Origin: Draconibacterium aestuarii
GTDB taxonomy: Bacteria > Bacteroidota > Bacteroidia > Bacteroidales > Prolixibacteraceae
DNA: 64,000 nt
Direction of reading: 5' to 3'
Assembly: GCA_026671195.1 (NCBI GenBank)
Contig: JAPOHD010000031.1
Location: forward strand, 166,831 to 230,830
This document shows, piece after piece, positions 1 to 64,000 of the stretch. The first letter of the stretch is position 1. Each line of letters begins with the position of its first letter. The translations under genes were made by a program, and so were the position numbers. A model generated the notes under the pieces. The model was not told the DNA's origin, did not search any database, and worked only from the letters and a program-made list of their open reading frames with translations.

Positions 1-993
1 CAGCGAATTGCTCAAGCCGAGGGCAAACGTTTAATGAATATGGGAGAAGATCTGAAAGGTAAAGTTATTGGACAGGAAGAAGCAATTGTAAAGATTGTTA
101 AAGCCATTCAACGTAACCGTGCAGGATTAAAAGATCCGAACCGTCCGATCGGTTCTTTCATTTTTCTGGGACCAACAGGTGTTGGAAAAACTCAATTGGC
201 AAAAGTTTTAACTACATATTTGTTTGATAATATTGATTCACTTATTCGAATCGATATGAGTGAATACATGGAAAAATTTGCTGTATCGCGTTTGGTTGGA
301 GCACCTCCCGGATATGTTGGTTACGAAGAAGGCGGGCAATTGACTGAAAAAGTTCGGCGCAAACCTTATTCTGTGGTTCTTTTGGATGAAATTGAAAAAG
401 CACACCCTGATGTATTCCATTTGTTGCTTCAATTGCTGGATGAAGGAAGGCTGACAGATAGTTTAGGACGACATATTGATTTCAAAAACACCATAGTTAT
501 TATGACATCGAATATTGGTTCGCGTCAGTTAAAAGACTTTGGCCGTGGTGTTGGATTTTCATCTGCTCAAACTCCGGAACAGGAAAATGAGCACGCAAAG
601 TATGTTATTCAGAAAGCCTTGAAAAAAGCGTTTGCTCCTGAATTTTTAAACAGGATTGATGATGTAGTAATGTTTAATCAATTGGAGAAAAAACATATTT
701 TTAAGATTATTGATATTGAAATTGAGGATTTATACAAACGTGTTGAGGCATTAAATTATAAATTAAAGATTTCGCCAGCTGCCAAAGACTTTATAGCAGA
801 GAAAGGTTACGACCCACAATTTGGTGCACGACCTTTAAAAAGAGCCATTCAAAAATATCTGGAAGATGAAATGGCTGAAATAATCATAAAAGCTTCAATT
901 ACAGAAGGCGATACAATTTCAGTTGGTTTTGACAAAAAGAACCAGAAGTTGCAGATGCGGATTCTTTCAAACAGAAAAGCACTAAGCAGTTAA
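1..993 (+). CDS. clpC: ClpC-type AAA+ unfoldase, C-terminal part (partial)
   Basis: This is the end of a Clp/Hsp100 ATPase, the hexameric unfoldase that feeds proteins to the ClpP protease. The reading frame is open from base 1, so the gene starts outside the window and the ATG at 34 is internal. The visible part is the second ATPase domain: Walker A GPTGVGKT (fragment residues 57-64), Walker B VVLLDE, sensor TSNIGS, FLNRID around the arginine finger, and the C-terminal small domain with GARPLKRAIQ. The stretch before Walker A (RAGLKDPNRPIGSF) fits ClpC slightly better than ClpB. The N domain and middle domain that would separate the two are missing, so ClpB remains possible. A strong terminator follows directly. 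Confidence 0.85.
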   Translation, partial: QRIAQAEGKRLMNMGEDLKGKVIGQEEAIVKIVKAIQRNRAGLKDPNRPIGSFIFLGPTGVGKTQLAKVLTTYLFDNIDSLIRIDMSEYMEKFAVSRLVGAPPGYVGYEEGGQLTEKVRRKPYSVVLLDEIEKAHPDVFHLLLQLLDEGRLTDSLGRHIDFKNTIVIMTSNIGSRQLKDFGRGVGFSSAQTPEQENEHAKYVIQKALKKAFAPEFLNRIDDVVMFNQLEKKHIFKIIDIEIEDLYKRVEALNYKLKISPAAKDFIAEKGYDPQFGARPLKRAIQKYLEDEMAEIIIKASITEGDTISVGFDKKNQKLQMRILSNRKALSS

Positions 994-1015
994 TTGACTC
1001 ATTTAGCATAATAAC

Positions 1016-1046
1016 AAAAGGAGGTTCTAAGAAAGGCCTCCTTTTT
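1016..1046. terminator. Intrinsic terminator, probably bidirectional
   Basis: AAAAGGAGG (1016-1024) pairs with CCTCCTTTT (1037-1045) around a 12-base loop, followed by a T run on the plus strand and preceded by A residues. It ends clpC and can also serve tcdA, which converges from the right. Confidence 0.8.
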
Positions 1047-1089
1047 TTATTCGGTCAAAAACTGTGTTTTATGTATTCTACTGTTGGCT

Positions 1090-1806
1090 TTAATTCTGGG
1101 ATGTAATATCACGAATAACTTCACTGGCTAAAATACATCCGAAAGTGGCTGGCATGTACGAAATAGTACCCACTGTTGATTTTTTATTCCGTCCCTCTTC
1201 CAAACGGACAGCACTTTCATCAATTAATTCAGATGAAAATACAACTTTAACTCCCTTCTTTATCCCCAGTCTCGAAAGACGTTTCCGTAACATTCGGGCT
1301 AATTTACAGTTGTACGATTTTGAGATATCCGCAACCATAATTTTTGAGGGATCCATTTTTCCGCCGGCGCCCATTGAGCTTATAATCGGAAGTTCTAAGT
1401 CCACTGCATGATGAATGAGAAAGGTTTTTGGAGACAATGTGTCGATTGCGTCAACTACATAATCAAATGGTTTGCTTTTTAAAAGTTCAACGATTTTTTC
1501 GTCGCTAATAAAGTCGTTTACAACTGTAAGCTCAATATCAGGATTGATATCTCTAAAACGATCTGCAAGAATTTCAGCTTTCCGATGGCCTGTAGTACTC
1601 ACAAGTGCAGGTAACTGGCGATTTCTGTTACTAGTTTCTACAACATCTCCGTCTACAATTGTCATTTTTCCTATACCAGCACGGCAAAGTTGCTCAGCAG
1701 CATAAGCACCAACTCCACCTAATCCAACTACCAATACATGCGCATTTTTTAATTTGTTCAGTTTATCTATACCCAAAAGCAATTCTGTTCGTTCCAACCA
1801 GTGCAT
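1090..1806 (-). CDS. tcdA: tRNA threonylcarbamoyladenosine dehydratase (TcdA/CsdL, ThiF family)
   Basis: A 238-residue E1-like enzyme. TcdA uses ATP to cyclise t6A at position 37 of ANN-decoding tRNAs into ct6A. The N-terminal Rossmann motif GLGGVGAYAAE (residues 28-38), VDGDVV (51-56) and the NRNRQ adenylation segment (60-64) are intact. The C-terminal half shows the TcdA pattern (GAGGKMDPSKI, then a long insertion with ADISK). Length is close to E. coli TcdA (268 aa). It lies 40 bases upstream of nothing on its own strand except the shared terminator, and 39 bases downstream of the TatD-family gene, so the two may be cotranscribed. Sister ThiF-family adenylyltransferases (ThiF, MoeB) are less likely because the zinc-binding CxxC pairs are not seen. 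Confidence 0.85.
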   Translation of the reverse strand: MHWLERTELLLGIDKLNKLKNAHVLVVGLGGVGAYAAEQLCRAGIGKMTIVDGDVVETSNRNRQLPALVSTTGHRKAEILADRFRDINPDIELTVVNDFISDEKIVELLKSKPFDYVVDAIDTLSPKTFLIHHAVDLELPIISSMGAGGKMDPSKIMVADISKSYNCKLARMLRKRLSRLGIKKGVKVVFSSELIDESAVRLEEGRNKKSTVGTISYMPATFGCILASEVIRDITSQN

Positions 1807-1845
1807 TTCTTTTTCTACTTTTGATAATACCAGTTCTGAAGTTGT

Positions 1846-2532
1846 TTAGAATCGGCTTAATAATGATTTTTCTATTCTGTTAAAGCTATCCCAGCATTCT
1901 TTTTTTAGTAATTCAATCGAAATTCCTTTAAGGCTTGCCCCCTGTTCATAAATTTTATCCACTTCCCCATCATATTCATCAGTTTCGAAAAAAATCTTTT
2001 CCAATGGCAAATAACGAAACGATTCTACGGATTTTGAATTTGTTTTAAAAAGGTTCATTCCAAAAGAAAACAAAAAATGATTTTTGGCAAGTTGCCTGGT
2101 CATCTCCAGACTTCCATTGTAGCCGTGCATAACCCAGGGCATTGCAGGTTGCATTTTTTTATACAGTTCCAAAACCTCATTAAACGCCTTCACACAGTGA
2201 ATAATTAACGGAAACTGATATTCCTCGGCAATGTAGGCCTGGGCTTCAAAAACCCGTTGTTGCTCTTTAAAATCGTTGTTGCAGACTTTATCTAACCCGG
2301 CTTCTCCAACAAAAATGACATGGTCAAATTCCAGTGCCTCCTCAACCATTTGGAGAGAGCTGTTGTTTTCGGCCGGTGTTGAAATATGCCAGGGATGCAG
2401 GCCCACCGAATAAAAATTACGACCCGAGAATGCAGCAAATCCTTCTCCCGGATAGATGTTCTGAACCATAATGGTATCCGTTTCCTTGTGAAACGGATGT
2501 GTGTGAATATCTATGTAGGGTATCGGATTCAT
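1846..2532 (-). CDS. TatD family metal-dependent hydrolase
   Basis: A 228-residue TIM-barrel hydrolase of the TatD/YcfH family, which act as metal-dependent DNases or esterases in the cytoplasm. The metal site motif IDIHTHPF at the N terminus, the VGLHPWH block, the VGEAGLD block, PLIIHCV, and the FFETDEYD block near residue 190 are the family's ordered active-site motifs. It is shorter than E. coli TatD (260 aa) and has divergent linkers, typical of the Bacteroidota subfamily. The start ATG at 2532 comes directly before the IPYIDIHTH strand. The gene lies 20 bases downstream of elbB on the same strand, so an elbB-tatD-tcdA transcript is plausible. The exact substrate cannot be told. Confidence 0.85.
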   Translation of the reverse strand: MNPIPYIDIHTHPFHKETDTIMVQNIYPGEGFAAFSGRNFYSVGLHPWHISTPAENNSSLQMVEEALEFDHVIFVGEAGLDKVCNNDFKEQQRVFEAQAYIAEEYQFPLIIHCVKAFNEVLELYKKMQPAMPWVMHGYNGSLEMTRQLAKNHFLFSFGMNLFKTNSKSVESFRYLPLEKIFFETDEYDGEVDKIYEQGASLKGISIELLKKECWDSFNRIEKSLLSRF

Positions 2533-2552
2533 TATTTATTGTTCTTCAACAA

Positions 2553-3200
2553 CTAGGCTAATTCGAGAATTTTGTCAATTACATTGTTCGCTCCCAAAGC
2601 AATCTGATCGATTGTGGCATCAAGCATATAACATGGCGTGGTAATCACTTTGTACTTTTCATCCACAACTATTTCGCCGTGAGTTGTTTTTACATGAGTA
2701 GCTCCCAACGTTTCAATGGCATCAGCCGTTCCCTGATCCTGCCCGATTGTAACTTCTACGTCGCCAAGTACTTTGGCAATTAATGCCGGAGAAATGCACA
2801 AGGCTCCAACAGGTTTTTCAGCTACAGCAGTACTTCTGATCGCCTTTTCAACATCTTCGTTTACAGTGCAGTCGGGGCCATCGAAGGCAAATGTACAGAG
2901 GTTTTTTGCGGCACCAAATCCACCCGGAAAAACGATGGCATCGTATTCGGCAGCGTTGTATTCTGAAAGCGCTTTAATATTTCCTCGCGCTATACGAGCT
3001 GCTTCAACCAAAACATTTCGGGTTTCGGGCATTTCTTCGCCGGTTATATGATTAACTACATGTGCCTGATTGATATCGGGAGCAAAACACTGGTAAGAGG
3101 CTCCTTTTTGTGCAATGGCCAGTAAAGTTAAAGTAGCTTCGTGAATTTCGGCTCCGTCATAAACGCCATTTCCGGCCAAAACAACTGCGATTTTTTTCAT
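2553..3200 (-). CDS. elbB: ElbB-type glyoxalase / DJ-1-PfpI superfamily protein
   Basis: A protein of about 215 residues matching ElbB (GATase1-like, DJ-1 superfamily), reported in E. coli as a glyoxalase and historically linked to isoprenoid synthesis. Diagnostic stretches are AVVLAGNGVYDGAEIHE at the N terminus, FPGGFGAAKNLC, and the nucleophile elbow GALCISPALIAK with its cysteine. I start at the ATG at 3200 (MKKIAVVLAG), because this matches the usual first strand. An upstream in-frame ATG at 3224 would add eight unlikely residues. It leads a short minus-strand series with the TatD and TcdA genes. Its start lies about 90 bases from the end of metA, so readthrough from the methionine operon is possible. 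Confidence 0.85.
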   Translation of the reverse strand: MKKIAVVLAGNGVYDGAEIHEATLTLLAIAQKGASYQCFAPDINQAHVVNHITGEEMPETRNVLVEAARIARGNIKALSEYNAAEYDAIVFPGGFGAAKNLCTFAFDGPDCTVNEDVEKAIRSTAVAEKPVGALCISPALIAKVLGDVEVTIGQDQGTADAIETLGATHVKTTHGEIVVDEKYKVITTPCYMLDATIDQIALGANNVIDKILELA

Positions 3201-3290
3201 CTGTATCGATTTTTGAATTTCCACTTCAAAATTACGGTTTAATCCTGAAAGTTGGAAATCAGGAAACGAACTACATTGATTTTATACGTT

Positions 3291-4208
3291 CTAACTTATC
3301 TTTGCCAAATCGTATGGAGTTTCCTGGTATACGTAATAATTTAACCAGTTGGAAAATAGTAGGTTTGCAGCGGATTTCCATCGCATAACCGGTTGGTTTA
3401 CAGGATTATCTCCGGGGTAATAATTAATTGGAATATCAATGGGGAGATTTTTGGCTTTGTCGCGTTTAAATTCCCCGTCAAGCGTGTGACGCGAATATTC
3501 AGAATGCCCTGTAACAAAGAGTTGTCGCCCATTTTTTGCTTTCACTATTGAAACACCGGCATTTTTTGAGGTAGCCACAATTTTAAGCTCTTTTACTTTT
3601 TTTATATCCGCTTCGCGGACTTCGGTGTGACGTGAATGAGGCACATAGAATATATCGTCGAATCCCCTGAAGATAGGAAGTTTTGGATGCGTTAATTTGT
3701 GTTCGAAAACACCGAATATTTTCTTTTCTAGCGGATATTTCGGCACACCATAATAATGAAACAAGGCGGCTTGTGCTGCCCAGCAAATAAATAAAGTTGA
3801 CGTAACGTGATGTTCTGCCCAATCGAGAATTTGTTTCATTTCGTCCCAATACGTTACTTCTTCAAATTCCAATTGTTCTACCGGCGCACCGGTAATAATC
3901 ATTCCGTCGTACTTCTTGTTGTTTAATTCCTCAAAATTCCGATAAAACGCTTCCATGTGATCCGAAGGCGTATTTTTTGGCGTGTGTCCCTTTATTTTCA
4001 GAAAATCGATTTCAATTTGAAGGGGCGAATTGGATAACAAACGTAATAAATCCGTTTCCGTAGAAATTTTTAGCGGCATCAGATTCAGGATAATAATCTT
4101 TAACGGACGAATATCCTGGTGCTGTGCATGCGACTGGTTCATTACAAAAATGTTTTCCTCTCGAAGAATTTTTATTGCCGGTAGTTTGTCCGGAATATTT
4201 AAAGGCAT
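3291..4208 (-). CDS. metA: Homoserine O-acetyltransferase of the MetA family
   Basis: A 305-residue MetA-family acyltransferase that activates the hydroxyl of homoserine for methionine synthesis. The catalytic triad is at the family positions: Cys142 (in FICWAAQAA), His235 and Glu237 (in TGHSEYSRHT). Residue 111 is Glu (GAPVEQLEF). In this family Glu111 is associated with acetyl-CoA and Gly111 (E. coli) with succinyl-CoA, so acetylation is predicted. That agrees with the neighbouring O-acetylhomoserine sulfhydrylase gene. It is third in the aspartate kinase - metY - metA unit, with a 96-base gap after metY that contains a hairpin. Annotation pipelines often call this family homoserine O-succinyltransferase by name only. 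Confidence 0.93.
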   Translation of the reverse strand: MPLNIPDKLPAIKILREENIFVMNQSHAQHQDIRPLKIIILNLMPLKISTETDLLRLLSNSPLQIEIDFLKIKGHTPKNTPSDHMEAFYRNFEELNNKKYDGMIITGAPVEQLEFEEVTYWDEMKQILDWAEHHVTSTLFICWAAQAALFHYYGVPKYPLEKKIFGVFEHKLTHPKLPIFRGFDDIFYVPHSRHTEVREADIKKVKELKIVATSKNAGVSIVKAKNGRQLFVTGHSEYSRHTLDGEFKRDKAKNLPIDIPINYYPGDNPVNQPVMRWKSAANLLFSNWLNYYVYQETPYDLAKIS

Positions 4209-4244
4209 ATGGAATAACGTATTAAATTTCTATTTTCTGAAACA

Positions 4245-4274
4245 TGTAGAGACAAGAATTCACTTGCCTCTACA
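4245..4274. repeat. REP-like hairpin between metY and metA
   Basis: TGTAGAG and CTCTACA at the ends, with CAAG/CTTG inside, make an imperfect hairpin with a six-base loop (AATTCA). There is no T run, so it is not a normal terminator. The TGTAGAGAc...TCTACA outline resembles the short palindromes scattered between genes in many bacterial genomes, and a relative is present at 62483-62510. Confidence 0.5.
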
Positions 4275-4304
4275 ATACTATTGTTACAATAATCTTTTGC
4301 AAAA

Positions 4305-5627
<1,323 letters not shown>

Positions 5628-5662
5628 TTATTAAAAACTTGTTTCGATTAGGGGTATCCGTC

Positions 5663-6979
5663 TTATTCAAAAAATGCTTTATAAATTTCCCTAACACTTT
5701 TTTCTTTGTCAGATTTATTTACAACCAGATAGCTCACCAAATCAGAAGCCCCTGAACCACTTAACACCACATTTATATTATTGTTGGCTACAGCGGTGAA
5801 AATTTTTGCTGAAACTCCAAAAGCGTGTTGCATACCGTGCCCCACAACTCCGATTAACGAAATATCGTTTACCAGTGAAATTTCAGTTACTGAGGAGAAA
5901 CCTAACTTGTTAACTAGTTTTAGCGCTTTCTCGCCGTTTTCGTTACTCAATATAAAATTGATTGAAGTTTGCGAGGTAATTACCGATTTAATGTTTATGC
6001 CCGAATCGTTGAGTTGCGACGTAACTTTTGCCAGAATACCAGGTTTTAAACCAACTCCCGGACCGTCGAGTTTTAAGAGCGAGATATCATCGGTGCATGC
6101 AACACTTTTTACAATCTGCTCTTCAATAAAAGTCTCTGTATTAATAACTGTATCAACTATTCCTTTTTGCGAATCAGAACTGATCACTTCAATTGGAATG
6201 TGTTCATGCTCCAGAGGTTCAACGGTTCGGGGATGAAACGAATAATGATCGAAATAAGCCAGTTCACTGGCCTCGGAATAGGTTAAACGTTTAATTTTTT
6301 GAGGATTATTGATTATAGCAGGATCGGCGCGCTGAAAATCTTTGTCTAAATCCCAAAGTTCAAGTTTTTCTGCGCCAAGTTCTTTCGTTAAAAATGCAGC
6401 AGTGTAATCAGCCGACGTTCTTCCGGTGCGCGCAAGTTTCCCGGTTTCGGTTATCCCAAACGATCCGGGAACCAGATATATCCCATCAGGCAAAGCCTGA
6501 AGTTTTCCATGGTTAACCGAAAGAAAAGTTGCCGTTCCAAAATCGGAAGTAGCCAACAACTCAATTTTCTGAATTTGCAGTAATGAAACTGATTTCCACT
6601 GTGCCTTTAATATTTCAACCGAAAGATTTTCTGCATAAGAAAGTACCTGATCTTTTAATGCTTTGGAATAATCACCAATTAAAGCAATTCCCTTAAGCAA
6701 GTTAATTAACTGCTGCGACAACTCTCTATAAGCTTTCGATATCTCGCCAACAACTCTTTTTGAATAAATATCCGAAAGTATTAACGCTATTTCCTGATCG
6801 TTTAAATCATCCTGAAAAACGGTTGAAATCTGCTTGTTAATTAATTCCAGGATCTCTTTAATTGCAGAAACGACCACGAATTTTCGCCCGCTTTTTTGCT
6901 TTAAATACTCTTCTAAATTAAGAATTGAATGGGCATTGCCAATATGGCTTCCGCCCAATCGAATAACTGTATTCGACAT
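5663..6979 (-). CDS. Aspartate kinase family protein with C-terminal ACT domains
   Basis: A 438-residue amino-acid kinase with two ACT-type regulatory domains (GPGVGLKPGILAKVTSQL from about residue 305, and SLIGVVGHGMQHAFGVSA from about 375). It should make aspartyl phosphate, the first step towards homoserine and methionine; no homoserine dehydrogenase domain follows. The active site is divergent. The usual KFGGTSV at the N terminus reads RLGGSHIGN, and the usual GRGGSDYTAA reads GRTSADYTAA. The rest of the fold (PGSFG, FHPRTVEPL) is present. It heads the metY-metA unit behind a Met-rich leader peptide. Whether the altered lysine position still allows normal catalysis cannot be told from sequence. 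Confidence 0.8.
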   Translation of the reverse strand: MSNTVIRLGGSHIGNAHSILNLEEYLKQKSGRKFVVVSAIKEILELINKQISTVFQDDLNDQEIALILSDIYSKRVVGEISKAYRELSQQLINLLKGIALIGDYSKALKDQVLSYAENLSVEILKAQWKSVSLLQIQKIELLATSDFGTATFLSVNHGKLQALPDGIYLVPGSFGITETGKLARTGRTSADYTAAFLTKELGAEKLELWDLDKDFQRADPAIINNPQKIKRLTYSEASELAYFDHYSFHPRTVEPLEHEHIPIEVISSDSQKGIVDTVINTETFIEEQIVKSVACTDDISLLKLDGPGVGLKPGILAKVTSQLNDSGINIKSVITSQTSINFILSNENGEKALKLVNKLGFSSVTEISLVNDISLIGVVGHGMQHAFGVSAKIFTAVANNNINVVLSGSGASDLVSYLVVNKSDKEKSVREIYKAFFE

Positions 6980-7017
6980 AAGATTTTATTCTTTTAAAAT
7001 ATTATTTTGATTGTAAA

Positions 7018-7122
7018 CGCTAGAATTGAGGATGCCTTCGAACAATGTTACACACTGCAGGAAGGCTAGCGCATAAACATGGACATAGACGACATGAACA
7101 TAGCGCTGTAGCGGGTTGCTAC
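7018..7122 (-). promoter_or_regulatory. Candidate attenuator RNA of the methionine operon
   Basis: Read on the minus strand, the leader RNA can form GTAGC-AACCC-GCTAC (7108-7122) inside the peptide coding region. Over the stop codon it can form a larger hairpin, pairing CGCTAG (7066-7071) with CTAGCG (7018-7023) and, inside that, GCCTTC with GAAGGC (7034-7066). Two copies of the self-complementary ACTGCAG (7054-7060 and 7121-7127) offer an alternative pairing. I see no strong T run after these, so it may act by some route other than simple intrinsic termination. Confidence 0.5.
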
Positions 7123-7158
7123 TGCAGAAGAAAGGATATTTCTTGTTTCTAAATTCAT
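7066..7158 (-). CDS. Met-rich leader peptide of the aspartate kinase-metY-metA operon
   Basis: A 30-codon open frame (ATG at 7158, TAG at 7066-7068) 87 bases upstream of the aspartate kinase start. It encodes five methionines within residues 20-29 (MFMSSMSMFM) directly before the last codon and stop. Met runs of this density just before a stop, in front of methionine genes, are the hallmark of ribosome-stalling leader peptides such as the classical his, thr or trp leaders. A good Bacteroidota promoter lies just upstream at 7180-7209. I infer that starved ribosomes stall on the Met codons and alter the folding of the RNA downstream. The peptide itself probably has no function after synthesis. 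Confidence 0.7.
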   Translation of the reverse strand: MNLETRNILSSAVATRYSAMFMSSMSMFMR

Positions 7159-7179
7159 TATTGTCGATTTTGTATGTCG

Positions 7180-7209
7180 CAAATATATATTGTTTTTTTT
7201 AACATACAA
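7180..7209 (-). promoter_or_regulatory. Bacteroidota-type promoter for the methionine operon leader
   Basis: On the minus strand TATATTTG (7180-7187) matches the -7 consensus TAnnTTTG exactly, with TTG (7207-7209) 19 bases upstream as the -33 element. Transcription should begin near 7173, about 15 bases ahead of the leader peptide ATG. Confidence 0.7.
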
Positions 7210-7692
7210 TACTATTTGGAATGGATTTACATAAATGTAAATTTTAAGTAAAATAATTTGTGAAAAACTGAATTTAAAACCGAAAACAGGACTTAAAATT
7301 GTCTTACAAACCTTAAATATTCAGAACAAACAACGTTTTAGAATATTCAATTTGAAACATCAACATAATACAATCCAAGTGATTTGTGTATAAAAAAGCA
7401 GTGAAAAAATTGGAATTTTAAAAGAATATTTCTGGCTTCTTTTTCTTTCTTCTATGGGGTTACCTTTCACTAAAAAATGGAATTTTATTATGAGAGTCTA
7501 AATAATTTTGAAAATGAAATTATTACCCTTAAAATTCTTACACATTCAGAAAGCGGAGATTTATTTCTCCGCTTTTTTATTGATATAATTTGGTTTTATA
7601 ACAACTCTGACGGATGTCAATTTTATTAGCTGCAGCTTGCAGAAGCCGGATTTTTATTTTCCTATAAAGATTATCAGATTCCGAACAAAAGA
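7210..7692. other. Intergenic stretch upstream of the methionine operon
   Basis: This is AT-rich DNA between the operon promoter and the lipoprotein gene. I see a plus-strand terminator-like hairpin at 7551-7579 but no convincing gene. The only open frame leading into it begins at an ATG near 7478, is short and runs through the hairpin, so I do not call it. Confidence 0.5.
7551..7579 (+). terminator. Orphan intrinsic terminator
   Basis: AAGCGGAGA (7551-7559) pairs with TCTCCGCTT (7566-7574) and a T run follows on the plus strand. No plus-strand gene precedes it, so it may end a small RNA or be left over from a lost gene. Confidence 0.6.
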
Positions 7693-7714
7693 AAACCCGA
7701 CAAAAGCCGGGTTT
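7693..7714 (-). terminator. Terminator of the 7.7-8.3 kb lipoprotein gene
   Basis: AAACCCG (7708-7714 read on the minus strand) pairs with CGGGTTT (7693-7699), and TCTTTTG follows. It lies just after the stop codon at 7730. Confidence 0.7.
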
Positions 7715-7729
7715 AAAATATTGGAGATA

Positions 7730-8305
7730 TTATCTCTTTCCTTTTTTCATTTTAATAGTTCCTTCCCAATGATGGTGCGAATAATTATCTTCAGTGCTGT
7801 TATAATCATTCGACCATCCACCGCCGGTTGCACCTTCGAATCGCCCCGTACCATCCAGTATTTTAAATGGATCTCTCCAATAATTTACAACATAATCGGG
7901 ATGATCGTCTAACGGTGGTTCTACTACAGCTCCTTCAATCGAAACAAATAAGGTGTCTCCATTGGCTGCAACAATATAGGCGTACGTATTCCCATAATAG
8001 GTAGAATCTCCATCAGCAGAATTTGAAAGGATGCAAAAATCAAAGTGAATGGTTGAATTCCCAACATGTGTTCCGGTACCTATACCGTCTACAATAACAT
8101 TGACATCACATTTGTCGCCCAGGGGTTGATAGGTACCCAGATAATCTACGTTAAAAGGTACAGTAACCATTTTAACGTCGCCATCCTTATCGGATCCTAA
8201 ATTACCACTTTTTAAATCACCGGAATAATCTTCCCCCAGTTCAGAACAAGCAAAAAACAAACAGACGCTTAACGCCCCAAAGAATAGTAGTTTAAACATT
8301 TTCAT
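7730..8305 (-). CDS. Hypothetical lipoprotein
   Basis: A 191-residue protein I do not recognise. It starts with a lipoprotein signal (MKMFKLLFFGALSVCLFFAC), so the mature N-terminal cysteine is about residue 20, and it should be anchored in the outer or inner membrane facing the periplasm. The mature part is rich in Gly, Asp and beta-strand-like alternation (DCNVIVDGIGTGTHVGNS, GTGRFEGATGGGW). This resembles the small beta-barrel or lipocalin-like secreted proteins found in Bacteroidota, where a GTGRF-A-G motif recurs, though I cannot name a family. It has its own terminator and stands alone between the methionine operon and the tRNA gene. Confidence 0.8.
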   Translation of the reverse strand: MKMFKLLFFGALSVCLFFACSELGEDYSGDLKSGNLGSDKDGDVKMVTVPFNVDYLGTYQPLGDKCDVNVIVDGIGTGTHVGNSTIHFDFCILSNSADGDSTYYGNTYAYIVAANGDTLFVSIEGAVVEPPLDDHPDYVVNYWRDPFKILDGTGRFEGATGGGWSNDYNSTEDNYSHHHWEGTIKMKKGKR

Positions 8306-8536
8306 AATTATAATTTTTAGTTAATAGATAATCTGGATCTATCAATTTAATCGGGAATAGAGTTTATTTTATGCAGAACGTTTAAGAATGTTCCTGCCAT
8401 TAATCAGGATTGGGATTTGCAACATACTATGGAAATTGTTGCTTACATCATTTAAAATAGTTTATATGCAAAGGGTAAAGCGAGTATTATAAATAAAAAA
8501 AAGAGAGTCGAAAAAATTCCAACTCTCTAATTCTAG

Positions 8537-8613
<77 letters not shown>

Positions 8614-8721
8614 ATCCTTATTGCAAAATTGCGGTGCAAAAGTATAAATCAAATCTCAAAAAACAAACTTCAGCTTAATATTTTCACAATTCAAAGTAAG
8701 CTTTCTTTCGATTTGTATGTA

Positions 8722-9756
8722 TTAAAGCAAATTAATTCCACTTGCTTTGCACTGCTTTTTCATTTCATCGGGCCATATACTCGACTGAATTTCACCAATG
8801 TGTGCTTTGCGCAAAAAGTACATACACAAACGCGACTGACCAATTCCTCCACCAATACTTAAAGGCAGTTCATCGTTCAGTAACATTTGGTGCCACATTA
8901 ATTCTTTACGTTCTTCGGCTCCTCTTATTTTGAGCTGTTTCAACAACGCATCTTTATCTACACGAATTCCCATCGACGAAATTTCAAAGGCACGATCAAG
9001 TACATTATTCCAAAGAATAATATCGCCGTTTAAGCCTGTAGAACCATTAATAGTTGGCGTACTCCAGTCATCGTAATCAGGCGCTCTTCCATCATGTATC
9101 TCTCCGTTGGGCATTTCTCCGCCAATTCCAATCACGAATATTGCACCGTGTTTTTTAGCCTCTTTGGTTTCTCTTTCAAATGGCGTTAAATCAGGATATT
9201 TGGCTGCCAGTTCTTCCGTATGTATAAATTTTATTTCCTCGGGAAGCTCCGGTTTTAAGTCGGGATACGCTTCCGAAATATGAAATTCGGTTCGAACCAA
9301 CGCTGCATAAATCTTTTTTACAATGTATTTTAAGTAGTCGAGATTACGCTGTTCTTTAGAAACAACACGCTCCCAATCCCACTGATCAACATAAAGCGAA
9401 TGGATGTTTGTTAATTCTTCATCAGGTCGAATTGCATTCATATCGGTGTAAATACCATAACCTTCCTTAATATCCAGTTCGGCAAGCGCCATTCTTTTCC
9501 ATTTCGCCAACGATTGTACAATTTCTGCAACATCCTCGTTCAAATCTTTCATAGGAAAAGAAACCGGACGTTCAATTCCATTTAAATCGTCGTTAATACC
9601 TGTTCCTTTCTTTACAAAAATAGGCGCGGTAATCCTTCTCAAACGCAGTTCTGAAGCCAGGTTGAGCTGAAAAAAATCTTTAATTTGTTTGATTGCCTGT
9701 TCGGTTTGAGCTAAATCTAATACCGATTGATAGTCTTTTGGAATTGTAAGTTTCAT
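8722..9756 (-). CDS. asnA: Aspartate--ammonia ligase (AsnA)
   Basis: A 344-residue asparagine synthetase of the ammonia-dependent, class II aminoacyl-tRNA-synthetase-like family, making asparagine from aspartate, ATP and ammonia. Diagnostic stretches are KKGTGINDDLNGIERPVSF, KWKRMALAEL, YTDMNAIRPDEELTNIHS, VDQWDWERV and the C-terminal LSIGGGIGQSRLCMYFL (motif 3). I choose the ATG at 9756 (MKLTIPKDYQ). The frame extends 33 codons further upstream, but that part has no family resemblance. Length is close to E. coli AsnA (330 aa). It is followed on the same strand by the tRNA-Arg gene after about 110 bases. Confidence 0.95.
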   Translation of the reverse strand: MKLTIPKDYQSVLDLAQTEQAIKQIKDFFQLNLASELRLRRITAPIFVKKGTGINDDLNGIERPVSFPMKDLNEDVAEIVQSLAKWKRMALAELDIKEGYGIYTDMNAIRPDEELTNIHSLYVDQWDWERVVSKEQRNLDYLKYIVKKIYAALVRTEFHISEAYPDLKPELPEEIKFIHTEELAAKYPDLTPFERETKEAKKHGAIFVIGIGGEMPNGEIHDGRAPDYDDWSTPTINGSTGLNGDIILWNNVLDRAFEISSMGIRVDKDALLKQLKIRGAEERKELMWHQMLLNDELPLSIGGGIGQSRLCMYFLRKAHIGEIQSSIWPDEMKKQCKASGINLL

Positions 9757-9909
9757 AATTTTTAAATTATCGGAAATCGGGAAACCGATGTCCGTAGCTG
9801 TAATTTTTTGTCTGTTTAAAAGCAAATATAGAATTCTGCTTTCAATTTTAATCAAATTAATTCATTAATAATTCAAAATCGATTCGTAAAAGAAATCGGA
9901 CCGGAATGT

Positions 9910-9917
9910 TATTTTTG
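9910..9917 (+). promoter_or_regulatory. -7 promoter box of the MFS transporter gene
   Basis: TATTTTTG fits TAnnTTTG exactly. Transcription would begin around 9924, so the GTG at 9917 lies inside the promoter and the ATG at 9929 is the likely start, on a nearly leaderless message. Confidence 0.55.
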
Positions 9918-9928
9918 TGTCCTTAACG

Positions 9929-11101
9929 ATGACGAATTTCAGTAAAAATATTCCACGACTTTATCTAATCAAAATCTCGAAATGGTTTAACATGGTTATG
10001 CCCATAGTGGTGCTTTTTTACCAGAGCAACGAAATGGGGATGCACGAAATTTTTGTTTTGAAAGCCATTTATTCGGTTGCCATAGTTACTATGGAAATTC
10101 CATCGGGCTGGATGGCAGATGTTTGGGGACGCAAAAAAACATTGATATTGGGGAGTATACTCGGAAGCGCCGGTTTTTTTCTTTATAGTTTTTCGTATGG
10201 ATTTTGGGCTTTTGCTGTAGCTGAAATTGTACTCGGAATCGGACATTCATTTGTTTCAGGTGCCGACTCTGCTCTGCTTTATGACAGTATGAAAGCAGAT
10301 AACAATACCGGGAAATACGTTCGCGAAGAAGGCCGGATGGCATCCGTGGGAAATTTTGCAGAAGCTATTGCGGGTGTGGTTGGTGGTTTTCTTGCAGCCA
10401 TAAGTTTGCGCACACCGTTCTATTTTCAGTTTGGGGTGGCGGCAATTGCCATACCGGCTGCTTTTACACTGATTGAACCAAAAATTCATTCCACCGAGCA
10501 TGTTCACTCCATAAAAAAGTTGGTTCAGAATATTAGGGATACCTTTGTATCCGACAGAAATTTAAGAATTTCCATCTTACTTTCTTCGGTTACCGGAACG
10601 GCTACGCTAACCTTTGCCTGGTTTGTTCAACCCTTTTTTAAGGCCATTGATTTACCCGTTGAGCTTTTTGGTATTTTCTGGACAGCTTTAAATCTCACAG
10701 TTGGTGTATCATCGGCTTTTGCGCATAAAGTTGAAGATTTTTTTGGTAGAAAGTGGTCTATATTATTGGTAGTATTTTTACTGTCGGCAGGATATTTTTT
10801 AGCAGGAATAAGCATTTCGTATTGGGGGCTTGCCTTTCTGTTTCTGTTTTATCTGGTGCGTGGAATTGCAACACCCATTTTTAAGAACTACATTAATCAG
10901 TATACGGCCAGCGAAGTGCGAGCAACCATGTTGTCGGTTCGAAATTTTGTTATTCGCATATTGTTTGCAGTAATCGGACCACTTTTAGGCTGGATTACCG
11001 ATAACGTTAATTTAAATACTGCATTTGTGCTGGCAGGTGCAATTTATTTGATTTCGGCCTGTGTAGTGATTTGGCCGTGGTTTAAACAACCTTCTCCATA
11101 A
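9929..11101 (+). CDS. Major facilitator superfamily transporter
   Basis: About 390 residues with roughly twelve hydrophobic helices. The loop 2-3 motif appears as GWMADVWGRKKTLILG (near residue 65), a close match to the MFS motif A (G-x3-D-x2-G-R-K-x2). A second-half copy, EDFFGRKWSILL, stands at the matching position after helix 8. The family resembles Bacteroidota drug/metabolite MFS exporters related to tetracycline-type carriers, but the substrate is unknown. I choose the ATG at 9929 because of the promoter overlap described above. It is followed after 8 bases by a HAD phosphatase gene, so the two form an operon. Confidence 0.9.
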   Translation: MTNFSKNIPRLYLIKISKWFNMVMPIVVLFYQSNEMGMHEIFVLKAIYSVAIVTMEIPSGWMADVWGRKKTLILGSILGSAGFFLYSFSYGFWAFAVAEIVLGIGHSFVSGADSALLYDSMKADNNTGKYVREEGRMASVGNFAEAIAGVVGGFLAAISLRTPFYFQFGVAAIAIPAAFTLIEPKIHSTEHVHSIKKLVQNIRDTFVSDRNLRISILLSSVTGTATLTFAWFVQPFFKAIDLPVELFGIFWTALNLTVGVSSAFAHKVEDFFGRKWSILLVVFLLSAGYFLAGISISYWGLAFLFLFYLVRGIATPIFKNYINQYTASEVRATMLSVRNFVIRILFAVIGPLLGWITDNVNLNTAFVLAGAIYLISACVVIWPWFKQPSP

Positions 11102-11109
11102 AATAGAAA

Positions 11110-11730
11110 ATGATGAAAACAGTTTTACTTCTTGATTTAGACAATACCATTTATCCGGTGAGTTCAATTGGCGATAAACTTTTTAAAACGCTCTTTGCTA
11201 CAATTGAAAAAAGTGGAGAATTTGAAGGTAATTTTGAGGCGATAAAAGCTGAAATCCAACGCACCCCTTTTCAAAAGGTGGCTTATGACTTTTCGTTCAC
11301 CAAAAAATTATTGAATGAATGTATGAATATTCATATTCACCTTACTTACGACGACCCCATGTTTTATTTTGATGATTATTCTGTAATTAGAAACTTGCCA
11401 CACAAGAAATATCTGGTAACATCGGGATTTACAAAACTGCAAAACAGCAAGATTAAACAATTGGGAATTTTCAATGATTTTGAGGAAATCCACATCATTG
11501 ACTTACAAACGTCAGTGCTTACTAAAAAGGATATTTTTCAGAAAATAATTGAAGGAAACAACTTTCAGAAGAATGAGGTTCTGGTTATTGGCGACGACAT
11601 AAACTCAGAGATTAAAGCCGGTAGCGAACTTGACCTGAAATCCGTTTTGTACGATCGTAAAGGCAAGTTTTTGAAAACAGAATCCATACCATCCATTGCA
11701 ACGTTTCACGAAATTCACCGGTTTATTTAA
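11110..11730 (+). CDS. HAD-superfamily phosphatase (pyrimidine 5'-nucleotidase-like)
   Basis: A 206-residue HAD hydrolase. The nucleophile motif LLDLDNTIYP carries Asp9 and Asp11, motif II is LVTSGFT, and the acidic motif IV is VIGDDINSEIKAG. The DLDNTIYP form is typical of the SDT1/YjjG-like pyrimidine 5'-nucleotidases, though several small phosphate esters are possible substrates. It begins with two consecutive ATG codons (11110 and 11113). It overlaps the converging MBL hydrolase gene by four bases at their stop codons, so there is no room for a terminator between them. Confidence 0.85.
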   Translation: MMKTVLLLDLDNTIYPVSSIGDKLFKTLFATIEKSGEFEGNFEAIKAEIQRTPFQKVAYDFSFTKKLLNECMNIHIHLTYDDPMFYFDDYSVIRNLPHKKYLVTSGFTKLQNSKIKQLGIFNDFEEIHIIDLQTSVLTKKDIFQKIIEGNNFQKNEVLVIGDDINSEIKAGSELDLKSVLYDRKGKFLKTESIPSIATFHEIHRFI

Positions 11731-12512
11731 AGCGTCAGTTTTAGGCCGTCGTATGATAAGAAAACGTTCTCCGGCAATTCTTTCTCTGCATCCTTATATT
11801 TCCCAAACTGATGGCTTAAGTGTGTTAAATATGCTTTTTCTGGTTTAATTTTTTCAATAACCGACAGCGCTTCTTCCAGGTTAAAATGTGAAATATGTTT
11901 TTCTATTCTGAGTGCATTTACAATGAGTATTTTCGAACCCCGAACCTTCTCCAATTCCACATCTTCAATAGAATTCGTGTCGGTAATATAAGTTAGATTC
12001 CCTACCCTGAAGCCGTAAACTGGTAATTTATGATGCCAGCATCGTATGGGGATAAAGTCAATTTTTTCAATAGCGAAGGGCACTCCCGAAACGTTTCGCA
12101 ACTTCATCTTCGGAATTCCGGGGTACTTAAATTCTGCAAATACATAATTGAATATTCGTTTAATGGCTTTTTGCACCCTGTCTTTGGCATAAATTTCCAT
12201 CGGATTTTTTTGTACCCAGTTGTATGAACGAATATCGTCGAGTCCGAAAATATGATCGACATGCTCGTGTGTTAACAAAATTGCCCGTAACGATTTTACT
12301 TCCTCGCGAAGCATTTGCTGACGGAAATCAGGCCCGGCATCAATCACAAAATTCAAGTCGTTTATTTTTAATAACAGTGACGATCGAAGACGTTTATCTC
12401 TGGAATCGTTTGACTGGCAAACCTCACAATTGCAAGCAACAACAGGAACTCCCTGCGATGTGCCTGTGCCTAAAAAGGTAGCTTCAATATGTAATTTTTT
12501 GTTGTTTGGCAT
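11727..12512 (-). CDS. MBL-fold metallohydrolase, PhnP/cyclic phosphodiesterase-like
   Basis: A 261-residue metallo-beta-lactamase-fold hydrolase. The start ATFLGTGTSQGVPVVACNC and the following CEVCQ are typical of the PhnP-like branch, in which the cysteines hold a structural zinc. The metal-binding motif THEHVDHIFG carries His82, His84, Asp86 and His87, followed by WHHKLPVYGFR and YITDTNSIED. Relatives cleave phosphoribosyl cyclic phosphate or cyclic nucleotides. No phn genes are nearby, so the substrate is open. It diverges from the methyltransferase gene, with 67 bases between the start codons. It converges on the HAD gene, with a four-base overlap at 11727-11730. Confidence 0.88.
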   Translation of the reverse strand: MPNNKKLHIEATFLGTGTSQGVPVVACNCEVCQSNDSRDKRLRSSLLLKINDLNFVIDAGPDFRQQMLREEVKSLRAILLTHEHVDHIFGLDDIRSYNWVQKNPMEIYAKDRVQKAIKRIFNYVFAEFKYPGIPKMKLRNVSGVPFAIEKIDFIPIRCWHHKLPVYGFRVGNLTYITDTNSIEDVELEKVRGSKILIVNALRIEKHISHFNLEEALSVIEKIKPEKAYLTHLSHQFGKYKDAEKELPENVFLSYDGLKLTL

Positions 12513-12555
12513 GAAGCAAATTTAGCAAAAGTGCTTTTGAAATGCGGATTATAAC

Positions 12556-12563
12556 TACTTTTG
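12556..12563 (+). promoter_or_regulatory. -7 promoter box of the methyltransferase gene
   Basis: TACTTTTG matches TAnnTTTG and lies 17 bases before the ATG at 12580, placing the start of transcription about 10 bases from the coding region. A TTTTG (12535-12539) upstream is somewhat closer than the usual -33 spacing. Confidence 0.5.
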
Positions 12564-12579
12564 CGTAAAATTTTTAACA

Positions 12580-13281
12580 ATGGCGATACTCTATCTTGTG
12601 CCAAACGTTTTGGCAGAGGGTGACTGGCAACATGTAATGCCGGCCCAGGTTTATTCAATTCTTACTGAAACACGGTATTTTATAGTTGAAAATATTCGGA
12701 CGGCACGACGTTTTATGAAACAGGTAAACCGGGAAATAGACATCGACGAGTGTACATTTTTCGAAATAAATAAACGAACTCAAATGCAGGATTTACCACG
12801 TTTTTTAAAACCTTTGGTTGATGGAAACGACGTTGCCGTAATTTCGGAAGCAGGTTGCCCGGGAGTTGCCGATCCTGGTGCCGATGTAGTTCGGATGGCT
12901 CACCAGCGCAGTTTTAAGGTGGTACCCATTGTTGGCCCGTCATCAATATTACTGGCTTTAATGGCTTCAGGATTAAACGGACAAAACTTTGCGTTTAAAG
13001 GCTACTTGCCAGTAAAACCAAACGAAAGGTCAAAAGAAATTGCTGCGCTTGAAAAACGAATCAGAAGTGAAAAACAAACCCAAATATTTATAGAAACTCC
13101 CTATCGCAACAATAATTTGATTTCTGATCTACTAAAAACCTGTTCACCTTCAACTTTACTTTGCATTGCTGCAAATATTACCAGTGAAAAAGAGTATATC
13201 GCTACAAAAACGATACAGGACTGGAAAGGTAATACTCCGGATTTGCACAAACAACCGGTGATATTTCTGCTTGGTAATTAA
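12580..13281 (+). CDS. SAM-dependent tetrapyrrole-methylase-fold methyltransferase (RsmI-like)
   Basis: A 233-residue member of the TP-methylase family. The fold's conserved order is present: LYLVPNVLAEGD at the start, VAVISEAGCPGVADPGA (the SEAGxPxxxDPG block that shapes the SAM site) around residues 86-103, VVPIVGPSSILLALMASGLNGQ, FKGYLP, and IFIETPYRNN. RsmI methylates the 2'-hydroxyl of C1402 in 16S rRNA and has the same blocks. This shorter Bacteroidota subfamily diverges (ENIRTARRFMKQ), so I keep the specific role open. It has its own promoter and no operon partner. Confidence 0.85.
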   Translation: MAILYLVPNVLAEGDWQHVMPAQVYSILTETRYFIVENIRTARRFMKQVNREIDIDECTFFEINKRTQMQDLPRFLKPLVDGNDVAVISEAGCPGVADPGADVVRMAHQRSFKVVPIVGPSSILLALMASGLNGQNFAFKGYLPVKPNERSKEIAALEKRIRSEKQTQIFIETPYRNNNLISDLLKTCSPSTLLCIAANITSEKEYIATKTIQDWKGNTPDLHKQPVIFLLGN

Positions 13282-13474
13282 ACTCATTTTTTTCTAATTG
13301 TAATCCCCTCTTTTCTTGCAGCTTTGGCGAAAAGCCGATTATAAACCTTGCTGAAAGTTTTATGAAATGCTCAGGTTGTTTATATTTAAACCCTGTTACG
13401 AATAAAAATGTAGGGGTAATTAACTTCGGGCTGTACAATACATACATTGTGGCATTCTGGAAAACAATTATTGA

Positions 13475-15790
13475 ATGAAGAAATCGGGATATGTTATAAT
13501 CCTTATACTCTTATCTATATTATCTTTTTCGCAGGTACAAGCGCAGCATAGTTTTACCCTTAATGGTGTAATTACTGATGCCAAAACCGGAGAAGACTTA
13601 ATTGGAGCGTCTGTTGCCGTTTTCGAAAGCGGCTTTGGCACTTTTTCGAACAACTATGGTTTTTACTCGCTTACATTAAAAAAGAATACCTATAAAATAG
13701 TAGTGAGTTATATAGGATATCAAACCCTTAAAAAAGAAATCGATCTTTCAAAAAACACAAAGCTGAATTTTTTATTAAATCCTTCGTCGGAACAATTGTC
13801 GGAAATTGTGGTAAACCCGGAAAAGAGAGATGCAAACATTACATCGATAAATATGAGTACCGAACGGCTCAATATAAAACAGATCGAATACATTCCGGTA
13901 TTATTTGGCGAAAAAGATATATTAAAAACCATACAATTATTGCCTGGAATAAGCACCACATCGGAAGGAAGCAGCGGGTTTAGTGTGCGTGGTGGCTCTG
14001 TTGATCAGAACCTGATTTTGTTAGACGAAGCTCCTATTTACAGCGCTTCGCATTTAATGGGATTCTTTTCGGTGTTTAATTCTGATGCTCTTAAAGATAT
14101 TTCGGTTTATAAAGGAGGAATACCAGCCCAATTTGGAGGACGTATCTCTTCTGTACTAGATATCTCAATGAGAGATGGTAACAGCAAGAAGTTTTCTGCC
14201 TCAGGCGGAATTGGTCTGATTTCGTCGCGATTAACCATGGAGGGCCCAATAGGTAAAAACGAAAAAACATCGTTTATTGTTTCCGGCAGGCGCAGTTATG
14301 CCGATTGGGTGGCCAGGGGCGGTGGTTTTGTAGAGAGCGATATGATTCTCTATTTCTACGATTTAAATGCTAAAATCAATCATAAAATCAATGATAATAA
14401 CCGTATTTATATGTCGGGATATTTAGGTAAAGACAAATTCGGTTACGAAAAAATGGGAACCGACTGGGGAAATACTACAGCTACATTACGCTGGAATCAT
14501 ATTTGGAACAGCAAACTTTTTTCGAACACCACCTTAATATACAGCGATTACGATTATGGTTTTAAAATAACCGATGAAGCTTCTATGAGTTCCGGCATTG
14601 AGGATTACAAGTTGAAACAGGATTTTTCATTGTATAAAACTCCTGACAATACTTTAAAATTTGGATTTAGTACAACATTACATATTTTTAATCCGGGTAA
14701 GTTAATATTGGAAGATGTAGAAAAGGAGAATTTACTGATGGAACGAAAACAAGGTTTGGAGAGCGCAGTGTATTTTACCAACTACCGAAAAATTAACGAT
14801 AAGCTATCGCTGGATTACGGGCTGCGACTTTCAATGTTTAATCAGTTTGGAGAAGGTTGGCAAAATACATTCGACAACAACAATAATAAAACGGATTCTG
14901 TATGGTTTAATAATGGCGAACTTATGCAAAGCTACTTTGAGTACGAACCACGCATGTCGGCAAGCTATCAACTGGCTGATAATAAAGCATTAAAAATGTC
15001 GTACAACCGAACTGCTCAGTATTTGCATTTACTGTCGAACAGTACTTCCAGCCAACCCACCGATACGTGGATTCCGAGTACAAACAATATTAAACCACTA
15101 ACGGCCGGTCAATTTGCCATAGGCTATTTCCAGAATTTCCTCAACAATAAATATGAGTTTGCGGTAGAAAGCTATTACAAACGGCTTAAAAATGTTACCG
15201 ATTACGAAGATGGAACCGATATTTTGCTCAACGAGGCCATTGAATCGAACATACTTTCGGGCGATGGAAGAACATTTGGTCTGGAATTTTTATTGAAAAA
15301 GAAATATGGTAAATTTAACGGTTGGATAAGTTATACCTTGTCTCGTTCTGAGAAAAAAATTGATGAAATAAATGCCGGAAAATGGTATCCGACGAAATAC
15401 GATAAAACGCACGATATTTCGGTTGTAACGGCTTATAAAATTAACAAGCGAATCTATTTGTCTGCAAATTGGGTATATTATACCGGAAATGCAGTAACTT
15501 TCCCAAGCGGGCAGTATACATATAATCAACAGATTTTTCCGTACTATACCGAACGAAACGGGTATCGAATGCCCAACTATCATCGTCTGGATTTAAACTT
15601 TCATTTAGATGGAAAAATGGAAAAACGATTTGAAACAAGTTGGGATTTTTCGATTTATAACGCATACAACAAGTACAATGCGTACACTATTATTTTTGGC
15701 GAAAGTGAAACACAAACCGGAACAACAGAAGCTACAAAATTCAGTTTGTTTGGAATAGTGCCCTCGGTTACGTGGAACTTCAATTTTTAA
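13475..15790 (+). CDS. TonB-dependent outer membrane receptor with N-terminal carboxypeptidase-like domain
   Basis: A 771-residue outer membrane receptor. A signal peptide (to about residue 23, SQVQAQ) is followed by a CarboxypepD_reg-like beta-sandwich (FTLNGVITDAKTGEDLIGAS to about 110). Then comes the plug domain (GFSVRGGSVDQNLILLDEAP, GGRISSVLDISMRDG) and a long beta-barrel ending in aromatic SVTWNFNF. It imports a scarce ligand using TonB energy. It has no SusD partner. The next gene encodes a DUF4249 lipoprotein whose start lies a few bases after this stop, a pairing common in Bacteroidota and of unknown substrate. The TonB energy transducers at 48.9-50.4 kb could serve it. Confidence 0.92.
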   Translation: MKKSGYVIILILLSILSFSQVQAQHSFTLNGVITDAKTGEDLIGASVAVFESGFGTFSNNYGFYSLTLKKNTYKIVVSYIGYQTLKKEIDLSKNTKLNFLLNPSSEQLSEIVVNPEKRDANITSINMSTERLNIKQIEYIPVLFGEKDILKTIQLLPGISTTSEGSSGFSVRGGSVDQNLILLDEAPIYSASHLMGFFSVFNSDALKDISVYKGGIPAQFGGRISSVLDISMRDGNSKKFSASGGIGLISSRLTMEGPIGKNEKTSFIVSGRRSYADWVARGGGFVESDMILYFYDLNAKINHKINDNNRIYMSGYLGKDKFGYEKMGTDWGNTTATLRWNHIWNSKLFSNTTLIYSDYDYGFKITDEASMSSGIEDYKLKQDFSLYKTPDNTLKFGFSTTLHIFNPGKLILEDVEKENLLMERKQGLESAVYFTNYRKINDKLSLDYGLRLSMFNQFGEGWQNTFDNNNNKTDSVWFNNGELMQSYFEYEPRMSASYQLADNKALKMSYNRTAQYLHLLSNSTSSQPTDTWIPSTNNIKPLTAGQFAIGYFQNFLNNKYEFAVESYYKRLKNVTDYEDGTDILLNEAIESNILSGDGRTFGLEFLLKKKYGKFNGWISYTLSRSEKKIDEINAGKWYPTKYDKTHDISVVTAYKINKRIYLSANWVYYTGNAVTFPSGQYTYNQQIFPYYTERNGYRMPNYHRLDLNFHLDGKMEKRFETSWDFSIYNAYNKYNAYTIIFGESETQTGTTEATKFSLFGIVPSVTWNFNF

Positions 15791-15801
15791 GAAGTTTTAA
15801 A

Positions 15802-16611
15802 ATGAGCAAGATAAAACAACTAAAATATATTCTGTTTTTTTTATTTGCAGCTTTGATAACATCGTGCGAAGAGCTTATTGATGTTGAACTGAACAGTGCA
15901 AATCCTAATTTGGTTGCCGAAGGTGTGATTGAACTTGGTGAGCCGGTTTGGTTACGCCTGAGTTACACTTCTGACTATTTTTCGAAAGGAACTACCGAAT
16001 TTTATGAATATTCAACTGCAGTAATTACCGATGAAAATGGCAATAGTGAAATACTTCAATATGAAGGAGACGGTTTATACTGCGGCAGTGAGATTTTAGG
16101 GGAAAAGAACACCAATTATACTTTAAATTTCACAGAAGGCAAGAGCAGTTACGAGGCGAGTTCTACACTGTTTCCGCCGGTTGCAATCAAACAAGTTAGT
16201 TTTAATAAAACCAGAATTCAAACACTGGAAGAAAACAGGACAGCCTACAAAATCAATATTGTTTACCGAAATAATCCCAATCAAAATAACTATTATTTAT
16301 TTCGGTTTTATGTTGATGGAGAGCTACAAAATAATTGGTACTCTTTAGCGAACAGCAGCTATTACCCCGATGATTCTTTTTTGGTTTATCAGCCGGCACA
16401 TGTTTATTTCGATAAAGGAGATAAAGTGCGCGTGGTTGCTTATACTCTTGATGAAGCTACTTACAATTATTATAGCCAATTAAACGATTTATTGGGAAGT
16501 GATCTCGAAAACACCTCAACTCCGTACAATCCGCGTTCTAATTTTGGTGACAACGTGTTGGGGTATTTTGCCGCCTGGTCTTACGACACCTTTGAGGCGG
16601 AAGTAAAATAA
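15802..16611 (+). CDS. DUF4249 lipoprotein, partner of the TonB receptor
   Basis: About 269 residues. The ATG at 15802 gives a lipoprotein signal (FFLFAALITSCEELIDV) with the lipidated cysteine near residue 21. An in-frame GTG at 15772 lies inside the receptor gene and would spoil the signal peptide. The body shows the DUF4249 pattern: NLVAEGVIELGEPVWLRLSYT, an immunoglobulin-like beta region, then NNYYLFRFYVDGE and a C-terminal NPRSNFGDNVLGYFAAWS. DUF4249 proteins almost always stand next to a TonB receptor. A surface-exposed ligand-capture or receptor-cap role is inferred from that position, not proven. The end of the receptor gene and this start are only 11 bases apart. Confidence 0.85.
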   Translation: MSKIKQLKYILFFLFAALITSCEELIDVELNSANPNLVAEGVIELGEPVWLRLSYTSDYFSKGTTEFYEYSTAVITDENGNSEILQYEGDGLYCGSEILGEKNTNYTLNFTEGKSSYEASSTLFPPVAIKQVSFNKTRIQTLEENRTAYKINIVYRNNPNQNNYYLFRFYVDGELQNNWYSLANSSYYPDDSFLVYQPAHVYFDKGDKVRVVAYTLDEATYNYYSQLNDLLGSDLENTSTPYNPRSNFGDNVLGYFAAWSYDTFEAEVK

Positions 16612-16645
16612 ATAATATAGATTTTAGGAATATAGAGAGAATACT

Positions 16646-17713
16646 TTAAAGTAACCCCAATTCTTTCAATAATAAAAATTCCTGCTCAAAATTTGGAGTA
16701 AAAACACCTCTGTCCATGTTTTTCAGAACCTGGTTCTTTGTCCAGAACCGGAGCTCATCCACCTCGTCCGACTGAACAGAATAGTTTTTAAAATCGTAGG
16801 TAGTAAACATATAAACCAACTCAGCTTCCACTTCCGATTCCCATTTATATACTTTCTGAAGTTTTGCGGAAAAGTCTTTTAAGCCAATTTCTTCAAATGC
16901 TTCCTTTTCTAGGGCTTGTTCAAGCGTTTCACCAGCTGAAATATGACCTCCAACTGCGGTATCCCATTTGCCGGGTTGAATAAGTTTATTCAATGGTCTT
17001 TTTTGTACCAGAATGGCCTTGTTTTTATTTAATACATGTAAATGTACAACCGGATGCAAAAGTTTACTGCCGTTGTGCACCTGGCTTCTGGGAGCTTGTC
17101 CGGTTACTTTCCCGCTTTCATCAACCAGCGGAACCCATTCTTCTTTTGCCAATTCTTTTTGTTTATGCTTCTGACGATATAATTCAAAAAGAAAATAAAC
17201 ACCGAAAATAATGTAAAACAATCCGCCGCTAATAAACGCCCAGGCTTCTTTACTTAAATAAAAAGCAGAATAAAAAACCAGGATGGTGTGCCCCAGAAAA
17301 ATAAAAAACAAAGCTTTCATACTTTGTCTCATCTGGGCAATCTGGGCATCGTTAAATTGTGTGTCTTTCAGGTAACGCTGCCCCATTAATCCAATAATAT
17401 TTAACGAAGAAAAGGCAGAAACAGCTAAAACAGCCACCAAAATCAATTCAATTAGACCGGGTTTTAGCTTGAAAAAAATATCGTTGTCCAAAAGTATAGA
17501 TACTGCTCCAAGAATTACCAGTAAAAGCGTATCGAACAAAACAAATTTTTCAAAACGTTTTTCTTTTAAGGCAATCCAGATCATTTCTGCAATACCCACC
17601 CCCACAGCAACAAACAACCCGGTTTTAGTCCCCCAAATTTCATCGGCTGCGATGAAAACAAAAAGAGGAATAAAACCGGGCAGTAATTTTTTTAGAAGTT
17701 GTGCTCTGTTCAT
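16646..17713 (-). CDS. Membrane protein fused to a C-terminal NUDIX hydrolase
   Basis: A 355-residue fusion. Residues 1-180 hold about six hydrophobic helices resembling the septation-protein-A-like membrane family. Residues 190-355 form a NUDIX domain beginning EEWVPLVDESGKVTG, the opening typical of the isopentenyl-diphosphate-isomerase-like NUDIX group. The NUDIX box runs from Gly256 to Leu278 (GHISAGE, then KEAFEEIG), with the usual RE replaced by Lys270-Glu271; the acidic metal ligands are kept. The substrate is unknown. Stand-alone NUDIX proteins of this group exist, so membrane tethering is the notable feature. It lies 18 bases downstream of an FKBP gene on the same strand, suggesting cotranscription. 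Confidence 0.8.
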   Translation of the reverse strand: MNRAQLLKKLLPGFIPLFVFIAADEIWGTKTGLFVAVGVGIAEMIWIALKEKRFEKFVLFDTLLLVILGAVSILLDNDIFFKLKPGLIELILVAVLAVSAFSSLNIIGLMGQRYLKDTQFNDAQIAQMRQSMKALFFIFLGHTILVFYSAFYLSKEAWAFISGGLFYIIFGVYFLFELYRQKHKQKELAKEEWVPLVDESGKVTGQAPRSQVHNGSKLLHPVVHLHVLNKNKAILVQKRPLNKLIQPGKWDTAVGGHISAGETLEQALEKEAFEEIGLKDFSAKLQKVYKWESEVEAELVYMFTTYDFKNYSVQSDEVDELRFWTKNQVLKNMDRGVFTPNFEQEFLLLKELGLL

Positions 17714-17731
17714 AACAGTAACTTCTCAAAC

Positions 17732-18271
17732 TTATTCTTCGGTATCGTCGTCGTCAGTTTCTAATGGAATAACCTTAAAAATCTCAACTTCCATTAAAAC
17801 TGTTTGAAAAGCTCCTATATATCCAGAACCACTTTGTCCATATGCCAATCCTGAGTCGATTACTAAATGAGACCGGGTACCTTCCTGCATATATTTTGTT
17901 GCTTCTTCGAGCCCTGCAATTACAGATCCTGCCCCAACAATAAACTCAAAGGGTTCGTATCTGTGCCCGCTCAAATAACCCGACGTTTGATCTACCAATA
18001 AACTGTCTTCGGCAGTAGGCAGTGACCAGGTTGCATAATACATTAGAACCCTGTCTCCCAGCTTAATGGTATCTCCATGTCCAGTTCCTTCTTCATTAAA
18101 ATAGTACAACCCCGAAGATGTAGCTTCTGCATCGGGATGAACACGGTCAATATAATCTTTCAAGATAGCCAACTCCTCCTGTCTCATTTTTTCGTAATCA
18201 ATACCATCGTTACAGGCAAAAAATGCAACGGCTCCTAAAATCCAAAATACTACTGTTAGCGTTTTCTTCAT
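17732..18271 (-). CDS. FKBP-type peptidyl-prolyl isomerase lipoprotein
   Basis: A 179-residue lipoprotein: signal MKKTLTVVFWILGAVAFFAC with the cysteine at residue 20, then an FKBP domain with GDTIKLGDRVLMYYATW, FEFIVGAGSVIAGLEEA and GTRSHLVIDSGLAYG. FKBPs turn proline peptide bonds and help fold envelope proteins. It resembles GldI, the gliding-associated FKBP lipoprotein of Flavobacterium, but gliding genes are not otherwise seen here. The C terminus is acidic (ETDDDDTEE). It follows a similar FKBP gene and a DHH phosphoesterase gene on the same strand, a neighbourhood I recall from other Bacteroidota. Some active-site aromatics of FKBP are replaced, so isomerase activity is likely but not certain. 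Confidence 0.85.
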   Translation of the reverse strand: MKKTLTVVFWILGAVAFFACNDGIDYEKMRQEELAILKDYIDRVHPDAEATSSGLYYFNEEGTGHGDTIKLGDRVLMYYATWSLPTAEDSLLVDQTSGYLSGHRYEPFEFIVGAGSVIAGLEEATKYMQEGTRSHLVIDSGLAYGQSGSGYIGAFQTVLMEVEIFKVIPLETDDDDTEE

Positions 18272-18343
18272 CTTTTTAATAATTATTTTCTCAAATTACA
18301 ATAACACGATACCATCAAAAGCCGTGCTCAATTTTTTGCAAAA

Positions 18344-18847
18344 TTAATAACCTTGCTTTATTTCCACCATATCAATGTAAAAAATTAAAGTTGTGTATGG
18401 TGGAATTGACCAATTACCTGTACTTCCGTATGCAAATTCCGATGGGATAATTAAATAGCCTTTCGAACCTGTGTTAAAAACCTGTAATCCATCTTCCCAT
18501 CCAGAAATTACTTTTTCTTCACCTAATACTACATCAAACGTATTATCGCCTGATGAATCAAAAATATTACCACTTAAAAAGAAACCTGTATATTTTACCG
18601 AACAAGTATCGCCATATACAGGAAAATCACCTTCTCCAATTGAATCAATCAGATAATAAACCCCCATGTCTGTGGTATCAACATCAAAGCCTCTGCTCTG
18701 CAAACTATCCAGGTACTCACTTAAAAGTGCCATTTCTTCTTCATAAGTTGGAGGAATATACTCATCAGTGTCATCGTTAAAACACGATACTACAAATCCC
18801 ATTAAAAGTGCTGCAAATACTAATTTTGTTAAAAATCTTAAATTCAT
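18344..18847 (-). CDS. FKBP-type peptidyl-prolyl isomerase lipoprotein, second paralog
   Basis: A 167-residue lipoprotein with signal LVFAALLMGFVVSC and lipid cysteine near residue 22. The FKBP domain shows GDTCSVKYTGFFLSG, IFDSS, FDVVLGEEKVISGWEDGLQ, GSKGYLIIPSEFAYGS and the closing IPPYTTLIFYIDMVEI, which is closer to canonical FKBP than the neighbour at 17.7 kb. It starts with an acidic stretch and an EEEMALLSEYLDSL helix also seen in the neighbour (RQEELAILKDYIDRV), so the two are tandem paralogs. It is 11 bases from the DHH phosphoesterase gene. A GldI-like role in envelope protein folding is plausible. Confidence 0.87.
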   Translation of the reverse strand: MNLRFLTKLVFAALLMGFVVSCFNDDTDEYIPPTYEEEMALLSEYLDSLQSRGFDVDTTDMGVYYLIDSIGEGDFPVYGDTCSVKYTGFFLSGNIFDSSGDNTFDVVLGEEKVISGWEDGLQVFNTGSKGYLIIPSEFAYGSTGNWSIPPYTTLIFYIDMVEIKQGY

Positions 18848-18858
18848 ATTAAATACAT

Positions 18859-19899
18859 TTAAATTGTTGTTTCCAACAATTGATGCTTAAACTCAGGTAA
18901 AAGTTGCGTGAACTTTAAAATTGTTTTTTCCAAATCCAATTCCGATTCTCCTCCAGCTGCATTCAAATGCCCGCCACCACTGAAATATTTGCTTGAAAAT
19001 TCATTGGCAGGAAAATTTCCTTTTGATCGAAATGAAGCCTTTACAAAACCTTCTTTTTCGATAAATAACGCACTAAAAACAATATTATTTATTGAAAGCG
19101 GATAATTAACAAATCCTTCGGTGTCGCCCGGTTTAAATTTGAACCGTTCCAGTTCTTCAATGGTAAGACTGATTACTGCAGCCCGAAATTCAGGAAAAAC
19201 CTTCATTTTTTCGTTTAAACAAAACCCCAGTAATTTCATCCGGTCGGCCGAAAAATTATGAAATACTTCCGAACGAATTTTATCAGGATTAATATCGAAC
19301 TCCATCAAGTTTGATATCACTCTGAACGTATTATTCGAAGTATTGTGATTAAATCCACCGGTATCGGTTAAAATACCTGTAAACAAGGCTTCAGCTGATT
19401 TGCTTTCGATTCTATCGGATAATCCAATGCTGTTAACCAAATCAAATACCAGTTCGGCTGTAGAACTATATGTCGTTTCAGAAACGGTAAAATCGCAAAA
19501 GTCAGTCGGGAAAGGATGATGATCGATAAGAATTTTTGTTCTATCAAAACGTTTTATCACTTTTTCTAAATGCCCTGCCCGTTTTTCAGTGTTAAAATCA
19601 ACGCAAATCAACACATCAGATTCAAACAAGAGTTTTTTGGCCAACTTTCTCTGCTTCTCGAAAATTATAACAGGCACATCAGACGAGAACCATTTTAAAA
19701 AATCGGGATAATCGTTTACCGGAATAATCTGAACTTGGTGTCCAAAATTTTGTAACACTTGTCCAAGTCCCAGCGCAGAACCAATGGCATCTCCATCAGG
19801 ATTCTCATGCGGAACAATCGTAATCTTCTTTTTTGATTCGGCCAATGCTTGTTTAACCGATGTAATAATCTCTATTTCAGTGTTTTTCAAAATGCTCAA
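18859..19899 (-). CDS. DHH/DHHA1 phosphoesterase, NrnA-like
   Basis: About 346 residues. The DHH motifs are present in order: VPHENPDGDAIGSALG, CVDFN, LIDHHPFP, and DTGGFNHNT; the DHHA1 domain ends with GGGHLNAAGG. NrnA-type enzymes degrade very short RNAs and 3'-phosphoadenosine 5'-phosphate using manganese. There is no ATG near the N terminus. The farthest start, TTG at 19912-19914, lies inside a promoter box, so I choose the next TTG (19899), with the one at 19890 as an alternative. It leads a minus-strand unit with the two FKBP lipoproteins and the NUDIX fusion, and diverges from ndk. Confidence 0.85.
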   Translation of the reverse strand: MSILKNTEIEIITSVKQALAESKKKITIVPHENPDGDAIGSALGLGQVLQNFGHQVQIIPVNDYPDFLKWFSSDVPVIIFEKQRKLAKKLLFESDVLICVDFNTEKRAGHLEKVIKRFDRTKILIDHHPFPTDFCDFTVSETTYSSTAELVFDLVNSIGLSDRIESKSAEALFTGILTDTGGFNHNTSNNTFRVISNLMEFDINPDKIRSEVFHNFSADRMKLLGFCLNEKMKVFPEFRAAVISLTIEELERFKFKPGDTEGFVNYPLSINNIVFSALFIEKEGFVKASFRSKGNFPANEFSSKYFSGGGHLNAAGGESELDLEKTILKFTQLLPEFKHQLLETTI

Positions 19900-19911
19900 A
19901 ATTTGAAGGGA

Positions 19912-19919
19912 CAAATATA
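19912..19919 (-). promoter_or_regulatory. -7 promoter box for the DHH-FKBP unit
   Basis: TATATTTG on the minus strand is an exact TAnnTTTG. It overlaps the most upstream candidate start codon, which rules that codon out and points to a non-ATG start at 19899 or 19890 on a very short leader. Confidence 0.5.
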
Positions 19920-19996
19920 AGAATTCTTACCTCGCGAGAGAGGTTAAATAATCCTATTTTTAGTATTATTGTGGAATAACACTAATAAAATCAAAC

Positions 19997-20419
19997 ATGG
20001 CTAAAAACATGACCTTTACTATTATTAAACCTACGGCTATTAAAAATAATAATGCCGGGGCAATTTTAAAAATGATTAATGATGCTGGATTTGTTATAAA
20101 AGCAATGAAGTTTACCCGAATATCAAAAACACAGGCAGGGGCATTTTATGCTGTTCACAAGGGAAAACCATTTTATAAAGAATTAATTCGATTTATGAGT
20201 TCGGGGCCAATCATTGCTGCTATATTAGAAAAAGAAAATGCCATTGAAGATTTTAGGGAATTGATTGGAGCTACAAATCCTGATAAAGCAAAAGAAGGAA
20301 CGGTTCGGAAAATATTTGCTTGTAGTGTTACTGAAAACGCTGTTCACGGATCTGATAGTGTTGAAAATGTCAGAATAGAAGCCGATTTCTTTTTTAACCA
20401 GTTAGAAATATATTACTAA
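19997..20419 (+). CDS. ndk: Nucleoside diphosphate kinase
   Basis: A 140-residue Ndk that transfers phosphate from ATP to other nucleoside diphosphates through a phosphohistidine. The catalytic block NAVHGSDS places the histidine at residue 117. TFTIIKPTAI at the N terminus, FYAVHKGKPFYKELIRFMSSGP and GATNPDKAKEGTVRKIFA complete the family signature. Length is normal for the bacterial enzyme. It stands as a single gene with a strong terminator behind it, and it diverges from the DHH phosphoesterase gene. Confidence 0.97.
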   Translation: MAKNMTFTIIKPTAIKNNNAGAILKMINDAGFVIKAMKFTRISKTQAGAFYAVHKGKPFYKELIRFMSSGPIIAAILEKENAIEDFRELIGATNPDKAKEGTVRKIFACSVTENAVHGSDSVENVRIEADFFFNQLEIYY

Positions 20420-20440
20420 TAAACCGACAAGTATATTCAA

Positions 20441-20482
20441 AACAAAGGAGCTGCCCGTTTTTGGGCAGCTCCTTTGTTTTTT
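20441..20482. terminator. Strong bidirectional terminator between ndk and the mutarotase gene
   Basis: AACAAAGGAGCTGCCC (20441-20456) pairs perfectly over 16 bases with 20463-20478 around a six-base loop, and T residues follow. It serves both converging genes. Confidence 0.9.
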
Positions 20483-21377
20483 ACTCCTCAATTCCAATAA
20501 TAGAAGTAGTTTCATGTGTTTCGCCCGGAGCCAGTTCTATAATATCGTTGATTTTATTAACAGTTTCGAGGCACACAAAAGTATGATAACCATCATCGGC
20601 AATATCGCCCAGTTTTGCGCAGGTTTCTGTCCACGGATTCCAAACCGTTGAATTTTTACTGCCCTGTTTTTTTATACTAATTCTGCGGTTGTACACGGGG
20701 TCGTTAATTACACAAGTTTGTTCGGTATCGTAATAATGGTGGGTTGTGGCTTCTTTTATCTTCAGTAATGGTTTTTCCTGCAGATAATCACCACCATCGA
20801 GTTGATTTTGGTATCGCGTATTCTGCAAACCTTCTATTGTAATATTTTCAATTGCCGACAAACTGAAATAGGTATGTAAAGCACATGTATAATCAATTGG
20901 TTCGCCAGAAGTATTGGTAACTTTTAATGTTACTGAAAGTTGGTTCCCAACTATAAATATCATTTCTGCACAAAAATCGTATGGCCAGTATTTTTTTGTT
21001 TCTTCTGACGAACAAAGCTGCATAGTAATTAAACTCTCACCTCCTGCAAGTATTTCGGCTTTACTTACTTCCCAATCCATGATTCTGGCAAAACCATGTT
21101 GCGGCATCTTTTCATCGGTTTCATGCATGCCAAACCATGGAAAGCACACTGGAATTCCACCGCGAATTGCTTTTCCTTTTTCCAAATAACTTTCAGAACT
21201 CATCCACAGAATTTCCATATTCCGCACAGGGTTAAAATTTAGTATCTGTGCGCCATACAACGAAATTGTTGCATCGGCAAACTTGTTTGAAACCATGGCA
21301 AAAATTAAGTCTTCTTCTTCGTAGAACCCAATTTCTCCTTCAATCCCAAACCTATCGTTTAATTCGTCAGTATTCAT
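20481..21377 (-). CDS. D-hexose-6-phosphate mutarotase / aldose 1-epimerase family
   Basis: A 298-residue galactose-mutarotase-fold protein, closest in pattern to the YeaD type that interconverts anomers of glucose 6-phosphate. Characteristic stretches are ISLYGAQILNFNPV, KGKAIRGGIPVCFPWFG (the RGG-PVCFPWFG block is typical of YeaD), PQHGFARIMDWEV, YTCALHTYFSL with the active-site histidine, and the C-terminal FVCLETVNK. It lies 14 bases downstream of DUF721-recF on the same strand, so it may be the last gene of that unit, though the functions are unrelated. Confidence 0.88.
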   Translation of the reverse strand: MNTDELNDRFGIEGEIGFYEEEDLIFAMVSNKFADATISLYGAQILNFNPVRNMEILWMSSESYLEKGKAIRGGIPVCFPWFGMHETDEKMPQHGFARIMDWEVSKAEILAGGESLITMQLCSSEETKKYWPYDFCAEMIFIVGNQLSVTLKVTNTSGEPIDYTCALHTYFSLSAIENITIEGLQNTRYQNQLDGGDYLQEKPLLKIKEATTHHYYDTEQTCVINDPVYNRRISIKKQGSKNSTVWNPWTETCAKLGDIADDGYHTFVCLETVNKINDIIELAPGETHETTSIIGIEE

Positions 21378-21391
21378 TGTTAACCTATGTT

Positions 21392-21682
21392 TTATTTAAA
21401 AATAATTTTTGAAATCACGTTTTGTCCTGAATTCTCATTTATTCGACGACAAATTTCCTCACGCATCATAAACAGCTCATTTTTTACTACTGCCGATGTA
21501 ATTTCGACATATAAAATCCGGTTGCTGATGTATATATTTTTTGTATAGTGGGCAATGGTTTTTCCCAACAAATCTTCCCAGCCCTGAACAACGTCCACCT
21601 CTTTTAGTTTCCTGTCAATCTGGTTTTGCTTAATATACTCTTTTAAAACCTCGCTTAACGATTGTGTATTGCTTCTTCTCAT
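21392..21682 (-). CDS. DUF721 domain protein (DciA-like)
   Basis: A small basic protein of 96 residues belonging to DUF721, the family that includes DciA, a loader of the replicative helicase in bacteria lacking DnaC/DnaI. The fold's hallmarks are LKEVDVVQGWEDLLGKTIAHYTKNIYISN (the W-x2-LxGxxIAxHT-like core) and LYVEITSAVVKNELFMMREEIC. The gene starts with an ATG that overlaps the recF stop codon by four bases (ATGA), so the two are translationally coupled, and recF is upstream. A role in replication or DNA maintenance is inferred from family and position. Confidence 0.85.
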   Translation of the reverse strand: MRRSNTQSLSEVLKEYIKQNQIDRKLKEVDVVQGWEDLLGKTIAHYTKNIYISNRILYVEITSAVVKNELFMMREEICRRINENSGQNVISKIIFK

Positions 21683-22785
21683 TTTGCCAACTCTACTTTT
21701 CCGGTTTCAACTTTAAAAATACGAAAATCAGTTTTCATTTTCCTGATTATTGAATCGAGGTGCTCGCGATTGGTGTCAGTTATAAATATCTGACCAAACT
21801 GTTCGCCCGCTACAGTAGCCACAATCTGTTCAACGCGCTGCTGGTCGAGTTTATCGAAGATATCGTCGAGCAAAAGTATTGGTTTTTGTCCCGATATCTC
21901 TTTTATAAAGTCGAACTGTGCCAATTTTAAGGCTACCAGAAAGGTTTTTTTCTGTCCCTGCGAACCCAGTTTTTTTATGGGATACTCCCCTATTTTTAGC
22001 AGTAAATCATCCTTATGTATACCAACAGTTGTATACTGTGCTGCCCTGTCTTTTTGTTGCGATTTTATTAAGCCTTCCTCAAAATTCAGTTCATATAAAT
22101 CCGACTGATGCTCCAGTCCAACCACTTCATTCCCTTTCGAAATAAACGTATAATACCGCTGAAATACCGGGATTAATTTTTCTACAAATTTAGTACGTTG
22201 TAAGTGAATCCTATTCCCGTACTCTGTTAACTGGCTATCCCAAATTGCCAGCATTTCTTCATCGAAATAGCGTTCCGATACAAATTGTTTTAATAAATTA
22301 TTGCGCTGTAAAAGTGCCCTGTTGTATTTCAATAAATCGTTCAGGTAATTCTGGTCGTATTGCGAAATAACTCCATCCATAAATTTCCGGCGTTCGTCGC
22401 TTCCTCCTAATATCAGATTTACATCTGATGGTGTGATCATAACCAAAGGCAATAAACCAATGTGCTCCTGCAACTTTTTATAAACTTTGGTATTACGTTT
22501 AAACTGTTTTTTCTGTCCCTTTTGCAATCCGCACGAAATTACTTCTTTTGATTCTGATCGACTGTAATTTCCATTCAATATAAAAAAGCTTTCGTCGTGA
22601 TTTATATTTAGCTGATCGGTGGCATTAAAAAAACTCTTGCAAAACGACAAATAATAGATGGCATCCAGCATATTAGTTTTTCCTGCACCATTATTACCAA
22701 TAAAACAATTCAGTTTAGGCGAAAAACAAGCCTTAACTTCACTTAAATTCTTAAAATTTACAATTGAAATTTCTTCAATATGCAT
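21679..22785 (-). CDS. recF: DNA replication/repair protein RecF
   Basis: A 368-residue SMC-like ATPase that loads RecA at single-strand gaps with RecO and RecR. Walker A GNNGAGKT is at residues 30-37, the signature motif is LGSQGQKKTFLVALKLAQ, and Walker B is PILLLDDIFDKLD, all in order. The N terminus HIEEISIVNFKNLSEV and the ITPSDVNLILGGSDERRKFMD block are RecF-specific. Its stop overlaps the DUF721 start by four bases. It stands away from dnaA-dnaN, the usual neighbours in other phyla; this separation is common in Bacteroidota. Confidence 0.96.
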   Translation of the reverse strand: MHIEEISIVNFKNLSEVKACFSPKLNCFIGNNGAGKTNMLDAIYYLSFCKSFFNATDQLNINHDESFFILNGNYSRSESKEVISCGLQKGQKKQFKRNTKVYKKLQEHIGLLPLVMITPSDVNLILGGSDERRKFMDGVISQYDQNYLNDLLKYNRALLQRNNLLKQFVSERYFDEEMLAIWDSQLTEYGNRIHLQRTKFVEKLIPVFQRYYTFISKGNEVVGLEHQSDLYELNFEEGLIKSQQKDRAAQYTTVGIHKDDLLLKIGEYPIKKLGSQGQKKTFLVALKLAQFDFIKEISGQKPILLLDDIFDKLDQQRVEQIVATVAGEQFGQIFITDTNREHLDSIIRKMKTDFRIFKVETGKVELAK

Positions 22786-22932
22786 TCTATATCGGTTTAT
22801 TAAAGTGCTACAAAACTATTAAAAAACGTCGCACAAATAAGAATTGTTGGTAAAAAGCCACTAATAACAGTTTTATGTTGATTATTATTCAAAATAATCG
22901 AGACATAAGATTTCCAATTTTGAAAAAAAAAC

Positions 22933-22940
22933 TATTTTTG
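22933..22940 (+). promoter_or_regulatory. -7 promoter box of the membrane TPR gene
   Basis: TATTTTTG matches TAnnTTTG. Transcription should begin near 22947, giving a leader of about 19 bases before the ATG at 22966, and excluding the TTG start at 22951. Confidence 0.55.
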
Positions 22941-22965
22941 CGACACAATTTTGAAAAACAGAGAA

Positions 22966-23652
22966 ATGTCAAAGAAGAAAGTTGATCAAGCCGATAATTT
23001 ACAGGAACTGGAAAGTGTGTTAACCAAAACGGAACAATTTATTGAAGACAATCAGAAAATAATTAGTTATGTTGTTGGAAGTATTATTATTGTTGTAGCT
23101 GCATACCTTGGTTTTAGCAAGCTTTATTTACAACCAAAACAAGACGAAGCTTTGTCGCAAATGTTTATGGCCGAAAATTATTTTGAAAAAGATTCATTTA
23201 ATCTGGCTATAAATGGTGACGGTAATTATTTAGGTTTTTTAGATATTATCGACGATTATGGTATTACTAAGGCCGCAAACCTTGCAAAATACTACACCGG
23301 AATTTCGTATTTGAACCTTGGCCAGTACGAAGAAGCGCTTGATTATTTAAATAATTTTAAAACCAAAGATTTGTTGCTGGCACCAGTTGCTGAAGGAGCA
23401 AAAGGCGATGCATACCTTGAACTAGGTGAGCAAGACAAGGCGTTAAAACAGTATAAAAAAGCATATACTACTTCTGATAATGAATTAACAACTCCTATTT
23501 ATATGATGAAAGCGGCAACATTGCTTGAATCGATGGATGAGTTGGAAAATGCACTTGGACTTTACCAGGATATTAAGAAAAAATATCCTACTTCAACAGA
23601 AGCAACAAACGCAGACCGTTATATTGCACGTATTAAAATTAAGTTGAATTAA
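22966..23652 (+). CDS. Membrane-anchored tetratricopeptide protein (YfgM-like)
   Basis: About 228 residues: a basic cytoplasmic head (MSKKKVDQAD), an amphipathic segment, a transmembrane helix (IISYVVGSIIIVVAAYLGF, near residues 36-54), then a periplasmic part with about four TPR repeats (AKYYTGISYLNLGQYEEALDYL, AKGDAYLELGEQDKALKQYK). The layout resembles YfgM, a chaperone-like partner of the Sec translocon. That role is inferred from architecture only. I use ATG 22966, since a TTG at 22951 falls on the transcription start. A terminator separates it from ribH, so the two are probably independent units despite the short gap. Confidence 0.82.
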   Translation: MSKKKVDQADNLQELESVLTKTEQFIEDNQKIISYVVGSIIIVVAAYLGFSKLYLQPKQDEALSQMFMAENYFEKDSFNLAINGDGNYLGFLDIIDDYGITKAANLAKYYTGISYLNLGQYEEALDYLNNFKTKDLLLAPVAEGAKGDAYLELGEQDKALKQYKKAYTTSDNELTTPIYMMKAATLLESMDELENALGLYQDIKKKYPTSTEATNADRYIARIKIKLN

Positions 23653-23674
23653 GAATTAAGTATTCAATATATTT

Positions 23675-23700
23675 AACCCCTCCTTGTGAGGGGTTTTTTG
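23675..23700 (+). terminator. Terminator between the TPR gene and ribH
   Basis: AACCCCTC (23675-23682) pairs with GAGGGGTT (23688-23695), and T residues follow. It lies only 18 bases before the ribH start codon. Confidence 0.85.
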
Positions 23701-23717
23701 TTTAAAAGCAAATAGAT

Positions 23718-24206
23718 ATGGCAACAAAAGATTTATCAGCATACGATATTAATTCGGTTCCTTCAGCCGAAAACATGAAATTTGGAATTGTAGTAGCAGA
23801 GTGGAACCTGCAAATAACCGGAGCATTGGCAAATGGAGCCGTGGAAACGTTAAAGAAACATGGCGCAACAGACAGTAACATTAAAGTTAAATATGTTCCA
23901 GGTACTTTTGAACTACCTCTTGGAGGGCAGTTTTTTGCTGAATTGGACAATGTAGATGCAGTGATTCTGCTAGGTTGTGTAATTCAGGGCGAAACGCGGC
24001 ATTTCGATTATATTTGCGAAGGCGTAACGCAAGGAACCAAAGATTTGAACCTGAAATACAATAAACCTTTTATTTTTGGTGTATTAACTACTGAGAACGA
24101 ACAACAGGCTCTGGATCGCGCCGGCGGAATACATGGGAATAAAGGTGACGAAGCTGCTGTTACAGCCATTAAAATGGTTGATTTACAACAATCGTTTAAC
24201 GAATAA
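23718..24206 (+). CDS. ribH: 6,7-dimethyl-8-ribityllumazine synthase
   Basis: A 162-residue lumazine synthase, which condenses 5-amino-6-ribitylaminouracil with 3,4-dihydroxybutanone phosphate in riboflavin synthesis. The fold's signatures are GIVVAEWN at the first strand, KYVPGTFELPLG, LGCVIQGETRHFDYIC (with the catalytic histidine) and GVLTTENEQQALDRAGG. Length is normal for the enzyme, which forms large shells. It is a single gene, with no other rib genes in the window. A very stable hairpin follows the stop codon. Confidence 0.96.
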   Translation: MATKDLSAYDINSVPSAENMKFGIVVAEWNLQITGALANGAVETLKKHGATDSNIKVKYVPGTFELPLGGQFFAELDNVDAVILLGCVIQGETRHFDYICEGVTQGTKDLNLKYNKPFIFGVLTTENEQQALDRAGGIHGNKGDEAAVTAIKMVDLQQSFNE

Positions 24207-24217
24207 AAAAACAGAAT

Positions 24218-24269
24218 TTAATACTGAAAAAGCCAAACCTTTTAGAAGGTTTGGCTTTTTCAGTATTAA
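24218..24269. terminator. Exceptionally long perfect hairpin after ribH
   Basis: Bases 24218-24241 and 24246-24269 are exact reverse complements: a 24-base-pair stem with a four-base loop (TTAG). A run of A on the left and T inside the stem let it end transcription in either direction. It is longer than an ordinary terminator needs to be. Confidence 0.85.
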
Positions 24270-24287
24270 ACATTTCAATCGTAAAAA

Positions 24288-24311
24288 AGAGCCTGCTATT
24301 CTGCAGGCTCT
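24288..24311 (-). terminator. Terminator of the Spy-like gene
   Basis: AGAGCCTGC (24303-24311 read on the minus strand) pairs with GCAGGCTCT (24288-24296), followed by a T run on the minus strand. It is separate from the ribH hairpin 20 bases to the left. Confidence 0.8.
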
Positions 24312-24360
24312 AAACTAAAACTAACTATAACTTACTAAACTAAACTTATGGATAACGCGT

Positions 24361-24750
24361 TTAACGCTGACCTCCGCCAGATCCTCCGCGACGCGCACGT
24401 CTTTCTTCCAAATATTTTTCGTATTTCGTATACTGATCTTCCGAAAGAATCTTTTTCATCTCTGCATTTTGTTTCTTTCGCATTTCGGTCATTTTTTCTC
24501 GCATGGCTTCTCTGTCACCACCACCTTGCATTTCTTCTCTCATTTTAGACATTTTTTTACCTGATTCCAGATTTAACTCATGTACCTTTTGTGCCTGAGC
24601 TTTGTCTAAACTAAGTAACTCTGTTAACTCTTTAGTTTGTCTTTTGGCCATTTCTTCAGGATCGAAATTTCGTTGTCCGTCTCTGTTTTGAGCCAAAGAT
24701 AATGTCGCTCCAAAAATCACAATCATCATCAATAATCCTAATTTTTTCAT
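24361..24750 (-). CDS. Small periplasmic Spy/CpxP-like protein
   Basis: A 129-residue exported protein: signal MKKLGLLMMIVIFGATLSLAQ, then a highly charged, Met- and Glu-rich helical body (ELTELLSLDKAQAQKVHELN, KMREEMQ, MTEMRKKQNAEMKKILSEDQYTKYEKYLEERR) and a Gly-Arg tail (RRGGSGGGQR). The LSxDQ-x2-KYEKYLEERR pattern is characteristic of the LTXXQ-motif periplasmic chaperones (Spy, CpxP) that bind unfolded proteins. The call is by pattern, and the exact role is unknown. It stands alone, between its terminator and the DUF2490 gene, both on the minus strand. Confidence 0.75.
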   Translation of the reverse strand: MKKLGLLMMIVIFGATLSLAQNRDGQRNFDPEEMAKRQTKELTELLSLDKAQAQKVHELNLESGKKMSKMREEMQGGGDREAMREKMTEMRKKQNAEMKKILSEDQYTKYEKYLEERRARRGGSGGGQR

Positions 24751-24844
24751 TGTAATAAAAGTTTAAATGAAGATCTTAATTTAAATACATGAGGATTGGA
24801 CGAACTGTGTCTCAGAAGGTTTAAAAGCGAAATGTGAAAAGATG

Positions 24845-25492
24845 TTAAATATCAAAACTTAAATTTAATCCTACCACATCAGAGGTAAGCCACTCATTCA
24901 AAAATTTTGCCTTTTGAAGACTGTAATACAAATTTATATCGAAATGGGCCTTATCCACAGCTTTTAATCCAGTATAAACTCTGGCCAGGTGTGTGCCTGC
25001 GCCGTTTAATTTCAGGAACGATTCTTCGGATACGTAAAACTGCATTCCCCATTCGGTTATATTCGGGAAATTGAATTTCAACGATTGTCTATGCCTGAAA
25101 TAATCGTTGCTTTCTTTAAATAACCTGTATTCCAATCTGTTCGAAAAACTAAATTGAAACTTTTCAATATTTTTTATCAAATTAATATTAAACATTGGTC
25201 TGTTTTCATCAAGCCAATTACCATTTTTAATATTTAGTTTCGAATGTCGAAATCCAAAACTATATTCCACCCAATGTTTTAGTTCATGCGCAATAAATAC
25301 CTCGCTATATTTTAAATCTACCGAATTACGTTCAGGCGTATAATGTATTTTTTGCGCAACACTTAATGAAACTTCTTCCCATGGCGACACAGAAACTTCA
25401 TTTTTACTCCATAAAGTAAGCTCCCGTTCCTGAGCATTGGAATACAAAGCAACCAATAATAAAATTAGAATAACCCATTGTCGCATAAGCAC
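24845..25492 (-). CDS. DUF2490 family protein (possible outer membrane beta-barrel)
   Basis: A 215-residue exported protein beginning with a signal (ILILLLVALYSNAQ). The rest alternates strand-like stretches with charged turns (SVAQKIHYTPERNSVDLKYSEVFIAHELKHW, RPMFNINLIKNIEKFQFSFSNRLEYRL, FNFPNITEWGMQFYVSEESFL). The WSKNEVSVSPWEEVSLSVAQK opening and the final GLNLSFDI aromatic end fit the DUF2490 family of Bacteroidota, thought to form small outer membrane barrels. The ORF offers starts at residues 1 and 3, and I keep the longer. I see no partner gene: 160 bases separate it from the diverging TetR gene. Confidence 0.75.
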   Translation of the reverse strand: MLMRQWVILILLLVALYSNAQERELTLWSKNEVSVSPWEEVSLSVAQKIHYTPERNSVDLKYSEVFIAHELKHWVEYSFGFRHSKLNIKNGNWLDENRPMFNINLIKNIEKFQFSFSNRLEYRLFKESNDYFRHRQSLKFNFPNITEWGMQFYVSEESFLKLNGAGTHLARVYTGLKAVDKAHFDINLYYSLQKAKFLNEWLTSDVVGLNLSFDI

Positions 25493-25627
25493 GAAAATAA
25501 TAAAACTAAGAGTCTGAATTTTTCTTTTACCTAATTAATAGAAAAATTTTAATATTTAGTAGTGTTAAATTTTTACGAAGAAAATATTTATTTGACAAAA
25601 GTCACAAATTGAACAAATTTAAACTTG

Positions 25628-25635
25628 TACATTTG
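25628..25635 (+). promoter_or_regulatory. -7 promoter box of the TetR-type gene
   Basis: TACATTTG is an exact TAnnTTTG, 17 bases before the ATG at 25653. A TTG lies a little closer upstream than usual. Confidence 0.5.
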
Positions 25636-25652
25636 GACTAAAAACGTCGAAA

Positions 25653-26231
25653 ATGACAAATAATAAAACAAAACTACAAATTGTTGAGGCTGCCGGTACC
25701 ACTTTTAGCCGTTTTGGGTTTAAAAAAACAACCATGGATGATATTGCTTTTACTGCTGGTAAAGGTAAAAGTTCGATATATTACTATTTTAAAAACAAAG
25801 AGGAAGTTTTTGAAGCTGTAACAGAACATGAAGCTGAAATTTTGAAGGAGGAAATAAACAAAGCTTTAGCTCGAACCGAAAAGGCTACCGACAAGCTAAG
25901 AACTTACATTTATTTACGAATGAACCGGTTTACTGCAAAAGGAAACCTTTACGCTGCAATAAACGATAACTTTCTAGCCACTTTTTCTTTTATCGAGAAG
26001 ATTAGAAATAATCATCGCGAGTATGAACTCAAAATCATTTCTTCGATATTGAATCAAGGCATTGAAGAAAACGAATTTAAACCCATTAATGTTGACTTTA
26101 TAGGCAGTACCTTATTAACAGCAATGATTGGTTTTGAGCTTCCTATCCTGAAAAATCCGGATGCAAATATAGAATTTGAAAGGAAGATAAATGACATAAT
26201 GGATATGTTCTTATACGGAATATGTACCTAA
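25653..26231 (+). CDS. TetR/AcrR family transcriptional regulator
   Basis: A 192-residue repressor with the N-terminal HTH typical of TetR (IVEAAGTTFSRFGFKKTTMDDIAFTAGKGKSSIYYYFKNKEEVF, residues 9-52). The variable C-terminal ligand domain contains LTAMIGFELPILKN. It senses a small ligand, not identifiable here. The barrel-protein gene starts 87 bases downstream on the same strand, so the regulator may control itself and that gene. I saw no clear palindromic operator overlapping the promoter box at 25628. Confidence 0.9.
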   Translation: MTNNKTKLQIVEAAGTTFSRFGFKKTTMDDIAFTAGKGKSSIYYYFKNKEEVFEAVTEHEAEILKEEINKALARTEKATDKLRTYIYLRMNRFTAKGNLYAAINDNFLATFSFIEKIRNNHREYELKIISSILNQGIEENEFKPINVDFIGSTLLTAMIGFELPILKNPDANIEFERKINDIMDMFLYGICT

Positions 26232-26318
26232 AAAAATTTTGAATACAATTCGAATAATTTAGATTATTAGTCGAATAGTACTAATAATTAATAGAATAAA
26301 AACAATTAAATAAAAACG

Positions 26319-26987
26319 ATGTTACAGAAAACAGAAAAGCAATTTATACAATTGCACAAAGAAAAATCAGAAAAGAGAATAGCAAGTAGAAAGATGTTGG
26401 GCACTCTTGCATTTGTAGTATTTGCAATCGTAAGCAATGCCCAATTTCAATATGGAGTTAAAATAAACTCAGGAGCCAGCTGTCAATCGGACATGTTGGA
26501 AATTGCCAACAACTGCGATGTTCGGTTTAGCCCTGGTTTTGGGTTGGTTGGCAAATACCGGTTTACCGATGGCTTTGCTCTAAAAAGTGGGTTAGAATAC
26601 ACTCAAAAAGGAAGGAGTCTGGATAATAATGATATTTCCTTAAGTAACAAGCTACAGTACCTAAATTTGCCGATAAAGGCTGAATTCTCTGCGAGCGAAA
26701 AAGCCGGATTCAGAAATGGTCAACGTGTTTTTTTTGCAGCAGGTCCGTATTTAAGTTATTTACTTGCTGCTGACGGTGATTTAAATGATGTTGCATTCGA
26801 TTTAAAAAGCGATACCAAAGATTTTGATTTTGGGCTTTCAATGGAAATGGGTATCGAATTTCCGGTATTTACAAATAAAACTTTGCAGTTTGGATTAAAT
26901 TACGATATGGGTTTTGTTGAAGTGTATAAATCAGAACCGGATCTTCACAACAAAATGGCATCAATTAGTGTGGGGCTAATGTTCTAA
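26319..26987 (+). CDS. Outer membrane beta-barrel protein (PorT/OmpA-like fold)
   Basis: A 222-residue exported protein of the small barrel type common in Bacteroidota. The ATG at 26319 adds about 26 charged residues before a signal peptide (MLGTLAFVVFAIVSNAQ). The ATG at 26397 would give a more normal signal peptide, so the start is uncertain. The mature part shows barrel repeats GVKINSGASCQSD, GKYRFTDGFALKSGLEYTQKG, LNLPIKAEFSA, YLSYLLAADGD and a final SISVGLMF with an aromatic C terminus. It follows the TetR gene, has its own terminator behind it, and converges on yidC. Confidence 0.8.
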   Translation: MLQKTEKQFIQLHKEKSEKRIASRKMLGTLAFVVFAIVSNAQFQYGVKINSGASCQSDMLEIANNCDVRFSPGFGLVGKYRFTDGFALKSGLEYTQKGRSLDNNDISLSNKLQYLNLPIKAEFSASEKAGFRNGQRVFFAAGPYLSYLLAADGDLNDVAFDLKSDTKDFDFGLSMEMGIEFPVFTNKTLQFGLNYDMGFVEVYKSEPDLHNKMASISVGLMF

Positions 26988-27016
26988 TCTACCAAACTCT
27001 CAAAAATTACATAACA

Positions 27017-27058
27017 AAAGAGCCGGCAAAGAATTAATTTCTTGCCGGCTCTTTATTT
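27017..27058. terminator. Bidirectional terminator between the barrel gene and yidC
   Basis: AAAGAGCCGGCAA (27017-27029) pairs with TTGCCGGCTCTTT (27041-27053), with T residues on both sides. It fits both converging genes. Confidence 0.85.
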
Positions 27059-27075
27059 TTATACTTTTCTATTCC

Positions 27076-29001
27076 TTATTTTTTCTTCGGAGATTGAACA
27101 CCTCTTTGCTTAGCCATATCTTCCAAACGTTTCTGGAAGTTCGATTTTTTTGTAGGTTTCTTTTTATTGGCATGCATTTGTGCCCTTATTTTGTCCTCGT
27201 CAACAAAAGAACGAATCAAATACGTTTGGCCAATAGTAATCAGGTTAGCAAGAAAATAATAGTAACTCAAACCAGAAGGATAGTTATTCAGAATGAACAA
27301 GAACATAACGGGCATCATGTACATCATGGTTTTCATTCCCGGCATGCCCTGGCTGTTTGCTGCCGACTGATTCAAGCTTGTAGAAATAATAGTGGTAACA
27401 GTCATCAACAAACAGAACAAACTAACATGATCGCCATAAAATGGAATTGAAAAAGGCAAATTCCAAATTGAATCATATGTTGATAAATCAGCCGCCCACA
27501 AGAAACTTTCACCCCTTAACTCAATAGATGTTGGGAAGAAAAAGAACATGGCAAATAAGATCGGCATCTGCAATAACATTGGCAAACACCCTCCCATTGG
27601 ATTCACACCGGCCTTTTTGTACAGAGCCATTGTTGCCTGTTGTTTTTCCATTGCTTTATCACTACCATATTTCGCGTTGATCTCGTCTATCTCAGGCTTT
27701 AATACACGCATTTTAGCCTGCGACATATACGATTTGTATGTAAACGGGAACAACATTGTTTTGATTAAAACGGTAAGCAATAAAATGATGATACCAAAAT
27801 TATCGATAAACCTTCTTAACCAGTTAAATACAGGTATAATCAACCATTTATTAACCGGGCGTACAATGGCATAACCAAGATCTACCTGGCGTTCCATGTC
27901 CAAATTATACTGCTTTAAAGTTTGGTAGTGATTTGGTCCAAAAAAGAACTGCATACCAACAGTTTCTTGTTGAGTCCCATTATAAGGTAGTGCAATATCT
28001 GCTTTAAAATAACCTAAATAATCTTTGTTGTCTTCGTACTTGTATTTTTCCTGCTTAACCAATCCATTTGGAAAAAAATCGTCGGCTATCAGTGTTGAAC
28101 TAAAAAACAACTGCTTAAAACCAATCCACTTAATACGGGTGGTAAGGTTCTCTTCGTCAGATTTATTTTTATCGAGATTACTTACTTCATCCTCGTAAAA
28201 TTTATAGGTAATATTTGTGTAGCGTTCTTCACCCATACGAGAATAACGTTCCTGGCGCGGTACTTCAAAAGCCCACGAAAAGTTTAAATACGACTGGTTC
28301 GAAGCAATGTACTGGTTCATTCCCTGTATATTCATATCGAAATTAACCAGAAATGAATTATGCTCGAGTGTATAAATATAGTCGATGAATTTTCCGGGTT
28401 CTACTTCCAAACGAAAAGTAACAGACTCTTTTCCTCCCGGATTTTCCAGGTTGACTTTTATTTTTCCTTCGTCACCAATTTTTACTTTTGGTCCCGATAC
28501 AGTAACATTTTTCCGTCCACCCACTTGTTTGAAGTACAACTGGTCGGTTTGTATACTTCTGTTTTGTGCAAAGAAATTTAATCCAAACAAAGTTTCAGGC
28601 CCATCGAAAAGTACCAATGGCAACGAATCATGTCTTTGGAAATCTTTTAACTGGACAGAATAAATTCTTCCCCCTTTATTTGAGAAAGTAATTTTTACCT
28701 GGTTATTTTCTAATGTCGAAAACTCTTCTTCACCTACAGCTGCTACCCCAAAAACACCAAACTCATCTATTCTTGCCTGGTTTTGTCTTACTGTATCAGG
28801 TGCAATAGCAGTATTTTTCAGAGCTGCCTGCTCATCAAAAATTCTCTGTTGCTCAATTGCTCGCTGGGCTTCTACTTGTGCAATGGAATCTTTCCTGTGT
28901 TGTGCTGCCGCAATCTCATCTTTTGATGGTTGATTGATTAAGGAAAAAACAACCAAAATGGCAAAAATTAGTCCGATCCCAATTATCGATTTTTTATCCA
29001 T
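27076..29001 (-). CDS. yidC: Membrane protein insertase YidC
   Basis: A 641-residue insertase that inserts and folds inner membrane proteins with or without SecYEG. The N-terminal signal-anchor (IIGIGLIFAILVVFSLI) is followed by the large periplasmic domain (about residues 60-360). The conserved 60-kDa-insertase core then begins FGIIILLLTVLIKTMLFPFTYK, with MGGCLPMLLQMPILFAMFFFFP and SYYYFLANLITIGQTYLI later. The core arginine (RVLKPEID context) and the basic C-terminal tail (KKKPTKKSNFQKR) are present. It lies directly after pyrG on the minus strand, with three bases between them, so the two are cotranscribed. Confidence 0.97.
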   Translation of the reverse strand: MDKKSIIGIGLIFAILVVFSLINQPSKDEIAAAQHRKDSIAQVEAQRAIEQQRIFDEQAALKNTAIAPDTVRQNQARIDEFGVFGVAAVGEEEFSTLENNQVKITFSNKGGRIYSVQLKDFQRHDSLPLVLFDGPETLFGLNFFAQNRSIQTDQLYFKQVGGRKNVTVSGPKVKIGDEGKIKVNLENPGGKESVTFRLEVEPGKFIDYIYTLEHNSFLVNFDMNIQGMNQYIASNQSYLNFSWAFEVPRQERYSRMGEERYTNITYKFYEDEVSNLDKNKSDEENLTTRIKWIGFKQLFFSSTLIADDFFPNGLVKQEKYKYEDNKDYLGYFKADIALPYNGTQQETVGMQFFFGPNHYQTLKQYNLDMERQVDLGYAIVRPVNKWLIIPVFNWLRRFIDNFGIIILLLTVLIKTMLFPFTYKSYMSQAKMRVLKPEIDEINAKYGSDKAMEKQQATMALYKKAGVNPMGGCLPMLLQMPILFAMFFFFPTSIELRGESFLWAADLSTYDSIWNLPFSIPFYGDHVSLFCLLMTVTTIISTSLNQSAANSQGMPGMKTMMYMMPVMFLFILNNYPSGLSYYYFLANLITIGQTYLIRSFVDEDKIRAQMHANKKKPTKKSNFQKRLEDMAKQRGVQSPKKK

Positions 29002-29004
29002 ATT

Positions 29005-31066
<2,062 letters not shown>

Positions 31067-32065
31067 TCATTTGATATTTGAATATTTTGTTTTGTATTCT
31101 TCAACCCTTAATTCTTTCTTTTTAATTACTTCGCTTTGAATTGCCTGTATTTTTTCGTTGGCAATAATTTGGTTTTCAGCGTCTTTAATAGCCGACTGAT
31201 TCTTACTGATTTTATTTTTATTCGACTTCAAGCTATTCAAATTCTTTTTGCGTTCATTCTCTACTTCTTTTACCTTTTCTTTGATCAAATAATATTCTTC
31301 CGATTTCTTTTTGGTATTCCGAAGTGCTCCCTTAGCCATTTGCAGCCTTTCTTCAATTCCTTCCAATTCTCTGGTCAACACTTTAGTATCGTATTTATGT
31401 TGATCTATTTCTGTGTCGTATCGTCCAATTGACTTATCAAGTTGTTTGATGGCACGTTTAGAATCTTTAAGAATATCCTCTTGTTTTTTCAATTCCTTTT
31501 CTTCCGACTCGACTTGTTCAGCAACAACAATCTTGTAGGTTTCTACACCAAACTGTCTGATATATTCTTTAATGGTATTCAGATTATCCACCGAAGTATT
31601 GGCTTCAGATATAAAAACAGAATCGGCATATTTAATGAATGAATTGACATAAACTCCGGAATCGACAGCCGAAATTTTTGCAATTACATCAAGATATAAA
31701 TTTGAAATATCTTCGTGTACCACATTGAATGCTATCAGTTCATTGCCGGCTCGTTCTTCTATTTTTAAAGACCGTTTGGAGTAGACTTTCTTATCATCTG
31801 AAAATATATTTGAAATGCCCATAAAAGCTTTTTCAAATGTTTGAGTTGTACCTTTTGTTGCAAATTCAAAGATAGAACGTTCATTGATGAATTTTTCCCA
31901 CTCTTTTGTCACTGATTTCGCTGAACTTTCGGGAATAAATACAGTAAATGCAGTTTGGATTCCCTCAGACATTTCCTTTTCCGAAACTTCAACCTCGACT
32001 TTTTCCTGCGCTTCAGCAACAACACAAGCCAGGAAAATAAGTAACAATGCTAAATGTTTTTTCAT
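31067..32065 (-). CDS. Exported coiled-coil protein of unknown function
   Basis: A 332-residue exported protein I do not recognise. The signal peptide is HLALLLIFLACVVAEAQ. The body is mostly predicted helix. Residues about 170-330 look like a long coiled coil rich in Lys, Glu and Gln (SEEKELKKQEDILKDSKRAIKQL, RKKNLNSLKSNKNKISKNQSAIKDAE). The N-terminal third is less charged and may fold (VSEKEMSEGIQTAFTVFIPESS). Such proteins are sometimes periplasmic spacers or stress proteins, but nothing here fixes a function. It stands between the flavodoxin gene and pyrG on the minus strand, more than 200 bases from either. Confidence 0.75.
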   Translation of the reverse strand: MKKHLALLLIFLACVVAEAQEKVEVEVSEKEMSEGIQTAFTVFIPESSAKSVTKEWEKFINERSIFEFATKGTTQTFEKAFMGISNIFSDDKKVYSKRSLKIEERAGNELIAFNVVHEDISNLYLDVIAKISAVDSGVYVNSFIKYADSVFISEANTSVDNLNTIKEYIRQFGVETYKIVVAEQVESEEKELKKQEDILKDSKRAIKQLDKSIGRYDTEIDQHKYDTKVLTRELEGIEERLQMAKGALRNTKKKSEEYYLIKEKVKEVENERKKNLNSLKSNKNKISKNQSAIKDAENQIIANEKIQAIQSEVIKKKELRVEEYKTKYSNIK

Positions 32066-32214
32066 ATAAATTGATGATTAATGTTTACAATTTAATTAGA
32101 TGATTTTTGCCAATCATTTACGATTATAAACAATTTTATTTGCCATAAGTTTTGATTAGGTTACAATTGACTATCGAAGAGAATAAACGCGAATGCATTT
32201 TTAAGGTTTAAACT

Positions 32215-32249
32215 AAAAAGGCTGCTCTTCATATTGAAAAACAGCCTTT
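32215..32249 (-). terminator. Terminator of the flavodoxin gene
   Basis: On the minus strand AAAGGCTG pairs with CAGCCTTT around a long A/T-rich loop, and TTAG follows. It lies 22 bases past the stop codon at 32271. Confidence 0.6.
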
Positions 32250-32270
32250 AAGTGCAAATAGAAAACTCTA

Positions 32271-32777
32271 TTATAAGAATTCTTTTTTAAGTTGTTGTAC
32301 CCACTTTGCTACACGATCGTTTGTTAATCGTGCCTGGTTTTCCTGATCCAGGGCTAATCCAACAAATACATCCCCGCGTTGCGCTTTCGACGATTCATAG
32401 TTGTAACCTTCAATTGAAGTCTGCCCTACTATTGCAGCGCCACATCCCTCGAGTATTTCAGCCAGAAGTCCAATCGCATCACAGTAATTTTCAGGATATC
32501 CTTTTTGATCGCCCAAACCAAATATGGCAAACGTTTTTTTCGACAAATCCATTTCTTCAAGATCAGGAACAAACTCGTCCCAGTAATTTGGTAATTCGCC
32601 ATCGAACCAGGTTGGGGCACTCACAATAAAGTTGTCGTATCTTTCCAACGCCTCTTTGCTCAGTTCTTCCGCATTAACAACATCTATTTCCTTTTCCCCA
32701 AAAGCAATAATCACTTTTTCAGCTACCTTTTTCGACTTCTGTGTGTTGAAGCTATATATAATTGCGGTTTTATTCAT
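32271..32777 (-). CDS. fldA: Flavodoxin
   Basis: A 168-residue long-chain flavodoxin, an FMN electron carrier. The phosphate-binding loop reads YSFNTQKSKKVAE, where canonical flavodoxins have S/T-x-T-G-N/K-T. It is therefore an atypical loop, but one I have seen in Bacteroidota relatives. The later SAPTWFDGELPNYWDEF (first FMN-contact loop) and FGLGDQKGYPENYCDAIG (second loop) are typical and include the 20-residue insertion of the long-chain type. It is a single gene with its own terminator, downstream of the dehydrogenase genes. A likely job is to give electrons to a reductase or oxidoreductase; none is adjacent. Confidence 0.9.
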   Translation of the reverse strand: MNKTAIIYSFNTQKSKKVAEKVIIAFGEKEIDVVNAEELSKEALERYDNFIVSAPTWFDGELPNYWDEFVPDLEEMDLSKKTFAIFGLGDQKGYPENYCDAIGLLAEILEGCGAAIVGQTSIEGYNYESSKAQRGDVFVGLALDQENQARLTNDRVAKWVQQLKKEFL

Positions 32778-32855
32778 CTTATTTAAATTTTTATTGATTA
32801 ATGAAACAGAAGGAACTTGTATGATTTTAACCTTTGTCGTTTCATGGTATCAAAT

Positions 32856-34904
32856 TTAGTATTCACTTAATTCTTTTGCTGCTTTGTAAATCCGCTCTGT
32901 ATTCGGAAGAATAGCCTGCTCTAAAATACGGTTAAATCCAACCGGAGTAAATGGCGATCCAACACGTTTAACAGGCGCATCTAAATCTTCGAAGGCTTTT
33001 TCAGTGATAATTGCACTTAATTCGCCACCAAAACCACCAAACACTTTATCTTCATGAACAATCAACACCTTATTCGTTTTTCTTACCGAGTTAAGAATTG
33101 TCTCTTCATCAAGTGGTATCAACGAACGTAAATCAATTACTTCAACACTTACACCTTCATCGGCTAATTTATTAGCAGCCTCTATACTTAAATGTGTTGT
33201 ATTTCCATAGGTAATCAGAGTTAAATCATCTCCATCTCTTCGAACACGAGCTTTTCCAAAGGGTACTTCAAAATCATCAGGAACAACAGTTGCCGCTTTG
33301 GGATCCTGGTAGAGCGCTTTCGGCTCCATAAACATCGTTAATCCTTCTGAGCGTATGGAAGTGCGTAATAATCCTGCTGCATCATCGGCAAACGAGGGAT
33401 AAACAATTCGAACTCCAGGAATTGCTGCCAGCGAACCTTCAATGTTTTGCGAGTGGTACATTCCTCCGCCAATATACCCCCCCGAAGCCAGGCGAATGGT
33501 AATGTTTGGTGAAAATTTACCGTTCGATCGCCAGAGGTCGTGACTGGTATCGATATACTGTTCCATTGCCGGCCAAAAATAATCGGCAAACTCAGCTCCT
33601 TCAATAACCACGCGGATTTTATCGCTAAACCGCGACATTCCGTTTGCAGTTCCCATTATAAAATCTTCGGCAATTGGAGCATTAAAAACCCGTTTCTCAC
33701 CAAATTCCTGTTGCATACCTTTCGACACGTTGAAAATGCCACCTTTGTCTTTGTTGGCCATGTCTTGGCCCCAAATAAACGTATCAGGATTGTATCTGAA
33801 CTCGGCTTTTAAGGTTTCGTTTAAAGCTGTAATTAATTTTTTCTTATCGCCAGTTTCCGAGTGTAATCCTTCCGGATATTTTGTAGAAACCATTGGCTCA
33901 GAAAAAACAAAATCGTGAATTGATTCAGGATCCGGATCCGGCGCACCCATAGCAGCTTTATGTGCTGCTTTGATTACCGTTTTTGTTTCCGCTTCAATGG
34001 CCAGTAGCTCTTCTTCTTTAAAACGATCGTAACGCAGCAGCAACCTTCTAAACTTGGCAAGCGGATCGTATTCAACAACATAGTTTCTTTCCGCATCTGA
34101 ACGATACAGCAAATGATCGTCTGAATTTGAATGCGAGCCCATTCGCACACAGTTGGCCTGCAATAAAACGGGTTTGCTTTCTTCAATGGCAAAGCGCTTC
34201 GCTTCAGCCATAGCATTCATCGAATCGAATATATCTTTTCCATTACAATGTATAATCCGTAAATTTTTAAAACCAATAAAGTTATTCGCCACCTTACGTT
34301 GCGCTGTCTGATCTTTTTTCGGTACCGAAATTCCATAACCATTATCCTGAACCACAAAAATCACAGGTAATTCTTCTTTATCGGCACCGTTTATAGCTTC
34401 GTAAACATATCCTTCACTAACCGAAGATTCCCCCTGATTACTAATGGCAACTGTTTTTTCGCCATAATATTTAATAGCACGCGCAGTGCCAACTGCATGT
34501 AAGGTATGATTACCGGTAGCCGATGACACACTGTGAATATTCCATTCAGGTTTTGCCAGGTGATTCGACATGTGACGTCCCCCACTTGAAGGATCAGTTG
34601 CTTTGGAAATACCATTCAAAATGATTTCTTCGGCTGTCATTCCGCTTGAGAGTGCTGTCAGCATATCGCGGTAATACAGATACATATGATCTTTTTCCTT
34701 TTCAAAATACTGACCAACTGCCAGTTGAATTCCATCGTGCCCTGCATATGGTGCATGATACGACCATCCAATAGCCTGTTTTAAATAATTTGGTGCTTTT
34801 TCATCTATTGCTCGACCAATGGTCAAGAGTCTGTACCATTTCTCCAAGGTTTCTTTTGGAGTATTTTTTATAGTATGAATTTTTGGAATTTTTAAGTCTT
34901 TCAT
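32856..34904 (-). CDS. 2-oxoacid dehydrogenase E1, fused alpha and beta subunits
   Basis: A 682-residue fused E1 of the branched-chain 2-oxoacid dehydrogenase type. Residues about 1-320 are the alpha part, with YYRDMLTALSSGM, GGRHMSNHLAKPEWN and the thiamine-diphosphate stretch ending NGYGISVP. The beta part follows (RVFNAPIAEDFIMGTANGMS, EGAEFADYFWPAMEQ, GGYIGGGMYHSQNIEG, and the C-terminal TKANKVLIVHEDKVFGGFGGE-type domain). The usual GDG of the thiamine motif reads Gly158-Glu159-Ser160. The next gene is its E2 partner, five bases upstream on the same strand (E2 first). No E3 gene is visible. Substrates are probably branched-chain 2-oxoacids or 2-oxoisovalerate, inferred from the family. 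Confidence 0.9.
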   Translation of the reverse strand: MKDLKIPKIHTIKNTPKETLEKWYRLLTIGRAIDEKAPNYLKQAIGWSYHAPYAGHDGIQLAVGQYFEKEKDHMYLYYRDMLTALSSGMTAEEIILNGISKATDPSSGGRHMSNHLAKPEWNIHSVSSATGNHTLHAVGTARAIKYYGEKTVAISNQGESSVSEGYVYEAINGADKEELPVIFVVQDNGYGISVPKKDQTAQRKVANNFIGFKNLRIIHCNGKDIFDSMNAMAEAKRFAIEESKPVLLQANCVRMGSHSNSDDHLLYRSDAERNYVVEYDPLAKFRRLLLRYDRFKEEELLAIEAETKTVIKAAHKAAMGAPDPDPESIHDFVFSEPMVSTKYPEGLHSETGDKKKLITALNETLKAEFRYNPDTFIWGQDMANKDKGGIFNVSKGMQQEFGEKRVFNAPIAEDFIMGTANGMSRFSDKIRVVIEGAEFADYFWPAMEQYIDTSHDLWRSNGKFSPNITIRLASGGYIGGGMYHSQNIEGSLAAIPGVRIVYPSFADDAAGLLRTSIRSEGLTMFMEPKALYQDPKAATVVPDDFEVPFGKARVRRDGDDLTLITYGNTTHLSIEAANKLADEGVSVEVIDLRSLIPLDEETILNSVRKTNKVLIVHEDKVFGGFGGELSAIITEKAFEDLDAPVKRVGSPFTPVGFNRILEQAILPNTERIYKAAKELSEY

Positions 34905-34909
34905 CGTAA

Positions 34910-36202
34910 TTATATTGCGCGGTTTGTATCAAATTGTTCCAGTAAATCAGCAATTCGACGTAAGAAGGCTCCCCCCAAAGCTCCATCAATAATACGGTGG
35001 TCATACGACAGAGATAAATACATTTTATGACGGATGGCAATTACATCGCCGCTCGGAGTTTCCAAAACAGCCGGTTTCTTTTCAATAATCCCGGTTGCCA
35101 AAATTGCAACCTGGGGCTGACTAATAATTGGTGTTCCGATAATATTTCCAAACGAACCAAAATTAGTGATAGTAAAAGTGCCTCCCTGAATATCTGATGG
35201 ATCTAATTTATTTGTACGGGCAGCATTTGCCAAACGATTCAATTCTTTTGAAAGTCCGACTAAATTTTTCTGTTCAGCATTTTTAATGACAGGAACAATA
35301 AGGTTACCATCTGGTTTAGCAACAGCAATACCTACATTTATATTCTTCTTCATGATAATCTTATCACCATCAACCGAAGAATTTACCAACGGATATTCTG
35401 CAAGTGCTGCAGCTACAGCCTCAGTAAATATGGGCATAAAAGTAATTTTGTCACCATATTTTTCCTGGAAAGCATTTTTGTTCTTATTTCGCCAAAGAAC
35501 CAGTTCAGTTACATCAGCTTCAACAACTGAAGTTACGTGCGGTGAAACCTGCTTCGACATAACCATGTGGTCTGCTATTAATTTCCGAACCCGGTCCATT
35601 TCAATAACAGCATCTTCAGAGCCTATTGAAACAGGCATTGGTGCTTTTCGTTCAACAGCAGAAGCAGTGGCGCTTGTGGCTATCTGTTTTGTGTCAGGTT
35701 TAGCCTTTGCTTTATTTTCTAAAAAGGTAAGTATATCTTTCTTCTGAACTCGTCCACCAGCACCAGAACCTTCTATCGCTTCCAGTTCTTCCAATGAAAC
35801 GTTTTCCTCTTTAGCAATGGTTTTAACCAAAGGCGAGTAAAACCGATTTGAAAGCTTCCTGCTTTCATCCACAGAACTTTCCTCATTAACCGAAGCGGCT
35901 GGTGTTCTTTTACTTTCCGGTATTTCCGGAGCTTCTTCAGAGGTGGATTCCTCTTCCTCTCCATCCATACTAATAACGGCTAACACCTCTCCAACAGCCA
36001 CTAAACTTTCTTCCGGGAATAATATTTTTGTAATAACTCCGTCAACCGGAGAAGGGATTTCAGAGTCTACCTTATCGGTAGCAACTTCGAACAACATGTC
36101 GTCCTCTTCAACTGTATCTCCCTCTTTTACAAACCATTTAGTGATTGTACCTTCCTGGATACTCTCACCTAATTTGGGCATAACAATGTTAAAACTTGCC
36201 AT
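34910..36202 (-). CDS. 2-oxoacid dehydrogenase E2, dihydrolipoamide acyltransferase
   Basis: A 430-residue E2 with one N-terminal lipoyl domain (lipoyl lysine Lys44 in ATDKVDSEIP), an acidic Glu-rich linker, and a peripheral-subunit-binding domain (SPLVKTIAKEENVSLEELEAIEGSGAGGRV, about residues 120-155). The C-terminal acyltransferase domain carries the catalytic SLSYDHRIIDG. It transfers the acyl group from E1 to CoA. It is the first gene of a two-gene unit with the fused E1, separated by five bases, so the two proteins should be made in balance. A separate E3 (lipoamide dehydrogenase) must be encoded elsewhere. Confidence 0.92.
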   Translation of the reverse strand: MASFNIVMPKLGESIQEGTITKWFVKEGDTVEEDDMLFEVATDKVDSEIPSPVDGVITKILFPEESLVAVGEVLAVISMDGEEEESTSEEAPEIPESKRTPAASVNEESSVDESRKLSNRFYSPLVKTIAKEENVSLEELEAIEGSGAGGRVQKKDILTFLENKAKAKPDTKQIATSATASAVERKAPMPVSIGSEDAVIEMDRVRKLIADHMVMSKQVSPHVTSVVEADVTELVLWRNKNKNAFQEKYGDKITFMPIFTEAVAAALAEYPLVNSSVDGDKIIMKKNINVGIAVAKPDGNLIVPVIKNAEQKNLVGLSKELNRLANAARTNKLDPSDIQGGTFTITNFGSFGNIIGTPIISQPQVAILATGIIEKKPAVLETPSGDVIAIRHKMYLSLSYDHRIIDGALGGAFLRRIADLLEQFDTNRAI

Positions 36203-36420
36203 AATCTTATAATCTTTAAATCTATTTTGCTATTTGCACTTTCAACAACAGAACACAAATTGAAATGTTCACATTGCAATTCTATTTTTTAGCAAAATTA
36301 AGTTTTAAAGAATACCCATGGCAACATCTACCACAAAAACATACTAAATAGTATTTATCTTCGATAGATTATATCTAAGAAAAAGGGTGGATTAAAATCT
36401 ACTGGATACACAAAGGTAAA

Positions 36421-37332
36421 TTACAATTGTAACCCACCAATTATTTCGTTAACCGACTGCATATTATGGCGTTTCATATAATCTTCGATACCTTCTACAA
36501 TCTTCAGCGGAATCATCGGATCTGTGAAAATTGCAGTACCTACCTGGATAACTGACGCACCAGCCAACATAAATTCGATGGCATCGGCAGCATTCATAAT
36601 ACCACCAATTCCAACAACCGGTATTTTAACTGCATTAGCCACTTGCCAAACCATGCGAAGTGCAATTGGTTTAATCGCCGGTCCTGACAAACCACCTGTA
36701 ATTGTTGACAGTTTTGGAGTACGCGATTCAGCATCAATTGCCATTGCCAGAAAAGTATTTACCAAAGAAACAGAATCGGCACCCTGCCCTTCAACTGCTT
36801 TTGCAATCTCAGTAATATCGGTAACATTTGGCGAAAGTTTTACAATCATGGTTTTATTGTAAACTTTTCGAACCTCGCGAGTTACCATTTCTGCCCCCGG
36901 ACATGTTACTCCAAAAGCCATTCCGCCTTCTTTTACATTTGGACACGAAATATTTAGTTCAATGGCCTGAATATTATCAAGTTCGTTAACCTTCTCTGTT
37001 AAAGCAATATAATCTTCAACTGTAGAACCGTTTACATTAATAATTAACTGCGTATCGTAATCTTTTATTTCGGGATAAATATTATCAATAAAATAGTCAA
37101 TCCCTTTGTTTTGTAGTCCAACGGCATTTAACATCCCCGATGGGGTCTCTGCCATTCGCGGATATGCATTACCATCACGATTTTTAAGGGTTGTCCCTTT
37201 TAAAAAATGCCCACCAAGTAATCCCGGGTCGTAAAATTCAGCTATTTCTCTTGCAAAGCCACATGTTCCCGAAGCCAATGTTACCGGGTTTTTAAACTCT
37301 AAATTGTGTAATTTAACCTTTAAATTTACCAT
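36421..37332 (-). CDS. pyrD: Dihydroorotate dehydrogenase, class 1B catalytic subunit
   Basis: A 303-residue class 1B enzyme that oxidises dihydroorotate to orotate, passing electrons to NAD through PyrK. The catalytic base is Cys130 in the NISCPNVK motif. FMN contacts appear as [10 protein letters not shown] at the N terminus, [24 protein letters not shown], and [31 protein letters not shown] near the end. It overlaps the pyrK stop region by seven bases (37326-37332), so the two form one transcript with pyrK first. Class 1B enzymes need this partner, and it is present. Confidence 0.95.
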
Positions 37333-38102
37333 TTCAATTCATTAATATTAAACACCGGTCCATCTGTACAAACACATTGATTTCCTTGATTTGTTGGCTC
37401 AATACAACACAGACATACTCCAAAACCACACGCCATAAGATTTTCGAGCGAAACCTCACAGAAAACTTCGGCAGTCTTTGCTTCTTTGGCAATGGCACGC
37501 ATCATACCATCAGGTCCACACGCATATATCTTATTATAAGCCTTTAGATTAGTAGTAAATACGGAGTGTTGCGTAACAAATCCTTTCTCACCTATAGAAC
37601 CATCTTCTGATGCATAATGCAAATTTGCATAATTTGAATACTCATGTACATCAACATGATCCTCACTGGTGCGAGCCCCAAGCAAAATGTCTACATTTTC
37701 AATAGGCAATCCCGATTCTTTAGCAAGAAATAACATTGGAGCAACGCCACTTCCTCCTCCAATTAACAGAATTCTATCATTTTTTTTCGGGTAGGTAAAA
37801 CTTTTTCCAAGTGGATAAACAAGACTTATTGAGTCACCTGCTTCAATCTGAGTTAATTTCTTCGATCCTCTTCCAAGTATTTTAATAATCATTGAAAGAG
37901 TATTCGCTTTGTAGTCTACTTCAAAAATAGAAAACGGGCGTCGTAGAAATATCTCGGAAGCATCTTTAATCTCAACATTTACAAACTGTCCGGGTTTAAT
38001 TTCTGGCAATATTAAATCGCTTTTAATTTTAATCAGAAAATTGGTAGAATTAAGCTTTTTATTCTCTACCACCGTAAAATCGGTTACAAATTTTTTAGAC
38101 AT
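37326..38102 (-). CDS. pyrK: Dihydroorotate dehydrogenase electron transfer subunit (PyrK)
   Basis: A 258-residue iron-sulfur flavoprotein that carries electrons from PyrD to NAD+. The FAD-binding RRPFS motif is at residues 54-58, the NAD-binding [14 protein letters not shown] around 111-124, and the [2Fe-2S] cysteines in the C-terminal segment (Cys225, Cys230, Cys233 and Cys243 or Cys245). It is upstream of pyrD and overlaps it by seven bases. The Ile/Val-rich start [15 protein letters not shown] is normal for the family. The other de novo pyrimidine genes, apart from pyrG, are not in this window. Confidence 0.94.
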
Positions 38103-38171
38103 GTATTAAAATTTGCGGGCAAAGATAATAGAATTATTCCTGTTTTTAAGATGCACAAATTTCTATAAAAA

Positions 38172-38251
38172 GAAAAAGACCGCTATACTTAGCGGCCTTA
38201 TATTTGTAATCTATGTTAAGATAAAAAATAAAGGGTCTTGATTGAATAATA
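38172..38251 (-). ncRNA. Candidate small RNA, module 1
   Basis: It would be transcribed from the promoter at 38258-38289 and end at the hairpin CCGCTA/TAGCGG (38080-38195 region: stem bases 38080 excluded, 38180-38185 with 38190-38195), which a T-rich stretch follows on the minus strand. The predicted RNA is about 80 bases. No open reading frame or known RNA family is recognised. Confidence 0.35.
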
Positions 38252-38311
38252 ATATTACAAATGTGCAAACAATAATTTACATATGCAAACTTTTAGGAGA
38301 AATAATTTTAC
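38246..38311. repeat. 66-base direct repeat, copy 1
   Basis: It is identical to 38477-38542 except for one base (T or C at the eighth position). Within it lie ACAAATGTGCAAAC and TTTACATATGCAAAC, which on the minus strand form the promoter of module 1. Confidence 0.95.
38258..38289 (-). promoter_or_regulatory. Promoter-like element of small-RNA module 1
   Basis: On the minus strand TTTG (38286-38289), then 20 bases, then CACATTTG (38258-38265), one base off the -7 consensus TAnnTTTG. Confidence 0.45.
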
Positions 38312-38357
38312 AGGGATAAATAATACTATTAGAAAATATATTTGATAAGTACCTTAA

Positions 38358-38482
38358 CCAGAAATGGCCACTAATACTAGTGGCCAAGCGACTTCTGGAT
38401 TTAATAACTTCTAAAATTGGGTTTGTAAATTTGATCTATTATAATTTAATCATCCTGTCTTGTTAATGTGTCATTCATAATA
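38358..38482 (-). ncRNA. Candidate small RNA, module 2
   Basis: Predicted to start near 38482 and end at a strong hairpin. TGGCCACTA (38365-38373) pairs perfectly with TAGTGGCCA (38378-38386) around four bases, and an outer CCAGAA/TTCTGG pair sits at 38358-38363 and 38393-38398. Only a short T stretch follows, so the 3' end is uncertain. Confidence 0.35.
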
Positions 38483-38542
38483 ACATTACAAATGTGCAAA
38501 CAATAATTTACATATGCAAACTTTTAGGAGAAATAATTTTAC
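38477..38542. repeat. 66-base direct repeat, copy 2
   Basis: Matches copy 1 (38246-38311) at 65 of 66 positions; the two start points are 231 bases apart. Confidence 0.95.
38489..38520 (-). promoter_or_regulatory. Promoter-like element of small-RNA module 2
   Basis: The same arrangement as module 1: TTTG (38517-38520), 20 bases, CACATTTG (38489-38496) on the minus strand. Confidence 0.45.
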
Positions 38543-38840
38543 TCTTCTGTATCTATCCTTTATTTGTTGCAATATAAAGTCTTTACATATGTGACACAAG
38601 CGATGATCTTCGTAATGGATATTAATGTTTTTGGATCACCCGGAAAATCCATTGTATTTCCATTTTATGATCACAGGTTTTAATATCCTCTTTTAAGTGA
38701 TTACCTAAAAGTTTTTAATTTATTATTGTATATATGATTTAATACTAGGAACTTTTCCCTGTCGTAAGCTATAATATACTGGCTTAATCCAAATAGTCCA
38801 TCTTTTAGAGTTATAAATACATACAAGAAAGTGCAGGAAA

Positions 38841-38960
38841 CAACAAAGACCGCTAAATTATTAACGATCTTTGTTGCTCTGGAGTATTAACACCAGGTTA
38901 TTAGTTTACATTAAATGTTACGACATCCACCACTATTCTCTACAATTGTGATATCTGTAA
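38841..38960 (-). ncRNA. Candidate small RNA, module 3
   Basis: Predicted to start near 38960 and to end at the hairpin CAACAAAGA/TCTTTGTTG (38841-38849 with 38868-38876), whose 18-base loop is followed by TTT on the minus strand. It shares no sequence with modules 1 and 2 except the promoter pattern and the AAAGACCGCTA string in its hairpin. Confidence 0.35.
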
Positions 38961-38966
38961 TTATTC

Positions 38967-38998
38967 CAAATGTAAAACAAATGCTTTACAAATGCAAA
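38967..38998 (-). promoter_or_regulatory. Promoter-like element of small-RNA module 3
   Basis: TTTG (38995-38998), 20 bases, then TACATTTG (38967-38974) on the minus strand: an exact fit to the Bacteroidota promoter consensus. Confidence 0.55.
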
Positions 38999-39440
38999 AA
39001 TAATACGTAAACGATTTACATTATAATTCTATGGCTCTATATGACTTTGTGAATAAACAATATAATCTTACCGTATTCGGAGTGGTTAATCTCGATTAAT
39101 TCAAACAGATATTAATCATTTAAAAATTGTTCGAATTTTATGATCTTTCAGATTTTAAGAACGAGCGTAATTATATATAGAAAAAGACTCTATTGATAGT
39201 AATACCTATGTTTATTAACCTACAACACAAAGGTACTTAGTTTTAGAGTAATTACATTAGACGAAAATAGATTGATAAAAATGTAAAACGAAATATGGAT
39301 ATGTAAATAATAAGACAAATGGTTTGGATTAGTAGCCTGACAACAATAAAAGATCATATCTAAAGTTGTGATCTAACTCTAAGGAAGAGTAGAGCAATGC
39401 TTAACGAAGACAATTCAAATGTACATGCATACTTTAGTTA

Positions 39441-39848
39441 TCATCTTTTTTTATAGGTAACAAAAGTACCATCCTTGTATAATAGAACCATACGATCTAA
39501 ATCATCTTCCCTTTCATTCACCGGTATTTCCTTAATTTCAATTTTTTTATACTCAGTTTCAACGCTTTCTTTTGGAGGAGGTGGAACAATATTCTCAAAA
39601 AGTAATTTATTACTCATCGGTTGTGTTGCTTCTACATCCCCTTCTAACATGGCTCCTGCACCTGTGAGCAACCACCTGGCATTTAAATCCGGAAAAACTA
39701 CAAGCAATTTTTCGATAAAAGAAGCACCTGGTTTATTTCTTCCGTTCAGAATATGAGAAATATTAGACCGCTGTACATCAAGCATCCCGGCCAGTTCTCC
39801 TGCGGAAATCCCCTTCTGTTCAATAAATTGTTTTATACGATCTTTCAT
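39441..39848 (-). CDS. Small XRE-type helix-turn-helix regulator
   Basis: About 135 residues with the ATG at 39848; a TTG at 39869 extends the frame but falls in a motif-like box. The HTH spans roughly residues 1-58 (IKQFIEQKGISAGELAGMLDVQRSNISHILNGRNKPG), followed by ARWLLTGAGAML, a phrase typical of Bacteroidota XRE proteins of this type. A short charged C-terminal part carries PPPPKES and a final strand (MVLLYKDGTFVTYKK). No prophage or partner gene adjoins it; it stands alone in 2.6 kb of otherwise non-coding DNA. I infer that it may bind the repeated ACAAATGT/TTTACATATG motifs around it. Confidence 0.85.
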   Translation of the reverse strand: MKDRIKQFIEQKGISAGELAGMLDVQRSNISHILNGRNKPGASFIEKLLVVFPDLNARWLLTGAGAMLEGDVEATQPMSNKLLFENIVPPPPKESVETEYKKIEIKEIPVNEREDDLDRMVLLYKDGTFVTYKKR

Positions 39849-40779
39849 GTGAATTGAATTTAAGCACAAATGTGATTAATGGTTTTATAGAGTTTGATAA
39901 CATTTGCACTCACTTGATACAAATGTAATAAATAATATTTTATTTGCAATAGGTTCATTGTCTTTTATGTCCTATAAAAATTCATTAAAGGCTTATTTTA
40001 GATTATAATACACTTTAATAATATTGCATATTAATCTGACATTGAGCATATTAATATGAATATTACTAACAATTAAGTCCATTATATGCCAATTTTTAAA
40101 ATTATATTATAAAACACAATAGATAACAAATCGTATAACACAGAAATAGTGATATATATGAGTAATAATATACATTGGTATCTTCCCTATTGTAAAAAGT
40201 ATGGATATAGATTATTCAAAGAAGGGATGGTGTAGAAAAATGTGTAACATATTCTTTTTATAAAATTTGAGATGCTTGATATCTTATAAATAATTAAAAT
40301 TGTAATCATAATGACTTGTTACAAATGTACAATACAGAATTACTGCACATTTAATTTCGTGGCATGACTAAATTAAGCTGTGTCACATTTGTAAATACAG
40401 AGCTTATCACATAAGTTAATCGTTTAGTTTTCAAATTTGTATTGCAAATATGTAACCACCATTATCATCTAAGCCCTTTTAAAGATTTCCCTTTTTCTTC
40501 AGACTCTTATAATTTCACTTACCAACAAAAAAGTTAAGTTTAAGTATATTTCATTACGGTATTTATTAGGAAGATGTCACAACTTTAAAAATATCCAATT
40601 TTCAGGCAGTTAAATCGATAAAAATATGACCACAGTATTTTGATAATAAACAGCTTAATATTAAATATTATAAATTGAATTTATGCAAGGAATAGAATTA
40701 TAACTACACTTTGATCTATTATTTAGAAAAATATCATGAATTGAAAATTGTTATAGCTAAAAGAATACGAAAAAATGAG
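39849..40779. other. AT-rich gene-free region upstream of the XRE gene
   Basis: 931 bases with no protein gene. It holds the XRE promoter and scattered ACAAATGT-type motifs (for example CAAATGTA at 40322-40329 and CACATTTG at 40384-40391), without the clear modules seen to the left. Confidence 0.6.
39920..39949 (-). promoter_or_regulatory. Promoter of the XRE regulator gene
   Basis: On the minus strand TTG (39947-39949), 19 bases, then TACATTTG (39920-39927), an exact -7 match. It gives a leader of about 65 bases before the ATG at 39848. A second CACATTTG box (39867-39874) lies inside that leader and could be a self-regulation site. Confidence 0.5.
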
Positions 40780-43656
40780 CTAAAGCGATGTAAAATCGAT
40801 CGAAAGTAAAAACTCATAAGCCACATCTTCTGTTTTTGCTATATAAGATGTTCGTACTCCAATTTTGGCTGGCGCATAAAATCTTAAAAAATTGACATCC
40901 CCAACCAACTCAAGTCCGTAAGAGGAGATATTCGTTTTATATGTATCTACGATTTTTCCATTATCATAAATATTGCCCCACAAGGTTGCATAATCGGCAA
41001 AAAGCGTTGCATTTATTCTTCGAACATATGCAAGACCTCCCAAACTGAAGTCGGGATTTAGAAGTGGAAATTTGTAATTTGCTGCATACGAATTCAATTT
41101 GTTTGTTTCGGTTCGGCCCCAACCTCTCGGAAAACTAATGGCATCGGAAAATCGAAATGTTTCACCACGCTCTTTTTCCTGAATTCCGCCATATAATTTT
41201 ACACCATGATTTGGTGCAATTCCGGGAAGATATATATACGATTGTGCAGCTTTTAATGTACCTAAACCCTTGTAGCCATTTGGCGAATGCATGTAGTCGA
41301 AATTGAAAATGAATCCAAAATTGGGATACACATCCTGATAACTTTGCCTTAGCAGTTGATGATAGTACAAGCGATAAGTAAAAGAATGATAGTTTCCATC
41401 AGGAAAAATATCGGGTGTGCTATCATCGTTTTGATACAAATTCATTTCATATTTTACTTCAGGTTGCAATAGTCGATAATATGCACCTCTTGAAAAATTT
41501 AGTGGCAAACTAATATCGGCACTTATTTTAGTAGCCTTCCAGGTATATCGCTCCAATGTTGTATCACTTTCAACCTCCTCCTGATTTCTGGTGTGTTCAG
41601 TAACAAGCCAGTAATTCGACGCTCGTTTCCCTTTACTAATTTCAAAATCGAGGACAGGATACCAACCTTTGTAGATATAGTTGGCGTAGAACTGGCCCGT
41701 TTCTTCCGAAGTATCCCATTTGTACCCCAAAACAGTTTCTGCAGTTCCAAGCTTATTTTGCGACATTACGCTTACACCAGGCGCAAATTCATAACTATTT
41801 ACATCGACAAACAACGGAGCCCAACTATGAAAATTAAATAAGTTAGATGATTTCCGGTATTCAGTTGAAGAAAATTTTGTAGTATCAACATTAGAAAAAT
41901 CAATAATACCTGGCTCTTGTATGGTAAGTCTGTTCAACATACCATACTCTTCTTTATTAACTAGTTCAAGAGTTTTTGCATTTTCTGGTTTGTGTTCAAT
42001 TAATCGAAAACCATCGGCGGTATAATCACTTAATACAAAAGTATTATTTGCATTAATTGACGGGTACTCTACTCCAAAACGAGGCTCGTATAGCTGATCT
42101 ATTTTCTTGCTTTCAAAGTTATAAGAATAGAGTGCGTTTTTCCCGGAGTATCCGCAAATAAAATAAAGCCTGTTGTTTTTGAAACGAAGATGTTTGAGTT
42201 CACCTAAATCTTGATTGTGCAGTATTTCAAAATCGCCGTTTTCCAAATCAATTTTTGCCAATCGTTTTCCCTGCCCGGTTAAAATAATTGCAGCCACTTC
42301 TTTATCACTAATCCACTCAGGAGAAAAGAAATAATTGTTTTCGGGAGTTTGAATTCGATGTAGAAGTTTACCATCGCTAATTCGATAAACAGATAAAAAA
42401 TAATTGTTTGAAAAGTCACTTTCAACCACAACTACCTTGTCTAAATTTTCAGAAAGAGATGGAGCAAAAGCTTTTAATTCGGGGTAAAAACTTAATTGCT
42501 TTTTATTGCTGACATTCAACAGGTGAATAAGTGAAAGGCCACTGTGCGACCAGCGAAGATCAGGAATCCGTTCGGCCCACACAATCCAATCGGCATGATA
42601 ATTTACCGATTCATCGAAAATAGTTCCGGGTTGAATTAGTATTTTTTCATTACCATTTTTATCGATCATTACAAACGCAGGAATACGATTTAAAGCTGTT
42701 TTGTATGTAATAATTGCGTTGCTATTTAACCAGTGATTGTACCTGTAACTGGTAAAAGTTTTATGCTTAGAAGTAATATTTTTCGAAGGAGCAGAAATGA
42801 AATTCTGATCTTCAATTTTCCATGCATTTGCCAAACTATCGAAAACCGAATTATAAAGCTGAACTTTATTCATGCCAGTTTCCAACTTTAAGGCTTTGTT
42901 AAAAGGAGTAATTGAAAACGGTTTCTCTCCCACGCGGGTTACTACCGATTCCCACATTTTGCTTCCATATCTTTCGCGAGTATTAGCCACCATATAATAT
43001 CCAAGTCGATAATGATTTGGAACATAATTCTTGTATGATCCCAGATAAGCTTTGTCGTAGGAATATGTTCCTTTTTCAACCACCTGCGCACGGTGTTCTA
43101 CCAGAAACGACGGGAAACGTCCACGTCCGTAATTTCCCAGAACCGTTTCACTCACAACAGCATCGCCTTCAATAAACCACCAGGGTAAATATGCACCAAA
43201 TACCAGCGCAGTCCCTTGTTCACCAAGAAGCATTTTCAAAATTTTGGGGAGTTCTTCATTTAATTTATCGATTTGAACAATGTGACGAAATTCGTGAATG
43301 GCCAGTTGCTCCAACCAGTCCTGCGGGTAATTTGCCTGGTGAGGTGTTGTATAAAACTCCGATCGTTTGGGAGCGTATGCAACCAATCCATTTGATTGTA
43401 CTGTTTGAGTATGCAAAATAACTGAAATTTTTTCTGGTTTATAGCCTAATGAATAGCCACCATAGTTGTACACCACTTCAAGTTTACCGGCCAAAACTTG
43501 CGCCTGATCTTCAAAATAGTTGGGATAAATAAGCTGAAAATTTTCAGTATTAATTTGTCTCCATTTTAACGATGCCGGATCCTGTCCCGTTTGAAAATAT
43601 TGAGCATTTGAAATAACTCCAATAAAAAGTAACACTAAAAATAGCAGCTTCTTCAT
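40780..43656 (-). CDS. Exported HExxH protease/beta-propeller protein
   Basis: A very large exported protein of 958 residues from the ATG at 43656 (17 more residues if the first ATG at 43707 is used). Signal MKKLLFLVLLFIGVISNAQ; gluzincin motif His121-Glu122-Phe-Arg-His125 (HEFRHIVQ), then WWFIEGDAVVSE near residue 160 as the third ligand. Many repeats follow (residues about 300-620) with propeller blade features (LSFYPELKAFAPSLSENLDKVVVVESD, FFSPEWISDKEVAAIIL). The C-terminal 300 residues look like an outer membrane barrel (YYHQLLRQSYQDVYPNFGFIFNFDY, YAANYKFPLLNPDFSLGGLAYVRR). The three-part layout is unusual. It stands alone, after the gene-free region. Confidence 0.82.
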   Translation of the reverse strand: MKKLLFLVLLFIGVISNAQYFQTGQDPASLKWRQINTENFQLIYPNYFEDQAQVLAGKLEVVYNYGGYSLGYKPEKISVILHTQTVQSNGLVAYAPKRSEFYTTPHQANYPQDWLEQLAIHEFRHIVQIDKLNEELPKILKMLLGEQGTALVFGAYLPWWFIEGDAVVSETVLGNYGRGRFPSFLVEHRAQVVEKGTYSYDKAYLGSYKNYVPNHYRLGYYMVANTRERYGSKMWESVVTRVGEKPFSITPFNKALKLETGMNKVQLYNSVFDSLANAWKIEDQNFISAPSKNITSKHKTFTSYRYNHWLNSNAIITYKTALNRIPAFVMIDKNGNEKILIQPGTIFDESVNYHADWIVWAERIPDLRWSHSGLSLIHLLNVSNKKQLSFYPELKAFAPSLSENLDKVVVVESDFSNNYFLSVYRISDGKLLHRIQTPENNYFFSPEWISDKEVAAIILTGQGKRLAKIDLENGDFEILHNQDLGELKHLRFKNNRLYFICGYSGKNALYSYNFESKKIDQLYEPRFGVEYPSINANNTFVLSDYTADGFRLIEHKPENAKTLELVNKEEYGMLNRLTIQEPGIIDFSNVDTTKFSSTEYRKSSNLFNFHSWAPLFVDVNSYEFAPGVSVMSQNKLGTAETVLGYKWDTSEETGQFYANYIYKGWYPVLDFEISKGKRASNYWLVTEHTRNQEEVESDTTLERYTWKATKISADISLPLNFSRGAYYRLLQPEVKYEMNLYQNDDSTPDIFPDGNYHSFTYRLYYHQLLRQSYQDVYPNFGFIFNFDYMHSPNGYKGLGTLKAAQSYIYLPGIAPNHGVKLYGGIQEKERGETFRFSDAISFPRGWGRTETNKLNSYAANYKFPLLNPDFSLGGLAYVRRINATLFADYATLWGNIYDNGKIVDTYKTNISSYGLELVGDVNFLRFYAPAKIGVRTSYIAKTEDVAYEFLLSIDFTSL

Positions 43657-43708
43657 TTCAGAAATTTTGGGATTCCAAAATACACAAAGCATTCTAGATA
43701 AAGACAAA

Positions 43709-43730
43709 AAGCCCAGAAAAATCCGGGCTT
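43709..43730 (-). terminator. Terminator of the 43.8 kb membrane protein gene
   Basis: AAGCCC pairs with GGGCTT across eleven bases, followed on the minus strand by TTTTTGTCTTT. Confidence 0.65.
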
Positions 43731-43759
43731 AAAATTGCTTGAACCGTTTTTGTTATTTG

Positions 43760-44467
43760 TTATTCTTCGTTAACTCCTAAAATTGGAATAGGATTATCAT
43801 CATCAGTTTCGTTGAGCACCGCCTGGTACATCGATGCGAATGCTGCATGTATCCACATAATTGAAATTAGTACCCCAAATATCATCACAATTAAACCTGC
43901 AATAACCAGAAAAAATGAGATAATTGCCATTCCAAAAATTTTCCAGCCATGGCCACGTGTCATCTGCCAGCTTTTTTCCACGGCTTTCATGGCATCCAAA
44001 TCTTTGTCCATTACAAGGTATGGAACAAATGCCAAGCGACAGAGAACTATAATCATTGGAATTACTAACATTACAAAACCAATGGCTGCCAGTGCAAATA
44101 CAATTAAATTGGCTAAAACGATATTTACATATTTGGTTTTAAATCCTTCGAAGAGTAATTTTAAATCGGTTTCTTCATCTCTCATGGCTTTGAGGAACAA
44201 ATATTTTTCGCCAAACTGTATTACCGGCAAAAATAGAAATGCATAGGCGAGACCAAATATGGCTAGAGGCAACAGGAACAGGAACGGTCCGATGGAATCA
44301 CCTGAATCAAAATTCATTTTTAATCCTCCGGAAGGGCCTTTTAAAATACCAACGATGATAACAGCTACCAAAAGTGGCAGGAATGCTTTTTCAAACATCT
44401 TTCTCCATCCGAAACTGAAACTTCCGCCAGCTGAAGGCCTTAAATCGAAATACTTTAAACTTTCCAT
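43760..44467 (-). CDS. Polytopic membrane protein (DUF975-like)
   Basis: A 235-residue membrane protein with about six helices (FLPLLVAVIIVGIL, FLFLLPLAIFGLAYAFLFLPVI, IVLANLIVFALAAIGFVMLVIPMIIVL, MAIISFFLVIAGLIVMIFGVLISIMWI), a MFEKAF motif near the N terminus, KAMRDEETDLKLLFEGFKTK between helices, and KAVEKSWQMTRGHGW. These resemble the DUF975 / glycerophosphodiesterase-membrane-domain-like families, in which soluble partners are often separate. The function is unknown. It is a single gene with its own terminator, facing away from the LuxR regulator gene. Confidence 0.7.
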   Translation of the reverse strand: MESLKYFDLRPSAGGSFSFGWRKMFEKAFLPLLVAVIIVGILKGPSGGLKMNFDSGDSIGPFLFLLPLAIFGLAYAFLFLPVIQFGEKYLFLKAMRDEETDLKLLFEGFKTKYVNIVLANLIVFALAAIGFVMLVIPMIIVLCRLAFVPYLVMDKDLDAMKAVEKSWQMTRGHGWKIFGMAIISFFLVIAGLIVMIFGVLISIMWIHAAFASMYQAVLNETDDDNPIPILGVNEE

Positions 44468-44595
44468 TGTTTTATTTTTTAGTGTTTTCTGTTCGGCACC
44501 TTTCGGTACCTGAACATTATTTTTTGTTTTTATTAGTTCAAATTTACCTCACAAAAGAAAATTATCCTTCCTACCAAAGTTGGATTTATATATTT

Positions 44596-44658
44596 CACTA
44601 CTTTAGTAGTTCGCTGGAAATAAAGGAAGTTTGTAAAATTGTACATCACTACTTTAGT
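44596..44658 (+). promoter_or_regulatory. Two copies of CACTACTTTAGT upstream of the LuxR gene
   Basis: The 12-base string CACTACTTTAGT occurs at 44596-44607 and 44647-44658, exactly 51 bases apart, about five helical turns. The first copy is extended to a palindrome (ACTACTTTAGTAGT). The second overlaps a possible -7 box (TACTTTAG) 12 bases before the ATG. The pair may be regulator sites. Confidence 0.45.
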
Positions 44659-44669
44659 TATCAATAAAT

Positions 44670-45626
44670 ATGTGGGTTGAAAGTATTTCGTATATAATTG
44701 CATTTGTAGTTTCGGCAGGAATGACAGTGATTGGTATTATGGTTTCGTACCAGAATTACCAATTTTATAAAAAGCCTGTGTTTGCAACCCTGCTGTACCA
44801 TCAGATATTTTTATTCTCCTTCTTTATTTATAGTATTTGGGGAAATACTGCTTTACGTTTAATTATTCGCGATTTGAATTTAAGTGCTGAGCTGATCGAG
44901 AAACTGGCTGTTTTTATTCCGATAATAGGAATCCCGTTTATGGTAGTTAGTTGGTTTATGCTTCTAAAATTCGCGTTCAATTTAAACGGCTATAAATTCT
45001 CGAAAGCATTTATTTATGCCTACTTTCCTACTTTGGTAGTGTTTGTTTTTACATTGGCAATTTTAATTCAGAAAGAAATTTTACTGATCCCGGCCGATCC
45101 TGATTTATTTGTGGTAAGAATATTAGTGGTTCTGAATTTTCTGATTCACATATTTTTCACACTTGCTTTTATAAAACCCAAACGAAATGCACCACTTTTA
45201 AAAGAAAGTGGTTTTAATAAAAAGTGGGCCATTTTCTTCCTGCTTTGTGTTGTGGCTTACTCGGTTATTATGAGTTTCTTTAATATATATGGATTTATTT
45301 CAATCTGCATTTCTATAATTCTGTTGTTCGCCAGTGGTGTTTTTATTCCTGTAAAAATCTGGATGCATTCACTAACACAAGAAACAACACGAAATATAGA
45401 TTTTGACGCGTTTTGCAAGTTGTATGAAATTTCAAAACGCGAGGCCGAAATAATACTGGAAATCTGTAGTGGAAAACCAAACAAAGCGATTGCGGAAAAA
45501 CTCTTTATTACGCTTCAAACCGTAAAGGATCACAATTATCGTATTTTTTCCAAAATAGGAGTAAAAAGCAGGGTTCAGCTAACAAATATGGTACGCGAAA
45601 AAACCGGAGAATTTTCGAATCGTTGA
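44670..45626 (+). CDS. Membrane-bound LuxR-type transcriptional regulator
   Basis: A 318-residue fusion. Residues 1-225 carry about seven hydrophobic helices (SYIIAFVVSAGMTVIGIMVSY, TLLYHQIFLFSFFIYSIWG, TLVVFVFTLAILIQKEILLI). The C-terminal 65 residues form a LuxR-type HTH (FCKLYEISKREAEIILEICSGKPNKAIAEKLFITLQTVKDHNYRIFSKIG). It probably senses a signal in or near the membrane and regulates transcription directly, as in other one-component membrane regulators of Bacteroidota. Targets are unknown; self-control through the CACTACTTTAGT pair upstream is possible. It faces the TPR gene, with 42 bases between their stops. Confidence 0.85.
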   Translation: MWVESISYIIAFVVSAGMTVIGIMVSYQNYQFYKKPVFATLLYHQIFLFSFFIYSIWGNTALRLIIRDLNLSAELIEKLAVFIPIIGIPFMVVSWFMLLKFAFNLNGYKFSKAFIYAYFPTLVVFVFTLAILIQKEILLIPADPDLFVVRILVVLNFLIHIFFTLAFIKPKRNAPLLKESGFNKKWAIFFLLCVVAYSVIMSFFNIYGFISICISIILLFASGVFIPVKIWMHSLTQETTRNIDFDAFCKLYEISKREAEIILEICSGKPNKAIAEKLFITLQTVKDHNYRIFSKIGVKSRVQLTNMVREKTGEFSNR

Positions 45627-45668
45627 AGCGAAATAGGGCAAAATAGTCCAACCTCCTTCATTCATAAA

Positions 45669-46919
45669 TTACTCATCAAAAAACAAATCTTCTTTAAGTT
45701 TATCTATCCGGGTAAGTGCATAAATAACGTTTTTCCCATCGCCACCTACTTCTTCTAAATAAACACGATAATAATTTAATGCCAACGTTTTATTCGAATT
45801 AAATTCCTCGTAAGTGGTAGCAATTTCAAATAGAACTTCTTTTTTATCCGGATTTAGTTCATGCGATTTTTCCAAAGCCGCAATCGACTCTTTAAACTTC
45901 CTCTGTTGCCCCAAAATCTGTCCTAAATGATGATACATTTCGGCAACATAATTTGGAGTGGAACCCTCAATAGCCCATTGCATTAATTCCTCCGATTTCT
46001 CGTAATCTTTCATCTTTTTGTAACATAAACTTTGGTAATACATCACCAGTGGATCGTTGGGATTTTGTTGCTGCAATTTATTAAAACGGTCCAAGGCCTT
46101 TTTTTCATACTCAGCAAAATACGTACTAATTGCAATGTTCATAAGCATTTCGTAGCTTGGGTCTTTCTCAACTTCCAAATATTTTTCGAAGTTAACCATT
46201 GCAGGACCATATCGTTTTGTTTTGTATAAATACATGGCGCGCTCCAAAAGTAATTCAGACGAATGTGGGAACAGTTCCAGACCTTTACCGATGGTTTCCA
46301 TTATTTTATTCCCCTCCTTTTTCCAATTGTAGGTATGAATTAAATTGGAATAAGTCCCCAGATCGCGTGGATTAGCCTCAAGAACTTTTTCGTATAAATG
46401 GCTGGCTTGTTCGCGTTTAAAAGTCCGGAAGGCACAATATGCCAGCTGCTTGTTCCAGTATACATTCGACGAATCCTGTGCATAAATATTAGAAAATGCT
46501 TCGTAGGCCGATTTGTAATCCTTCAGATTAATATAAACACGGCCTAGTTTTGCAGTTAAGGCAAGATTTTGAGGAGATAAGTTATGTGCCTGTTTGTAAA
46601 AATTGATGGCATCAGTATTGTTCCCTAGTATTGAAAAACATTCGGCAGCTTGTACCAATAATTCCACATTATCGGGATCCATTTGCAGCCCTGTTGTATA
46701 TGCTTCCAACGCTTTTTGATATTCTTGAAGACTCTGGTAAACCATTCCTTTTTTCTTGTATAATTCCACTGTTGGAGTCGTTGCAAATTGCCTTTCAATT
46801 TCAAGCAGTGCCTGATTATATTCTTTATTCAAAATTAGTAAATCAATTTTTTGCTGAGAAATTGCAACAAATGGCAACAGAATTATTATGCAACAAATAA
46901 GTGATAATCTGTATTTCAT
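45669..46919 (-). CDS. Exported tetratricopeptide repeat protein
   Basis: A 416-residue exported protein (signal LICCIIILLPFVAISQ) consisting almost wholly of TPR repeats, about ten (for example LEIERQFATTPTVELYKKKGMVYQSLQEYQKALEAYTTGLQMDP, AECFSILGNNTDAINFYKQAHNLSPQN, AKLGRVYINLKDYKSAYEAFSNIYAQD). TPR proteins bind other proteins as scaffolds. It lies 45 bases after the BlaR1-type sensor gene on the same strand and could be its last operon member. I see no enzymatic domain and no membrane anchor besides the signal peptide. Confidence 0.8.
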   Translation of the reverse strand: MKYRLSLICCIIILLPFVAISQQKIDLLILNKEYNQALLEIERQFATTPTVELYKKKGMVYQSLQEYQKALEAYTTGLQMDPDNVELLVQAAECFSILGNNTDAINFYKQAHNLSPQNLALTAKLGRVYINLKDYKSAYEAFSNIYAQDSSNVYWNKQLAYCAFRTFKREQASHLYEKVLEANPRDLGTYSNLIHTYNWKKEGNKIMETIGKGLELFPHSSELLLERAMYLYKTKRYGPAMVNFEKYLEVEKDPSYEMLMNIAISTYFAEYEKKALDRFNKLQQQNPNDPLVMYYQSLCYKKMKDYEKSEELMQWAIEGSTPNYVAEMYHHLGQILGQQRKFKESIAALEKSHELNPDKKEVLFEIATTYEEFNSNKTLALNYYRVYLEEVGGDGKNVIYALTRIDKLKEDLFFDE

Positions 46920-46964
46920 GGCTTTGATAATTATTCCGGCAAATTGTCGGATTATTCTATTTGT

Positions 46965-48383
46965 TTATTGAAGTACAAAATTGATAGGTACAGTGTAACT
47001 AACATTCACAGCCTGCCCTCTTTGGTATCCAGGTCTCCATCTGGGTTGCATATTTACAACCCGAATAGCTTCTTTGTCGAGAACAGGATTAACTCCTCGT
47101 GCAATTTTAGCATTGGCAATTTCGCCTTCTTTTGTTACTACAAAAGTTACATAAACTTTCCCCTGAATTCCATTCTCAATCGCCGTATCGGGATATTTTA
47201 TTGTGCTGGCAATAAATTTCCGCAAAGCTAAATCACCACCCGGAAATTCAGGCATATCTTCAACAATGAAGAAAATCTGCTCTTCTTCATCAAGCACTTT
47301 GGGTATATCTTCTTTTTCTATTGAAATATACGATCTACCTAAACTATCTTTTGTGAGCACCAGCTTTCCTCTGCTCAACATTTCCTCCACTTTCTTAATA
47401 TCAGCATCAGCTCCGTTAAGCATTATTTTATCATCCTGAAGCGTTAACTGAAGTTGTGGATTTTCTTTTTCAGAAGAAATTTCTGTCGCTATCGATTCTT
47501 TTTGCTCGCAGGCAAATGCAACGACCAGTGCAGCGGCAGTTAAAATTCCGAGAACAAATTTAAGGTTGGCAAATTTTGAGGAACGTATCTGTGAGATCAT
47601 TTTTATCCTGTTTTTCACCATCGATGTATTAAAATTGTTGGCCATCTCAAACTGGAAACCAACTGCCTGACTCAATAAAAGTTGTTTGTATTGTGCTGTA
47701 CTTATTCCAGAATTCAGTACTGCTCTGTCGGCCAAAAATTCATGATTCTCGCGAATCACTCTTTTCAATATCCACATAAATGGATTAAACCACTGAATAA
47801 TAGTCATTATCTCAAGTATCAGTACATCGATGGAATGCCCCTGTTTGATGTGTTCCATTTCGTGGGCAACTATTTTTTCGTATCCCGGCTCCCTACGTTT
47901 TTCCGGATTAAGAAAAATGTATCCTAAAAATGAAAACGGGCTGAATTTTTTATTTACATGAACAAATTTTACTCCTCCGATTTGCCTAACCGGATTACCA
48001 TATATTAATATTGAAATTTGAATGAGACGAAGAACAAGACGAGCAAGAAAACACAGTAAACCACCCAAATAAATGAAAATAATTATTCGGCTCGAACTAA
48101 TGGTTTGAATAACAGCCCCGGAAAGGTCTTGCCCGTAAATGGTTACTGCTTCCACTAAATTTCGATACGGAGTTACCGTTACCTCTTCCAATAATATCGA
48201 TTTTGGATGGTAAATTCTGAATTTCAGGAAAGGAAGAAGCATGGAGAATAGAACTGAAATCAACAGGAATATCCGGTTGAGTCTAAAGAAAGTTTCCTTT
48301 CTTAAAAACAGGATATAAATAAGCGAAAGTAACGAGAGGCTTATCCCCGATTCGATGATAAAATTAACCAGGTTATTCATCAC
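46965..48383 (-). CDS. BlaR1/MecR1-type M56 sensor protease with C-terminal TonB domain
   Basis: A 472-residue fusion. The N-terminal part has three to four membrane helices (residues 5-50, 100-128, 275-290) and the zinc motif His174-Glu-Met-Glu-His178 (HEMEHIKQG), with NHEFLADRAV near 213 as the third ligand region: the M56 family of BlaR1. Residues about 380-472 are a TonB C-terminal-like domain (FPGGDLALRKFI, KVYVTFVVTKEGEI, WRPGYQRGQAVNVSY). Its start overlaps the end of the BlaI-type gene by eleven bases, so it is cotranscribed with it. In known systems the sensor cleaves BlaI when a beta-lactam or wall fragment is sensed; here the ligand is unknown. Confidence 0.88.
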   Translation of the reverse strand: MMNNLVNFIIESGISLSLLSLIYILFLRKETFFRLNRIFLLISVLFSMLLPFLKFRIYHPKSILLEEVTVTPYRNLVEAVTIYGQDLSGAVIQTISSSRIIIFIYLGGLLCFLARLVLRLIQISILIYGNPVRQIGGVKFVHVNKKFSPFSFLGYIFLNPEKRREPGYEKIVAHEMEHIKQGHSIDVLILEIMTIIQWFNPFMWILKRVIRENHEFLADRAVLNSGISTAQYKQLLLSQAVGFQFEMANNFNTSMVKNRIKMISQIRSSKFANLKFVLGILTAAALVVAFACEQKESIATEISSEKENPQLQLTLQDDKIMLNGADADIKKVEEMLSRGKLVLTKDSLGRSYISIEKEDIPKVLDEEEQIFFIVEDMPEFPGGDLALRKFIASTIKYPDTAIENGIQGKVYVTFVVTKEGEIANAKIARGVNPVLDKEAIRVVNMQPRWRPGYQRGQAVNVSYTVPINFVLQ

Positions 48384-48759
48384 TTTCCGTTTTTTCGTTT
48401 TTCATATCGCGTTTCACATCTTCCATCAGTTCATCCAAATCCGACAAGCTCATGTTGTCTTCTTTGGCAAAAAACGAAACCATTTCCTGGAAAGAGCCGC
48501 TAAAATAATTGCGCATAAAATTTTTCATAAACGACCGTGTATATTCTTTGCGAGAAATTAGCGGAAAATATTCGTGTGTCTTACCATAAGCATTGTGGCC
48601 CACAAAACCTTTTCTCTCCAAAATACGAATGATGGTAGAAACTGTATTGTACGCAGGCTTTGGGTCAGGCATACGTTCAACAAGTTCTTTTACAAATGCT
48701 TTCTCCTGTTTCCATAACAGCTGCATTACTTGTTCTTCTGCTTTTGTTAGCTCCTTCAT
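48373..48759 (-). CDS. BlaI/MecI-type transcriptional repressor
   Basis: A 128-residue winged-helix repressor of the BlaI/MecI/CopY family starting at the ATG at 48759. The frame runs twelve codons further upstream, but that part has no family match. Recognition region: LTKAEEQVMQLLWKQEKAFVKELVE, YNTVSTIIRILERKGFVGH, and the C-terminal dimerisation/proteolysis helix (KNFMRNYFSGSFQEMVSFFAK). It overlaps the sensor gene by eleven bases. Two AACTAA-N4-TTAGTT-type operators lie just upstream (48803-48838), matching the sites in front of the tonB gene at 50.5 kb, so I infer that this repressor controls both units. Confidence 0.88.
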   Translation of the reverse strand: MKELTKAEEQVMQLLWKQEKAFVKELVERMPDPKPAYNTVSTIIRILERKGFVGHNAYGKTHEYFPLISRKEYTRSFMKNFMRNYFSGSFQEMVSFFAKEDNMSLSDLDELMEDVKRDMKNEKTESDE

Positions 48760-48802
48760 AGTATTTTGTTTAAAAGATCCTTTACCAATCAACAAAAACC
48801 AT

Positions 48803-48838
48803 ACCTAAATAAATAGTTGAAAAACTAAAAACTTAGGT
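48803..48838 (-). promoter_or_regulatory. Two BlaI-type operators before the blaI-blaR unit
   Basis: ACCTAA-ATAA-ATAGTT (48803-48818, two mismatches) and AACTAA-AAAC-TTAGGT (48823-48838, one mismatch) match the consensus AACTAA-N4-TTAGTT. Their starts are 20 bases apart, exactly as at the tonB gene. Confidence 0.65.
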
Positions 48839-48865
48839 AGGCATGATTAATTACTTATAACTATT

Positions 48866-49645
48866 CTATTTATCGTCATTTAAAGCAAAATTAATTGGGA
48901 CAGTGTACGCCACTTTAACCGTTTGACCTCTCTGTTTTCCGGGCTTCCATATGGGTAAAGAATTTATAACACGTAGTGCCTCTTTATCAAGCGACGGATC
49001 AACTCCGCGTGCAATTTTGGAACGTATAACTGAACCATCTTCTGCTACCACAAATGTTACATACACTTTTCCCTGAATTCCATTTTTTTGTGCTTCTTCC
49101 GGATATTTTACTTTTTCAACAATAAACTTTCTTAATGCTTCATCGCCTCCCGGGAATTCCGGCATTTCTTCTACAATAAAAAACACATCTCCATCCTTTT
49201 TAGCTGTTACCTCATTGCTGGTTTCTGTAGCTTTCCCATACCCTAGTGCAAAATTTATTGGAACCGTATACGATACTTTCACCGCTTTGCCTTTTTCTTT
49301 ACCCGGTGTCCAGGTTTTTAATATACTTACAACGCGTAATGCTTCTTTATCAAGCAGAGGATCAACGCCGCGTGCAATTGTTGCATCCGATACTTTTCCT
49401 TCTTCGTTTACAATAAAAGTCACATAAACTTTTCCCTGAATACATTTCGTCACTGCCTCTTTCGGATATTTTACTTCGTTTGCAATATCATCGCGAAGCA
49501 CATTTTCACCACCCGGATATTCCGGCATTTCTTCTACAATAAAGTATATGTCGTCTTTGTTCTTCAATTTTTCCTGGGCATTTACATTTACTGCAAAGAA
49601 CGTGATTGTAAACAATAGTGAAACGAATAATTTTAATGCTTTCAT
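48866..49645 (-). CDS. Exported protein with two tandem TonB C-terminal domains
   Basis: A 259-residue exported protein (signal LFVSLLFTITFFAVNVNAQ) with two similar TonB-C-like domains: residues about 35-130 (EEMPEYPGGENVLRDDI, KVYVTFIVNEEGKVSD, TWTPGKEKGKAVKVSY) and about 160-255 (EEMPEFPGGDEALRKFI, KVYVTFVVAEDGSVIR, IWKPGKQRGQTVKVAY). No membrane anchor follows the signal, so it is probably a free periplasmic protein. It lies between the tonB gene (32 bases away) and the blaI-blaR unit. The role is unknown; binding TonB-dependent receptors or peptidoglycan is possible. Confidence 0.82.
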   Translation of the reverse strand: MKALKLFVSLLFTITFFAVNVNAQEKLKNKDDIYFIVEEMPEYPGGENVLRDDIANEVKYPKEAVTKCIQGKVYVTFIVNEEGKVSDATIARGVDPLLDKEALRVVSILKTWTPGKEKGKAVKVSYTVPINFALGYGKATETSNEVTAKKDGDVFFIVEEMPEFPGGDEALRKFIVEKVKYPEEAQKNGIQGKVYVTFVVAEDGSVIRSKIARGVDPSLDKEALRVINSLPIWKPGKQRGQTVKVAYTVPINFALNDDK

Positions 49646-49677
49646 ACTTATTTTTTTATTGATTTATAAATTCTTTT

Positions 49678-50367
49678 TTACTGAAGTTGAAATGAAATTT
49701 GGGCGTTGTAGAACACTTTTACCGGTCTGCCGCGTTGTTTGCCTGGTTTAAAATCGGGTAAACTGTTAATCACGCGTAAAGCTTCGTTGTTCAACGACTG
49801 ATCCGGTCCGCGCAATATTTCTGCGCCACTCACCTTCCCTTGTTCGTTTACCACAAACTTCACATAAACTTTCCCCTGTATTCCATTCTCCTGCGCAATT
49901 ACCGGATACCTAACACTTTTATTGATAAAGGAATACAAAGCCCTTGTTCCACCCGGAAATTCTGCAGGTTCTTCAACAATTGTGAAAATATGATCAGAAG
50001 GCAACTCCTCTTCTTCCTCCATTTCAATTACTGGCTGAATATTAATTATGGTTTCATCATCAGCCTCGCTATCTTCAATTTCCATTTCATCTTCAATTTC
50101 AACATCGTCGTCAACAATGTTTAATACCTCAATTACTTTTGGTGGCGGAGGTGGTGGAGGCGGTTTTACTTCCTGCTCCCTTGTAATAGGAATAATCTCC
50201 TCCTCTACTTCCTGTGTTACAATCGTTCCTAGCGACTCGGCTTTACCAGGTTTCGAAGTCCATTCGAAAGCCAGAAGTGTTGATCCAAGTGCGACTACTA
50301 ATCCAAACAGAAGAAAGGTATTGCGTTTGCCTTCCAAATCCGCTTTTTGTGATTTTTTTACTTCCAT
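49678..50367 (-). CDS. TonB-type energy transducer
   Basis: A 229-residue TonB-like protein. An N-terminal membrane helix (NTFLLFGLVVALGSTLLAFEW, residues 16-36) is followed by a spacer with a run of eight prolines (residues 69-76) and an acidic region (VEIEDEMEIEDSEADDETI). The C-terminal TonB domain follows (EFPGGTRALYSFI, KVYVKFVVNEQGKVSG, FKPGKQRGRPVKVFY). It carries energy from the inner membrane to TonB receptors. No exbB/exbD genes are beside it. Three BlaI-type operators upstream place it under likely control of the repressor at 48.4 kb. Confidence 0.9.
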   Translation of the reverse strand: MEVKKSQKADLEGKRNTFLLFGLVVALGSTLLAFEWTSKPGKAESLGTIVTQEVEEEIIPITREQEVKPPPPPPPPKVIEVLNIVDDDVEIEDEMEIEDSEADDETIINIQPVIEMEEEEELPSDHIFTIVEEPAEFPGGTRALYSFINKSVRYPVIAQENGIQGKVYVKFVVNEQGKVSGAEILRGPDQSLNNEALRVINSLPDFKPGKQRGRPVKVFYNAQISFQLQ

Positions 50368-50469
50368 GATTTTTTAAGATTACTGGTTAATTTTTATTTG
50401 ATATTCCGTTCAATTAACAACCAGCTTCCTGCTTCATTTCAACTATCTTTTTAATCATGATTACTGAAG

Positions 50470-50500
50470 CAAATATATAACTAAGCAATTAGTTTACAAA
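50470..50500 (-). promoter_or_regulatory. Promoter of the TonB-type gene
   Basis: On the minus strand TTTG (50497-50500), 19 bases, TATATTTG (50470-50477), an exact -7 box. Transcription would begin near 50463, leaving a leader of about 95 bases. Operator 1 sits between the two promoter elements. Confidence 0.65.
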
Positions 50501-50576
50501 CTAAATTATTAGTTATTTGAAATATTATATTTTATAATGCTGATAATCTGTTAGGTATGGAACTAATTTTTTAGTT
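50479..50576 (-). promoter_or_regulatory. Three exact AACTAA-N4-TTAGTT operators
   Basis: Sites at 50479-50494 (centre GCAA), 50499-50514 (centre ATTA) and 50561-50576 (centre TTTT), each with six-base perfect inverted arms. The first two are 20 bases apart and lie over the promoter -33 and spacer, where a repressor would block RNA polymerase. The same palindromes stand in front of the blaI-type gene. Confidence 0.8.
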
Positions 50577-50665
50577 ATATAAAATAGATTCAATAATATA
50601 CGTGTCCTTGTTTTGTAGATTCAAGAGTATTTAGTACAAATTTGAATTTTTGAAAAAACAGAGTA

Positions 50666-51433
50666 TTAATGAATTGTAAAAATATCACGATCATTTAATA
50701 ACGGAAACCGTTCTCTGAAATCGTGAAGATCAGTATACGAAATTTCGAAAGTTTTAATGTTTTCAGACTCACCTATAAAATCGGCATTTCCTTTTGGTGA
50801 GATACAGGCAGAATCTCCTAAATAACTTAATCCGGTTCCATCGGTTCCGGTGCGGTTAATTCCAAAACAATAGGCCTGATTTTCAATGGCGCGCGAAATC
50901 AAAAGATTTTTCCAAACATGATGACGTGGCGAAGGCCAGTTGGCCATATAAATAACTATATCGTAATCTTCCAGGTTTCTTGCAAAAACCGGAAAACGAA
51001 GATCATAACAGATTTGCAAGCAGAACTTCCAACCTTTGTATTCCACAATTGTCTTTTCTTTTCCGGGCGAATAATGAAGATGCTCCTGCCCCATTGTATA
51101 CAAATGCCGTTTATCGTATTTATCAATCTTTCCATTGGGAAATACCCAGAACGCACGATTATAGATTTGTCCGTTTTCTTCAATAATCAGGCTTCCAACC
51201 ACTGCAGTATTCTTTTCTGCAGCTAACCTTTTCATCCAGTTAACAGCTGGCCCATCCATAGGTTCTTTCAGTCTTTCGGGTTCCATCGAAAAACCTGTAG
51301 TAAACATTTCAGGGAAAATGATAACGTCCGTTTCCTCACTTCTTTCCAGCCATTGCGAATACTTGTCGAGATTGGCCTGCGAATTTTCCCAGATTATATC
51401 GGGTTGGATAATGGTTATTTTTAGGTTTTTCAT
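50666..51433 (-). CDS. Nitrilase-superfamily amidohydrolase (omega-amidase-like)
   Basis: A 255-residue carbon-nitrogen hydrolase. The catalytic Glu-Lys-Cys triad appears as IIFPEMFTTGFS (Glu), DKRHLYTMGQE (Lys in the YDKRHL motif) and LQICYDLRFPVFAR (Cys). These phrases and the length match omega-amidase / YafV-type enzymes, which hydrolyse 2-oxoglutaramate and related amides, thereby completing glutamine- or methionine-linked transamination. A role in the methionine salvage pathway is known for some relatives. It lies 34 bases downstream of an alcohol dehydrogenase gene on the same strand, but the two reactions do not obviously connect. Confidence 0.9.
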   Translation of the reverse strand: MKNLKITIIQPDIIWENSQANLDKYSQWLERSEETDVIIFPEMFTTGFSMEPERLKEPMDGPAVNWMKRLAAEKNTAVVGSLIIEENGQIYNRAFWVFPNGKIDKYDKRHLYTMGQEHLHYSPGKEKTIVEYKGWKFCLQICYDLRFPVFARNLEDYDIVIYMANWPSPRHHVWKNLLISRAIENQAYCFGINRTGTDGTGLSYLGDSACISPKGNADFIGESENIKTFEISYTDLHDFRERFPLLNDRDIFTIH

Positions 51434-51467
51434 TTTGTTTCTCGCTGATTGTGCGGATAATCGCAGA

Positions 51468-52508
51468 TTAGAATTTATTGATTACTGTTACTCCCAGGTT
51501 TTCAAACTTATTCATATTTACCAATGCTTCCGGTGCTTCTTCCAACGAAATGGTTTTTCCCAGCATCAATTCTGGATGTACTTTCCCTGCTTTTATCATT
51601 TCAAACACAGCATTGTAACGAAAGGCCTGCATTCCATGGCTTCCCAGAATCTCAATCTCGTGTGCCACAACTTTATCCATAGGAATTTTCGGATGTTTGT
51701 GATCGGCAGTGGTTAATCCCACCTGAATATGTTTTCCTCTTTTTCGCAAACACGAAATGGAGTTAAAACAGGTTTCCTGACTCCCCAATGCATCAATTGA
51801 AAGATGTGCGCCACGTCCGGTAATTTTCACTATCGCTGCAGGCACGCTTTCAACCTGTTTGGCATGAATTACGGCACTGGCACCCAGTTTTTTCGCCCAA
51901 TCGAGTTTTTTATCATCAATGTCAACTGCAATCACATTGGCTCCTGCACCGGCAGAAATATTTATTGCAGAAAGACCAACACCGCCGCATCCGTGCACTG
52001 CTACCCACTGCCCGGCCGAAACTTTCCCCTGGTCGATTACTGCACGAAATGAAGTAATAAAACGGCATCCCAGACTTGCCGCGGTTACAAAGTCAATTTC
52101 ATCGGGCAAGTGAACCAGGTTTATATCGGCATATTTTATCTCAACAAACTCGGCAAACGATCCCCAGGCCGTAAAACCGGGTTGAAACTGGTTGTCGCAA
52201 ACCTGGTGGTTTCCGGAGTTGCACTCGGGGCAACAACCACAACCACTTACAAATGGAACGGTTACACGGTCGCCAACTTCCAAATTCTGAATTTTGTTTC
52301 CAATTTCTGAAATGGTTCCAGCCAACTCGTGACCGGGAACGTGCGGCAAAACAATATCCGGATCGTGCCCCATCCAGCCATGCCAGTCGCTGCGGCAAAG
52401 TCCGGTCGCCCCTATTTTAATAATTACACTATCAGGTGAAACTGTAGGTTCTTGAACTTCCCTGATCTCAACTTTCCCTTTAAATTCTTTGTAATAAACA
52501 GCTTTCAT
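51468..52508 (-). CDS. Zinc-dependent alcohol dehydrogenase
   Basis: A 346-residue medium-chain dehydrogenase. Catalytic zinc ligands: Cys in [13 protein letters not shown] (near residue 38), the GHE motif in [14 protein letters not shown], and a later Cys/Asp. The structural-zinc lobe has four cysteines ([20 protein letters not shown]). The Rossmann motif is [13 protein letters not shown], with [16 protein letters not shown] following, indicating NAD. The substrate is unspecified. The family resembles zinc alcohol dehydrogenases close to threonine or butanediol enzymes. It is preceded on its upstream side by a short heptad tract (52525-52545), and the nitrilase gene follows it. Confidence 0.9.
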
Positions 52509-52524
52509 GCAAAAAAAATCGGGA

Positions 52525-52545
52525 GACCGAAGTCGGAAGATGGAT
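52525..52545 (+). repeat. Short heptanucleotide tract, G(A/T)C(C/G)GAA type
   Basis: Three units (GACCGAA, GTCGGAA, GATGGAT) just upstream of the dehydrogenase gene. The same unit forms the tracts flanking the four-helix-bundle gene at 58.6-59.1 kb. Confidence 0.6.
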
Positions 52546-52768
52546 GTAATCCGTACTGCCGAAGATCAATCTTACCAGTTAATCGTTTGACAATATTTTG
52601 ATAAACTCAAATGTAGTCAGAAGAAAAATGAAATGGAAATGTTTTTGAAAAGTTTGCAGTTGGAAGTTGTCTGCCTGCCGAAGAGGAAAATCGAAAACCA
52701 AAGTTTCCATTGACAACCAATTTTCACACCTCACTTGAGTGCGGTGATCGCCAGTAGCTATAAAACCA

Positions 52769-52810
52769 GCTTTAGCCGTAAAAAGGAGATTAAAGGCTAA
52801 AGCCTTTTTT
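52769..52810 (+). terminator. Orphan terminator 1
   Basis: GCTTTAGCC (52769-52777) pairs with GGCTAAAGC (52795-52803), then C and six T. No plus-strand gene precedes it. Confidence 0.6.
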
Positions 52811-52990
52811 GTTGCAAGTACTTCTCAAAATCACCAAGCTGCAACATGGTGTAAAAGAGTCGCTTGTTGCACCTTTTCCCAATTTATAATCCTTCTAAAC
52901 ATTTTTGGCATTCTATTTGACATAAATATAATATCTTTCGCAGGATTTGGTTTTTGCGGTTGAATACCCATTCACCATCAAAAATCGACT

Positions 52991-53023
52991 AACCCGACTC
53001 CATTTATTTGTTGTCGGGTTTTT
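52991..53023 (+). terminator. Orphan terminator 2
   Basis: AACCCGAC (52991-52998) pairs with GTCGGGTT (53013-53020) and a short T run follows. It may end a small transcript starting to the left. Confidence 0.6.
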
Positions 53024-53363
53024 AAATTCGAATTTTAATCTTTCCATATCAGTAGTTTGTTTCACATTGCTTAAATTTCGATTTATAATTAATTATCTCT
53101 CAGTTCATTTCTGATTGAATCAGATTTCTATGTGAATCTTTTCAGATAACCATTTGATTATGATTTTCGTAAATTTATTTGAAATTCAATATTCATTCGC
53201 TTTTATTAGAACTTTTATTAAAAAAAATTTGCAGATAGAAATAGTCCATTAGACAAGATATTTAACGATAAAAACTGAATTACAAATTTATAAAACAAAG
53301 GGTGATAGTATGTATAGTGCATTACAACATACAGATACATTATTGCCATTAAAGAAATAAAAT

Positions 53364-53857
53364 ATGAAAGTTCAGAATTTAAAAAATTATCGGTTGAACA
53401 AATGGATATTTATTATTGGAATATTCTTTTTGTTCATTTAGTAGATGTATTGTTTCTCCTGAACTTGTTGGAAAATGGGAAACTGGGATGGAAGGTATCA
53501 CAGTTCGTACTCAACTTGAAAATAAACAGTTTCAATTTACAAGAAATTCAGCAGTTGTTAAGCTGGAATTTTTTAGTGATAACAGAGTATCTGGCTCAAT
53601 TGGATCTGCAACATTTGAAAATGTAAAATTTAAGAAAAATCGGGGAAATCTTGAAAGAACAAAAATTGCCTATATTGTCAAAGGTAGAACAATCGGAAAA
53701 TTTTTCGAAAATGACCCACTTGACGAAAAAGAAGTTGAACTTTTTTTTGGGACCAGTTGTGGGTTACACTATTAATACTGAACTTCGGTCTATAGAAGGT
53801 TGGATTTGGTCTTTTCCGATGTCAGGTTTTGAACTGGTTAAAGTAGAAAACAAGTAA
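53364..53857 (+). pseudogene. Frameshifted lipoprotein-like gene
   Basis: A decayed gene. The ATG at 53364 begins a hydrophobic signal-like stretch (KWIFIIGIFFLFI) that hits a stop at 53439. One frame over, the sequence continues directly with SRCIVSPELVGKWETGMEG and a beta-rich body to about 53745. One more frame over it continues GPVVGYTINTELRSIEGW to the TAA at 53855. Both shifts need one extra T and fall at T runs (53427-53440 and the eight T near 53740-53748). The intact form would be a lipoprotein of about 160 residues of unknown family. A sequencing error in T runs is the main alternative. Confidence 0.65.
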
Positions 53858-53989
53858 ATTAATTTTTCTCATACAAAAACATACCTTAATCGAGTAACCC
53901 ACTCGATGAGTAAGCCCTGACAGGGAGATGCTCTCACATCAGTTCAACAAGTTTCCAATATGAATTAAAATTTATGCTGCTTTATCTAT

Positions 53990-56900
53990 CTATTTTCTAA
54001 AACCTACCTTCGCAAGATAATTAGACTGTATTCCTAACTGATTGTTTTTCTTTACCGGATATTTACCTGGCAACTCAGGTTTGGAAACCGCAGAACCCGG
54101 CACTTTCAACCGTGTTGACGGTTCTTCCAAATTTTCGTTGGGCAGGCGGTACAATTCGACCACTTCAATGCTTACAAAACCAAATTCTTCAACCACTTTA
54201 CCTTTTATCAGGTAGCAGCCACCACCCGTAAACGGATACCGGACAGCCACTTCCGGAAACTGAACAGTATCAATCCAGTGCCCTTCAAAATCGATAAAAA
54301 CTCCAAAACTCATGGTTTTTGCACCGCTGGTACGTGTACGTTTTACATGTACCAAACTGCCAACAATGGCAACGTTTTGGTTGATCAATTGCGGCAAATC
54401 TGCGGCCAGGGTTTGTGGCAAACGCAAATCTTCCAATAATTCAAAAGGCGAGCGGGTAACCGGAAATTCCAGCAATTCAATTTCGTCGTAGGCATTTTCC
54501 AGTGGGTGATAATATAATTCGGGGATTGTAAACTCTTTTACTTCCTGCTCAAACAGCGTGCGTTCAGGTGCCGTTTTTCTCGATTTCGCCAGAATAAAGT
54601 GGGCATTCCAAAGCAATTCTTTTTTCGATTTCCGGGTAAAATTAAAGGCGCCCACACGAATTAATATGCTGAGTTGCTCCAGCGAAATTCGTACCCGTCC
54701 CAAAAAATCTTGTAAACTCCGGTAATAACCGCCTCTGTAACGTTCGTTTAAAATGGCATTAATTGTTGTAGTTTCCAGACTTTTTAAAAAGCCAAATCCA
54801 AGATGGATTACATTTCCGTTGATTACCGTTTGGTTTTCGCTGCGGTTGATACAGGGCGGAAAAATTTTGGCGCCGTGCATCCGTGCTTCGTGCACATACA
54901 ATTCGGTACGGTAAAAACCACCGCCGTTGTTAATGGTGGCCACAATGTATTCCAACGGGTAATAAGCTTTTATAAACAATGCCTGGTAGCTTTCAACAGC
55001 GTACGAAGCCGAGTGTCCTTTTGAAAAAGCATAATTGGCAAAACTTTCAATCTGAGTCCAGACACGCGTAACCAAACCATAATCATAGCCTTTCTCTTCG
55101 CAATTGGAAAAGAATTTGTCCTTTATTTTGCCAAACTCGTTGCGCTGCTTAAACTTCCACGACATACCGCGCCGCAAAATATCCGACTCGGCCAAAGTAA
55201 GTCCGGCAAAAAGATGCGCCACTTTTATTACATCTTCCTGGTACACCATTACTCCGTAAGTTTCTTCCAGAAGTTCGTAAAGTGCGGGCGCTTCCTTTTG
55301 GGCTTCCACACACCGGCTACGGTCGCGGTAACGCAAAATGTACTCGCGCATCATTCCGCTTTGTGCCACTCCGGGGCGAATAATCGAACTTGCAGCCACC
55401 AATCGCAGGTAATCGTCGGCTTCCAGTTTGGTAAGCAACATACGCATGGCCGGCGATTCCACATAAAAACAGCCAATTGTATTTCCGTGTTTTAGCAACT
55501 CTTTTATACGCACGTCGTCCTTGTATGTTTTCAGGTCGTGAATATCAATTTCATCACCCCTATTTTCCTGAACTAAGCGAATGGCATCTTCAATTTTACT
55601 TAAACCGCGCTGCCCCAGAATATCGAATTTGGCAAAACCGAGGTCTTCCGCTTCGAGCATACTAAAATGAATTGTTGGAAAACCTTTGGGCGGCATAATG
55701 GTCGCCGTGTAAGTGCTGATTGGTTCTTCCGAAATTAAAATCCCGCTTGAGTGCACACTCAAATGACTCGGAAATCCATGAATCAGTTGACTGTATTGAA
55801 GCACCAGTTTTCCAATATCATCCAGACTGTTAAAATCTTTTGTAGCCTGCAATTTTTCGATTTCGTGTGCCGGCAAACCAAAAACTTTCCCGAGTTCGCG
55901 AATCATCGATTTGTACTGAAAAGTAATGTAAGTTCCCACCAGCGCCGTTTTGTTCCAGTCGTGCCTGTCGAAAATATAGCGGGTAATTCGATCGCGGTCG
56001 CGCGAAGCAAAATCAAGGTCAAAATCGGGCGGGCTTTGCCGCGAAGGATTGATAAAACGCTCGAAATACAGGTCCAGTTCAAGCGGATCAACATCGGTGA
56101 TTCGAAGCAGGTAAGCTACCATACTATTGGCACCACTTCCCCGCCCCACATAATAACATCCCTGGCTGCGGGCGTATTCCACCAGGTCCCAGTTAATCAG
56201 AAAATAAGAGGAAAAATCCATCTGCCGGATAATTTTCAGTTCCTTTTCCATCCGGGCGACTACCCTGGGCGAAGGCTCGCCAAACCGATACAAAATACCA
56301 TCCCACGCCAGTTTACTGAGCAGCTTAAAATCCTCTTCGGATGAAGAAGTGTAGCACTTTTTATTTTTGTTTTGTTTGAAGGTAAAATCAATGGAACAGC
56401 TTCCAATTAAACCTTGTGTATTTTCAATTATCTGCGGAAAATCGCGAAACTGATAAAAGATTTCCTCGCGTGGCTGCATGATTTCATTGGGACTGGCTTC
56501 TTCGCTTTTGGGCAAACGGCTCAGCAAAGTATTGTTGTCCATGGTGCGCAAAAGCCGGTGCACATTAAAATCGCGTTTATTGCGAAATGTAACAGGCTGC
56601 AAAATCACCAGCTTTTCGGGGTAATTTCGTAAGTCGCCAAACAGTTTGTTTATTTCCGACGGACGCACTCCAATAAATTCATCCCGGTTCAGGTGCTTCG
56701 GATGAATACTTCCAACAGGATACACAACAAAAGCATTCAAAAATATTGGCGCTCTGTCTGCAAACTCTTTTCCCGAATGAAGATGAAAAGTGAGGTGCTC
56801 ATTCAACTCCCTAAAACCCTGGTTGTTTTTTGCAATACCAATGTACTTCTGCTCGGCACCGTTTCTGAAATCGATACCCAAAACAGGTTTTAAATCTTTT

Positions 56901-57058
56901 CCCTGGCAACGCCGGATAAAATCGATGGCAGCCGAAGTATTATTAATATCACTTAATACCAGCGAACGGTAGTTCTTATCAATGGCTTCCTCAATCAACT
57001 GATCAATGGAAATGGTTCCGAATTTATAACTGTAATATGTGTGGCAATTTAGTAGCAT
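53990..57058 (-). CDS. DnaE-type DNA polymerase III alpha subunit, SOS-cassette type
   Basis: A 1022-residue polymerase, shorter than replicative DnaE (1160 in E. coli). The palm carries Asp347 and Asp349 in PDFDLDF (residues 345-350), matching the catalytic pair, and VGRGSGANSMVAYLL precedes it. The PHP domain at the N terminus is degraded: the usual HxH is Asn4-Cys5-His6, and the usual DH is Asp37-Ile38, so its metal site is probably lost. An OB-fold is seen near residue 905 (VAIVGSLVHVKRTRTSGAKTMSF). It lies 240 bases downstream of a Y-family polymerase gene on the same strand, near a LexA-like repressor, a mutagenic repair set. Confidence 0.88.
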   Translation of the reverse strand: MLLNCHTYYSYKFGTISIDQLIEEAIDKNYRSLVLSDINNTSAAIDFIRRCQGKDLKPVLGIDFRNGAEQKYIGIAKNNQGFRELNEHLTFHLHSGKEFADRAPIFLNAFVVYPVGSIHPKHLNRDEFIGVRPSEINKLFGDLRNYPEKLVILQPVTFRNKRDFNVHRLLRTMDNNTLLSRLPKSEEASPNEIMQPREEIFYQFRDFPQIIENTQGLIGSCSIDFTFKQNKNKKCYTSSSEEDFKLLSKLAWDGILYRFGEPSPRVVARMEKELKIIRQMDFSSYFLINWDLVEYARSQGCYYVGRGSGANSMVAYLLRITDVDPLELDLYFERFINPSRQSPPDFDLDFASRDRDRITRYIFDRHDWNKTALVGTYITFQYKSMIRELGKVFGLPAHEIEKLQATKDFNSLDDIGKLVLQYSQLIHGFPSHLSVHSSGILISEEPISTYTATIMPPKGFPTIHFSMLEAEDLGFAKFDILGQRGLSKIEDAIRLVQENRGDEIDIHDLKTYKDDVRIKELLKHGNTIGCFYVESPAMRMLLTKLEADDYLRLVAASSIIRPGVAQSGMMREYILRYRDRSRCVEAQKEAPALYELLEETYGVMVYQEDVIKVAHLFAGLTLAESDILRRGMSWKFKQRNEFGKIKDKFFSNCEEKGYDYGLVTRVWTQIESFANYAFSKGHSASYAVESYQALFIKAYYPLEYIVATINNGGGFYRTELYVHEARMHGAKIFPPCINRSENQTVINGNVIHLGFGFLKSLETTTINAILNERYRGGYYRSLQDFLGRVRISLEQLSILIRVGAFNFTRKSKKELLWNAHFILAKSRKTAPERTLFEQEVKEFTIPELYYHPLENAYDEIELLEFPVTRSPFELLEDLRLPQTLAADLPQLINQNVAIVGSLVHVKRTRTSGAKTMSFGVFIDFEGHWIDTVQFPEVAVRYPFTGGGCYLIKGKVVEEFGFVSIEVVELYRLPNENLEEPSTRLKVPGSAVSKPELPGKYPVKKNNQLGIQSNYLAKVGFRK

Positions 57059-57073
57059 GTTCTCTTTTTTTAG

Positions 57074-57251
57074 ATTGATTGGAGATTCTTTCGCTTCATT
57101 ACATTCCGCTCAGAATGACAATGAATTAGGATCAAGGGCTTGGGGGGAGATGGTTTAGCGGCAAACCATCTCCCCAAAAGCAAACCTCCCCAAACCTTTG
57201 TCATTCCGAGCAAAGCGAGGAATCCCTTTCAATTCGACCAATCTCCAAATC
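57074..57251. mobile_element. Nested palindromic MITE-like element
   Basis: About 178 bases between dnaE and dinB with three nested inverted repeats: outer GATTGGAGATT with AATCTCCAAATC; middle GCTCAGAATGACAA with TTGTCATTCCGAGC; inner GGGGAGATGGTTT (57144-57156) with AAACCATCTCCCC (57163-57175) around a six-base loop. The middle motif (CATTCCGAGCAAAGCGAGGAATC) is one I recognise from intergenic repeats of many bacteria. It encodes nothing. Confidence 0.6.
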
Positions 57252-57298
57252 CGGACAACTGATTTATTCATATTCTTACAAAACCGAATCATCACTTC

Positions 57299-58513
57299 TC
57301 AAATCCTCCTATGTGCCGGCATAACCGGTGGTTGCCCGTTAAACGGATTGCTCATTTGCCCAATTCCGCGGGTTCCCAAAGTAGATGCGCGCCGAACAGC
57401 ATTTTGCCCGAAACGGTTACGCATTTTATCCATTTGCTGATACAGTTTTATCAGGTTGGCATTGTCTTCAAACAATCGCATTTGGTAACTTCCTCCAACC
57501 AGGTGACTAAACCGGACCCCCACCAAACGCACCAGAACCCGCCGGTTATAAAGCTGGTCGAAAAGTTCCATGGTAGTGGCAATCAGCGTATGATCGAGCG
57601 AAGTGTACGGAATTCGCTTTTGCCGGGTACGGGTATCAAAATCGGAATAACGGATAGTTACCGTAACGCACGAAGTAAGTTTATTGCCGTTGCGCAGGTA
57701 AAAAGCCAGTTTTTCGGCCATTGCCAGCAATAGTTTTTTTAGCGCCTGCACATCAATCGTATCTTTCTCAAAAGTCAGCGACGACGAAATGGATTTGCGC
57801 TCGTGATAAGGCTCTACCAGCGAATTATCGATTCCCTGTGCTTTTTTCCAGAGGGCAATCCCGTTTTTCCCCATCACTTTGTCCATCAGTTCAATGGGCA
57901 TTTCCTGGATGGTTTTCACATAGCGAACACCCATATTTAGCAATATTTTATAGGTATGATCGCCCACCATCGGTATTTTTTTTACCAGCAAGGGAGCCAG
58001 AAATTCTTTTTCGTGCCCGCTCTCAACCTGCATGTAATTATTGGGTTTTATCTCGCCGGTAGCTACTTTCGAGACTGTTTTATTGGTTGAAAGTCCAAAG
58101 GAAATAGGCAGCCCCGTTTCACGGATTATCCGTTTCCGCAATTCCTGCGCCCACAAATACGAACCGTAAAATTTATCCATTCCGCTTACATCAATGTAAA
58201 ATTCGTCGATGGAAGATTTTTCGTAAAGCGGCGATTCCTCTTTTATAATATCGGTTATATCCTCTGAAAACTTGCTGTAAATCGAACTGTTTCCTTTTAC
58301 CACAATTGCTTCGGGGCAAAGCCGCCGTGCCATTTGCATGGGCATTGCCGAATGCACACCATACGTTCTGGCTTCGTAACTACAGGCAGCCACTACTCCA
58401 CGTCCGCTGGTTCCTCCAACCAGCACTGGTTTTCCGTTTAACTCCGAGTTCAACAAACGCTCGCAGGAAACAAAAAAAGTATCTAAATCGATATGTACTA
58501 TGTTTCTATTCAT
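57299..58513 (-). CDS. dinB: Y-family DNA polymerase (DinB/Pol IV)
   Basis: A 404-residue Pol IV-like translesion polymerase. The catalytic residues are Asp9, Asp103 and Glu104 (in SSIDEFYIDVSG), and Phe13-Phe14 form the steric gate. The little-finger domain follows, and a clamp-binding motif QMRLFED near residue 352 should bind the beta clamp. It resembles the DinB found in SOS cassettes next to DnaE-type polymerases. It is in the same direction as dnaE, 240 bases upstream of it, with the MITE-like element between them. Just upstream, TGAC and GTCA (58518-58534, nine bases apart) make an inverted repeat that could be a repressor site. Confidence 0.92.
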   Translation of the reverse strand: MNRNIVHIDLDTFFVSCERLLNSELNGKPVLVGGTSGRGVVAACSYEARTYGVHSAMPMQMARRLCPEAIVVKGNSSIYSKFSEDITDIIKEESPLYEKSSIDEFYIDVSGMDKFYGSYLWAQELRKRIIRETGLPISFGLSTNKTVSKVATGEIKPNNYMQVESGHEKEFLAPLLVKKIPMVGDHTYKILLNMGVRYVKTIQEMPIELMDKVMGKNGIALWKKAQGIDNSLVEPYHERKSISSSLTFEKDTIDVQALKKLLLAMAEKLAFYLRNGNKLTSCVTVTIRYSDFDTRTRQKRIPYTSLDHTLIATTMELFDQLYNRRVLVRLVGVRFSHLVGGSYQMRLFEDNANLIKLYQQMDKMRNRFGQNAVRRASTLGTRGIGQMSNPFNGQPPVMPAHRRI

Positions 58514-58565
58514 TAAATGACAATAATATCGTCAATAATCCGACTATAATTTAATCATTTTTTAT

Positions 58566-58573
58566 TATATTTG
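58566..58573 (+). promoter_or_regulatory. -7 promoter box of the four-helix-bundle gene
   Basis: TATATTTG is an exact TAnnTTTG. Transcription would start near 58580, so both heptad tracts on the left lie in the untranslated leader of this message. Confidence 0.55.
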
Positions 58574-58582
58574 GAAGAAAAA

Positions 58583-58646
58583 GTCCGAAGACGGAAGTCG
58601 GAAGACAGAAGATTTAATAAAAAGAGTCCGAAGACGGAGGTTTGAA
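58583..58646 (+). repeat. Heptad tract, left side
   Basis: Two runs of the heptad G(T/A)C(C/G/A)GAA: 58583-58611 and 58626-58646, ending about 27 bases before the ATG at 58674. The opposite tract lies at 59042-59070 in inverted orientation. Confidence 0.8.
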
Positions 58647-58673
58647 GAAAACACAAACTATAAAATATATAAT

Positions 58674-59027
58674 ATGGAATTCAAGTTTGAAAAGTTGATA
58701 ATCTGGCAAAAGGCAATGGACTTTGGAGAAGAAATATATTCAATTGCCTATAAGTTCCCAAAAACAGAACTTTTTAATCTTTCTTCTCAAATTAGAAGAG
58801 CAGTTGATTCGATCGCCTTAAATATTTCTGAAGGTTCTATCGGACAATCAAATCCTGACTTCAAAAGATTTATGAACTATGCTATTCGTTCATTAGGAGA
58901 AGTCGTTACCTGTTTGCACAAAGCTAAGCGCCGTGAATATATTTCTGTAGAAGAATTTGATACTCAATATGAGTTTGCTTTTAACCTCATGAATATGATG
59001 GTTGCCTTTAAAAACAAAATTAGGTAA
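58674..59027 (+). CDS. Four-helix-bundle protein (23S rRNA intervening-sequence family)
   Basis: A 117-residue protein of the TIGR02436/S23 family: FEKLIIWQKAMDFGEEIYSIAYKFPKTELFNLSSQIRRAVDSIALNISEG and later KRFMNYAIRSLGEVVTCLHKAKR give the classic four helices. Relatives are encoded in intervening sequences within 23S rRNA of Leptospira and others, and stand-alone copies are scattered through Bacteroidota. The function is unknown. This copy is flanked by inverted heptad tracts on both sides, which could pair in its transcript. It sits between dinB (diverging) and the LexA-like gene (same strand), apparently an insertion. Confidence 0.9.
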   Translation: MEFKFEKLIIWQKAMDFGEEIYSIAYKFPKTELFNLSSQIRRAVDSIALNISEGSIGQSNPDFKRFMNYAIRSLGEVVTCLHKAKRREYISVEEFDTQYEFAFNLMNMMVAFKNKIR

Positions 59028-59041
59028 CAGTACAAATCTCA

Positions 59042-59070
59042 CTTCGGACTCCGGTCATCGGACTTCCGAC
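59042..59070 (-). repeat. Heptad tract, right side (inverted)
   Basis: The reverse complement reads GTCGGAA, GTCCGAT, GACCGGA, GTCCGAA: the same heptad as the left tracts but inverted. CTTCGGAC here is the exact complement of GTCCGAAG at 58583-58590. Confidence 0.8.
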
Positions 59071-59084
59071 TAATATATATAACC

Positions 59085-59795
59085 ATGTACTTTGCAGAAA
59101 ATCTAAAATTTTTACGGAAACGCCGGCAAAAGTCGCAAATGGAGCTGGCTTCAGAATTGGAACTTACCCGCACTACCCTTTCGGGTTACGAAAAAAATGT
59201 ACAACCGCCTTTTCGCACGCTGATCAAAATTTCGGAGTATTTTAACATCTCGCTTGATGCGCTGATTAAATACCGGCTAGAAGTACTTTCCGAGTTTCAG
59301 CTTTCGCAAATCGAAAAAGGTTTTGATGTGGACGTTACCGGGAATAAACTGCGCCTGCTCTCCATTTCGGTGGATAACGAGGGCAAAGAGAACATTGAAA
59401 TGGTTCCAGTAAAAGCACAGGCCGGGTACACAAACAGTTATGGCGACCTGGATTTTATTGCCGGGTTACCCAAATTCAAACTTCCTTTTCTGCCCGAAGA
59501 AAAAACCTACCGTACTTTTCAGATTCAGGGCGATTCGATGTTGCCCATAAAAGAAGGTTCGTGGGTAACCTGCTCGTTTGTGGAGAACTGGAACCATATA
59601 AAAGACGGCAAAGCCTGTATTGTTGTAACCAAGGACGAGGGTATTGTTTTTAAGGTGGTTTACAAACGGTTAAAAGATGGCAATTTCCTTTTGGTTTCTT
59701 CGAACCGGAATTATTCGCCTTATGAAATATCGGTTTCGCAAGTTTTGGAGATCTGGCAGTTTGAAACCGTAAATAGTTTTGAGATAGAATTATAA
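59085..59795 (+). CDS. LexA-like self-cleaving repressor (XRE HTH plus S24 peptidase)
   Basis: A 236-residue protein with an XRE-type HTH (residues 4-60) and a C-terminal S24/LexA-like peptidase. An Ala113-Gly114 bond (KAQAGYTN) is the likely self-cleavage point. The serine/lysine dyad is Ser151 (QGDSMLPI) and Lys190 (GIVFKVVYK), spaced 39 residues apart, close to the 37 of LexA. It should repress the damage-response genes nearby (dinB, dnaE) and be inactivated by RecA-bound single-stranded DNA. The HTH is XRE-type, not the winged helix of true LexA. The ATG at 59085 lies 15 bases after the right heptad tract, so its own promoter may lie inside the tract. Confidence 0.87.
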   Translation: MYFAENLKFLRKRRQKSQMELASELELTRTTLSGYEKNVQPPFRTLIKISEYFNISLDALIKYRLEVLSEFQLSQIEKGFDVDVTGNKLRLLSISVDNEGKENIEMVPVKAQAGYTNSYGDLDFIAGLPKFKLPFLPEEKTYRTFQIQGDSMLPIKEGSWVTCSFVENWNHIKDGKACIVVTKDEGIVFKVVYKRLKDGNFLLVSSNRNYSPYEISVSQVLEIWQFETVNSFEIEL

Positions 59796-59872
59796 AATGA
59801 TTTTATAAAACAATAATTAAACCCAAATATTGTATTTGAGTCTCAATACTTGTAAACTAAAATATCACAACA

Positions 59873-61198
59873 ATGAAAACCAGACTGACTATTACAATCC
59901 TTCTTACATTTCTATTTATTACATCAGTTTTTTCCCAAACGAATAATGCCGACAATTGGGCTCAGTGGCGTGGTCCGTTGGGAACCGGTGCTGCAATAAA
60001 AGGTAATCCACCAGTTGAATTCAGTGAAACAAAAAACCTGAAATGGAAAACTGAAATTCCGGGTAAAGGTCATGCAACTCCTATTGTTTGGGAAGACAAA
60101 ATAATAGTTCAAACTGCTGTTCCTACCGATACAAAAGTTGAGATGGAAGAAAAAGAAGAAAGCGAAGGACAACGAAGGATGTCGGGTACAAAAACGGACC
60201 TGGTACATGAGTTTAAAGTAATTTTAGTAAATAGAGAAAACGGCAAAATTGAATGGGAAACGACCGTCGCACGCGAATTACCACAAGAAAGTACGCACAA
60301 TTTAGGAAGTTGGGCTTCCAATTCGCCTTGCACCGATGGTGAATATATTTATGCATATTTTGGTACGCGTGGTTTGTTCTGCCTCGATTTTGAAGGAAAC
60401 ATAATCTGGGAACGCGATTTTGGCCAATTGGAAAAACACATGAGTTTTGGAGAAGGTGCCTCGCCTTATTTGTACCGCGACCGGATTTTTGTACAATGGG
60501 ATCACGAAGGAGAGTCGTTTTTATATGCTATTGACAAAAAAACAGGCGAAGATGTTTGGAAATTGGAACGCGACGAACGCACCACGTGGGCATCGCCTTT
60601 GGTCGTTGAAACCAATGGAAAGATACAGGTAATTACCAGCGCTACAACAAACATACGAAGCAACGATTACGAGAACGGCGAACTGCTATGGACCAGCACA
60701 GGAATGACACGAAATGTGATTCCAAATCCGGTTTATGCAGATGGAGTTTTGTTTGTAATGAGTGGTTTTAGAGGAACTGCCCTACAAGCCATCGATTTAA
60801 CCACTGCAAAAGGTGATATTACCGAAACCAAGAGCATTTTATGGAAACATGAAGGAGAAACACCCTATACACCAAATCCGGTTTTAATGAATGGAAAACT
60901 CTACTTTTTAAGGGTAAACAATGGTTATATTTCATGCCTCAATGCGAAGGACGGAACAATAAACTACTACAAACAAAAACTGGAAGGTATCAGTTCCATA
61001 TTTTCGTCGCCAACCGGAGTGGCCGATCGTATTTATATTGCAGCTAAAGATATTTGTTTGGTAATTAAAGCCGGTAACGATTTTGAGGTATTATCGTCGA
61101 ATACTCTGGACGATGACTTTCATGCATCACCGGTTGTTGTTGGAAACCAGCTTATATTAAGGGGGTTTAAATCGCTTTATTGTTTTGAGGAGGAATAA
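59873..61198 (+). CDS. PQQ-like beta-propeller protein
   Basis: A 441-residue exported protein (signal TITILLTFLFITSVFSQ) with repeated propeller blades: WAQWRGPLGTGAAIKGNPPVEFSETKNLKWKTEIPGKGHATPI is the typical first blade, then EWETTVARELPQ, GLFCLDFEGNIIWERDF, FLYAIDKKTGEDVWKLERDERTTWASP, GTALQAIDLTTAKG. The repeats are of the PQQ-binding-like (BamB/quinoprotein) fold, but no catalytic residues of quinoprotein dehydrogenases are obvious. A periplasmic role is likely. It starts 77 bases after the LexA-like gene on the same strand, so it might share its transcript, though it also may have its own promoter. Confidence 0.85.
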   Translation: MKTRLTITILLTFLFITSVFSQTNNADNWAQWRGPLGTGAAIKGNPPVEFSETKNLKWKTEIPGKGHATPIVWEDKIIVQTAVPTDTKVEMEEKEESEGQRRMSGTKTDLVHEFKVILVNRENGKIEWETTVARELPQESTHNLGSWASNSPCTDGEYIYAYFGTRGLFCLDFEGNIIWERDFGQLEKHMSFGEGASPYLYRDRIFVQWDHEGESFLYAIDKKTGEDVWKLERDERTTWASPLVVETNGKIQVITSATTNIRSNDYENGELLWTSTGMTRNVIPNPVYADGVLFVMSGFRGTALQAIDLTTAKGDITETKSILWKHEGETPYTPNPVLMNGKLYFLRVNNGYISCLNAKDGTINYYKQKLEGISSIFSSPTGVADRIYIAAKDICLVIKAGNDFEVLSSNTLDDDFHASPVVVGNQLILRGFKSLYCFEEE

Positions 61199-61222
61199 CA
61201 GACACAGAAAATCTATTTTCAT

Positions 61223-62317
61223 TTACTGCGCATCAACATTCAACCACCATTTTGTAAAGGTTTGTTTGGTATTTTTCAAATAAACAAGTTCACCAATCTG
61301 CGGAGTAACCAACGGAATTGTGTTCTTATTCAACTCAGTAATTCGTTTTAAAGGTTCATTCCAGGCATGATTTGCCAATGCAAATTTTCCTGAATGCACC
61401 GGTAAAATACGTTTTGTTTTCAGATCGCTGGCAGCCTGTAATACCTGTTCCGGCATCAGATGAATGTATTTCCACGCTTTGTTGTATTGACCGTTTTCCA
61501 GGATTGCCAAATCAATGGGACCGTATTTTTTTCCGATTTCTTTAAAATGGGCGTTGTATCCGCCATCGCCACCAATAAAAATCTTTTGACTTGGTGTTTC
61601 CAATAAAAACGATACCCAAAGCGATCTTTTGTGTTTTAAACCACGTCCCGAAAAATGGCGTGCCGGCGTGCAGAAAAATCGAAATCCATCATCTAAAAGA
61701 ACATCCTCAAACCAATCCGTCTCAACAATTTTGGAAGTATCAAATCCCCATTTCTCAAAATGGGCTCCAACGCCTAATCCGGTAATTATTCTGTTTATTT
61801 TGGGTTTTAGCTCCAAAACTGTTTTATAATCCAAATGATCCCAGTGATCGTGTGTTATTACCAAATAATCTATTTCAGGAATATCGTCCGGCTGATAAAA
61901 ATTACTTCCGTCGAATGCTTTTACATTAAATGAAAAAGGTGAGGCAGAACCACTGAAAACAGGATCAACAAGAATCTTTTTTCCATCGATTTGAATTAAA
62001 TAGGATGAGTGGCCAAACCAAACCAATGCATCCTCATTTGGATTTAAGGTATGCAAATCGGTTTTAATGGATGGAATTTGGTTTTCAGGTTTTTTATTTT
62101 TTGAAAAAAAAAGCTCTTTAAGCATTGTCGAAAACCGTGCTTCTTCCGACATTTGGGGTGTTTCGCTCAAATTCTGAAACTTACCGTCTTTAAAATTTGG
62201 CGACTTTTTTATTCGTTCCAAACGTTCACCTGTTGGTATCGCACCAAACTTATTTTGGTTTGTAATTGCAATAACCAAAACGAAAATTACTACGAGTAAA
62301 GTTATTATTGTGTACAT
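61223..62317 (-). CDS. MBL-fold hydrolase, NAPE-PLD-like
   Basis: About 364 residues from the ATG at 62317 (an ORF start at 62377 adds 20 residues of low value). An N-terminal membrane anchor (YTIITLLVVIFVLVIAI) is followed by the metallo-beta-lactamase fold: LVWFGHSSYLIQIDGKKILVDPVFS, the zinc motif THDHWDHLDYK (HxHxDH), RFFCTPARHFSGRG, GGDGGYNAHFKEIG and ILPVHSGKFALANHAWNEP. These phrases match N-acylphosphatidylethanolamine-specific phospholipase D-like enzymes of bacteria, which may act on membrane lipids. The gene stands alone on the minus strand, with araB upstream of it after a hairpin. Confidence 0.85.
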   Translation of the reverse strand: MYTIITLLVVIFVLVIAITNQNKFGAIPTGERLERIKKSPNFKDGKFQNLSETPQMSEEARFSTMLKELFFSKNKKPENQIPSIKTDLHTLNPNEDALVWFGHSSYLIQIDGKKILVDPVFSGSASPFSFNVKAFDGSNFYQPDDIPEIDYLVITHDHWDHLDYKTVLELKPKINRIITGLGVGAHFEKWGFDTSKIVETDWFEDVLLDDGFRFFCTPARHFSGRGLKHKRSLWVSFLLETPSQKIFIGGDGGYNAHFKEIGKKYGPIDLAILENGQYNKAWKYIHLMPEQVLQAASDLKTKRILPVHSGKFALANHAWNEPLKRITELNKNTIPLVTPQIGELVYLKNTKQTFTKWWLNVDAQ

Positions 62318-62482
62318 AAATGTTTTCAAAATATAAAATATAAAGAGTATAAAAACTACAAAACAACAATAAAGCAAAAATGTTAAATAATAGATTTACC
62401 GCAGGAGAAAAACGCTTGAAATGATAAAAATTGAGTGTGGGCTGAAGGATTGGATTCTCCGAAGAGAAAGGTTGAAGAAAAA

Positions 62483-62510
62483 GCAGAGATGCAACATTGT
62501 ACATCCCTAC
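62483..62510 (-). terminator. Hairpin at the end of araB, REP-like
   Basis: On the minus strand GTAGGGATG pairs imperfectly with CATCTCTGC, followed by TTTTTCTTC, a fair terminator for araB. The outline resembles the hairpin at 4245-4274. Confidence 0.5.
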
Positions 62511-62522
62511 TTTTTTAAACTA

Positions 62523-64000
62523 CTAAAATTCAAATTCAATAAATTTTCCAAAGCTTTTGTATTTCTCGTAAAGCTCTTTGTATTTCTCAACATTTTCAGG
62601 AATCGGATGATATTCGGTTTCAATACCTCCGCCCATATTTTTCTGAGCTTCGGCAGTGTTTGAATAAACTCCGGCAGCTACAGCCGCAGCCATTGCTGTT
62701 CCCAATGCACAAGCTTGTTCCGATCGGGCAACCTTAATTGGCATATCCAAAACGTCGGCAACAATTTGCATTACCAGTTTCGATTTTTTAGCCACACCTC
62801 CCAAAGCAATTACACCATCGATACGAACACCTTCAGAAATAAAACGGTCGTTGATAGCTTTTGAGCCAAAGGCAGTAGCTTCAACCAAAGCACGGAAAAT
62901 ACGCGGAGCATCTGATCCCAAATTTAAGCCGGCAATTGCACCTTTTAAAGCCTGGTTTGCATCAGGAGTACGACGACCATTCATCCAGTCGAGCGCTACA
63001 ATTCCGCTCTCTGCAATCGGTATTTTTTCTGCTTCAACACTTAGTTTTGCAATTATCTTATCCGAAGTTTCGTCGATTAATTTCTGTTTGGTAGCTTCAT
63101 CAATTAGTTCCGATTCAGCCAGAATATTTTCCAACGGCCATTCAAGCAGACGTTTAAACCATGCATAAATATCGCCAAATGCCGATTGACCGGCTTCCAG
63201 TCCCATCATTCCGGGGATAATGGAGCCATCAACCTGTCCACAAATTCCATTCACCAATTTATCACCAACTTCTTCCATCGGAGCAATCAACATATCACAA
63301 GTCGAGGTCCCCATAACTTTTGAGAGGTAATAAGGTTCAATTTCGGCACCTACAGCTCCAAGATGTGCATCGAAAGCACCAACACCGATAACAACATCGG
63401 TTGAAAGACCTAATTTTTCAGCCCATTCGGCAGACAATTTCCCGGCAGCCACATCACAAGTAAATGTGTCTTTGTAAAGTCTGTCTTTTAATCCAGAAAG
63501 TAGCGGATCAAGTTCCACCCAAAACTCTTCTGAAGGTAATCCACCAAAAGCTTCGTGCCACATGGCTTTATGACCGGCAGCACAACGACTGCGTTTTAAT
63601 GTTTTTGGATTTGTATCTCCGGTTAAAACAGCAGGAATCCAGTCGCAATGTTCCACCCACGAATAGGCTGCACGGTAAACTCCGGCATCTTCGCGAATTA
63701 CATGTAACAATTTTGCCCAAAACCACTCCGACGAGTAAATACCACCTTCAAATTTGGTAAAATCCACCTCCCATCTTTTGGCCAGTTCATTAATCTGATC
63801 TGCCTCTTTTACAGCGGTGTGGTCTTTCCACAAAACAAACATGGCGTTTGGATTTTCTTCAAAACCGGGAGTCAACGAAAGCGGTGTCCCTTTTTCATCA
63901 ACAGCAACCGGAGTAGAACCGGTGGTATCAACCGAAATTCCAACTACATTTTCCGCTACACCTTTGGGGCATTGTTTTAAAGCCTCAACAATAGTATATT
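62523..64000 (-). CDS. araB: L-ribulokinase AraB, C-terminal part (partial)
   Basis: The frame is open to the window edge, so the gene's start is missing. It codes for most of a FGGY-family kinase; the part seen begins inside the ATP-binding half (VVGISVDTTGSTPVAVDE, the typical AraB stretch) and continues with NAMFVLWKDHTAVKEADQINE. Other AraB phrases are YSWVEHCDWIPAVLTG, GVGAFDAHLGAVGAEI, and GVIALGGVAKKSKLVMQIVADVLDMPI with the second nucleotide motif. It phosphorylates L-ribulose in arabinose use. The internal ATG at 63875 is not a start. No other ara gene is seen in the window. Confidence 0.92.
   Translation of the reverse strand, partial: YTIVEALKQCPKGVAENVVGISVDTTGSTPVAVDEKGTPLSLTPGFEENPNAMFVLWKDHTAVKEADQINELAKRWEVDFTKFEGGIYSSEWFWAKLLHVIREDAGVYRAAYSWVEHCDWIPAVLTGDTNPKTLKRSRCAAGHKAMWHEAFGGLPSEEFWVELDPLLSGLKDRLYKDTFTCDVAAGKLSAEWAEKLGLSTDVVIGVGAFDAHLGAVGAEIEPYYLSKVMGTSTCDMLIAPMEEVGDKLVNGICGQVDGSIIPGMMGLEAGQSAFGDIYAWFKRLLEWPLENILAESELIDEATKQKLIDETSDKIIAKLSVEAEKIPIAESGIVALDWMNGRRTPDANQALKGAIAGLNLGSDAPRIFRALVEATAFGSKAINDRFISEGVRIDGVIALGGVAKKSKLVMQIVADVLDMPIKVARSEQACALGTAMAAAVAAGVYSNTAEAQKNMGGGIETEYHPIPENVEKYKELYEKYKSFGKFIEFEF

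Follow-up and report, generated by a model that had tools for sequence, protein, structure and literature searches.

What occupies the gap between the XRE-type regulator gene and the pyrK-like gene of Draconibacterium (Bacteroidales), and how might it be expressed? In the window, that is, the whole stretch of 64,000 nucleotides analysed here, the minus strand carries the pyrK-like gene, encoding a dihydroorotate dehydrogenase electron-transfer subunit (37326..38102) and followed by pyrD, and the first gene upstream of the gap is an XRE-type regulator gene (39441..39869). A preliminary description of the locus had placed such a regulator upstream on the same strand, and this is borne out by matches to HTH_19 and HTH_3. 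Between the two genes lie three minus-strand units, arranged in the order of transcription S3, S2, S1, each consisting of the sequence TTTG-N20-(C/T)ACATTTG and, downstream of it, a strong hairpin. The most probable explanation for this arrangement is that the units are three separate small RNA genes with their own sigma-ABfr-type promoters and hairpin terminators, most likely acting in trans, and residing in an XRE-pyrK gap that has expanded in this lineage.

The predicted promoters are found at 38967..38998 (S3, TTTG-N20-TACATTTG), 38489..38520 (S2, TTTG-N20-CACATTTG) and 38258..38289 (S1, TTTG-N20-CACATTTG). All three match the consensus exactly, and they are the sole exact matches in the 64-kb window, in agreement with the preliminary description. 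When one mismatch is allowed, the pattern is found five times, versus 2.19 expected in shuffled sequence, and for the looser form TTTG-N17-22-TAnnTTTG there is no enrichment at all (7 matches in the window versus 5.35 expected, with 28 of 100 shuffles reaching 7). The promoter consensus alone is thus no evidence for the units; its conservation is. The threefold repetition of the promoter, noted in the preliminary description, is likewise real, but the three sites do not represent independent observations, since the promoters of S1 and S2 sit in a duplicated block of 66 nucleotides (38246..38311 before S1 and 38477..38542 before S2) whose copies are 98% identical and spaced 231 nucleotides apart.

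The element at -33 had been described as TTTG. That tetranucleotide is present, but what is conserved in S2, and often in S1, is a longer near-palindrome, TTTGCATATGTAAA, which starts 32 nucleotides before the end of the downstream TTTG (38507..38520 for S2 and 38276..38289 for S1). All 22 core S2 sequences carry it at the same spacing with no more than one mismatch, so that in silico an own promoter can be assigned to each unit by the consensus and to S2 by this extended element as well. For S1, 13 of 21 sequences carry the element with at most two mismatches, and a box search of the same 21 sequences gave no S1 promoter box in L026, L038 and L051. The corresponding region of S3, TTTGCATTTGTAAA (38985..38998), has one mismatch to the S1/S2 element and is mostly unconserved, the S3 promoters of relatives being mostly without TTTGCATATGTAAA. 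Elsewhere in the window, positions 30854..30867 form a perfect palindrome, TTTACATATGTAAA, that is one letter off the small RNA -33 element. The duplicated block may also record an event in the history of the locus. In genome G008 (L021), two entire S2 genes lie 231 nucleotides apart, the same spacing as that of the 66-nucleotide repeats in the window, and the sequence around the S1 promoter differs from that of the window. The simplest history would be that only the promoter of a second S2 copy survives in the lineage of the window, the rest of that copy having been lost, and that this promoter now drives S1.

Each unit would give a transcript of its own, started at its sigma-ABfr-type promoter on the minus strand and ended by its hairpin, with predicted ends at 38835..38960 (S3, ~125 nt), 38350..38482 (S2, ~130 nt) and 38166..38251 (S1, ~85 nt). 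The hairpins had been called strong, and folding of the putative transcripts gave z-scores of -4.18, -2.27 and -5.25. In S3 the hairpin and putative terminator spans 38841..38876, in S2 the 3' hairpin spans 38358..38398 and folds with CCAGAA...TTTCTGG as the outer and GGCCACTA/TAGTGGCC as the inner stem, and in S1 an intrinsic terminator was identified at 38176..38199 by a terminator scan. This simple scan returned three sites versus 0.8 expected. Two are the S1 and S2 hairpins on the minus strand, and the third is the S1 hairpin found a second time, on the plus strand; the hairpin of S3 was not flagged. A 3' hairpin of the kind that ends small RNA genes is thus predicted for every unit, with the qualification that in the core group the U tract behind the S2 hairpin is interrupted, which makes this hairpin a poor classical terminator. 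Two of the hairpins do share AAAGACCGCTA in the window, as had been noted, but this identity is not kept in relatives, where the S1 and S3 hairpins differ.

Are the units conserved? In the taxonomy used, Draconibacterium and Maribellus form one genus with the genome of the window, represented by 37 genomes. In a collection with one genome per species, a pattern for S2 is found in 11 records, nine from Draconibacterium or Maribellus and two from Bacteroidales MAG contigs. When 61 genomes were searched at the DNA level, S2 was matched with E values no higher than 1.4e-17 in the genome of the window and in 18 others, all of the same genus. Scanning the 37 genomes with models of the units found S2 in 23 (25 places), S3 in 20 and S1 in 22. 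In 19 of the 37, its own included, the three units occur together in the same order between the XRE gene and pyrK; since the models were built from those 19 loci, matches there are by construction not independent. The conservation in relatives that the preliminary description had proposed as a check is seen in order and place, as well as in the hairpins of S3 and the S2 family, which covary (see below). The regulator gene itself was recognised by its HTH motif in 20 of 20 core loci. Two short MAG contigs, L051 and L052, contain the entire cluster.

Outside the model set, S2 is matched at five places in four genomes (G014, G016, G022, and G026 with two), at E values of 1e-5 to 0.004, and all five independent matches lie no more than 0.9 kb upstream of pyrK. 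S1 and S3 were not detected by the model scan at the pyrK locus of these four genomes, and as units at that locus they are found in the core group only. Further matches to S3 are weak (second places in G003 and G013, plus G025, with E values of 0.008-0.01), and a further match to S1 in G036 is cut by a contig end beside pyrK. In L146 (G026), two S2-like genes stand in tandem at 2747..2886 and 3128..3269. The S1 model also returned, at weak scores (E values of 0.003-0.008), off-locus copies of the S1 core in the form ACCCTTATTTTTTATC, as found in L021; these lie near position 1519 in L138 (G026), L140 (G035) and L141 (G012), each precedes a hairpin, and those of L138 and L140 lie behind what is apparently the same gene. 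The units had been presented as one family of small RNAs. Conservation and compensatory changes speak for small RNAs; the idea of a family calls for refinement, as S1, S2 and S3 differ in sequence and may not be copies of one another, and only S2 has recognisable further members at the locus, with one or two per genome.

The history of the gap becomes apparent from the regions upstream of pyrK at 40 other places, ten in the genus and 30 in other genera of the family, mostly taken from the best pyrK matches and in some cases ending at contig ends. A search for the motif TTACAARCCC marks 14 S2-like units, spread over 12 of the 40 regions. Seven of these regions are from genomes of more distant species within the genus (L142, L143, L145, L146, L148, L150 and L151, which include G014, G016, G022 and G026) and five from genomes of genera g213 and g214 (L152-L155 and L157). 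All 14 units have a promoter box 56-63 nucleotides before the motif and a terminator end 69-92 nucleotides after the motif start, within permitted ranges of 25-105 and 35-140 nucleotides, and they overlap the five independent matches. The motif is absent from 28 of the 40 regions, including 25 of the 30 from other genera, and in 24 of those 30 the XRE-pyrK gap is 35-170 nucleotides long and without the motif. Four regions (L149, L177, L178 and L180) have a hairpin with a T run, without the S2 motif, between XRE and pyrK or just 5' of pyrK. The C-terminal tail motif of the XRE protein places its gene next to pyrK, on the upstream side, in 39 of 41 regions, counting the window. Hence the gene pair is old, and the small RNAs seem to have been added to it later, in a single lineage, in which a gap that is short in most of the regions from other genera would have been filled and expanded.

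Across the family, a whole-genome scan of 100 genomes with the R2 model gave matches in 13, each a member of the genus, and missed the units of g213 and g214, which were found by motif and place; the scan thus understates the spread. Across the order, where only one other member of the genus was included among 393 genomes, R2 matched the genome of the window and G357. The latter, the genome of L052, has been placed in a different family, where one of 23 genomes has S2, and misbinning or transfer is the likely cause. The R1 model gave weak matches in nine of the 393 genomes besides these two (E values of 0.003-0.009 for one genome). We take them to be chance matches, since about four would be expected at an E value of 0.01 per genome and a motif search found no PyrK motif at the nine loci.

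The conservation extends to structure as well as to sequence: compensatory changes are seen in S3 and in the S2 family and not in S1. In the S3 stem, 91.5% of the cells in the alignment (21 sequences) are paired, 56 double-side changes are found versus 19.8 in shuffles, and 10 of the 14 pairs are changed on both sides in some sequence. For the S2 family, covariation was assessed on 24 of 36 sequences, namely ten of the 22 core sequences and the 14 S2-like units, the latter chosen partly by the 3' arm and U tract and not by pairing. Here 98.4% of the cells are paired, 32 cells are changed on both sides versus 10.0 in shuffles, and sliding the partners against each other destroys the pairing. 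Two other counts, of pairs with a double change (5 versus 3.8) and of further pair types (10 versus 11.5), do not exceed the shuffles. The stems of S1 and of the core S2 hardly vary, and consequently contribute almost no covariation.

In addition, each RNA has conserved sequence of its own. In S2, the segment TTTACAAACCCA (38418..38429) contains TTTACAAACCCAA, which lies outside the stem, is unpaired in the consensus fold and is invariant in all 22 core sequences; these were not selected by it, whereas TTACAARCCC is present in the 14 S2-like units by selection. The 5' part of S3 carries TTGTAGAGAA, present in 16 of 21 aligned sequences, and S1 (21 sequences) keeps CCCTT-ATTTTTTA and has its conserved core, GACCCTTTATTTTTTATC, at 38220..38237. 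The interpretation of the units as small RNAs is supported by this conservation, by their order, and by the covariation of the S3 and S2-family stems; transcription, transcript ends and action in trans are inferred.

Several other explanations deserve consideration. That the units belong to a mobile element or a simple repeat, with no function as RNA, is suggested by the near-perfect 66-nucleotide repeat and by changes in S2 copy number between species, and yet strong matches to S1 and S3 occur once per genome at one locus, all matches to S2 fall there too, one S2 pattern had no match in the viral contigs scanned, and the hairpins covary; such an element is hardly credible. It is very unlikely, too, that the units are short genes for small peptides, such as a type I toxin. 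Open reading frames of about 40 amino acids overlap the region, and many S2 members have an AUG within GACARGAUG, but by eye the frame from this AUG stops within about 3-14 codons and its peptide differs between species, and the length variation of S1 and S3 is not in multiples of three. A further reading is that the hairpins are leaders or attenuators of the pyrK-pyrD operon, either terminating transcription or passing it into pyrK. S1 lies directly upstream of pyrK in 21 aligned loci, and its 5' AAGACC could, by eye, pair with the 3' arm of the terminator. However, pyrK appears to have a promoter of its own, with the -7 box TATCTTTG at 38120..38127. All 20 core loci have a TAnnTTTG box in the interval from S1 to pyrK, and 36 of 41 regions, some of them from genera without the S2 motif, have one within the 110 nucleotides before pyrK. 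With a box in this position S1 is not likely to be a leader of pyrK, and three promoter-hairpin units in series are a poor fit to one attenuator. We therefore consider attenuation improbable. Pairing of S2 with the start region of pyrK itself was weighed by eye and dropped.

If the units are small RNA genes, what do the RNAs act upon? None of the conserved sequences, UUGUAGAGAA in S3, UUUACAAACCC in S2 and ACCCUUUAUUUUUUAUC in S1, is part of a hairpin, which is what would be expected of contacts with mRNA or protein, and for this reason all three RNAs most likely act in trans. For S2, it is conceivable, though we would not call it probable, that UUUACAAACCC serves as an antisense seed by which the RNA represses mRNAs. 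GibS and FopS are reported to act by pairing of a seed with the start of translation (PMC7366714, PMC11697453), and an invariant, unpaired motif is in keeping with it. A search for partners with YGGGTTTGTAAA, limited to exact 12-mers in ten genomes, gave 65 places, 11 of them S2 itself, compared to 32 for a reversed control pattern. By a crude test, 16 of the 54 non-self sites are outside open reading frames on either strand, among them L190, which is probably coding. A complementary site overlaps the start region of a gene in G020 (L204) that by eye resembles PorP/SprF. Near the middle of L182, from the genome of the window, and of L209 (G007), the sequence CGGGTTTGTAAA, which is likewise complementary to the motif, stands between a stop codon and a terminator. 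Nevertheless, L204 is the one antisense site of the 54 that clearly lies just before a start codon, with L230 being ambiguous, as against three of 54 in the sense orientation, which lie 26-29 nucleotides before a likely start codon (L216 and L237; L220 by eye).

The sense copies raise a different possibility, in which S2 is a decoy that would titrate a factor binding just before start codons. A longer form of the motif, TACAAACCC-N3-9-AAGTT, ends 3-7 nucleotides before an ATG at five sites: one in L216, two in L210, from the genome of the window, and two in L228, the counterpart of L210 in G008. In L210 and L228, these copies are other than the site by which the locus was selected. In a scan of mostly selected loci, this form has 21 distinct matches, the remainder being S2, and its reversed control has none. 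By eye, three of the five leader copies precede exported-looking proteins and two precede a 23-codon open frame common to L210 and L228. In L210 (about 1500-1960) and L228 (minus strand), the leader of an exported-looking gene contains four ACAAACCC modules together with this 23-codon frame. Because a few mRNAs carry the same short stretch before a start codon, S2 could titrate a leader-binding factor, and the leader copies hint, on few cases and as a lead only, at decoy over plain antisense action. A decoy role for S2 is accordingly held here with low confidence. The fuller version, in which S2 RNAs imitate a translation-start element, UUUACAAACCC-n-AAUUUAAGUU, a few nucleotides before the start codons of certain exported proteins and so titrate a putative RNA-binding factor, is more speculative and rather unlikely; similarly doubtful is its corollary that the UUACAARCCC part of this element has been kept in small RNAs multiplying at one locus.

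Whichever way S2 acts, the locus would represent a new small RNA cluster in a lineage outside the gut Bacteroides, one that is clear and conserved, with a traceable gain and visible changes in copy number. As a candidate system of gene control, it has in the invariant motif of S2 an immediate starting point for identifying targets or a protein that binds the RNA. No Rfam family reaches its threshold for the units of the window or for 17 relative loci at gathering or permissive settings (BTnc231, for instance, scores 13.8 bits versus a threshold of 80.4), and nothing usable was returned for the leaders. In the open literature, our searches found no small-RNA paper on Draconibacterium, no on-topic noncoding-RNA work for Prolixibacteraceae as judged by title, none pairing a Bacteroidota small RNA with an RNA sponge, and none for the decoy terms combined.

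Decoy RNAs of the CsrB/CsrC type repeat an element of mRNA leaders and titrate its binder. S2 would resemble them in both respects if the decoy interpretation is right, with the difference that CsrB and CsrC have many elements per RNA, whereas S2 has one, and a binder that is putative. A decoy S2 would then make for regulation of the Csr kind in a phylum reported to have mRNAs without Shine-Dalgarno sequences (PMC6847099), and an element common to RNA and mRNA leaders, should it hold up, would be of use in testing how such bacteria tune translation. The Bacteroidota small RNAs that we found in print come from gut Bacteroides (PMC11697453, PMC7366714), and by description two of these, GibS and FopS, are the closest known kinds, both reported to repress mRNAs via conserved unpaired seeds in the 5' part (PMC7366714, PMC11697453). 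FopS is described as a 14-member paralogous family in Bacteroides thetaiotaomicron that is conserved in Bacteroidaceae, and shares with the cluster its sigma-ABfr promoters, short RNAs, conserved 5' part and several paralogs within the Bacteroidota; the comparison, made by description, sets 14 paralogs in Bacteroidaceae against one locus here (PMC11697453). GibS is, like the units described here, an intergenic Bacteroidota small RNA that has an intrinsic terminator and a seed that is conserved and single-stranded, and it differs from them, again by description, in its PM2 promoter type and its locus (PMC7366714).
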